Shown: piece by piece, positions 1-35,244 of the stretch | Numbering within the stretch: position 1 is the stretch's first letter | Layout: each line of letters opens with the position of its first letter | Origin: Flavobacteriaceae bacterium | GTDB lineage: Bacteria > Bacteroidota > Bacteroidia > Flavobacteriales > Flavobacteriaceae | Assembly: GCA_029248185.1 (NCBI GenBank) | Contig: JAQWJV010000006.1 | Span: 1-35,244 of the forward strand | Reading direction: 5' to 3' | Length of the DNA stretch: 35,244 bases | Translations under genes and position numbers: made by a program | The notes under the pieces: generated by a model | Told to the model about the DNA's origin: nothing | What the model saw: the letters and a program-made list of their open reading frames with translations, nothing else | Database searches by the model: none

Positions 1-130
1 CTGGTTATTAAATACTTGGAATTGGAATGAATTTTATTTGAATACTCAAAGATACTCAATAAAAAAACGACTAAATTTGAATAGTGAAAATCAGTGTTGT
101 TAGAAATAGAAAAGGCAACTCTGCAGGCAA

Positions 131-171
131 CTAAAAAAAAGAAGTCCCGAAAACACAAGGCTTTCAGGACT
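131..171 (-). terminator. Intrinsic terminator of tRNA-Ser
   Basis: Read on the minus strand, AGTCCTGAAA pairs with TTTTCGGGACT (about 10 bp with one G-U) around the loop GCCTTGTG. It is followed by TCTTTTTTTT. The hairpin starts 6 bases after the tRNA 3' end, which is the expected place for a rho-independent terminator. Confidence 0.8.
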
Positions 172-177
172 ATACAG

Positions 178-262
178 CGGAGAAAGAGGGATTCGAACCC
201 CCGGAGGTGTGACCCTCAACAGTTTTCAAGACTGCCGCATTCGACCACTCTGCCATTTCTCC
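178..262 (-). tRNA. tRNA-Ser (anticodon UGA)
   Basis: The minus strand folds as a class II tRNA of 85 nt. The acceptor stem is GGAGAAA / TTTCTCC with discriminator G, the serine identity base. The anticodon loop is CTTGAAA, giving anticodon TGA for UCA codons. The T arm is GGGGG-TTCGAAT-CCCTC, and a long variable arm sits between the anticodon and T arms, as serine tRNAs require. The terminal CCA is not encoded. A TATATTTG promoter box lies upstream and a strong terminator downstream, so it is a single-gene unit. Confidence 0.95.
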
Positions 263-272
263 AATGCGGTTG

Positions 273-280
273 CAAATATA
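273..280 (-). promoter_or_regulatory. -7 box for tRNA-Ser
   Basis: TATATTTG on the minus strand matches the Bacteroidota -7 consensus TAnnTTTG exactly. It lies 10 bases before the mature tRNA 5' end. I saw no clear -33 TTG. Confidence 0.5.
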
Positions 281-331
281 CATTCCTTTTTTAGAATAGA
301 AAATATTTAATTCATCACTTTCTATTTAAAT

Positions 332-339
332 TACTTTTG
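332..339 (+). promoter_or_regulatory. -7 box upstream of the TauE/SafE gene
   Basis: TACTTTTG matches TAnnTTTG and ends 25 bases before the ATG at 365. No convincing -33 TTG is seen at the usual spacing. Confidence 0.35.
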
Positions 340-364
340 AGTTTTTGTAATTTTGAGATGTTGT

Positions 365-1120
365 ATGGAAGAATATATTCAGGCTGTCATTCTTATTGTT
401 GTCGGCTTTTTTGCAGGGGTTATTAATACACTTGCTGGAGGAGGATCATTATTCACACTTCCTGTACTCATTTTTTTGGGTTTACCTCCAAATATTGCCA
501 ACGGAACAAATCGAATAGCCATTGTAATTCAATCTCTATCGGGTGCATTAGGTTATAAGAGTAAGGGTATTTCCTCCTTCCCCTTTAATATTTATTTGGG
601 TATAAGTGCTAGTATTGGGGCTGTGATTGGAGCACAAATAGCAATGGACTTAGAGGCTAAGATGTTTAATCGAATTTTAGCCATTATTCTTCTTGTTGTT
701 GGAGCATTAATTTTAATTAATGCTAAAAACCTGACGCATCGTCTGCCTGAAAGACTGACGGGCAAGTATCTGTTTTTTGGCATTATCGCTTTCTTTTTTA
801 TTGGAATTTATGGTGGTTTTATCAATGCGGGAATCGGGATTGTGATTATGTTATTTTTAAATCGATTCAATCGTTTAAGTTTGGTCAAAACAAATGCTTC
901 AAAAACAGCAATTGTTTTTATTTACTCTAGTGTAGCACTGGCACTATTTGCTTATCAAGATGCAATTAATTGGAAACTGGGATTAACGATGGCTTTAGGA
1001 ACAATTTTTGGCGCCTGGTGGGCTAGTAGATGGTCTGTGAAAGCAGGAGATAAGGTAATCCGATGGGCAATGTTATTTACAATAGGAATTATGGCAATTA
1101 AGTTGTGGTTTTTCGAATAA
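365..1120 (+). CDS. TauE/SafE family membrane permease
   Basis: A 251-residue hydrophobic protein of the TauE/SafE (DUF81) family, predicted inner-membrane permeases that in characterised members export sulfite, sulfoacetate or related anions. Seven to eight membrane segments can be drawn. The family's two half-repeats show as a glycine-rich GGGSLFTLPVL segment with IANGTNR in the first half and GGFINAGIGI with KTNASK in the second. I prefer ATG 365 (MEEYIQ) over an in-frame TTG at 353, because the TTG would add only MRCC. The gene is monocistronic; its stop lies one base from the stop of the convergent ribB. The family is clear from sequence, but the substrate cannot be told. Confidence 0.85.
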   Translation: MEEYIQAVILIVVGFFAGVINTLAGGGSLFTLPVLIFLGLPPNIANGTNRIAIVIQSLSGALGYKSKGISSFPFNIYLGISASIGAVIGAQIAMDLEAKMFNRILAIILLVVGALILINAKNLTHRLPERLTGKYLFFGIIAFFFIGIYGGFINAGIGIVIMLFLNRFNRLSLVKTNASKTAIVFIYSSVALALFAYQDAINWKLGLTMALGTIFGAWWASRWSVKAGDKVIRWAMLFTIGIMAIKLWFFE

Positions 1121-1121
1121 A

Positions 1122-2258
1122 TCAATAGTTTTTATAGTTCTCTATAGTAATTCCATAGCCTGTTATTCCAATCCTACGCTGTTGCTCCGAATTACTAATC
1201 ACACATAGTTTTTTAATGTTTAAATCATGTAAAATTTGTGCTCCTATACCATAATCTTTTGCATCCATTTTCATTGGAGGGGCCTTATCTAAAGTACCTT
1301 TAGCTTGCATTTCTTGGAGCGCGCTAATTCGATTCAATAGATTTTCAGAGGTTTGTTCTTGATTGATAAAAAGAACAGCTCCTTTTCCTTCAGTATTGAT
1401 TAATTTAAAGATATCATCCAAACCTTTATCGACAGAACCCGTAAGGGTACCTAAAATATCATTTGTGATTTTAGAAGAGTGTATGCGTGTGAGCACAACC
1501 TCTTCAATTGACCAGTGTCCTTTGGTTAATGCTAGATGAACTGATCCCGTGGTTGTTTGTTCATAGGCTCTTAATCTGAAGTCCCCATACCGCGTATTGA
1601 TAACGGTATCTGCCTTTTTTTCAATTAGACTATCATGTTGCATCCGATAGGAGACCAAATCTTCGATGGATACAATTTTTAAATTGAATTTTTTTGCAAC
1701 TTCAATGAGCTGAGGTAATCGAGCCATTGTTCCATCTTCATTCATGATTTCAACAATCACTCCTGCAGGTTGCATTCCTGCAAGACGGGCAAAATCAATC
1801 GCAGCTTCCGTATGTCCTGTTCGTCTTAATACACCGCCTGCTTTGGCTATTAATGGAAAAATATGTCCCGGTCTTGATAAGTCAAATGGGGAAGTTTTGG
1901 TGTCGATTAAAGCTTCAATAGTTTTGGATCGATCAGCAGCAGAGATACCCGTAGTAACTCCATTTCCTTTTAAATCTACAGAGACGGTAAAAGCAGTTTC
2001 TAATGGATCCGTATTGTTAGTAACCATTTTACTCAATTGCAATTCTTGACAGCGATTTTCTGTGAGTGGAGCGCAAATCAAACCCCGCCCATGAGTAGCC
2101 ATAAAATTGATGAGTTCGGGTGATATTTTTTCTGCAGCTGCAATAAAATCTCCTTCGTTTTCTCGATTGGCATCATCAACAACAATAATTACTTCTCCCT
2201 TTTTGATCGCTTCAATTGCCTCTGGAATCGTGTCTAGTTGTAGAAATTCAGTTGTCAT
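1122..2258 (-). CDS. ribB: 3,4-dihydroxy-2-butanone 4-phosphate synthase with degenerate GTP cyclohydrolase II-like domain
   Basis: Riboflavin biosynthesis: makes 3,4-dihydroxy-2-butanone 4-phosphate from ribulose 5-phosphate. Residues 1-205 are a full RibB domain with the acidic DDANRENEGD loop (28-37), HGRGLICAPL (56-65), GVTTGISAADR (100-110) and RRTGHTEAA (145-153). Residues 210-378 align in layout with GTP cyclohydrolase II (RibA), but the zinc segment SECLTGD...LRCDCG is replaced by SSKITNDILGTLTGS (261-275). The RQEGRGIG segment is also gone. I infer an active RibB half and a catalytically dead RibA half, so the common 'bifunctional RibBA' label would be misleading. It is the last gene of the ftsK operon and overlaps the permease gene by 11 bases. 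Confidence 0.88.
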   Translation of the reverse strand: MTTEFLQLDTIPEAIEAIKKGEVIIVVDDANRENEGDFIAAAEKISPELINFMATHGRGLICAPLTENRCQELQLSKMVTNNTDPLETAFTVSVDLKGNGVTTGISAADRSKTIEALIDTKTSPFDLSRPGHIFPLIAKAGGVLRRTGHTEAAIDFARLAGMQPAGVIVEIMNEDGTMARLPQLIEVAKKFNLKIVSIEDLVSYRMQHDSLIEKKADTVINTRYGDFRLRAYEQTTTGSVHLALTKGHWSIEEVVLTRIHSSKITNDILGTLTGSVDKGLDDIFKLINTEGKGAVLFINQEQTSENLLNRISALQEMQAKGTLDKAPPMKMDAKDYGIGAQILHDLNIKKLCVISNSEQQRRIGITGYGITIENYKNY

Positions 2259-3711
2259 GTTTTTTCTTTCTTTTTATATTGAGTAGTAGCAATTTAATTT
2301 TTTCTTGGATAGTGTAAATGAGATTTGAAAGACCCACGAAACCTTTATCGGCAGAAGCTCTACGCGTTAAGATTATCGAAAAGGGAGCCAAAATAAAGGT
2401 AGAGAGCCATGTGGCTATAAAAGGAGAAATACTATTGTCTTCTGCTGCATTTTTCCCAAACAAACCAATGTAGTGATAGGTTAAGAAAATTAATACAGAT
2501 AGTACCAATGGAAGTCCCAAACCTCCTTTTCGGATGATAGCACCCAGTGCGGCTCCGATCAAAAATAAAAGAAGAGAGGCGAAAAGCAGGGTGTATTTCT
2601 CTTGAAGGGTAATTTTATGTAAATTAATTAGCTTTTGAAAAGAAAAAAAGGAGACTTTTTTTGTGTTTAAATCTCGTATGGATTTTCTTATTTTGATCAT
2701 GCCTTGCTCCATGAGTCTGCTCTTTTTCCATACGTCATCTATGATGATAAATTCAAAAATATTTGCGGGTAACGAGTCTTGTACGGTTACCTCTGTTATT
2801 TTATTTGCCGTTTGTGAGAGAATACTTTTTTTGCTAAAATTTTCACTAAAAGCAATTTGTTCTTCATTAAATTTTCTTTGCAAGGTATCGATACTCACTT
2901 TCAGTTGATCAATTTTTTGCATTCTGAAGGTAGATTTGTAGTTTTCTTCTTCAAGATCAACATTATTGAATTTTGATAAATCGATATTCATTTCATATTC
3001 CTCAAAAAAAACTTTTGCATGTGGAATTCGTTTTCGTTTACTCGCTTCTTTAGGGATGACTTCTTCATACCGATTCCCATTGTACAAAACGAGTTTTAAA
3101 TTAGGATCGGTAGTCTCACTTTTCATTTCCCCCCGTTCTGCTTTAATTACGATATTATTTTCATTATTGGCGGTGTATTCATGGATGATAACATCTTCAA
3201 GAAAGCGTTCATTGTCTCCATATTTTTTAGCTACTTTGATATTGATTTCCCCAATTTCATTAAAAATACCCTCTCGAATGGCAAGTGTAGGTTCTAGTTT
3301 AGCTAGGTTTCTCCGAAGGTTGTAGGATTTCAGTTCCCCGTATGGGATTACATGATTTGAAAAATAGAAAGTGCCAATACCCAGAAGGATGTGAAAAATG
3401 ATTAATCCTAACATCGCTCTTTGCAATGAAATTCCTGTTGATTTCATTGCAGCAAACTCATAATTTTCAGAGAGCGTTCCATAGGTCATAAGAGAGGCTA
3501 ACAAAACAGAGAGTGGAAGTACTAAGGGGATTAGTTTTGGCGAATAGTACAATAAGAATTTAGAAATGATAATTATATCCAATCCTTTTCCAGCTAGCTC
3601 ATCGATGAAGAGCCAAAAAGTCTGTATGATAAAAATAAACATACAGATGGCAAAGACACTCAGTAAGCGACTTAAGTAACTTTTTAATATGTATCGATCT
3701 ATTATTTTCAA
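2248..3711 (-). CDS. LptF/LptG (YjgP/YjgQ) family permease
   Basis: A 487-residue membrane protein of the family whose members pair with the LptB ATPase to extract lipopolysaccharide from the inner membrane. An N-terminal membrane domain contains the family-typical IDRYILKSYL start and the conserved run SENYEFAAMKSTGIS near residue 90, which contacts the ATPase. A large periplasmic domain covers about 125-360, and three to four membrane helices follow, with GAIIRKGGLG near 400. Bacteroidota often carry LptF and LptG at different loci, so which one this is cannot be told. It starts 4 bases after the LolA-like gene and overlaps ribB, which means it is in the operon. Confidence 0.88.
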   Translation of the reverse strand: MKIIDRYILKSYLSRLLSVFAICMFIFIIQTFWLFIDELAGKGLDIIIISKFLLYYSPKLIPLVLPLSVLLASLMTYGTLSENYEFAAMKSTGISLQRAMLGLIIFHILLGIGTFYFSNHVIPYGELKSYNLRRNLAKLEPTLAIREGIFNEIGEINIKVAKKYGDNERFLEDVIIHEYTANNENNIVIKAERGEMKSETTDPNLKLVLYNGNRYEEVIPKEASKRKRIPHAKVFFEEYEMNIDLSKFNNVDLEEENYKSTFRMQKIDQLKVSIDTLQRKFNEEQIAFSENFSKKSILSQTANKITEVTVQDSLPANIFEFIIIDDVWKKSRLMEQGMIKIRKSIRDLNTKKVSFFSFQKLINLHKITLQEKYTLLFASLLLFLIGAALGAIIRKGGLGLPLVLSVLIFLTYHYIGLFGKNAAEDNSISPFIATWLSTFILAPFSIILTRRASADKGFVGLSNLIYTIQEKIKLLLLNIKRKKKHDN

Positions 3712-3715
3712 TCGA

Positions 3716-4354
3716 TTAGTTGTTTATGTAATAATCAGGATAGCGGGAAACATCAAATTTAAAAAAGTCCTGTGCCAAAGAGACATTAGTCAGTTGATTG
3801 GAAAGAGTAAGGGTAGTACGTGTTCCATTAGATCCAATTTCAATCAAGCGGTAAATGGTTTTTTTGAGAACATCAATCCCCAGTAATAAGTAGCTAACTT
3901 CTTTATTTTCATCACTTGGAATTAGCTTCACAAATTGAATCGGTCGACCAAAAATGTTTTGTTTGATGTCCCATTGATAGTCATATCCCTCTTTGTAAAA
4001 ATTTAAAAGTTCTGAGGGGTTGATTCCAAAGTCCTCACCATCTTCGGGATTACTTATTGTTATCTCTTCATTCTCTGGAACAACAGTGTAGGTTTTTTCT
4101 CCATCAAAAAGTTGTTCTGCTCCAAGATACATTAGCTTATATCGATCTCCTTCAACGGTTACTGTCCCACTTGTTTCTTGTTTAATGTTCTCATGTCTAT
4201 TTTCTAAAGTATAAGAGAAATCAAAGCTAAGGTTCTCATAGGCAGCGATGGTTTCAGAGACTTCATCCAATAGTTTAATGGCAGCCTCAGAAGTTTGAGC
4301 GATTCCGCTGAATGTTAGAAATAGACAAAGACCTAAAAAATATATTTTTCTCAT
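3716..4354 (-). CDS. lolA: LolA-like outer membrane lipoprotein carrier
   Basis: A 212-residue protein with a clear Sec signal peptide (residues 1-20, cleaved near GIAQ-TS). The mature part resembles the periplasmic LolA fold: a helix with LLDEVSETIAAYENLSFDFSY, then strands SGTVTVEGDRYKLMYLGAEQ and LFDGEKTYTVVPENEE. LolA carries lipoproteins through the periplasm to the outer membrane. The ATG overlaps the ftsK stop by 4 bases, and the LptF/LptG-type permease follows 4 bases later, so two envelope-trafficking genes are co-transcribed with a division and segregation gene. The family call is good; lipoprotein carriage itself is inferred from the family. Confidence 0.82.
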   Translation of the reverse strand: MRKIYFLGLCLFLTFSGIAQTSEAAIKLLDEVSETIAAYENLSFDFSYTLENRHENIKQETSGTVTVEGDRYKLMYLGAEQLFDGEKTYTVVPENEEITISNPEDGEDFGINPSELLNFYKEGYDYQWDIKQNIFGRPIQFVKLIPSDENKEVSYLLLGIDVLKKTIYRLIEIGSNGTRTTLTLSNQLTNVSLAQDFFKFDVSRYPDYYINN

Positions 4355-6684
4355 AAAATTCCATCATTAATAAGGCGGTCTAAAGCAGCTAAATCAGTAA
4401 TTAAAACCTGTCTTGCCTTGCTTCCCTCAAAGGGTCCCACGACACCTGCAGCTTCCATCTGATCTATTATTCTTCCCGCTCTATTATATCCTAGTTTTAA
4501 TTTTCGTTGCAATAAAGATGCCGAACCTTGTTGTGCAGTTACAATGACCTCTGCAGCTTCTCTAAAGAGTGCATCCCGATCACTTGCGTCAATATCCAAT
4601 ACACTGTTGTTTTCTTCTCCAACATATTCTGGCAATAAATGAGCATCAGCGTAACCCCGTTGACCTCCTATATATTCTGCAATTCGTTCTACTTCAGGGG
4701 TATCGACAAAGGCACATTGAATTCGGGTAAGTTCATTTCCTTGAGTGTAGAGCATATCTCCTCGACCAATGAGTTGATCGGCACCACCACTATCTAAAAT
4801 CGTTCGAGAATCAATTTTTGAGGTTACTCTGAAGGCAATGCGTGCTGGGAAGTTGGCTTTGATAATTCCAGTGATTACATTGACTGAGGGACGTTGTGTT
4901 GCAATAATTAAGTGTATTCCTATGGCACGAGCCAATTGTGCAAGACGGGCAATAGGCGTTTCTACTTCTTTCCCTGCAGTCATGATCAGGTCCGCAAACT
5001 CATCCACTACCAATACAATATAAGGTAAAAAGCTATGCCCATCATTAGGGTTTAACTTTCGTTCTCTAAATTTGGTATTGTATTCTTTTAAATTTCTACA
5101 CATTGCATTTTTGAGCAACTCATAGCGATTGTCCATTTCGATACAAAGTGAATTCAAGGTATTGATTACTTTGGTGTTGTCGGTAATAATGGCTTCATCC
5201 GTGTCAGGAAGTTTGGCAAGATAGTGTCGCTCGATTTTGTTGTAAATATTCAACTCAACCTTTTTAGGATCCACTAAAACAAATTTTACTTCGGCGGGAT
5301 GTTTTTTGTATAAGAGTGAAGTTAATACTGCATTTAATCCAACCGACTTCCCCTGACCCGTTGCTCCTGCCATAAGCAAGTGAGGCATTTTGGCTAAGTC
5401 TACAACAAAAGTTTCGTTACTGATTGTTTTACCCAGTGCAATGGGTAATTCCATTTCTGCTTTTTGGAATTTAGCGGCACTAATTACGGAACGCATTGAA
5501 ACAATGGAAGGCTTTTGGTTGGGTACTTCTATGCCAATAGTTCCTTTTCCAGGAATGGGTGCAATGATCCGAATTCCTAAAGCTGACAGAGAAAGTGCAA
5601 TATCATCCTCTAAATTTTTGATCTTAGAAATTCGAACGCCTGCTTCGGGTACAATTTCGTAGAGTGTTACCGTAGGTCCAATAGTTGCTTTGATGTTGGC
5701 GATGCCTATCTTGTAGTTGTTTAGGGTCTCTACAATTTTATTTTTATTGATTTCAAGCTCTTCTTGATTGATGGTAATTCCACTTTCACCATAGTCTTTC
5801 AGCAAGTTAAAACCGGGCATGATGAACTTGCTTAATTCTAAAGTAGGATCAAAAAAGTCTTGTTTTTCAACTAATTTCTTGGCTAACTTTTCATCTACGG
5901 TTTCTTCTTCAGCACTTTCAATTTCCATTTCAATGGAATCACGCTCAGTATTTTTTTCTATTTGTAAGGAGGGTTCCTCCTGGTCGGATTCTGTGGGATC
6001 AGGTTCTAGTTCACTCTGAGCTGTTTCTTCAAAACTTTCATTTTGCGAAGAAAATTCCAATGAAACGGTAGCATCATTTTCATCAGTATTTTTGATTGTT
6101 TCTTCTCTATCTTTTTTCTTGTTCAGACCTGCAATCCAAGCTTTTATATGCTCTGGAGTCCATTCTAATTCAATAACAATAAAACAAAGCAGTGTGAAAA
6201 GTAAAACTCCTAAGAGACCCAGTTTACCTATATAAGCGACTAAAAAATCGTGTACTTCAAAACCAATAATACCTGAGTATAATGGCGTTTCAATCCAGAC
6301 ATAGGCTAGGGCGACACTAAGCCAGATTAAGTGGGCTATACCCCATGCCCAAATAGAAATTAGTCGAGCAGTTGACCCCTGAAAAAAGAGTTTAAACCCG
6401 GATATTCCCAATAGATAGACGAATAAAAAGGCTGCTAATCCAACCCCTTTAAAAATAAAAAAATGACTTAAATAAGCGCCCAGTTTATTTAAAATATTTT
6501 TAGCCTCAACGGTTTTATCTCCCATGGCTCCAAGGGTGCTAAAATCAGCTTGCCAATAAAAGAGATAAGAAAGAAAAGAAGTGCCAAGTAATGCAGCAAT
6601 AAACAATAAAGCCCCCCCAAACAACACTTGTTGTTGTCGTTTTTTCTTGAAATCAGCTTCAGAGGTTTTTTGCTTTTTTGCCAT
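4351..6684 (-). CDS. ftsK: DNA translocase FtsK
   Basis: A 777-residue FtsK/SpoIIIE motor that pumps chromosome ends across the closing septum and activates XerCD at dif. It has four N-terminal membrane helices (about 25-190) and a short acidic Glu/Ser-rich linker (about 195-280). The motor domain contains Walker A GATGQGKS (440-447), a Walker B strand ending VVDEFADLIM near residue 560, and IIATQRPSVNVITG. The C-terminal gamma winged helix includes QGSASLLQRKLKLGYNRAGR and would read KOPS-like polarity sequences. The length is typical of Bacteroidota FtsK. This is the first gene of the operon ftsK-lolA-permease-ribB; a TATTTTTG box lies just upstream. Confidence 0.96.
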   Translation of the reverse strand: MAKKQKTSEADFKKKRQQQVLFGGALLFIAALLGTSFLSYLFYWQADFSTLGAMGDKTVEAKNILNKLGAYLSHFFIFKGVGLAAFLFVYLLGISGFKLFFQGSTARLISIWAWGIAHLIWLSVALAYVWIETPLYSGIIGFEVHDFLVAYIGKLGLLGVLLFTLLCFIVIELEWTPEHIKAWIAGLNKKKDREETIKNTDENDATVSLEFSSQNESFEETAQSELEPDPTESDQEEPSLQIEKNTERDSIEMEIESAEEETVDEKLAKKLVEKQDFFDPTLELSKFIMPGFNLLKDYGESGITINQEELEINKNKIVETLNNYKIGIANIKATIGPTVTLYEIVPEAGVRISKIKNLEDDIALSLSALGIRIIAPIPGKGTIGIEVPNQKPSIVSMRSVISAAKFQKAEMELPIALGKTISNETFVVDLAKMPHLLMAGATGQGKSVGLNAVLTSLLYKKHPAEVKFVLVDPKKVELNIYNKIERHYLAKLPDTDEAIITDNTKVINTLNSLCIEMDNRYELLKNAMCRNLKEYNTKFRERKLNPNDGHSFLPYIVLVVDEFADLIMTAGKEVETPIARLAQLARAIGIHLIIATQRPSVNVITGIIKANFPARIAFRVTSKIDSRTILDSGGADQLIGRGDMLYTQGNELTRIQCAFVDTPEVERIAEYIGGQRGYADAHLLPEYVGEENNSVLDIDASDRDALFREAAEVIVTAQQGSASLLQRKLKLGYNRAGRIIDQMEAAGVVGPFEGSKARQVLITDLAALDRLINDGIL

Positions 6685-6701
6685 GGATAATTACTCTTGA
6701 G

Positions 6702-6709
6702 CAAAAATA
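6702..6709 (-). promoter_or_regulatory. -7 box for the ftsK operon
   Basis: TATTTTTG on the minus strand matches TAnnTTTG and ends 17 bases before the ftsK ATG. I found no -33 TTG at 17-23 bases, so the call rests on the -7 box and its position. Confidence 0.4.
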
Positions 6710-6904
6710 CAAATTCAAAACCAAAAAGAGAACTAATCAGCAAGTCTATAGCGATTAATTTATAATCAATGAAACTCAGAAAATGGGCTTTAATAAATTA
6801 GCTTGTAGTTGAAAACTGTTTTGGTTTTGCCAAATTCAAACCTTTCTTTTGATCGTAATAATCAATATCAATATAACTATATGGAAATATAATGGGTAAG
6901 GCTA

Positions 6905-9179
<2,275 letters not shown>

Positions 9180-9195
9180 TTCAAATTATTGAATT

Positions 9196-9232
9196 AAAAA
9201 AGGCATCTCTACATAGAGATGCCTTTTTTTTT
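9196..9232. terminator. Bidirectional terminator between katG and nhaC
   Basis: GGCATCTCT, loop ACAT, then AGAGATGCC, a perfect 9-bp stem (9202-9223) flanked by an A run on the left and a T run of at least nine on the right. The A/T flanks let it work on either strand, serving both the katG and nhaC 3' ends. Confidence 0.9.
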
Positions 9233-9254
9233 GCGCTTCTTTTTGTTGGAATTA

Positions 9255-10688
9255 TCAGTTGGTTTTTAAGGCCTTAATTTTGATGTTAAAAGCTGCAAAT
9301 AATAAGGTCATAAAAGGACTTAGCCAATTGAAAATGGCGTAGATAAAATATTCTCCTACCCCAACGCCCAGGACTCCTGATTGATAAGCTCCACAGGTAT
9401 TCCATGGAATGAGGACAGAAGTAACGGTTCCAGAATCCTCCAAGGTTCTACTTAAGTTTTCGGGGGCAAGTTTTCGATCTTTATAAGCATTGGCAAACAT
9501 TTTTCCCGGAATAACAATAGATAAATATTGATCTGAAGCAGTAAGATTAATTGCTAGACAGGAGGCTACAGTACTGGCAAATAATTGGAAGCTAGTTTGT
9601 GCCCAACTTAATAAAGCAGCACTGATTCTCTCCAAAGCCCCTATTGCATCCATAATTCCTCCAAAAACCATTGCACAAATAATGAGCCATATTGTACCTA
9701 GCATTCCCTCCATCCCACCTGAGGTAAATAAATCGTTAAGGAGGGCATTAGACGTTGTAATTTCTGTGGAAACGGTCATGGAATTCATGATTGCTCGGTA
9801 TCCTACTTCAAAACTCAACACACTTGCTTCTGTGATCTCAAGAAGAATTGAGCTTTGAAAAAACACAGCAAAAAGCCCTCCAAGTAGTGTTCCAATTAAT
9901 AAAGCAATTAAAGGAGGGGCTTTTTTGATAATCAGAACTATAACAACTCCGGGAACAATAAAGAGCCAAGGAGTGATTGTGAATTTTTCTTTAATTGCTT
10001 GCATCAAGGTTTCCGTATCAGCAGCTCCCGATGTGGATTGGGTTAGGCTCAATATTAAAAAAATAATAATTGTGACAACAATACTAGGCACCGTGGTATG
10101 GGTCATATATCTTATGTGAGAAAATAATTCCCCTCCCGCCATGGCAGGGGCCAGATTAGTTGTATCGCTAAGCGGAGAGAGTTTATCCCCAAAATAAGCT
10201 CCCGAGATAACTGCTCCTGCTACCATTCCAACCGGAATTCCTATCACTTTTCCAATCCCGATTAGTGCAATTCCTACCGTGGCCGAAGTGGTCCAACTAC
10301 TTCCAGTTGCCAGTGAAATAATGGCACAGATAATGATGCATGCGGGTAGAAAAATACTGGGATGTAAAATTTGTAAACCATAATAGATCATAGCAGGAAT
10401 AATACCACTGAGAAGCCAGGTGCCCGCCAAAGCGCCTACAAATAATAAAATCAATAAAGCACCCGTAACAGATTGAAGGTTTTCGGCTACTTTATCGATC
10501 ATAAACTGATACCCAATTTTATAATAAAATCCAACGATTCCAGCTACTGCAGCTCCCAGAAGCAAAATGAATTGATTGGAACCGCCTAAAGCGTCATCCC
10601 CATATATTAATACGTTATAAGAGAGAAGTAAGACCAGAATGAGTATGGGTAAAAGGGCAATTCCAAGAGAGAGATCTTTGTTTTTCAA
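9255..10688 (-). CDS. nhaC: NhaC family Na+/H+ antiporter
   Basis: A 477-residue polytopic membrane protein with about 11-12 helices, matching NhaC-type sodium/proton antiporters. Visible family signatures are ATGSSWTTSATVGIALIGIG around 125-145, GAYFGDKLSPLSDTTNLAPA near 165-185, and the C-terminal LEDSGTVTSVLIPWNTCGAY. The charged and hydroxylated residues in these membrane segments are those expected for ion transport. It would expel sodium and regulate internal pH, which fits a marine or saline habitat. It sits 85 bases downstream of the methyltransferase gene on the same strand and may be read with it or from its own start. Confidence 0.9.
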   Translation of the reverse strand: MKNKDLSLGIALLPILILVLLLSYNVLIYGDDALGGSNQFILLLGAAVAGIVGFYYKIGYQFMIDKVAENLQSVTGALLILLFVGALAGTWLLSGIIPAMIYYGLQILHPSIFLPACIIICAIISLATGSSWTTSATVGIALIGIGKVIGIPVGMVAGAVISGAYFGDKLSPLSDTTNLAPAMAGGELFSHIRYMTHTTVPSIVVTIIIFLILSLTQSTSGAADTETLMQAIKEKFTITPWLFIVPGVVIVLIIKKAPPLIALLIGTLLGGLFAVFFQSSILLEITEASVLSFEVGYRAIMNSMTVSTEITTSNALLNDLFTSGGMEGMLGTIWLIICAMVFGGIMDAIGALERISAALLSWAQTSFQLFASTVASCLAINLTASDQYLSIVIPGKMFANAYKDRKLAPENLSRTLEDSGTVTSVLIPWNTCGAYQSGVLGVGVGEYFIYAIFNWLSPFMTLLFAAFNIKIKALKTN

Positions 10689-10773
10689 ATAATTGTTTTT
10701 AGCAATGAATACAAGTTTAATGAATTTAAATCAATTGGGTGCATGTGCATAATGCGTTAATTGAATAAAGATT

Positions 10774-11355
10774 TTATGCAACCTTCTTACAGAGTACCAT
10801 AATTCCAGTGCCAAAATCTAGAGGGAGAGCTGAAAAGTTTAATTGATACTTTAATTTTTCCATGAGTGAAATAACCTTTTCCTGATGATCCTCCGGCCAA
10901 TCTACTTGCTGATTGAGATCGTCTATGATATAAAATCCACCGGGCTTAACCATTTCAAGAGTTTGATCCAAATCGGTGAATTTTCCCGCCCAAGTGTCAG
11001 CGAAAATTAAATCAAATTGAAGGTGTTTATTCTTTTCAATCCAAACTTTTGCATCTTCTTGAACAATATTGATTCGAGACTCTTTATCAAAAAATGAGCG
11101 TGCAACTTCAATGTATTGCGGGTTGTTTTCTATCGAGATGATCTTTCCTTTTGAATGGAGTCCATCCAAAATCCAAGCTAATGCAAGACCGGTACCTGTT
11201 CCTAATTCCAAAATTTGACCTTCTTTTTTTGAAGAGGTTAAAAGTCGAAGAAGAGCACCTACTTCTTCATCGGAAATCATCGTAAAGTTTAGCTTTCGAG
11301 ACGCTTTTAAGATGGATTCGTAATCCTTGGGGAATGAACTTTTAGAATAAGACAT
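10774..11355 (-). CDS. O-methyltransferase-like class I SAM-dependent enzyme
   Basis: A 193-residue Rossmann-fold methyltransferase. The SAM-binding motif I is ILELGTGTG (48-56), the acidic strand-2 end is ISIENNP, and later motifs are LIFADTWAGKFTDLD and VKPGGFYIIDDL. Overall layout resembles the small O-methyltransferase family (FadA/COMT-like), including the DxxxxKxxD-like stretch. The substrate is unknown. Start and stop are coupled with the DUF2059 gene upstream (TAATG, 1-base overlap), so the two are probably co-expressed, although the methyltransferase is predicted cytoplasmic and its partner exported. Confidence 0.75.
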   Translation of the reverse strand: MSYSKSSFPKDYESILKASRKLNFTMISDEEVGALLRLLTSSKKEGQILELGTGTGLALAWILDGLHSKGKIISIENNPQYIEVARSFFDKESRINIVQEDAKVWIEKNKHLQFDLIFADTWAGKFTDLDQTLEMVKPGGFYIIDDLNQQVDWPEDHQEKVISLMEKLKYQLNFSALPLDFGTGIMVLCKKVA

Positions 11356-11789
11356 TATTGATTTTTTACGAGTTCTTGAATTTTCTGACCCAACTCAATT
11401 CCCCATTGCTGGCCAACCATCATACTTTCTTGAGCAATTAGGGGTGTTTTTTTTGCAAATTTCTTTCCCGTTTCACTGTTGTAAAAAGCGATGATCGTCT
11501 TTAAATCTTCTTCGGTTAGGTGTTTGTGATAAATGGGAGTGAGTTGATTGATTAGATTTGGAAAGGATTCTTGGTTGATGTATTCTTCTATGCTATTCCA
11601 ATCCTTATCTTCCAAATTTGTGAATTGGGCTTTAAACATTTTTTTCATTTGTTGTACACTGCTAATAAAAGATTCGCCGGTTCCCGAAACAAGAATCATT
11701 TCATTTAGGGTGTTTTGATAACTCTCGGAGACTTGTGCAGTTAATAGAAAATTACAAAATAGTAAAAGTAGAAAGGAAAATTTTTTCAT
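11355..11789 (-). CDS. DUF2059 domain secreted protein
   Basis: A 144-residue protein with a Sec signal peptide ending near LLTAQ-VS. The C-terminal half contains the DUF2059 pattern LTEEDLKTIIAFYNSETGKKF followed by K-TPLI-QESM. The fold is small and helical and the function is unknown; it is expected in the periplasm. It lies 12 bases downstream of a tandem pair of secreted proteins and overlaps the methyltransferase by one base, so all four look like one transcript. Confidence 0.8.
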   Translation of the reverse strand: MKKFSFLLLLFCNFLLTAQVSESYQNTLNEMILVSGTGESFISSVQQMKKMFKAQFTNLEDKDWNSIEEYINQESFPNLINQLTPIYHKHLTEEDLKTIIAFYNSETGKKFAKKTPLIAQESMMVGQQWGIELGQKIQELVKNQ

Positions 11790-11801
11790 GGTAATTGAGG
11801 T

Positions 11802-12269
11802 TTAAAATTGTAAGGTGATTCCCACACCTTTTTCTGAGATTAAGGGTTTTATTTGTGTTAAAGGGTTACTTTCTAATCCTTTGTTATATGTGAGTACAGC
11901 CTTTTTCTTTTGAGTATTTGCTGAGAGATAAAAAATAACACTAATAATGGTGCTACCAAGGCTAGCCGCTACAAGTCCTCCGGCTGCTTTTTTGTTTTCC
12001 TTTCCTGCTAGAATAGCAAGAGTGGTTCCAAGGGCAACTACATTTGAACTTACCGCAATGGTGTTGAAGGTTCTTGACTTTTTCCAATAGTTGAAAGCTT
12101 CTGGGGTATCATACAATAAAGAATGTACTTCTGCGGTAATCAAAGGACGATCATCTTCGTAATATTGATATCCACTAACTCCTAAAAACATTGTCATTTC
12201 TTGGGAAAAAGAGTGAGTTATTGCAAAAAAGGTAAAAATTAAGCAGATGGATAAAAGAGGCTTTTTCAT
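11802..12269 (-). CDS. Secreted protein of unknown function, copy 2 of a tandem paralogous pair
   Basis: 155 residues with a signal peptide (about 1-22, ending SFSQ). The mature protein starts with a YQYYEDDRPLITAEVHSLL segment, then YWKKSRTFNTI, a central glycine/alanine-rich stretch (about 70-115) able to form two membrane or hairpin segments, then KKKAVLTYNKGL and a terminal Gly-Val-Gly-Ile-Thr-Leu-Gln-Phe. It shares its order of motifs with the next gene upstream (copy 1): YQYY-x-DD, EV, YW-x2-SRT, KKKA-x-L-x-YN and a C-terminal aromatic. From memory, the layout resembles a widespread Bacteroidota hypothetical family. I do not recognise a function. Confidence 0.7.
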   Translation of the reverse strand: MKKPLLSICLIFTFFAITHSFSQEMTMFLGVSGYQYYEDDRPLITAEVHSLLYDTPEAFNYWKKSRTFNTIAVSSNVVALGTTLAILAGKENKKAAGGLVAASLGSTIISVIFYLSANTQKKKAVLTYNKGLESNPLTQIKPLISEKGVGITLQF

Positions 12270-12277
12270 GTTTGGGT

Positions 12278-12748
12278 TTAAAAAGTTAATGAAACACCTA
12301 GACCATTTCCATCAATCTTTCTATTGACTTTAACGCTCGAGGTGGTTTTGGGTTCATCAAAAAAACTATTGTATCTTAAGATCGCTTTCTTTTTATGATT
12401 GTGTTCCTTAATCGAAAAAACAATTGCAGAAATTAATCCCAAAAAGTAACCGCTTATTTTGTAATCGTTTATTGTTCCGTCGGGATCTAAATTTTCATTA
12501 ATGTTTACAAGACTTATAATTGAAATACCAAGAGATGCATAGGAAATAGCAGAATAGGTCCTTGATCTCCTCCAATAAAAATGGGTTTCTTTATTCTGCT
12601 GCATTAAAAAGGTAACTTCACTTTTTTCAATACGCAAGTCGTCTTGATAATATTGGTAATCAAAAAATCCAGAAAATAGGGTTAACTCCTGAGCAGAAAG
12701 TAAAAAAAAGAAACCCGACATAAAGACGATTAACAACATTTTTTTCAT
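12278..12748 (-). CDS. Secreted protein of unknown function, copy 1 of a tandem paralogous pair
   Basis: 156 residues with a signal peptide (about 1-19, ending LLSAQ). After it come FDYQYYQDDLRIEKSEVTFL, YWRRSRTYSAISYASLGIS, a second hydrophobic segment near 105, KKKAILRYNSFF, and a terminal GLGVSLTF. Motif order and spacing are those of copy 2, 8 bases downstream, although the hydrophobic core has diverged. The final Phe is the type of ending seen in outer-membrane proteins, but the chain is too short to claim a barrel. It is first in a likely four-gene unit with copy 2, DUF2059 and the methyltransferase. Confidence 0.7.
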   Translation of the reverse strand: MKKMLLIVFMSGFFFLLSAQELTLFSGFFDYQYYQDDLRIEKSEVTFLMQQNKETHFYWRRSRTYSAISYASLGISIISLVNINENLDPDGTINDYKISGYFLGLISAIVFSIKEHNHKKKAILRYNSFFDEPKTTSSVKVNRKIDGNGLGVSLTF

Positions 12749-12813
12749 GAAGTAAGATTTTCATTAGGTTCTTTAAATGTAATAAAAATTATTTCAAAAT
12801 CAATTCTTATGAA

Positions 12814-12845
12814 TTGGGGTGTACAAAGAAACATTTGTACTTTTG
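12814..12845 (+). promoter_or_regulatory. lpdA promoter
   Basis: TTG (12814-12816), 21 bases, then TACTTTTG (12838-12845), an exact TAnnTTTG. It lies 22 bases before the lpdA ATG. This is one of the best matches in the window to the Bacteroidota promoter pattern. Confidence 0.6.
12821..12840. repeat. Inverted repeat (possible operator) inside the lpdA promoter
   Basis: GTACAAA, six bases, TTTGTAC: a perfect 7-bp inverted repeat lying between the -33 and -7 elements and sharing TAC with the -7 box. The position suits a repressor site, but no regulator is known for it. Confidence 0.4.
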
Positions 12846-12867
12846 AATTCAATTAAATAATTTGATT

Positions 12868-14268
12868 ATGAGTGTTTATGATGTTGCCATTATTGGTTCA
12901 GGACCTGGAGGATATGTTGCTGCGATTCGTTGCGCCCAACTGGGATTAAAAACTGCTTTAATTGAGAAATACAGTACCCTTGGGGGAACGTGTTTAAATG
13001 TAGGCTGTATTCCTTCAAAATCGTTGTTGGATTCTTCGCATCATTTTGAAGACGCTCAAAAACACTTTTCAGAGCACGGAATTGAAATCCAAGGCGAGAT
13101 CAAAATCAATTTCAAGCAAATGATTGATCGAAAAGCTGCTGTTGTGGAACAAACCACCAAAGGAATTGATTATTTAATGCAGAAGAATAACATTGATACT
13201 TTCGAAGGATTGGGAAGTTTCGTAGATGCAACACACATCAAAATTGATGGAAAAACGTCACAAACGATAGAAGCCAAGAATAGCATTATTGCAACGGGAT
13301 CAAAACCAGGGAGTTTACCTTTCATTTCGTTAGATAAAGAGCGTGTGATTACTTCTACTGAAGCTTTAAAACTAAAGGAAATTCCAAAGCACCTTGTCGT
13401 AATCGGGGGAGGAGTTATTGGTTTGGAATTGGGTCAGGTATATCGTCGTCTAGGAGCAGAGGTTTCTGTGATTGAATATGCAGACCGAATAACCCCCATC
13501 ATGGACGCAGGCTTGTCAAAAGAATTGATGAAAGTCATGAAAAAGCAGGGAGTGAAATTTTTCCTTTCTCATGGAGTAAATAAAGTAGAACGCAAAGGAG
13601 ATCATGTTGCTGTTACGGCTACCGATAAAAAAGGAGCCGAAGTGGAGTTTGAAGGTGATTATTGTTTAGTCTCTGTGGGAAGAAAACCCTACACAGAAGG
13701 ACTTAATGCTGCTGCTGCAGGGGTTCAGCTTAACGAGAGAGGACAGGTAGTTGTAAATGATCATTTACAAACTTCAGCAACCAATATATTTGCTATTGGA
13801 GATGTCGTTCGCGGGGCTATGTTAGCGCACAAAGCAGAAGAAGAGGGTGTACTAGTTGCAGAATATTTAGCAGGTCAGAAACCGCATATCGATTATAATT
13901 TAGTTCCGAATGTGATTTACACCTGGCCCGAAGTTGCTGCTGTAGGAAAAACAGAGGAAGAACTGAAGGCCGCAGGAGTAAATTACAAGAAAGGTCAATT
14001 TCCAATGCGAGCATTAGGTAGAGCCAGAGCCAGTATGGATACCGATGGCTTTGTTAAAATTTTGGCAGATGCCAACACCGACGAGGTTTTAGGTGTACAT
14101 ATGATTGGAGCACGTGCTGCCGATTTGATTGCAGAAGCGGTGACAGCGATGGAGTTTAGAGCCTCCGCAGAAGATATTGCAAGAATGAGTCATTCACACC
14201 CTACCTATGCAGAGGCAGTAAAAGAAGCCGCCCTTGCAGCAACTGAAGATAGGGCTTTACATGTTTAA
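12868..14268 (+). CDS. lpdA: Dihydrolipoyl dehydrogenase
   Basis: E3 subunit of 2-oxoacid dehydrogenase complexes and of the glycine cleavage system: reoxidises dihydrolipoamide with NAD+ through FAD. It has 466 residues from ATG 12868; an in-frame TTG two codons upstream is less likely. FAD-binding GSGPGG is at 10-15, the redox disulfide C42-x4-C47 lies in GGTCLNVGCIPSK, the NAD site is VIGGGVIGLELG near 180, the second FAD contact is FAIGDV, and the interface HSHPTYAEAVKEA carries the catalytic His-Glu pair. It is monocistronic here, not next to E1/E2 genes. A weak inverted repeat (GATTAG...CTAATC) and a T run after 14300 may terminate it. Confidence 0.96.
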   Translation: MSVYDVAIIGSGPGGYVAAIRCAQLGLKTALIEKYSTLGGTCLNVGCIPSKSLLDSSHHFEDAQKHFSEHGIEIQGEIKINFKQMIDRKAAVVEQTTKGIDYLMQKNNIDTFEGLGSFVDATHIKIDGKTSQTIEAKNSIIATGSKPGSLPFISLDKERVITSTEALKLKEIPKHLVVIGGGVIGLELGQVYRRLGAEVSVIEYADRITPIMDAGLSKELMKVMKKQGVKFFLSHGVNKVERKGDHVAVTATDKKGAEVEFEGDYCLVSVGRKPYTEGLNAAAAGVQLNERGQVVVNDHLQTSATNIFAIGDVVRGAMLAHKAEEEGVLVAEYLAGQKPHIDYNLVPNVIYTWPEVAAVGKTEEELKAAGVNYKKGQFPMRALGRARASMDTDGFVKILADANTDEVLGVHMIGARAADLIAEAVTAMEFRASAEDIARMSHSHPTYAEAVKEAALAATEDRALHV

Positions 14269-14316
14269 GCTACTGGATTTAGGACAAGAAAAATTGAGAT
14301 GATTAGCGATTAATTT

Positions 14317-14688
14317 TCATTCCATTTTTACTAATCTTGTGCTTCTTTTTTTTAATAAATTTTGGATCAAAATATAGCGATGTTTTCCAAAGTCTTAAGG
14401 AATTAGATTCCATTCTATGATGTTTACGTCTAAATCATAGATGTATCCAAGAATAAACTTGAAGTCTTCAATCTCGTCATACAACAAAGACCAATTTTCA
14501 ATATCAATTCCATCCCCCTGCTGAACGAAATAGTATTTTTGTTGAATAAAGTTCATATAATCTTTAGTGTGATGATTTACTCGCATGAGCGTTCCTTCTG
14601 GAATCATTGAGTTATCCTCAATTTTTGAAGTACAGGGCATTAGAAATAATGACGTGAGAAGGAAAGGAGTAGGTAGGTTTTTACGGAT
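14317..14688 (-). pseudogene. Decayed DUF4377 lipoprotein gene
   Basis: The frame reads (from 14688) IRKNLPTPFLLTSLFLMPC, a lipoprotein-like signal with a Cys, but has no ATG, GTG or TTG at its head: the first codon after the stop is ATC. The body matches DUF4377 in TLMRVNHHTKDY, then GDGIDIENWSLLYDEIEDF and GYIYDLDV. A TAA at 14395-14397 interrupts the frame, yet the next 16 codons read DFGKHRYILIQNLLKK, which is how DUF4377 proteins normally end (Y-x-L-x-x-x-x-x-K-K). Counting through the stop, no insertion or deletion is needed. The only ATG-started piece (14640-14395, 81 aa) lacks both signal and tail. Rare-start use plus readthrough is possible but less likely. It overlaps the end of the acyltransferase gene by 8 bases. 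Confidence 0.6.
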
Positions 14689-15721
14689 TTAATTTTTTTA
14701 AATCTAAGACAATAACAAGGCCAATACATCCAGACAAAAACAAAATTAATCCGAACAGGGTCTCACCAAGGCTTAGTTGGTGTGCGTAAAATTTATACAA
14801 TCCCCAGCCTGTTAGACTACCATATAAAATAAAATAATGAACGATATATAATCCTAGCGTATTCGTGCCTAAGAACCTCCAGAGTTTATTTTGAAACCCA
14901 CTTTGAAAAAGCATGAAAAAGGACAACAACAAGAAGAAATCTCCCAAGCGAATAAAAAGGAAGTTGTTTTGTGCGACCCGCTTAAAAAGAGAAAGATGTA
15001 GCACATCGCCTAGTAAATTGAATAGCAGAGAAGAAGTAAAAATCAAGAACAGGCCCAGCAGGGCAGAGGGAAGAATCCACCTTTTAAATCTGGCGTATCT
15101 TGTATTAAAAAAGAATGCCAAACTCGATCCGATGAAAACATATCCTAACCAAGGAAGAAGATAGAAAACGCCGCCATAGCCTTTGATTAAATAAGCAGCT
15201 ATAAATTTAGGGAGACTATCTAAATTGAGTTGACTGTAGGCAGGTTCTAGAAGAAAGAGTATCAATCCCGTAGTTAAAAAAATCCAAGCAAGGTAATTTT
15301 TCAAAAAACGAAGTCCAGTATAAAGCAAGAGGATAAAACCGATAGATAGTCCGATAATATGAAGTACATCGGGCTGAGTAAAAGAGTTATTGATTGAACC
15401 CCACAATAGGGAGGGTAAATTTAATCGAAGGAAATAGCCCCAGATCAAAAGTTCAACACCCCTTTTAATCCCTTTTTTAATTCTTGGATTTAGCCCCTCG
15501 TTTTCTTCCTTTAAAAGTAAAAAGCTAAAGATCCAGCCGCTAATGGTAAAGAAAACAGGAGCAGTAAAACCTCTACAGTAGATCCAAAAGCGATAAGCCC
15601 AATGAGTTGTGTCTAGAGTTGAGGTGTCAAGCAATCCGCTAATAAAATGTCCTTGTAACATCATGAGGATCGCAAAAGCACGAAGGGCATCTAAAAAATA
15701 AATTCTTGATTTTGACGGCAT
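14681..15721 (-). CDS. Membrane acyltransferase, DUF1624/heparan-alpha-glucosaminide N-acetyltransferase-like
   Basis: A 346-residue integral membrane protein with about ten helices. The N-terminus has the signature FLDALRAFAILMMLQGHF, with the conserved Arg and the His in the first two helices, then FTAPVFFTISGWIFSFLL. This is the pattern of the DUF1624/HGSNAT and acyltransferase-3 superfamily, which move acyl groups across or within the membrane onto sugars or other acceptors. The acceptor is unknown. The gene is divergent from the Gfo/Idh/MocA oxidoreductase, with a 75-base gap that must hold both promoters. Family assignment between DUF1624 and acyltransferase-3 is uncertain. Confidence 0.7.
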   Translation of the reverse strand: MPSKSRIYFLDALRAFAILMMLQGHFISGLLDTSTLDTTHWAYRFWIYCRGFTAPVFFTISGWIFSFLLLKEENEGLNPRIKKGIKRGVELLIWGYFLRLNLPSLLWGSINNSFTQPDVLHIIGLSIGFILLLYTGLRFLKNYLAWIFLTTGLILFLLEPAYSQLNLDSLPKFIAAYLIKGYGGVFYLLPWLGYVFIGSSLAFFFNTRYARFKRWILPSALLGLFLIFTSSLLFNLLGDVLHLSLFKRVAQNNFLFIRLGDFFLLLSFFMLFQSGFQNKLWRFLGTNTLGLYIVHYFILYGSLTGWGLYKFYAHQLSLGETLFGLILFLSGCIGLVIVLDLKKLNP

Positions 15722-15771
15722 AAGGAAAAATACAAAATCCTGAATTACAAGAGTTCTTTTTTTAGTACATT

Positions 15772-15779
15772 TAAATTTG
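15772..15779 (+). promoter_or_regulatory. -7 box for the Gfo/Idh/MocA gene
   Basis: TAAATTTG matches TAnnTTTG exactly and ends 17 bases before the ATG at 15797. No TTG is seen at the normal -33 distance. Confidence 0.4.
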
Positions 15780-15796
15780 AAACTAAAATTTGATCA

Positions 15797-17086
15797 ATGA
15801 AAAGAAGAGACTTTATTAACAAAACAGCAGCTACAGCCTCTGTTTTTAGTATTGTTCCTAGCCATGTTTTAGGCTTGGGTAGAACGGCTCCCAATGATAA
15901 AATTCAATTAGGTTTTATTGGAGTGGGAAAACAAGGAAGGGGTTTGATGACCAATTTTGTAAATTACGAAAACGCTTCAGTGCTAGCGGTGAGTGATGTG
16001 GATGTCAATAAAATGTCTTTCTTTAACGAGACCTATCAAAAGGCAATGGGCAAAAAGAATAAATCTTCGCAAAATCTAGATCAAATTACTGCCTATCGAG
16101 AGTTACTTGAAAGAAAAGATATCGATGCGGTAGTTATCGCTTCTCCCGACCATTGGCACGCTCAGATGGCAGTTGATGCAGCAAAAGCAGGAAAAGACAT
16201 TTATTGTGAAAAACCGCTTTCTAGTTCTGTGGCAGAAGGGAGAGCCATGGTTGATTCGGCTCGAAAATATGAGCGTGTATTTCAAACGGGAAGCATGCAG
16301 CGTTCATGGGATCGTTTTCGTCAGGGCGTAAATTTGATTCGGAATGGATACATCGGGGAGATTAAGGAGATTAAAGTAGCCATTGGGTCACCATACAAAG
16401 CGTGCGACCTTCCTAGTCAGCCCATTCCAGAGAATATAGATTGGAACGCTTGGATCGGCCCCGCTCCCTATCGAGGATATCATTTTGATTTGGCTTGCCC
16501 CTTGGAGGACAAGCGTTGGGGAATGTGGCGAGATTATACTCCTTTTGGTGGAGGAATGATTACGGATTGGGGTGCGCATATGTTTGATATCGTTCAGTGG
16601 GCACTGGATATGGACGATTCAGGACCTTTGTATTTTAATCCCCCTGCTGGGGTCGCTAGCGAGGGATTGACTTACACCTATGAAAATGGAATTACAGTAA
16701 CCCATACAAAATGGGGTAGGGGAAACAATGAAATTCAGTTCATTGGAACTGAGGGACGTTTGGAGATTAGCAGAGGATATTTGAAAACCTTTCCAAATGC
16801 TGCTCTAGCCAAAACTCCTCTTAAAGAAACAGACACAAATCGAGTTTACAACAGTCCAAACCATCATGAAGATTGGTTAGATGCAATCAAAAACCGTACA
16901 CGAACCATTTGCGATGTAGAAGTCGGTCACCGAACTGCAACCGTCTGTAATCTGGCAAATATTGCCTATGCTCTCCAAAGACCATTGGAATGGAATCCCC
17001 AATCGGAAGAATTTATCAATGATCCAGGAGCGAATTTATTATTGGACCGAGCCTATCGTGCACCTTGGGATTATCGTGATTTTTGA
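15797..17086 (+). CDS. Tat-exported Gfo/Idh/MocA family oxidoreductase
   Basis: A 429-residue NAD(P)-dependent oxidoreductase of the type common in Bacteroidota carbohydrate catabolism. The start MKRRDFINKTAATASVFSIV is a twin-arginine signal, so the folded protein with its cofactor should be exported to the periplasm. The Rossmann motif GVGKQG is at 42-47, and the family's EKP is at 138-140 (YCEKPLSSS). The C-terminal half has DWGAHMFDIVQWAL and the H-x-E-D-W region (SPNHHEDWLDAIKNRT) typical of the GFO/IDH C-terminal domain. The substrate is unknown, with sugars or polyols most likely for the family. No sugar operon is adjacent, so context gives no help. Confidence 0.88.
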   Translation: MKRRDFINKTAATASVFSIVPSHVLGLGRTAPNDKIQLGFIGVGKQGRGLMTNFVNYENASVLAVSDVDVNKMSFFNETYQKAMGKKNKSSQNLDQITAYRELLERKDIDAVVIASPDHWHAQMAVDAAKAGKDIYCEKPLSSSVAEGRAMVDSARKYERVFQTGSMQRSWDRFRQGVNLIRNGYIGEIKEIKVAIGSPYKACDLPSQPIPENIDWNAWIGPAPYRGYHFDLACPLEDKRWGMWRDYTPFGGGMITDWGAHMFDIVQWALDMDDSGPLYFNPPAGVASEGLTYTYENGITVTHTKWGRGNNEIQFIGTEGRLEISRGYLKTFPNAALAKTPLKETDTNRVYNSPNHHEDWLDAIKNRTRTICDVEVGHRTATVCNLANIAYALQRPLEWNPQSEEFINDPGANLLLDRAYRAPWDYRDF

Positions 17087-17116
17087 TTGATTTGGGTGTG
17101 GCTTGTAAATAGATAC

Positions 17117-17144
17117 ACTGTCTTTTGATCAACTCAAGGACAGT
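17117..17144 (+). terminator. Candidate terminator after the Gfo/Idh/MocA gene
   Basis: ACTGTCTTT pairs with AAGGACAGT (9 bp with one G-U) around a 10-base loop, followed by ATTTATTTTCTT. It starts 31 bases after the stop codon. The T tract is interrupted, so strength is uncertain. Confidence 0.45.
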
Positions 17145-17429
17145 ATTTATTTTCTTGAGCTAATATTTGTTTTTATTTTAAACTCATGTTTTTCAGTGTA
17201 CTGACTCTCAATAATAGTATTTAATATACTTTTTGTGTTTGCGTCATGCATTGAATCGCAATCAAATCCTTATTGTAAGTAAAGGTGACTCGAACATTCG
17301 TTTGTTCAGGATGAATAGGGGGAGGTTAGCCAAAAGTTTTTTATTAGGCAAATTAGATTTAGGATCGTTTCTTGCCAAAAGAACTAAAATTTTTAAGTAG
17401 GGACATGAAATAAACTTTTTGATAAAAGG
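17145..17429. other. Long intergenic stretch between convergent genes
   Basis: No intact gene is visible between the Gfo/Idh/MocA oxidoreductase and argH. The 343-base gap (17087-17429) holds the candidate terminator at its left end and, on the minus strand, a protein-like frame broken by a frameshift that resembles part of an Hsp70 substrate-binding domain (see separate entry). The rest is AT-rich and shows no further structure I can support. Confidence 0.6.
17221..17384 (-). pseudogene. Possible remnant of an Hsp70-like gene
   Basis: On the minus strand one frame reads NDPKSNLPNKKLLANLP, and after a one-base shift at a C5 run (17318-17322) the next frame continues PPIHPEQTNVRVTFTY, then NKDLIAIQCMTQTQ and a stop at 17221. 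Joined, this resembles the Hsp70 substrate-binding stretch in which a K/N-x-LLG-x-F-x-L segment leads to P-P-x-P-x6-V-x-V-x-FTYD-x-NG-(I/L)-L. The Gly of the usual NG pair is absent. It lacks a start and most of the domain. The similarity is from memory of the family, and chance cannot be excluded. Confidence 0.3.
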
Positions 17430-18713
17430 CTACCCACGCAAGGGTTTCATCTTATTTTTAATTGTCTCCAATCCAAGGTTGCCAATACTGCCCAAATGAG
17501 TATGCTTTAATGTTCTATTGGGCACATAGCTACCGTTTTCAATGGCTTCACCCAGTTCACGGTAGGCATCTCGAAAGGGTTTGCCAGCAAGAACCTCTGC
17601 GTTTAGGGTATCTACACTGAAGAGGTAATCGTATTTTTTCTGGTCTGTACTGTTCTGACTTACCTGCATTTTGGGGAGGCTAAACAATAGGATGTCTAAA
17701 CAGGCTTTCAATTCCTGCACGGCATCAATCAGGGGACCTTTGGCCAATTGTAACTCCCTATGGTATCCGCTGGGTAAGTTAGAAGTCAACAAAGCCAATT
17801 GATTGGGAAGGGCTTGTAGAACATTGCATTTTCCCCGCACCAATTCAAATAAATCGGGATTCTTTTTATGAGGCATAATACTTGAGCCAGTCGTTAATTC
17901 TGCTGGGAAAGAGATGAAATCAAAGTCTTGCCCCATATAGAGACAAACATCCATGCTCATTTTTGCCAAACTACTCCCAATACTTGAGAGGGCCATAGCA
18001 GTACTTTTCTCTAATTTTCCTCTGCTCATTTGCGCAGCTACGGCATTCACTTTTAATTGTTGAAAGGCCATTAATTCGGTAGTAAGTTCTCGGTCAATGG
18101 GAAAAGCACTTCCATACCCTGCAGCACTTCCTAAGGGGTTTTGATCGGAGATTTTGAAAGCGGCTTCCCAGAAATACAAATCATCAATCAGACTTTCGGC
18201 ATAGGCAGAGAGCCACATACCAATGGAGGAAGGCATGGCAACTTGCAAATGAGTATAGCCTGGGATTAAGTCGTTTTGGTGTTTTTCTGCGAGCTCTAAT
18301 AACAAATCAAAAAGAGCAATGACCTGGGATTTAATTTCCGTCAACTCATGCTTCAGATAGAGATGCATGGCAACCAACACTTGATCATTTCGAGAACGTG
18401 CCGTATGAATTTTTTTCCCCAAATCCCCCAGTTGTTGGGTGAGGATGTGTTCTATTTTGGAATGCATGTCTTCAAACTCAGTTTCAATGGTGAAACTTCC
18501 CTTTTCAGCATCGGCTTTAAGGGTTTTTAAAACGGAACAGAGTTGATCTGCCTCTTCAGGACTAATAAGTCCAATAGTGCCTAGCATTTTAGCATGGGCC
18601 ATGGAGGCCTCACAATCGTATTGCGCTAATACTAAATCGTATTCTCGGTCTTTTCCCACCGTAAAGGAGTCTACTTTTTCGTGGGCTGCAGCCCCTTTTT
18701 GCCAAAGCTTCAT
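17430..18713 (-). CDS. argH: Argininosuccinate lyase
   Basis: Last step of arginine synthesis: splits argininosuccinate into arginine and fumarate. The 427-residue protein has the fumarase/aspartase-superfamily signature GSSIMPHKKNPD (about 275-286), which contains the mobile catalytic serine loop. It also has HTARSRNDQV near 103 and YTHLQVAMPSS near 155 with the conserved His. The all-helical tetramer layout is implied by length and motifs. It is the distal gene of the nine-gene arg operon, starting 1 base after the argE stop. Confidence 0.96.
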   Translation of the reverse strand: MKLWQKGAAAHEKVDSFTVGKDREYDLVLAQYDCEASMAHAKMLGTIGLISPEEADQLCSVLKTLKADAEKGSFTIETEFEDMHSKIEHILTQQLGDLGKKIHTARSRNDQVLVAMHLYLKHELTEIKSQVIALFDLLLELAEKHQNDLIPGYTHLQVAMPSSIGMWLSAYAESLIDDLYFWEAAFKISDQNPLGSAAGYGSAFPIDRELTTELMAFQQLKVNAVAAQMSRGKLEKSTAMALSSIGSSLAKMSMDVCLYMGQDFDFISFPAELTTGSSIMPHKKNPDLFELVRGKCNVLQALPNQLALLTSNLPSGYHRELQLAKGPLIDAVQELKACLDILLFSLPKMQVSQNSTDQKKYDYLFSVDTLNAEVLAGKPFRDAYRELGEAIENGSYVPNRTLKHTHLGSIGNLGLETIKNKMKPLRG

Positions 18714-18714
18714 A

Positions 18715-19764
18715 CTATAATATTTTTTTCAAAAGTTCAATATAAAAGGCAATACCTTCTTCAATTTCTTTAACATAAATATACTCATCTGCCGAATGCG
18801 ATCGGGTAGAATCTCCAGGACCTAATTTTAAAGAAGGACAATCCAAAGCCGCCTGATCGGAAAGAGTAGGAGAACCGTAGGTTTTTTTACCTAAGGCAAT
18901 TCCCGCTTTGACCAATGGATGATTTGCATCAATCGACGAGCTTTTTAAGCGTAAGGAACGTGCATGTACTTCACAGGGAAGAGCGTTTTTTAGATGTTGT
19001 TCAATTTCATTATTGGTATAACATTCATTAACACGAACATCAATAACAAGCTTCACCTCAGATGGAACCACATTGTGCTGACTACCTGCTTCAATTTGAG
19101 TGAGTGTTACTTTTACAGGACCCAAAACAGGAGAGACCTTGTCAAACGCAATGGATTCAAGGGCTTGAATTACTGCTGGAATCTTCATTAAGGGATTGTC
19201 CGCATTGGGATGTGCCGCATGACTTGGAGTCCCTTTGATAATGGCTTCAAATACAACTAAGCCTTTTTCTGCGATGGCTAAATCCATTAATGTGGGCTCG
19301 CCCACAATGGCAAAATCAATTTTGGGAAGTTCTTTTAACAATCCACGTAAGCTCTTTTTTCCAGCAATTTCCTCTTCTGCCGTTGCTGCCATTAGGAGAT
19401 TATACTTTGGATTGGGGTGAGCGTAATAATGGGTAAAAAGCGCGATGAGAGAAACCAAGGCACCCCCCGCATCATTACTTCCTAAACCGTATAGTTTTCC
19501 ATCAACGATATCTGGTGAAAAAGGGTCACGAGTATAGGCTTGATTGGGCTTGACTGTATCGTGATGAGAATTGAGTAAAAGGGTAGGCAATTCGGGATTA
19601 AACTGTTGGTTGGTAGCCCAAACATTGTTGTCTTGTCGTTGAAACGGAATATTGTTTTCACGAAACCAAGCTTCAATTCGATATGCAGTTTTATGCTCCT
19701 TTTCTGAAAAGGATTCAATTTGAATTAAATCTTTTAATAGTTGTATGGCTTGTTGTGTTATCAT
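18715..19764 (-). CDS. argE: M20 deacylase, acetylornithine/N-acylcitrulline deacetylase type
   Basis: A 349-residue M20 metallopeptidase-family amidohydrolase. Zinc ligand motifs are NSHHDTV near 66, GLGSNDAGGALVSL near 94 and AATAEEEIAGKKSL with the catalytic Glu near 126; a bacterial exopeptidase dimerisation domain lies between about 165 and 270. In organisms using ArgF', the acyl group is removed at the citrulline stage, so the expected substrate is N-acetyl- (or N-succinyl-) citrulline instead of acetylornithine. That is inference from the neighbouring argF' gene. It overlaps argB by 4 bases. Confidence 0.9.
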   Translation of the reverse strand: MITQQAIQLLKDLIQIESFSEKEHKTAYRIEAWFRENNIPFQRQDNNVWATNQQFNPELPTLLLNSHHDTVKPNQAYTRDPFSPDIVDGKLYGLGSNDAGGALVSLIALFTHYYAHPNPKYNLLMAATAEEEIAGKKSLRGLLKELPKIDFAIVGEPTLMDLAIAEKGLVVFEAIIKGTPSHAAHPNADNPLMKIPAVIQALESIAFDKVSPVLGPVKVTLTQIEAGSQHNVVPSEVKLVIDVRVNECYTNNEIEQHLKNALPCEVHARSLRLKSSSIDANHPLVKAGIALGKKTYGSPTLSDQAALDCPSLKLGPGDSTRSHSADEYIYVKEIEEGIAFYIELLKKIL

Positions 19765-20537
19765 TTCAACTCTAATTGGGTGTGTTTTACTTTTTCAGTG
19801 ATCATTTTTGGATTTCCTATACGCACTTGAGCAACTCCTTTTTTAAGGGCTTCAAAGCAATTGTGAATTTTAGGAAGCATCCCCGAATGGATTGTGTTTT
19901 CTCTCTTAAGGGTTTCATATAGCGAAGTATTGATTATGGGAATTACCGAATCTTCGTCTTCCACCTGCTGCAAAACACCTTTCTTTTCAAAGCAATAACT
20001 TAAGGTCACATCAAAGTGTGTAGACATTGCAATTGCAATTTCAGAAGCAATGGTATCTGCATTGGTATTGAGAAGTTGTCCCTTATTGTCATGTGTAATT
20101 GCACAACAAACTGGAGTTATATTTTGTGTAAGTAGTGTTTTGAATAAAGCATCATTAACCTGGGTTACATCCCCCACAAAGCCAAAATCTATGGGCTCTG
20201 GAGCGCGCTTTTGTGCGCTAATACTGTTCCCATCCGTACCGCTTAGTCCGAGGGCGTTACAGCCAAACGCTTGCAACTGGGCCACAATGGTTTTGTTTAA
20301 CTTACCTGCATAAAGCATACTGATGATCTCTAAATTTGCGCTATCCGTGATACGTCTTCCCTCAATGAGTTGCACGGGTATCCCTAATTTTTCGGCCATT
20401 TGTGTAGCTTCTTTTCCGCCTCCGTGTACTAAAATTTTCGCTTCTTTTATTTTAGTGAAATCAGTTAAAAAATCCTTGAGCGCCTCTCGATTCTCAATGA
20501 CATTCCCTCCAATTTTGACAATCTGTAGCTTATCCAT
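19761..20537 (-). CDS. argB: Acetylglutamate kinase
   Basis: Phosphorylates the gamma-carboxylate of N-acylglutamate with ATP, the second step of arginine synthesis. The 258-residue amino-acid-kinase fold has KIGGNVI at 7-13, VHGGGKEATQMAEKLGI near 38-54 with the conserved GGG, GLSGTDGNSISAQKR near 98, and LNTNADTIASEIA near 155. The 258-residue length lacks the N-terminal extension found in arginine-inhibited hexameric enzymes, so feedback inhibition at this step is less likely, which would put more weight on transcriptional control. It overlaps argF' by 8 bases and argE by 4. Confidence 0.94.
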   Translation of the reverse strand: MDKLQIVKIGGNVIENREALKDFLTDFTKIKEAKILVHGGGKEATQMAEKLGIPVQLIEGRRITDSANLEIISMLYAGKLNKTIVAQLQAFGCNALGLSGTDGNSISAQKRAPEPIDFGFVGDVTQVNDALFKTLLTQNITPVCCAITHDNKGQLLNTNADTIASEIAIAMSTHFDVTLSYCFEKKGVLQQVEDEDSVIPIINTSLYETLKRENTIHSGMLPKIHNCFEALKKGVAQVRIGNPKMITEKVKHTQLELK

Positions 20538-21477
20538 TTTCTAAAATTTTCTTCAAAACGACTTGAGCTGAAAAGGTTCTGTTATTTGCTTGTTCAATGA
20601 CGAGTGAATGGGCATTGTCCAATACATCATCAGCAACAACTATATTTCTTCTAACAGGTAAACAATGCATGAATTTGGCATGATTGGTTTTTTTTAACTT
20701 TTCTGCAGTAAGCATCCAAGAATCATCGGTACGTAAAATTTTCCCATAGTCTGAATAGGAACACCAGTTTTTTGCATAGACAAAATCGGCTCCTTCTAGG
20801 GCTTCTTCTTGATTGTGTATCAGAGGTGTGTTTTTCGTAATTTCTGGATTCAATTCATAGCCTTGGGGTTGAGCGATGACAAAATCAGCATCTAATTGTT
20901 GTACCATGCGCGTAAACGAGTTGGCTACCGCATGAGGTAGCGCCTTGGGGTGTGGAGCCCACGTTAAAACAATTTTAGGTCGATTTTTTGTGGCATGTTC
21001 TTTAAGTGTAATGGCATCAGCTAGGGCTTGTAAAGGATGCGCCGTGGCACTTTCCATATTCACCACAGGAATACTCGCATATTTTGCAAAATTATTCATG
21101 ACCTTTTCTGATTCATCACTTTCTTTATCTGTAAGGGATGCAAAAGCTCGAATGGCAACGATATCGCAGTATTGTGAAACTACAGCTGCTGCTTCTCTAA
21201 TGTGTTCTGAACGTAAACCACTCATTTGTGTTCCGTCTTCAAATTCTAATGCCCAAGCTTCGTTAGAAAAATTCATGATCATAGTATGAATTCCTAATTG
21301 TTGTGCTGCTTTTTGCGTACTTAAACGGGTACGTAAACTAGGGTTGAAAAACAACATACCTAAGGTTTTGTTTCTCCCAATCGTTTCAAATTGAAAAGGA
21401 TCTTTTTTTAAAGCAATGGTCTCTGTAACTACTGTGTCTAAATTGGGAAGATCGTTTAAAGTGAGGTAGTGTTTCAT
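20530..21477 (-). CDS. argF: N-acylornithine carbamoyltransferase (ArgF' / AOTCase-SOTCase type)
   Basis: Carbamoylates the acylated ornithine to N-acylcitrulline, the variant route known from Xanthomonas (N-acetyl) and Bacteroides (N-succinyl). The 315-residue chain has the carbamoyl-phosphate loop FFNPSLRTR (43-51), RAFASLTDKESDESEKVM, and the hallmark NMESATAHPLQALAD, WAPHPKALPHAVANS and HCLPVRRN. These resemble the Bacteroides succinylornithine enzyme more than ordinary ornithine carbamoyltransferase. The residue that separates the two substrates (Glu92 in the acetyl enzyme, Pro90 in the succinyl enzyme) is Ser90 here, in GLRSEHI. The acyl group is therefore open. It sits 10 bases after argD. 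Confidence 0.9.
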   Translation of the reverse strand: MKHYLTLNDLPNLDTVVTETIALKKDPFQFETIGRNKTLGMLFFNPSLRTRLSTQKAAQQLGIHTMIMNFSNEAWALEFEDGTQMSGLRSEHIREAAAVVSQYCDIVAIRAFASLTDKESDESEKVMNNFAKYASIPVVNMESATAHPLQALADAITLKEHATKNRPKIVLTWAPHPKALPHAVANSFTRMVQQLDADFVIAQPQGYELNPEITKNTPLIHNQEEALEGADFVYAKNWCSYSDYGKILRTDDSWMLTAEKLKKTNHAKFMHCLPVRRNIVVADDVLDNAHSLVIEQANNRTFSAQVVLKKILENG

Positions 21478-21487
21478 TTAACTAGGC

Positions 21488-22630
21488 TTAGTATTCTTTT
21501 ATTTTTTTTAATGCAAGTTGAAGTGCATCAAAAAAGAGGTTAAAATGTTTTTCTTGTACCGTTAATGGAGGTAAAATACGAATAAGGTTTTTGTTGCTAC
21601 TTCCACCTGTAAAAATATGGTGTGTATAAATCAACTCTTTTCTTAGAGTAGCTACTTCAAAATCAAATTCCAAACCGAGCATCAGTCCTTTTCCTTTGAT
21701 GTTTTTTAATCCTTGTATTCCTTGGGCTTTTTCTCTAAAAAAGTATTCTAATGCAATAGTTCTCTCTTGTAATTTATCTTTTTTAAGGATATCTAAAACA
21801 GCTAAAGAAGCACTACAGGCAAGATGGTTTCCACCAAATGTAGTTCCTAGCATCCCGTATTTGGCTTTTATATCGGGATGTACTAAAATCCCACCTATAG
21901 GAAAACCATTTCCCATACCTTTCGCCATGGTAATAATGTGGGGATTGATTTTATGATGCTGATAGGCAAAAAACGTCCCCGAACGACCAAATCCAGATTG
22001 TACTTCATCAGCAATCAAACAACTGCCGTATTGATTACAAAGGGATTCCATTGCAAAAATGAATTCTTCTGAGGGTTGATCTAGCCCTCCTACACCCTGA
22101 ATGGCTTCAAAAATTACCGCACAATAATCTTCCGTTTTCAAGGCTTTTGTAAGCGCTTCAATATCATTGAGGGGTAAAAAAGCAACTTCTTGCTGTTGAT
22201 TTAAAGGGGCATTAATGGACGGATTGTCAGTCACGGCAACCGCAGCTGATGTCCTTCCGTGGAACGAGTTGTGAAAGGCAATTACCTTTTTACGTTGGGT
22301 GTGAAATGACGCTAGTTTTAATGCATTTTCAATCGCTTCGGCTCCTGTACTACACAAAAATAACTCATACGAATGAAGGCAGGATTGTTCTCCAATGGCA
22401 TCTGCTAATTGCTGTTGTAAAGGGTTTTGAATGGCGTTAGAATAAAATCCAAGCTGCTCTAGTTGGTTTGTTATTTTTTGGACATAATGGGGATGTGAAT
22501 GACCTATGGAAATTACGGCATGACCGCCGTAGAGATCAAGGAATTCTGTTCCATTTTCATCATAAACATAAACGTCTTGCGCCCGAACTGGAGTAACGTC
22601 ATATAAAGGATAAACATCAAATAGTTTCAT
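21488..22630 (-). CDS. argD: Acetylornithine aminotransferase
   Basis: PLP-dependent class III aminotransferase that makes N-acylornithine from N-acylglutamate semialdehyde and glutamate. It has 380 residues when started at ATG 22630 (MKLFDVYPLYDVTPV); an in-frame upstream ATG at 22678 would overlap proC by 41 bases and adds an atypical tail. It has AHSFHGRT-like HNSFHGRTSAAVAVT, FEAIQGVGGLDQPS, LIADEVQSGFGRSGTFFA, and the PLP lysine K237 in ITMAKGMGNGFPIGG. It follows proC after 7 bases. It could also serve the succinylated pathway. Confidence 0.94.
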   Translation of the reverse strand: MKLFDVYPLYDVTPVRAQDVYVYDENGTEFLDLYGGHAVISIGHSHPHYVQKITNQLEQLGFYSNAIQNPLQQQLADAIGEQSCLHSYELFLCSTGAEAIENALKLASFHTQRKKVIAFHNSFHGRTSAAVAVTDNPSINAPLNQQQEVAFLPLNDIEALTKALKTEDYCAVIFEAIQGVGGLDQPSEEFIFAMESLCNQYGSCLIADEVQSGFGRSGTFFAYQHHKINPHIITMAKGMGNGFPIGGILVHPDIKAKYGMLGTTFGGNHLACSASLAVLDILKKDKLQERTIALEYFFREKAQGIQGLKNIKGKGLMLGLEFDFEVATLRKELIYTHHIFTGGSSNKNLIRILPPLTVQEKHFNLFFDALQLALKKIKEY

Positions 22631-22637
22631 CGATTTT

Positions 22638-23432
22638 TTATTGTTTTGCGATATCGTTAATCTTATTAAAGGAAGCATTCAAACCTTTGATCAGGGAAGA
22701 ACTTAATCCTTGATGCTCCATTTCATTTAATCCAGTAATGGTACACCCTCTTGGGGTCGTTACTCGATCAATCTCTTCTTCGGGATGACTGCCTGTTTCG
22801 ATAAGCAAGCTTGCTGCTCCCATGGCTGTTTGCATGGACATTTTTAAGGCTATGTCAGCATCAAACCCCAATTGTACTCCTCCTTGGGTGGTCGCACGAA
22901 TCAAACGCATCCAAAAAGCAATTCCACTGGCGCACAGCACGGTAGAGGCTTGCATCAGTTTTTCTTCGATAGTGAGCGTCGTTCCCAAGCCATTGTAGAT
23001 GGCCTCAGCAATAGGAAGACTCTTTTTACCTACTGCATTACTGCATAAACAAGTCATTGATTTACCTACTGAGATCGCTGTATTGGGCATCGATCGAATA
23101 ACAGGATACTCCGATCCAATTTGAGATTCCATTCGCTCAATAGCGTACCCTGTGATTGTAGAAATAATGACGTGTTTGTCCGTTAAAATAGGTTTGATTT
23201 CTTCTAAAATCGAATCAAACTGATTGGGCTGCACGGCAAAGATCAGGACGTCAGAGTGGGTAACCGCCTCCTTGTTGTCTTGGGTAAGAAATACATTTTT
23301 GTATTCTTTCCAACTGGAAAGGGAGTCTAGATTTCTTTTAGTCAGGTAAAGGGTAGTATAGGTATTGTTGATTACCAATCCTTTGGCAATGCTTAATCCT
23401 AAATTTCCAGTTCCAATGATGGCTATTTTCAT
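22638..23432 (-). CDS. proC: Pyrroline-5-carboxylate reductase
   Basis: Makes proline by NAD(P)H reduction of 1-pyrroline-5-carboxylate. The 264-residue protein has the Rossmann motif IGTGNLGLSIAKGL at 5-18, IRSMPNTAISVGKSMTCLC near 112, and the ProC C-terminal signature in two parts: HPEEEIDRVTTPRGCTITGL, then EMEHQGLSSSLIKGL. The usual GG of the TPGGCT signature is RG here. A proline gene inside the arg operon is unusual by enterobacterial standards and suggests shared control of two glutamate-derived amino acids. It lies between argC (11-base gap) and argD (7-base gap). Confidence 0.92.
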   Translation of the reverse strand: MKIAIIGTGNLGLSIAKGLVINNTYTTLYLTKRNLDSLSSWKEYKNVFLTQDNKEAVTHSDVLIFAVQPNQFDSILEEIKPILTDKHVIISTITGYAIERMESQIGSEYPVIRSMPNTAISVGKSMTCLCSNAVGKKSLPIAEAIYNGLGTTLTIEEKLMQASTVLCASGIAFWMRLIRATTQGGVQLGFDADIALKMSMQTAMGAASLLIETGSHPEEEIDRVTTPRGCTITGLNEMEHQGLSSSLIKGLNASFNKINDIAKQ

Positions 23433-23443
23433 ATCAATTTATT

Positions 23444-24415
23444 TTAAAAAATGGTGGCTTTTAGCTGAATACCGAGGTTTTCTTCCCAGCCCATGAGTAT
23501 GTTGGTGTTTTGTATGGCTTGTCCTGAAGCTCCTTTTACAAGGTTATCAATGACACTTGTGATGAGTAATGTATTTTCGTATTTGTGTAAGTGAAGAAAG
23601 CAAAAGTTGGTATTTACAACCGATTTCAAACTGATTTCTTCATCAGAAATTTGAGTAAAAGGATGGGAAGCATAGTACTTTTGATACAGTGCCTTAGCTT
23701 GTTCCAACGAACCTTCAAACGGGGTGTAGGCAGTTGCAAAAATTCCGCGTGTAAAGTCTCCTCTTTGAGGCATAAAAAATAACTTACTGGGTGCTTTTAG
23801 TTGCTGTAAACTTTGATGAATTTCTCCTAAATGTTGATGAGTGAAGGGTTTATACCAAGAAAGGTTGTTGTTTCTCCAGCTAAAATGACTGGTAGCACTC
23901 AGTCCAACGCCTGCCCCTGTACTTCCTGTTGTTGCATTGACATGGACGGCGTCTTTGATTAGATTGTTCTTGGCCAAAGGGAGCAATGCCAACTGTATTG
24001 CAGTAGCAAAACAGCCTGGATTGGCAATGGCTGTTGCTTTTTCAATCTCTTCTCTTTGCAACTCAGGCAATCCGTATACGAATTGCTTTCCTCCAAATTC
24101 GCGATCCTTATGAAGTCTAAAGTCATTTCCCAGATCGATAATGATTGTTTTTTCTGAAAAAGAATAGTTTTCCAAAAACGCACGAGAATTTCCATGACCT
24201 AAACATAAGTAAAGCAGATCAATTTCTGGATTTACGGTATCAGTAAAGTTTAAGTTTAAACTTCCAAGTAGATCAGGATGGGCGGTTGTTACGGCTTTTC
24301 CGGCTCGGGTAGTGCTGTAAACAAAGTCAAGTTTAAGGGCAGGATGATGTATTACCAACCGGATGAGTTCCCCTCCGGTATATCCTGATCCTCCAATAAT
24401 TCCGACGCTTTTCAT
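23444..24415 (-). CDS. argC: N-acetyl-gamma-glutamyl-phosphate reductase
   Basis: Reduces N-acylglutamyl phosphate to the semialdehyde with NADPH. 323 residues, with nucleotide-binding GGSGYTGGELIRLV at 8-21, the catalytic Cys135 in ANPGCFATAI, GSTGAGVGLSATSHFSWRNN near 164, and HLGEIHQSL near 200. This is the shorter argC type. It overlaps the argG stop by 4 bases, and proC follows after 11 bases. Confidence 0.94.
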   Translation of the reverse strand: MKSVGIIGGSGYTGGELIRLVIHHPALKLDFVYSTTRAGKAVTTAHPDLLGSLNLNFTDTVNPEIDLLYLCLGHGNSRAFLENYSFSEKTIIIDLGNDFRLHKDREFGGKQFVYGLPELQREEIEKATAIANPGCFATAIQLALLPLAKNNLIKDAVHVNATTGSTGAGVGLSATSHFSWRNNNLSWYKPFTHQHLGEIHQSLQQLKAPSKLFFMPQRGDFTRGIFATAYTPFEGSLEQAKALYQKYYASHPFTQISDEEISLKSVVNTNFCFLHLHKYENTLLITSVIDNLVKGASGQAIQNTNILMGWEENLGIQLKATIF

Positions 24416-25602
24416 TTTTCTTGGTTTAGGTGTTGGTAAATTTTTGTTGCATTGGCGGTTAATTTAATAAAGCCCTTAGCTTCTTCAGCTGTCCATCCTT
24501 TGTTCATTTCTCCATAACTTCCAAATTCAGCTTGCATGAGATCGTTTGGAGATTGGATTCCCAGAAGTTCAAATCGGTAAGGATGTAGTTTGATAAATAC
24601 AGTTCCCGTGACTTGTTTTTGGCTACTTTCCATAAAAGCTTCCATGTCTCGCATCACAGGATCAAGGTAATGTCCTTCATGCAATTGCATTCCATAGAAA
24701 TTTGCCAATTGTTCTTTTTGAAATTGTTGCCATTTACTTAGAGTATGCTTTTCTAAAAGATGGTGTGCTTTAATAATTAGCGTGGGTGCAGCCGCTTCAA
24801 AACCGACACGACCTTTAATTCCAATGATGGTATCTCCCACATGAATATCACGTCCAATAGCGTATTGTTTTGCTCGTTCTTGTAGGTTTTGAATTAATGC
24901 TACGGGCGACCCTGTTTCGCCATTTACTTCAGTTAATTCTCCATGGGTAAATTTTAAGGAAACGGTTTCTTCTTTTTCTTTTTTTAAGGGACTAGGGTAT
25001 GCAGAATCAGGGAGGGGCAAATCAGAGGTTAAGGTTTCTGACCCTCCAACGCTCGTTCCCCACAAGCCTTGATTAATGGAATATTTAGCTTTTTCCCATG
25101 GCACATCAATTCCTTGTGTTTTTAAATATTCAATTTCATCTTCTCTTGAAAGCTGATTATCTCTGATTAAAGTGATGATTTTGATTTCTGGTGCCATAAC
25201 CTGAAAGATCATGTCAAACCGCACTTGATCATTTCCTGCTCCCGTGCTACCATGAGCTATATAGGTTGCGCCAATGGCTTTTGCATAAGTCACAATTTCT
25301 ACGGCTTGAATGATGCGTTCTGCACTTACGGAAAGCGGATAGGTATTGTTTCGCAGCACATTGCCGTAAATGAGATATTTTACAATCTTGTCGTAAAAGG
25401 GATCTAAAGCATCTATGTTTTTGTACAGATGAGCTCCCATTTGGTATGCTTTCTTTTCAATATCTTGAATTTCTATTTTGGAAAATCCACCGGTATTGAT
25501 ACTCACGGCATGAACCTCATAGCCTTCTTTAGATAGTTTTCTAAGAGAATACGAAGTGTCTAATCCTCCGCTGTAAGCCAAAACTAATTTGGAGTCCTTC
25601 AT
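24412..25602 (-). CDS. argG: Argininosuccinate synthase
   Basis: Joins citrulline and aspartate using ATP, the penultimate step of arginine synthesis. It has 396 residues. The N-type ATP pyrophosphatase loop is AYSGGLDTSYSLRKL (9-23), followed by YIAHGSTGAGNDQVRFD near 115 and KYSINQGLWGTSVGGSE near 174. The C-terminal region (TGTVFIKLHPYRFELLGIQS and others) forms the synthetase oligomerisation part. It is second in the operon, overlapping the GNAT gene and argC by 4 bases each, which signals translational coupling. Confidence 0.95.
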   Translation of the reverse strand: MKDSKLVLAYSGGLDTSYSLRKLSKEGYEVHAVSINTGGFSKIEIQDIEKKAYQMGAHLYKNIDALDPFYDKIVKYLIYGNVLRNNTYPLSVSAERIIQAVEIVTYAKAIGATYIAHGSTGAGNDQVRFDMIFQVMAPEIKIITLIRDNQLSREDEIEYLKTQGIDVPWEKAKYSINQGLWGTSVGGSETLTSDLPLPDSAYPSPLKKEKEETVSLKFTHGELTEVNGETGSPVALIQNLQERAKQYAIGRDIHVGDTIIGIKGRVGFEAAAPTLIIKAHHLLEKHTLSKWQQFQKEQLANFYGMQLHEGHYLDPVMRDMEAFMESSQKQVTGTVFIKLHPYRFELLGIQSPNDLMQAEFGSYGEMNKGWTAEEAKGFIKLTANATKIYQHLNQEK

Positions 25603-26210
25603 GATTTATTCTTTTTTAATAATAGGGTTTCTTTAATTTGTTTTAAACGACGGGATACCTTTTCGTTAAAAGGTTTGGATGTTGATTTTTTATTTGGATC
25701 ATATAACATTCCTGTGCAAAGACACATTTGGCGTTCGGTACGGGTAAGCACATCGTAATTCTTACACGTTTGACATCCTCTCCAGAATTCAGGATCATCG
25801 GTAAGTTCAGAAAAATGGACGGGTTTGTACCCCAATTCATAATTGATTTTCATTACGGGCATTCCTGTAGTAATTCCAAAGACTTTTGCTTCGGGGTATT
25901 TTTTCAAGGAAAGTTCGAAAACTTCTTTCTTAATTTTTTTTGCAAGTCCTTTTCCTCTGTGGTCAGGGGCTACAATAAGTCCAGAATGAGCAACATATTT
26001 TCCATGCCCCCAAATTTCGATATAACAAAACCCAACAAATTGGTCGTTGTCTATTGCAATTACGGCATTGCCGTTTTCAATTTTGCCTGCTATGTACTCA
26101 GGGGTTCTTCGGGCAATTCCAGTGCCTCTATTTTTGGCTGATTCATCAATACATTGACTGATGTTTTTAGCATATATAATATGTTCCGCTTTGGCGCGTA
26201 AAATTTTCAT
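25599..26210 (-). CDS. GNAT acetyltransferase with cysteine-rich tail, candidate acylglutamate synthase
   Basis: 203 residues. Residues 1-135 are a GNAT fold; the acetyl-CoA pyrophosphate loop is VAPDHRGKGLA (80-90), preceded by strand AHSGLIV, and GYKPVHF closes the fold. Residues 140-170 carry four cysteines in C146-x2-C149 and C163-x-C165 spacing (GCQTCKNY...MCLCTGMLYD), which could bind a metal or form disulfides. The tail is basic. It is the first gene of the arg operon and overlaps argG by 4 bases. No argA or argJ is present, so acylation of glutamate is the missing step. That role is inference from context. Other GNAT substrates, or a regulatory role, remain possible. Confidence 0.78.
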   Translation of the reverse strand: MKILRAKAEHIIYAKNISQCIDESAKNRGTGIARRTPEYIAGKIENGNAVIAIDNDQFVGFCYIEIWGHGKYVAHSGLIVAPDHRGKGLAKKIKKEVFELSLKKYPEAKVFGITTGMPVMKINYELGYKPVHFSELTDDPEFWRGCQTCKNYDVLTRTERQMCLCTGMLYDPNKKSTSKPFNEKVSRRLKQIKETLLLKKNKS

Positions 26211-26281
26211 GATTGAAAGGTAATAAGAGAAAAAATAGTTTGTTCGAGAAGGGAGAAGGGCACACCGTACTCCATAAATAA

Positions 26282-26365
26282 TTACACCCCTACGGGGCGA
26301 CGAGGAAAACTGCGCAACGGAAGAACAGTCGCGTGGATTAAATGTATTTTCTCAGTTTTGAACAT
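26282..26365 (-). CDS. Candidate arginine leader peptide (27 aa)
   Basis: A small ORF from ATG 26363-26365 to TAA 26282-26284, 71 bases ahead of the operon's first gene. It begins MFKTEKIHLIHATV and ends LRSFPRRPVGV. Three of its last ten residues are Arg (R18, R22, R23), encoded CGC and CGT CGC. The codons right after R23 (CCC GTA GGG G) form the CCCC-GTA-GGGG hairpin. A stretch GC-rich compared with its AT-rich surroundings coincides with the ORF's second half. This is the layout of a translation-sensing attenuator: ribosomes stalled at Arg codons would change folding of the leader. I see no classical terminator hairpin directly before the T6 run at 26230-26235, so the exact mechanism is open. 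Confidence 0.55.
   Translation of the reverse strand: MFKTEKIHLIHATVLPLRSFPRRPVGV
26285..26298 (-). promoter_or_regulatory. Hairpin at the end of the arg leader ORF
   Basis: CCCC-GTA-GGGG on the minus strand, a 4-bp all-GC stem with a 3-base loop in an otherwise AT-rich region. An outer pairing GCGAC / GTCGC also exists around 26297-26332. Either could be part of an attenuator that responds to ribosome position. Confidence 0.35.
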
Positions 26366-26372
26366 AACACTG

Positions 26373-26403
26373 CAAAAATGGGGTATTTTTTTAACACAGC
26401 AAA
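26373..26403 (-). promoter_or_regulatory. Candidate promoter of the arg leader and operon
   Basis: On the minus strand TTTG (26400-26403), 19 bases, then CATTTTTG (26373-26380), one mismatch from TAnnTTTG. The predicted transcription start falls at or next to the leader-peptide ATG at 26365, so the mRNA may be almost leaderless. Confidence 0.4.
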
Positions 26404-26472
26404 AAAATATTCTAAAAAAGCGCATTTTTTATAAATGTATTCAATTGATATACTAATGTTTACCTTTGTCAT

Positions 26473-27777
26473 GTGAAAGAAGAACACTCAAATAAATTGG
26501 ATATTGACTTCACTAAACTAGCAGGAAATAAAATCTTGTTAGCCCATAGTGGAGGACTTGATAGTAGTGTGTTGGCGCATCTTTTGTTGAAAGCCAAATG
26601 TAGCTTTTCAGTTGCACATTGTAATTTTCAACTCCGAGGCAGTGAGAGTGATACAGACGCTCATTTTGTTCAATCCTGGTGTCGTGATAACGCGATTCCA
26701 TTTTTTTCGGTTCGATTGAGTACAGAAGCACATAAGAATTATTACAAAAAAAGCACTCAAGTTGCGGCTAGAGACCTCCGATATGAATGGTTTAATGCAC
26801 TCATGAAAGGATATGGTTTTGATTTATTATTGACGGCACATCATCTTAATGATCAGTTGGAAACCTTCTTGATTAATGCTACACGGGGAACAGGTATTTC
26901 AGGTTTATTAGGAATTCAAGAACAAGACAGCCTATTGCGCCCTTTGCGATCCCTCCCCAAAAAAGAGCTCACTCAATATGCCCAAGCCCAGGGTATTTTG
27001 TGGCGCGAAGACCGCTCCAATGCAAGCGATGATTACCTTAGGAATGCTGTCAGACATCATGTGATTCCCGCATTAGAACAAGTAGTTCCCAACGCTTTGC
27101 AACATTTTAATTCTACTTTGGACCATCTTACTTTGGCAAATGATTTTATTCAAGAATCGTTAGAAGCGCTAAGGCAAAAGTTTTTTATAATTGAGGCTAA
27201 TCAGATTAAAATTGAGATAAAAGGTTTGTTAAAACTTCCTTCTTTAGCTTTTTGTGCGCATCATTGGTTTAGTCCCTATGGTTTCAATTCAAAAGAGGTC
27301 CTCAAACTTTTAAATGCTGAAAGCGGAAAAGTTATTACTTCAAAAACCCATCGTTTAATTCGCGATCGTTCTGATTTGATCTTAACTGAAAAACAAAGCC
27401 TAGAAAAAAGTCAGTACTCATTTGACCCTACGCAGTCAAATAGAGATCTGCCTATTCATTTAACATGTGAGGAAATAACACCAAATAAATCAACTGTTTG
27501 GGATTCCCATCAAGCTGCACTCGACAAAATGCTGTTAAAAAAACCACTTTCCCTGAGAAAATCCATTAAAGGCGACTATTTTTACCCCATTGGAATGAAA
27601 GGTAAAAAATTGCTAAGTAAATTTTTTAAGGATGAGAAATATTCTCTTTTGGAAAAAGAACAACAATGGCTTTTGTGTTCTGGAAATCAGATTGTTTGGG
27701 TGGTTGGAAAGCGTTGCGACAGAAGGTTTGCTGCGACAAAAAGCACGAAAGAGACCCTATTAATTACGGTAGTATGA
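26473..27777 (+). CDS. tilS: tRNA(Ile)-lysidine synthase
   Basis: Converts the wobble cytidine of the CAU-anticodon tRNA-Ile to lysidine so that it reads AUA; essential in most bacteria. The 434-residue protein has the PP-loop SGGLDS at 26-31 (LLAHSGGLDSSVLAHLLL), AHCNFQLRGSESD near 53, LLLTAHHLNDQLETFLINAT near 115, and the TilS C-terminal domain around 345-430 with KGDYFYPIGMKGKKLLSKFF. The start is GTG; no in-frame ATG fits. A TACCTTTG box ends 5 bases before the GTG, so a leaderless transcript is possible. It overlaps dsbD by ATGA. Confidence 0.93.
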   Translation: MKEEHSNKLDIDFTKLAGNKILLAHSGGLDSSVLAHLLLKAKCSFSVAHCNFQLRGSESDTDAHFVQSWCRDNAIPFFSVRLSTEAHKNYYKKSTQVAARDLRYEWFNALMKGYGFDLLLTAHHLNDQLETFLINATRGTGISGLLGIQEQDSLLRPLRSLPKKELTQYAQAQGILWREDRSNASDDYLRNAVRHHVIPALEQVVPNALQHFNSTLDHLTLANDFIQESLEALRQKFFIIEANQIKIEIKGLLKLPSLAFCAHHWFSPYGFNSKEVLKLLNAESGKVITSKTHRLIRDRSDLILTEKQSLEKSQYSFDPTQSNRDLPIHLTCEEITPNKSTVWDSHQAALDKMLLKKPLSLRKSIKGDYFYPIGMKGKKLLSKFFKDEKYSLLEKEQQWLLCSGNQIVWVVGKRCDRRFAATKSTKETLLITVV

Positions 27778-29750
27778 AATTGAAATGGATGTTGTTTTTT
27801 TTGTGGAGTTGTATGCTCAGCGCACAATTAGAAAAAGAGCCTGTGATCTGGGAGGCACAGTTAGAACAAAAAAATGAAAATCAGTATGTACTAATTTTCA
27901 AAGCTACTATAGCGCCTAACTGGCATTTATATTCCCAATTTTCAAGTGATCAAGGTGCTTTGCCCACGGAATTCCTCTTTGACTCCCAAGGGTATCGAAG
28001 AGTTGGAAAAGTGGAAGAGAGTCCCTCCATTACAGATTATGATGAAGTATTTGAAATGGACTTGACTTATTTCAACGATTCCGCAAGTTTTCGACAGGAA
28101 ATAGTCATAGAGGATGACTCTTTAAGTATGCTATCCGTTGAGGTTAACTATCAAGCCTGTGACGACAAGCTGTGTATTTTTAGATCCGAAACCTTTGATT
28201 TTTCACTCGACGGAAAAGAAGCCATCAGTACGCTGACCACCGATGCTCGAAGTCAAGCATTGTCCAAAGCCTTAAAACTGAATTTATCAAGCACCGAATT
28301 TTTAGAAACAGAACTTGTTAAGGGATCTTCAAAATCCAATTGGAATATTTTCTTTCTGGGTTTTATAGGAGGCCTCTTGGCCTTGCTAACACCTTGTGTT
28401 TTTCCAATGATTCCTCTGACGGTTTCATTTTTCTTGAAACAAGCAACGACCCGAAGTAAAGGTGTTTACAATGCCTTGTTGTATACTTTTTTCATCATAT
28501 TGATTTATGGTCTATTGAGTTTACCTTTTCACTTTTTAGACTCATTAAATCCTGAAATTTTAAATACGATTGCGACTAACGTTACCTTGAATTTGATCTT
28601 TTTTGGTGTGTTTGTGTTTTTTGCTTTTTCCTTTTTTGGATTTTATGAGTTGACGCTCCCTTCTGGATGGGGAAATAAATCAGATCAAGCCTCAGGTTTT
28701 AAAGGAGGTGTGGGAATCTTTTTTATGGCGCTGACTTTAGCTATTGTTTCTTTTTCATGTACCGGTCCTATTTTGGGATCTTTATTGGCGGGTTCCTTAA
28801 CTGCAGATGGCGGAGCCATGCAGTTAAGTACGGGGATGTTGGGTTTTGGAATTGCTTTAGGACTTCCTTTTGGTTTGTTTGCCTTATTTCCCAATACCCT
28901 GAAAGCCTTACCCAAATCGGGAGGATGGATGACTACTGTAAAAGTAGTTCTTGGATTTCTGGAATTGGCTTTGGCATTAAAATTTCTTTCTAATGCCGAC
29001 TTGGTTGCCCATTGGGATTTGCTGAAACGTGAGGTTTTTATCGGAATTTGGGCCCTGATTTCTTTCCTTTTAACCCTCTATCTTTTTGGAGTGATTCGTT
29101 TCAAACATGAAGTCAAACAAAAAGTAGGAGTTCCTAGATTACTTTTCGCAGGACTCAGTTTATTGTTTACTTCGTTCCTAGTAAATGGATTAATTTCAGA
29201 TGAAAATCAATTAAAAATATTGAGTGGTTTTCCACCTCCTGAGTTTTATAGTATTCATTCAACAGCCTCCGATTGCCCGTTGGGTCTGGAGTGCTATAAA
29301 GACTATGAAACAGGGCGCGAGAAGGCGATAGCGGCAAACAAACCCATATTATTGGACTTTACAGGATGGGCTTGTGTGAACTGTAGAAAGATGGAAGAAA
29401 ATGTCTGGTCTGATCCTGCAGTGTATAGTCTACTAAATGAAAATTACATCATTATTTCCCTCTATGTCGATGATCGGAAAGCCCTCGAAGAAGAGGCTCA
29501 GTTTAACTATCAATATCCCGACGGAAGAATCAAGGAAATCAATACCGTCGGAAAAAAATGGGCAACATTTCAGGCGATTAATTTTCAAACGGCTTCACAG
29601 CCTTTTTATGTACAAATGAATGCTGAGGGGAAAGTGTTGAACTCACCGATCCAATATACCGACATAGCTACATTTAAAGCATGGTTGGAGGCAGGATTGA
29701 AAAACAATACTGCAGCACCAGCGCCTAAGGCACAGTTTTTTACTTTTTAG
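27774..29750 (+). CDS. dsbD: Thiol:disulfide interchange protein DsbD
   Basis: Carries electrons from cytoplasmic thioredoxin across the inner membrane to periplasmic thiol proteins. The start is ATG 27774, overlapping the tilS stop (ATGA), giving 658 residues with a signal peptide ending CMLSAQ. The alpha domain (about 20-170) has a pair C129-x4-C134 (QACDDKLCIF), one residue tighter than the E. coli spacing. The eight-helix membrane domain has the two redox cysteines C208 (LTPCVFPMIPL) and C329 (FSCTGPILGSLL). The C-terminal thioredoxin-like domain has C534-V-N-C537 in DFTGWACVNCRKMEENVW. All three redox pairs are present. Its 3' end overlaps the convergent GH130 gene by 11 bases. Confidence 0.93.
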   Translation: MKLKWMLFFLWSCMLSAQLEKEPVIWEAQLEQKNENQYVLIFKATIAPNWHLYSQFSSDQGALPTEFLFDSQGYRRVGKVEESPSITDYDEVFEMDLTYFNDSASFRQEIVIEDDSLSMLSVEVNYQACDDKLCIFRSETFDFSLDGKEAISTLTTDARSQALSKALKLNLSSTEFLETELVKGSSKSNWNIFFLGFIGGLLALLTPCVFPMIPLTVSFFLKQATTRSKGVYNALLYTFFIILIYGLLSLPFHFLDSLNPEILNTIATNVTLNLIFFGVFVFFAFSFFGFYELTLPSGWGNKSDQASGFKGGVGIFFMALTLAIVSFSCTGPILGSLLAGSLTADGGAMQLSTGMLGFGIALGLPFGLFALFPNTLKALPKSGGWMTTVKVVLGFLELALALKFLSNADLVAHWDLLKREVFIGIWALISFLLTLYLFGVIRFKHEVKQKVGVPRLLFAGLSLLFTSFLVNGLISDENQLKILSGFPPPEFYSIHSTASDCPLGLECYKDYETGREKAIAANKPILLDFTGWACVNCRKMEENVWSDPAVYSLLNENYIIISLYVDDRKALEEEAQFNYQYPDGRIKEINTVGKKWATFQAINFQTASQPFYVQMNAEGKVLNSPIQYTDIATFKAWLEAGLKNNTAAPAPKAQFFTF

Positions 29751-30882
29751 AAGGGTCGTAAACAGCTACCGCAATTTTTGAGTCTGCCGTACCATAATAC
29801 AAAAACCACTTTTCTTTAAAAAAGACCAATCCCTCTACAAAGCATACTTCATTGACTTCTCCCACTTTCTCATAGTCTTTATCGGGGTAGATAAAATAGG
29901 AAGAGGTTCTGTCGATTAGTTTGTGAGGTTGGTTTTTATCAAATAACGCTTGTCCTGCGGCATAGGTGAATTTAGGTAAATCGGGATCATTAAAGTTTGC
30001 AGCATTGCTGGCATTATAAATTAAAACAATTCCTTTCTCAGTATAGAGGGCATAAGGTCCAGGTTCTACAAGGCGACTGTCAAAGAATCCTTTTCTTGGG
30101 TGTAAAACGGAAATCAGTGCTCCATTCTCCTCATTGATAGCTGCCTCCCAATGAATTAAATCGAGGGAGCTGGCCATGAAAAGTTGGGTGTCTCCAAAGT
30201 ACATCCAATAGCGGCCCTCAATTTTTTTGGCAACTTGCTGGTTGCCGATCTGTTCCGTAATGATGGCTCCAGACTTTGACCAATAGTCTTTGTATTTCTC
30301 TCCTTTCAAAACCGATCCATGTTTGGTCCAATGGATCAAATCAGGAGAAGATGCACTGCTTAAGCGGGCTGTTTTCCCATTGTAAGCCGTATAGGTCATA
30401 AGATAAGTACCTCCTTCGGTTTGTATAATTCTGGGGTCTTCTACACCATCAAAATAACAGGAAACACAGTCTAGGTTATAGGGTTCTCCTTCCACTTTTC
30501 TAAGATTCCATTCCATGGGTGTTTGTGCATCTTTTTCAGGAAAAAAAATAGGGTGCTCTTTTTTAGTGAAATTCATACCGTCTGTACTGATGGCCATTCC
30601 TATTCTGGAAGTACCCCATTCATCTTGTGCACGGTATAATAAAAAAACCGTATCATTTCTAACGATTGCTGCTGGATTTAGTACGTTTCGCTTTTCCCAA
30701 GCCACTTCTTTTTGGGTCATTGGATCAAGAAATTTTAATTCGGGCGAGGGTTTTAAAATGGGATTTAAAGAATCTACTTTTTCAAAAAAGGGAAAAGCCC
30801 AGTCTTTCTGATCCCGTTTTATTTCTATACTTGTGCATTGGACTAAACCAAAGCTGACTAAAATTATAAAGAGTAATCTCAT
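29740..30882 (-). CDS. GH130-like glycosidase lipoprotein
   Basis: 380 residues with a lipoprotein signal (FGLVQC, Cys16), so anchored at the cell envelope. The mature part has five-bladed beta-propeller repeats typical of GH130/GH43-like proteins: NPAAIVRNDTVFLLYRAQD, RIGMAISTDGMNF, GVEDPRIIQTEGGTYLMTY (the EDPR motif holds the family's catalytic Asp), SSASSPDLIHWTKHG, LVEPGPYALYTEKGIVLIYN, and FFKEKWFLYYGTADSKIAVA. GH130 enzymes cleave or phosphorolyse beta-mannosides. The lipoprotein form suggests hydrolysis outside the cytoplasm, because phosphorolysis needs internal phosphate use; that is inference. No polysaccharide utilisation locus surrounds it. Confidence 0.8.
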   Translation of the reverse strand: MRLLFIILVSFGLVQCTSIEIKRDQKDWAFPFFEKVDSLNPILKPSPELKFLDPMTQKEVAWEKRNVLNPAAIVRNDTVFLLYRAQDEWGTSRIGMAISTDGMNFTKKEHPIFFPEKDAQTPMEWNLRKVEGEPYNLDCVSCYFDGVEDPRIIQTEGGTYLMTYTAYNGKTARLSSASSPDLIHWTKHGSVLKGEKYKDYWSKSGAIITEQIGNQQVAKKIEGRYWMYFGDTQLFMASSLDLIHWEAAINEENGALISVLHPRKGFFDSRLVEPGPYALYTEKGIVLIYNASNAANFNDPDLPKFTYAAGQALFDKNQPHKLIDRTSSYFIYPDKDYEKVGEVNEVCFVEGLVFFKEKWFLYYGTADSKIAVAVYDPSKK

Positions 30883-30920
30883 AAGGTGTTTTTTAAGGTA
30901 TCAAATCCTATGAGTTAAAA

Positions 30921-31701
30921 TTAAGGCTTATTTTCGACAAAAGGAATTGTTTGTAAAATCAAGCTTAGAGCTTCCAAGCGGGCTTTGGTCTTGGTGTCTG
31001 CCTTGATGATATGCCATGGAGCAATTTCCGTATGGGTTTTTTGAAACATAGTTTCCTTGTATTGGGTGTATTGGTTCCAGAGGACCTGTGCTTTTAAATC
31101 AACAGGGGTAATTTTCCATTGCTTTAAAGGATTGTTTTTAATTTCTTCAAAGCGTTTTGCTTGTTCTTCTTTAGAAATTGAAAAATAGATTTTAATTAGA
31201 AAGGTTTCAGAATCAATCAACATTTTTTCAAATTCGTTGACTTGCCCCATGAAGCGATTGTATTGTTTTTCATTACAAAAACCATTGACCGGTTCTACTA
31301 CAGCTCGGTTATACCAACTGCGATCAAAGAAAACAATTTCTCCCGGTTTGGGTAATTGATGAATATACCGTTGAAAAAACCATTGTTTTTTTTTCATCCT
31401 CCGAGGGAATGTCTAGAGCCACAACATTGATGTGTCTTGGATTTAAATATTGAATGGCTCTTCGGATGGCGCCTCCTTTTCCAGCCGCATCTCTTCCCTC
31501 AAAAATAAGGACTACCTTTTTGTCATTTTTAATGACCCATTGTTGGAGTAGAATCAATTTACTTTGAAGATGTTTTAATTCATTTTCATAGTGAATTCGC
31601 TCTATGGTTTTGATTAGATCTACTTTTTTATTCCTAAGTAGAATTTTCATTCCAAGTTTGGAATTGACTAGATTAAGCTCAGAGGGGGTTATAGAGTACA
31701 T
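30921..31701 (-). pseudogene. ppk2: Polyphosphate kinase 2 gene, frameshifted at an A9 run
   Basis: Two overlapping frames together make one PPK2. The first (from 31701) carries the N-terminal helix QSKLILLQQWVIKND and Walker A EGRDAAGKGGAIRR, then continues to DIPSEDEKK and runs off into unrelated residues ending near 31324. The second (to 30921) picks up KKKQWFFQRYIHQLPKPG, Walker B FFDRSWYNRAVVEPVNGF, the lid SISKEEQAKRFEE and the C-terminus. The frames meet at nine A (31386-31394 on the complement). Eight A would give EDEKKQWFFQRY, matching NEESRQWYFRRY of the intact neighbour, and a 259-residue protein. It lies 3 bases after the intact ppk2, as a tandem duplicate. Sequencing error, true inactivation, slippage or phase variation are all possible. 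Confidence 0.88.
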
Positions 31702-31704
31702 AGG

Positions 31705-32553
31705 TTAAATATCGATTTGGACGATACCTCTGTGGTATCTTTGAATAATGTTGGGATCAGGAGAAGTTTCAATTCCACTTTCTCCTTTTTTGGGATAGTC
31801 AAATTGTGAGATAACATGACGAATACTTTCTAAACGAGCAGATTTTTTATTATTAGCCTTTACTATCACCCAGGGGCTAAAGGAAGTATGAGTTTTATTG
31901 AACATTTGTTCTTTGTACCGGGTATAATTATCCCAAAGCTGCTGACCCTTCAAGTCTACAGGACTCAATTTCCACTGTTTTAATTCGTTTTTAGCGCGTG
32001 ACTCAAAGCGTTTTTTTTGTTCCTCTTTAGAAATTGAGAACCAAAATTTAATCACTTTTACCTGGTCTTCATACAGCATATGTTCAAATTCAGGTACTTG
32101 AACCATGAATTTGTCATACTGCTCCTTGACACAAAACCCCATGACGGGCTCAACTACCGCTCGGTTATACCAACTACGATCAAAAAAAACCAATTCTCCT
32201 GCGTTGGGTAAAACTTTGATATAACGTCTAAAATACCATTGCCTGGATTCTTCATTAGTTGGTTTGTTTAAGGCGACCACCCTAGAGCTTCTTGGGTTTA
32301 GATGTTCAATAAAGCGTTTAATGCTTCCTCCTTTTCCAGAAGCATCTCTTCCTTCAAAAATGACAGCTACGCGTAATTGCTTTTTGTGAATCCACTGTTG
32401 TAAATTGACCAACTCACTTTGGAGTTTTTGTAACTCAATTTCATATTTAATTTGATCAAGAGCCTTGTCAATATTGATATTATTTTCATGCGCAAGGGCA
32501 ATTAGTTCTTTTCGTGTGGTAGCTTGCTGAAGGTGATCTGGGGTAAACGGCAT
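31705..32553 (-). CDS. ppk2: Polyphosphate kinase 2
   Basis: Transfers phosphate between inorganic polyphosphate and nucleotides. Starting at ATG 32553 (MPFTPDHLQQ) it has 282 residues; an in-frame TTG at 32625 would add 24 atypical residues. Walker A is EGRDASGKGGS (67-77), Walker B FFDRSWYNR (123-131) with the following AVVEPVMGFC, and lid-module ISKEEQKKRFESR near 180; the C-terminal W-x-x-V-x-A-N-x-K-K-x-A-R-L closes the fold. All PPK2 motifs are intact. Direction of reaction and nucleotide preference cannot be judged. It is followed 3 bases later by a second, frameshifted copy. Confidence 0.9.
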   Translation of the reverse strand: MPFTPDHLQQATTRKELIALAHENNINIDKALDQIKYEIELQKLQSELVNLQQWIHKKQLRVAVIFEGRDASGKGGSIKRFIEHLNPRSSRVVALNKPTNEESRQWYFRRYIKVLPNAGELVFFDRSWYNRAVVEPVMGFCVKEQYDKFMVQVPEFEHMLYEDQVKVIKFWFSISKEEQKKRFESRAKNELKQWKLSPVDLKGQQLWDNYTRYKEQMFNKTHTSFSPWVIVKANNKKSARLESIRHVISQFDYPKKGESGIETSPDPNIIQRYHRGIVQIDI

Positions 32554-32603
32554 TTGGGTTGACTTGAGATTGGGATGAAAAATGGGTTCCTTTGTTGAAC
32601 ACT

Positions 32604-32611
32604 CAAAAATA
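32604..32611 (-). promoter_or_regulatory. -7 box upstream of the ppk2 pair
   Basis: TATTTTTG on the minus strand matches TAnnTTTG, 50 bases before ATG 32553 and downstream of the alternative TTG 32625. If used, it supports the ATG start. Confidence 0.3.
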
Positions 32612-32711
32612 AACAATTTTGTCAATTTTATGGATTTCTAATATTTTAATCTGATGATTCATTTTTAAGGAATCGATATAAATTGTATTTTTAGTAAACC
32701 AAATCTTGTCT

Positions 32712-34247
32712 ATGTTAGTTTCCGTCTTTGGAAGTACTGTCTTTGGTGTAGAAGCCAATCTCATTACCATTGAAGTAAATATTGGTCAAGGTATTGGATA
32801 TCATCTTGTGGGTTTGCCCGATAATGCAGTAAAAGAAAGTAATTTTCGTATTGCTGCGGCTTTAACCAATATTGGTTACAAACTTCCAGGAAAGAAAATC
32901 ACAATCAATATGGCCCCTGCCGATATCCGCAAGGAAGGTTCGGCCTATGATTTGCCTTTGGCCATTGGAATTTTAGCCGCCTCAGGTCAAATTGAAGCGG
33001 TAGGTTTGGAGCGTTATTTAATTATGGGAGAATTGTCTTTGGATGGAAGTATACGTCCCATTCGAGGGGCATTACCGATTGCTATTCAGGCTCTAAATGA
33101 TGGTTTTAAGGGTTTTATTTTGCCAAAAGAAAATGCCAATGAAGCCGCGATAGTAAAAGATTTACAGGTCTATGGCGTTGAACATTTGCGGGAGGTGATT
33201 CAATTTTTCAAGGACACGACTAGTCTGGAAGCTGTGGAGGTCGATACACGAAAAATTTTTCAAGAACAGTTAAAATATCCAGAGCATGATTTCTCTGATG
33301 TAAAAGGACAAGAGGGCATTAAACGTTGTATGGAAATTGCTGCTGCGGGAGGACATAATATTATCCTTATTGGACCTCCGGGTGCAGGTAAAACCATGTT
33401 GGCAAAGCGCTTACCCAGTATTTTACCCCCCATGAGTTTGAAAGAAGCCTTAGAGACGACTAAAATCCATTCGGTAATGGGAAAAGTTAAAAACAAAGGT
33501 TTGATCAGTGTTCGACCTTTTCGTTCTCCCCACCATACAATTAGTGATGTTGCTTTAGTTGGAGGGGGAGCTTATCCTCAGCCTGGGGAGATTTCCATGA
33601 CGCACAATGGTGTTTTGTTTTTGGATGAATTACCCGAGTTTAAACGGGGTGCCTTGGAAGTCATGCGGCAGCCTTTGGAAGATCGTGAAGTGACTATTTC
33701 TAGAGCTAAGTTTACCGTTACTTACCCTGCTTCTTTTATGTTGGTGGCCAGTATGAATCCTAGCCCCTCAGGATTTTTTAATGATCCTCAATCCAAGTTA
33801 GGCCCATCTCCAATGGAGATGCAGCGGTATTTAGGGAAGCTCTCGGGACCCTTATTAGACCGAATTGATATTCACATAGAAGTGGAAGCGGTTCCTTTTG
33901 AAAAACTAGCCGATCGAACTCCAGCTGAATCTTCAGAGACCATCAGAGCAAGAGTTTCTGCTGCAAGAGCAATACAACAAGAACGGTTTAAATCATTGGA
34001 AAATATCCATTATAATGCACAGATGAATTCCAGACAAATACGAAAACATTGTGTTTTGGACCCGGTCTCTACTCAGTTGTTAAAAAGTGCGATGGAGCGA
34101 TTATCCCTTTCTGCCCGTGCCTATGATCGTATTTTAAAAGTAGCCCGAACTATAGCCGATTTGGAAGGGGAGAAGAACCTAAGTCAACATCACATTGCTG
34201 AAGCCATACAATATAGAAGTTTGGATCGTGAGGGTTGGTTGGGGTGA
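32712..34247 (+). CDS. comM: YifB/ComM family Mg chelatase-like AAA+ ATPase
   Basis: A 511-residue AAA+ protein; ComM of Vibrio is a hexameric helicase that promotes branch migration during natural transformation. ATG 32712 ([23 protein letters not shown]) fits the family start better than the in-frame TTG 32706. The N-terminal LonC-like domain runs to about 180. Walker A GPPGAGKT is at 221-228, Walker [24 protein letters not shown] near 305, and sensor-type [13 protein letters not shown] plus [14 protein letters not shown] near 385. The cysteine pairs some homologues have in the NP-x-P-x-G insertion are serines or other residues here, as I recall for Bacteroidota. It is convergent with the TPR-like gene, one base apart. 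Confidence 0.92.
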
Positions 34248-34248
34248 A

Positions 34249-34974
34249 TTACAGTTTAGTTAGGTTTTTTAGTTGCTTGTTTTTTGGAAATAAAGCCAAG
34301 CCCTCTGCCAGGTATTTTTTGGCCAAACTGTCTTTTTCTTCTTTTATGTAGTGATTTACCAAAAGCACATAAACACTGTCTTTTCCCCAAGTTGGTTGAT
34401 TTTCCTCCATACTGTTTTCACTCATAGCAAGTGCTTGTTTGAGATTGACCTCTACTTGGGTTCCCCCACCAAAAACTTTTGGAGTGTAAAAGTTATTTAT
34501 AGCTAAAGCGTAATAGGCACGTAAATTGTTGGAATCAAGGCTTAGTGCAGTTTCAGCATAGTTGTGTGAATCTTGTCCCAGCCCCATCATGGCAAAATAG
34601 CTTTTAAAACGGATACTATATCCAGTTTGAATTGAGAGTAAGGCTAAGCTTTCTGAGTCTTTCAGCGAGGGTTTTAATAGTGAAATCGCAGCATCAATAT
34701 ACGATTCAGCTTGTTTCTTTTTTTGATTGATTTCAGCGGCCAAAAGAGCTTGGTGATAACGGGTATAAGAAAGCCAATATCGAGTTGATACGGTATCATT
34801 TTCATCAAAAGTAAGTGTTAAGGTTTCCGCTATTTTCTCTAAAGCGTCTTCACTTTCATTTTCAATACAGTAGAGGAACGCTTTTTCAATTTTTTCTTGC
34901 AGTCCCTCTTTTTGCTGTTTTTGAGCCTGCATACTCATAATTGAAAAACTCAGAAGTAGAACAATAGCTTTCAT
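34249..34974 (-). CDS. Secreted TPR-like protein of unknown function
   Basis: 241 residues with a signal peptide (about 1-18, MSMQAQ). The mature chain is helical with TPR-like pairs: SYIDAAISLLKPSLKDSES, YAETALSLDSNNLRAYYALA, VNLKQALAMSENS and YLAEGLALFPKNKQLKN. It is likely periplasmic or outer-membrane-associated. Its ATG overlaps the stop of the winged-helix regulator gene by 4 bases, so the two are translationally coupled. The function is not recognised. Pairs of such a regulator and a TPR protein are common in Bacteroidota in my recollection. Confidence 0.75.
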   Translation of the reverse strand: MKAIVLLLSFSIMSMQAQKQQKEGLQEKIEKAFLYCIENESEDALEKIAETLTLTFDENDTVSTRYWLSYTRYHQALLAAEINQKKKQAESYIDAAISLLKPSLKDSESLALLSIQTGYSIRFKSYFAMMGLGQDSHNYAETALSLDSNNLRAYYALAINNFYTPKVFGGGTQVEVNLKQALAMSENSMEENQPTWGKDSVYVLLVNHYIKEEKDSLAKKYLAEGLALFPKNKQLKNLTKL

Positions 34975-35244
34975 GACGGTGGCTTAAAAATGTATTTTTT
35001 TAGTGCTTTTACGTACTCTTCAAAGGCTTTTATTCCTTTTTTTGTTAAGCGAACTTGAGTTAGTGGATAATTATCCAAAAAACTTTTCTCGATGCGAAGA
35101 TAGCCCGCTTCTTCCAGTTTTTTGAGTTGAACACTAATATTTCCCGATGTAGCGGCTGTATCACTCTTTAATTCCTTAAAACTTGCTTTGGAATGGGTCA
35201 TCAAATAGGATACGATTGCCAGACGTAAGGGCGCGTGCAATAAG
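34971..35244 (-). CDS. Winged-helix transcriptional regulator (partial, 5' end outside window)
   Basis: At least 89 residues with a winged helix-turn-helix: LRLAIVSYLMTHSKASFKELKSDT, recognition helix TSGNISVQLKKLEEAGYLRIEK, wing PLTQVRLTKKGIKAFEEYV. The arrangement fits the small MarR/ArsR-like family of Bacteroidota regulators without sensor domains. An apparent TTG start at 35240 is not trusted, because the frame stays open to the window edge (Leu-Leu-His-Ala-Pro) and homologues have about 10 more N-terminal residues. It is coupled by a 4-base overlap to the TPR-like gene. The target is unknown. Confidence 0.85.
   Translation of the reverse strand, partial: LLHAPLRLAIVSYLMTHSKASFKELKSDTAATSGNISVQLKKLEEAGYLRIEKSFLDNYPLTQVRLTKKGIKAFEEYVKALKKYIFKPPS

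What the first reader, a model, noticed from the sequence alone, without database searches (positions are those of the whole stretch)
26282..26365. Unannotated 27-codon leader ORF with Arg codons ahead of the arginine operon
Seen directly: an ATG-to-TAA ORF 71 bases before the first operon gene, ending LRSFPRRPVGV with CGC, then CGT CGC, next to a CCCC-GTA-GGGG hairpin in a GC-rich island. A candidate promoter places transcription start at its ATG, so it may be translated from a nearly leaderless mRNA. Known: leader peptides rich in the pathway's amino acid control attenuation in Proteobacteria and Actinobacteria. I do not know of a described arginine example in Flavobacteriaceae. Inferred: ribosome stalling at Arg codons controls the operon.
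Basis: partly seen in the sequence, partly recalled or inferred. Interest (0 to 1): 0.72.

Follow-up and report, generated by a model that had tools for sequence, protein, structure and literature searches.

The report
Arginine-sensing leader RNA of flavobacteria
In front of the arginine-making genes of many marine flavobacteria lies a short RNA leader that encodes a tiny arginine-rich peptide and carries a conserved RNA hairpin, and it probably tells the cell whether it has enough arginine, in a family where the usual arginine repressor is almost always absent.

Summary
The 27-codon ORF sits behind a flavobacterial promoter and ahead of GNAT-argG-argC-proC-argD-argF-argB-argE-argH. It is conserved in the genus and in the family Flavobacteriaceae. 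In 94 family loci outside the genus, Arg codons fill 37% of the last eight codon positions in the leader frame, against 5% and 1% in the other frames; 264 of 281 are CGC/CGT. A covariance model finds the element in 188 of 299 family genomes; of 20 checked genomes without it, 19 lack the GNAT gene. ArgR is found in 1 of 199.

Its stem covaries strongly in the family while its apical GGUGNGUCC is nearly invariant. It matches no Rfam family.

This is not a classical attenuator: no strong terminator and no mutually exclusive antiterminator, whereas the his operon of the genus has a His-codon leader and a strong terminator. Best reading: ribosomes stalled on CGY codons keep P1 open; when they leave, P1 and P2 form a repressing unit. 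Arg sensing is well supported by comparison; the output step is inferred.

The parts
26400..26403 (-). -33 promoter element TTTG (inferred)
   Evidence: sequence; spacing of 19 nt to the -7 box; consensus of the -7 box from PMC9723704 (passages); the -33 element is recalled
26373..26380 (-). -7 promoter box CATTTTTG (5 of 6 fixed positions of TAnnTTTG); start of transcription inferred near 26368
   Evidence: such a box lies 7 nt before the leader start in 27 of 33 genus loci
26282..26365 (-). leader ORF, 27 codons, MFKTEKIHLIHATVLPLRSFPRRPVGV*, nearly leaderless if the start of transcription is as inferred
26312..26314 (-). upstream Arg codon CGC (position -5 before the P1 anchor)
   Evidence: Arg at -5 in 40 of 94 family loci and 23 of 33 genus loci
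26297..26302 (-). Arg codons CGT CGC at the 5' edge of P1
   Evidence: codon -1 is Arg in 87 of 94 family loci and 26 of 33 genus loci
26285..26299 (-). hairpin P1, CGCCCC-GTA-GGGGTG; the commonest family form is CGCCC-GTAA-GGGT, with the leader's stop codon in the loop
   Evidence: form CGCCCGTAAGGGT in 52 of 94 family loci; -9.1 kcal/mol folded with its neighbours
26252..26273 (-). hairpin P2, GGAGTA-C-GGTGTGCCC-TTCTCC: 6-bp stem (one U-U mismatch in this genus), bulge, conserved apical part; covariation is seen in the family
   Evidence: weak by energy in the window itself (-5.2 kcal/mol)
26258..26266 (-). conserved apical motif of P2, GGUGUGCCC here, GGUGNGUCC in the family
25599..26210 (-). 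first operon gene, GNAT acetyltransferase
   Evidence: Pfam Acetyltransf_7 / Acetyltransf_1
17430..25602 (-). rest of the arginine operon: argG, argC, proC, argD, argF-type N-acetylornithine carbamoyltransferase, argB, argE/dapE-type deacylase, argH

Best explanation
The locus is an arginine-responsive leader RNA. A ribosome starts at the 5' end of the nearly leaderless mRNA and translates a peptide with no conserved body that ends in CGC/CGT codons. When charged tRNA-Arg is scarce, it stalls on these codons and its footprint keeps P1 open. When arginine is ample, it runs to the stop codon inside or just behind P1 and leaves; P1 then folds at a fixed spacing (26-28 nt from start to start) in front of P2. 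P1 plus P2 act as one repressing unit for the downstream operon, most likely through premature termination or decay of the mRNA, with P2's apical motif recognised by a trans-acting factor. Shown by comparison: leader ORF, Arg-codon run, P1, P2, their spacing and their link to the arg operon. Inferred: stalling, its direction, and the whole output step.
For: Frame-specific Arg codons: 281 of 752 codon sites (37%) in frame 0 against 38 and 7 in frames 1 and 2, with stops within 15 codons in 0, 55 and 52 of 94 loci. 264 of 281 Arg codons are CGT/CGC, although AGA is the commonest Arg codon of the window genes counted (96 of 297). P2: 97.7% of cells paired in 93 loci against 78.4% with 3' arms swapped, and the five top covarying column pairs of the whole alignment are P2 stem pairs. 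P1 start to P2 start 26-28 nt in 113 of 127. R2 model in 188 of 299 family genomes; 19 of 20 checked genomes without it also lack GNAT. ArgR domain in 1 of 199 family genomes. A second upstream Arg-rich ORF in 32 of 94 loci, 0 of 94 in the reverse-strand control. Masking a ribosome on the Arg codons abolishes P1 (by construction).
Against: No expression, TSS or ribosome data. First Arg codons often lie at -5/-6 (40 and 37 of 94); a ribosome stalled there would end about at the base of P1 and need not open it, so the direction of the P1 effect is uncertain. A ribosome at the stop codon also covers P1. Masking does not switch P2. In the window's own sequence P2 is poorly predicted: pairing probability 0.08 in the free RNA, 0.29-0.55 with a masked ribosome, and the genus as a whole has a mean of 0.46 in the free RNA. 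The P2 motif has no identified partner; L182 of G070 keeps a P2-like stem without it and L139 lacks P2. Genus g128 keeps the GNAT gene without a clear element. Peptide-wide pN/pS is not clearly lower than in control frames. L004 of the same genus has one Arg codon left in the run.
Confidence: 0.6

Rival explanations
1. Classical transcription attenuator: P1 (with its U-rich downstream stretch) or P2 is an intrinsic terminator that a stalled ribosome prevents through an antiterminator.
For: The his operon in the same genus has a leader ORF with His codons followed by a long stem with a U run, so the lineage uses this mechanism. P1 is followed by a U-rich stretch, and 49 of 127 loci pass a lax terminator test (23 of 33 genus loci, 26 of 94 others), 1 of them with a site ending at or after the end of P2 (one search printed the total as 126, one too few).
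Against: P1 folds at -9.1 against -15.2 kcal/mol for the his terminator of the same genome; no U run follows P2 and the tail is A-rich; ribosome masking does not switch P2; no covarying alternative helix appears; the leader ORF overlaps P1 itself.
Confidence: 0.15
2. P2 is a ligand-binding aptamer (arginine or a pathway metabolite) and the leader ORF is a second, independent sensor: a leader peptide and a small riboswitch in one RNA.
For: Nearly invariant 9-nt apical motif on a covarying stem with a bulge, the usual look of specific recognition; not explained by pairing with P1 (L079 and L090 change the P1 arm but keep GGUG) or with the GNAT start.
Against: Only about 22-24 nt, small for an aptamer; no expression platform found; a protein or RNA partner explains it equally well.
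Confidence: 0.1
3. Nascent-chain arrest: the RRP-stop peptide stalls the ribosome at termination in response to a free metabolite, as TnaC or SpeFL do (recalled).
For: In 71 of 94 family loci outside the genus the peptide as read ends Arg-Arg-Pro-stop.
Against: The Pro is dictated by the P1 stem and is absent from the end in L079, L090 and L126; in the window's genus 24 of 33 end RRPx[G/W]V; no purifying selection was detected on the peptide body.
Confidence: 0.08
4. The conserved block is coding: a second short ORF (MEYG.PFSL...) that overlaps the GNAT start in some genomes explains the conservation of the P2 region.
For: In the window an ATG at 26275 opens a 22-codon ORF whose stop overlaps the GNAT start (read by eye), and many genus members keep it.
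Against: In-frame stops in L011 and L029 and a lost ATG in L021; in the family the stem changes by compensatory pairs while only the apical part stays.
Confidence: 0.02

Closest known systems
Salmonella speF leader, orf34 (PMC6386406; abstract seen)
   Same: Short leader ORF with consecutive Arg codons; ribosome pausing changes downstream RNA structure and mRNA fate; Rho and RNase G involved instead of an intrinsic terminator.
   Different: Controls ornithine decarboxylase, not arginine synthesis; enterobacterial; no P2-like hairpin is mentioned in the abstract.
LEU element and cys leader peptides of Actinobacteria (PMC1262725; passages seen)
   Different: Leucine and cysteine; [quoted passage not shown] no such pairing was found here.
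S. aureus rbfL (PMC13009471; passages seen)
   Same: Arg codons of a leader peptide sense arginine limitation.
   Different: AGA/AGG codons; blocks the ribosome-binding site of a biofilm regulator; here CGY codons and an arginine operon.
Classical his attenuator of the same genus
   Same: Short ORF with the pathway's codons ahead of the biosynthetic operon.
   Different: His has a strong terminator with a U run; arg has none and has P2.
Structured 5' elements of Flavobacterium psychrophilum (PMC9723704; passages and section 19 seen)
   Same: Reports strong clues for leader-peptide attenuation upstream of amino-acid biosynthesis operons in this family; conserved 5' elements at pheA and hisG among others.
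   Different: Arginine is not named in that section; its supplement could not be read; genus g128, taken to be Flavobacterium (recalled), shows no clear arg element.

Membership tests
Ribosome-mediated transcription attenuator (trp/his type) | Short translated ORF rich in codons of the pathway's amino acid between promoter and first gene | tested here: met
   Arg codons frame-specific and conserved; translation itself not shown
Ribosome-mediated transcription attenuator (trp/his type) | Strong intrinsic terminator ahead of the first gene | tested here: not met
   P1 is weak and passes only a lax test, in 49 of 127 loci; 1 locus has a site at or after the end of P2; his locus as positive control
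Ribosome-mediated transcription attenuator (trp/his type) | Mutually exclusive antiterminator helix | tested here: not met
   no alternative covarying helix; masking a ribosome does not switch P2
Leader-peptide cis-regulators without intrinsic terminator (speF orf34, LEU, cys leaders) | Codon run plus conserved downstream RNA structure | tested here: met
Leader-peptide cis-regulators without intrinsic terminator (speF orf34, LEU, cys leaders) | Expression responds to the amino acid through the codons | not testable with these tools
   needs reporters
Nascent-chain arrest peptides (TnaC, SpeFL) | Conserved peptide sequence beyond the codon run | tested here: not met
   pN/pS 0.905 against 0.833 and 1.092 in the other frames for 32 genus leaders
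Any RNA family of Rfam 15 | Covariance-model match | tested here: not met
   no hit at gathering score in the leader or in 4 family loci; only 5 hits far below gathering score at E 2 to 8.5
ArgR-type DNA repression | ArgR encoded in the genome | tested here: not met
   1 of 199 family genomes, a borderline match, and not G000 (89% complete)

The most novel reading that the evidence does not exclude
P2 is a new class of small recognition hairpin: its GGUGNGUCC motif is bound by a specific trans-acting factor or ligand, and it is set at a fixed distance from a ribosome-gated hairpin (P1), so that the leader integrates tRNA-Arg charging with a second signal. In this family the unit stands in for the ArgR repressor, and about a third of the loci examined add a second Arg-rich leader ORF in tandem.
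Probability: 0.35. Interest if true: 0.8.

Novelty: new variant of a known kind. Interest (0 to 1): 0.64.

Why it matters
It would give the Flavobacteriaceae, a major family of marine bacteria, an arginine control system at RNA level where ArgR was found in 1 of 199 genomes, and a compact RNA motif with a ready-made set of family variants for experiments. It also shows a leader-peptide design with the stop codon often inside a hairpin loop and no strong terminator, which bears on how ribosome stalling is read out in bacteria that make little use of Shine-Dalgarno sequences.

Tried and rejected
Second short ORF over P2 (MEYG...): rejected, broken in L011, L029 and L021 and explained by P2. Outer helix P0 between the Arg codons and GACGA downstream: seen in single-sequence folds of some genus members, no support in the family. 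Upstream hairpin CGCAAC/GTTGCG in the genus: mean longest helix 5.06 against 4.76 with arms swapped, maximum 5.24 of 300 swaps, so not supported. Pairing of the Arg run or P2 loop with the GNAT start, or of the Arg run or P1's 3' arm with the tail: not better than swapped arms (117 loci). P2 loop with Arg codons/P1 arm (GGUG:CGCC): possible in 117 of 127, but not followed in L079 and L090 where the arm changed. Sigma-70 scan was the wrong promoter type. A common design with the thr operon (suggested by L146): the 29 genus thr loci whose ThrA start was found, of 30 fetched, show no such leader by eye. Purifying selection on the peptides: not found for the main leader (32 sequences); for the second ORF 0.741 against 0.800 and 0.938 (21 sequences), no clear difference.

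Rows dropped: L001 (same as L002), L012 (upstream cut) and L036 (divergent second copy) from the genus set; L032 is missing. From the family set: 12 of the 80 places fetched have neither GNAT nor argG downstream and were set aside as chance hits, L103 among them (the output was cut in the middle); L124 (runs of N, twin of L070) and L139 (P2 lost) were dropped too, and L070 also from the P2 counts. The bulge length was chosen per locus to favour pairing and the swapped control was not re-optimised, so (MAFFT alignment, 102 sequences) is the cleaner count. R2 was trained on loci from these genomes, so one search is not independent for them. In one search the start codon and box were chosen together, so its non-genus counts are loose and not used. 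The stops were picked by Arg content; fixes the frame by P1 and is the unbiased version.

Full report
What is there. The genes behind it are GNAT, argG, argC, proC, argD, an N-acetylornithine carbamoyltransferase, argB, an ArgE/DapE-type deacylase and argH. A flavobacterial promoter lies directly upstream: TTTG, 19 nt, CATTTTTG. With the -7 box at -12 to -5, as published for F. psychrophilum (PMC9723704, passages), transcription would begin about three bases before the ATG. This is inferred, not mapped.

Conservation in the genus. The GNAT protein search found the gene in 34 of 38 genomes of the genus, the window's included. Of the 35 places (two in G014), 33 upstream regions were analysed; L012 and L036 were left out, as was the duplicate L001. 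All 33 keep an ATG-started leader of 25-28 codons, counted from the ATG next to the promoter. 24 of 33 end RRPx[G/W]V. In L019 and L022 the stop falls inside P1, so the peptide ends RRP, while the hairpin stays. L004 ends SRPVGV and L009 RPRPFGV; L025 to L029 end LRYRPIGV.

Conservation in the family. A covariance model of the genus element (R1) matched 166 of 299 Flavobacteriaceae genomes at E up to 1. I read 28 of the strong loci beyond the genus (L040-L067): all 28 have argG downstream and 26 also a GNAT match. A further 80 places were fetched: 67 have GNAT, 68 have argG and 12 have neither; the 12 were set aside. After dropping L124 and L139 as well, 94 family loci and 33 genus loci remain. 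A family model (R2) finds the element in 188 of 299 family genomes (154 of 236 genera) at E up to 0.01. In 20 genomes without it (of 111), 19 also lack the GNAT gene, so most absences checked mean that the first gene of the operon is missing too. The exception, G070, has a related leader. Genus g128 keeps the GNAT gene in 8 of 8 genomes checked but shows no clear element by eye or by model (best E 0.088). In the phylum-wide sample of 296 genomes, 22 match at E up to 0.01: the 13 strong ones are all in the family, and the 9 others have E of 0.00167 or more.

Coding test. With the frame fixed by the start of P1, Arg codons fill 281 of 752 sites (37%) in the last eight codons of 94 family loci; the other frames give 38 and 7. 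A stop occurs within 15 codons upstream in 0 of 94 loci in this frame, and in 55 and 52 in the others. In the 33 genus loci the sums are 75, 21 and 3, and the stops 0, 19 and 14. Of these, 116 lie upstream of GNAT or argG; the other 3 have 62-118 bases left downstream. Their Arg frequencies are 36%, 4.7% and 2.8%, and stops occur in 0, 64 and 52 of 119. This set overlaps the first one. Of the 281 Arg codons, 264 are CGT or CGC; in the window genes counted, AGA is the commonest (96 of 297 Arg codons). The rest of the peptide is not conserved: pN/pS is 0.905 in 32 genus leaders against 0.833 and 1.092 in the other frames. That fits a codon sensor and not a functional peptide.

RNA structure. P1 has the form CGCCC-GTAA-GGGT, with the leader's stop codon in its loop, in 52 of 94 family loci, and CGCCCC-NNN-GGGGTG followed by the stop in most of the window's genus. 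P2 begins 26-28 nt after the start of P1 in 113 of 127 loci, while the distance from P2 to the GNAT start varies from 34 to 99 (117 loci). The P2 stem pairs in 97.7% of cells in 93 loci against 78.4% when 3' arms are swapped (maximum 82.1% in 1000 swaps). On a MAFFT alignment of 102 sequences, the covariation score of P1 plus P2 is 0.252 against 0.120 in shuffles (0 of 500 as high) and at most 0.109 when slid by one to three columns; most of it comes from P2, and P1 has both-side changes in only 7 cells. The five top column pairs of the whole alignment by corrected mutual information are the five variable P2 pairs. Eight of the nine apical positions, GGUGNGUCC, are the same in at least 91 of 93 loci; the remaining one is A, U or C. 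In the genus it reads GGUGNGCCC with some variation, the fifth stem pair is a U-U mismatch in 29 of 33, and the genus alone shows little covariation. By energy P2 is modest: -5.2 kcal/mol in the window, where its predicted pairing probability in the free leader is only 0.08. Rfam has no match. The motif does not follow changes in P1 (L079, L090) and shows no pairing with the GNAT start beyond swapped controls, so a trans-acting partner or ligand is the simplest account of its invariance.

A second leader ORF. In 32 of 94 family loci a further short ORF ends in an Arg run 131-149 nt before P1, for example MKNLKNKIRCTIPGLPVRSRRRF*; the reverse-strand control gives 0 of 94. This repeats the arginine signature upstream of the main leader, though its promoter was not examined.

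How it may work. The locus lacks what defines a classical attenuator. No U run follows P2, P1 is weak (-9.1 kcal/mol as folded, against -15.2 for the his terminator of the same genome), and placing a ribosome on the Arg codons or at the stop removes P1 without switching P2. A lax terminator test is passed in 49 of 127 loci, and in 1 of them by a site ending at or after the end of P2 (one search printed 126 as the total, one too few). The his operon of the same genus shows what a classical one looks like here: a leader with His codons, then a long stem with a run of T (read by eye in 29 of 30 fetched loci). I therefore favour an occupancy switch: a ribosome held on CGY codons keeps P1 open and the operon on; a ribosome that finishes and leaves lets P1 fold beside P2 and turns it off, by termination or decay. 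The direction and the output are inferred. A weak point is that many leaders have their first Arg codons five or six codons upstream, where a stalled ribosome would not cover P1.

Relation to known systems. Arg-codon leaders are known for speF in Salmonella (PMC6386406, abstract) and rbfL in S. aureus (PMC13009471, passages); leader peptides without terminators but with conserved RNA are known in Actinobacteria (PMC1262725, passages). F. psychrophilum work noted clues for leader-peptide attenuation at amino-acid operons without naming arginine in the section read (PMC9723704, section 19). My searches of the held library (listings only) showed no report of an arginine leader in this family; most subscription papers are not in it. 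ArgR (PF01316) was found in 1 of 199 family genomes, a borderline match, while the control search detects it in 9 of 14 known genomes, a Bacteroides among them.

Verdict. Observation confirmed, interpretation partly supported, a new variant of a known kind with a new conserved RNA hairpin.

Noticed in passing
L198 and 28 further loci shown, upstream of hisG (window genus): The his operon carries what looks like a classical attenuator: short leader ORF with His codons (HHHH in the window's genome), then a long stem and a run of T.
   Followed up: partly
L146 (G083:C13:179838-179913): Leader-like ORF ending TSIITMTIITPLGYIFI* with a CCCC/GGGG hairpin ahead of a ThrA-like gene: a possible Thr/Ile attenuator in another genus; not seen in the window's genus.
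   Followed up: partly
L052, L066, L060, L055, L044 and 27 other family loci, 131-149 nt before P1: Second Arg-rich short ORF (often KNKIR..., ending in an Arg run) upstream of the main leader: tandem arginine leaders.
   Followed up: partly
L176-L181 (genus g128): Same GNAT-argG genes without the element; another upstream region, with an inverted repeat TTGTCCATTGGACAA in L178: possibly different control.
   Followed up: no
L183-L186 (g128 and family f5): ATATCTAA/AGATAAAATATCT-like repeats upstream of a more distant GNAT-argG operon; may be DNA operators.
   Followed up: no
L182 (G070): Variant leader RFDFRRRLLA* with P1 and a P2-like stem (GTGATGT/ACATCAC) that has lost the GGUGNGUCC motif.
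   Followed up: no
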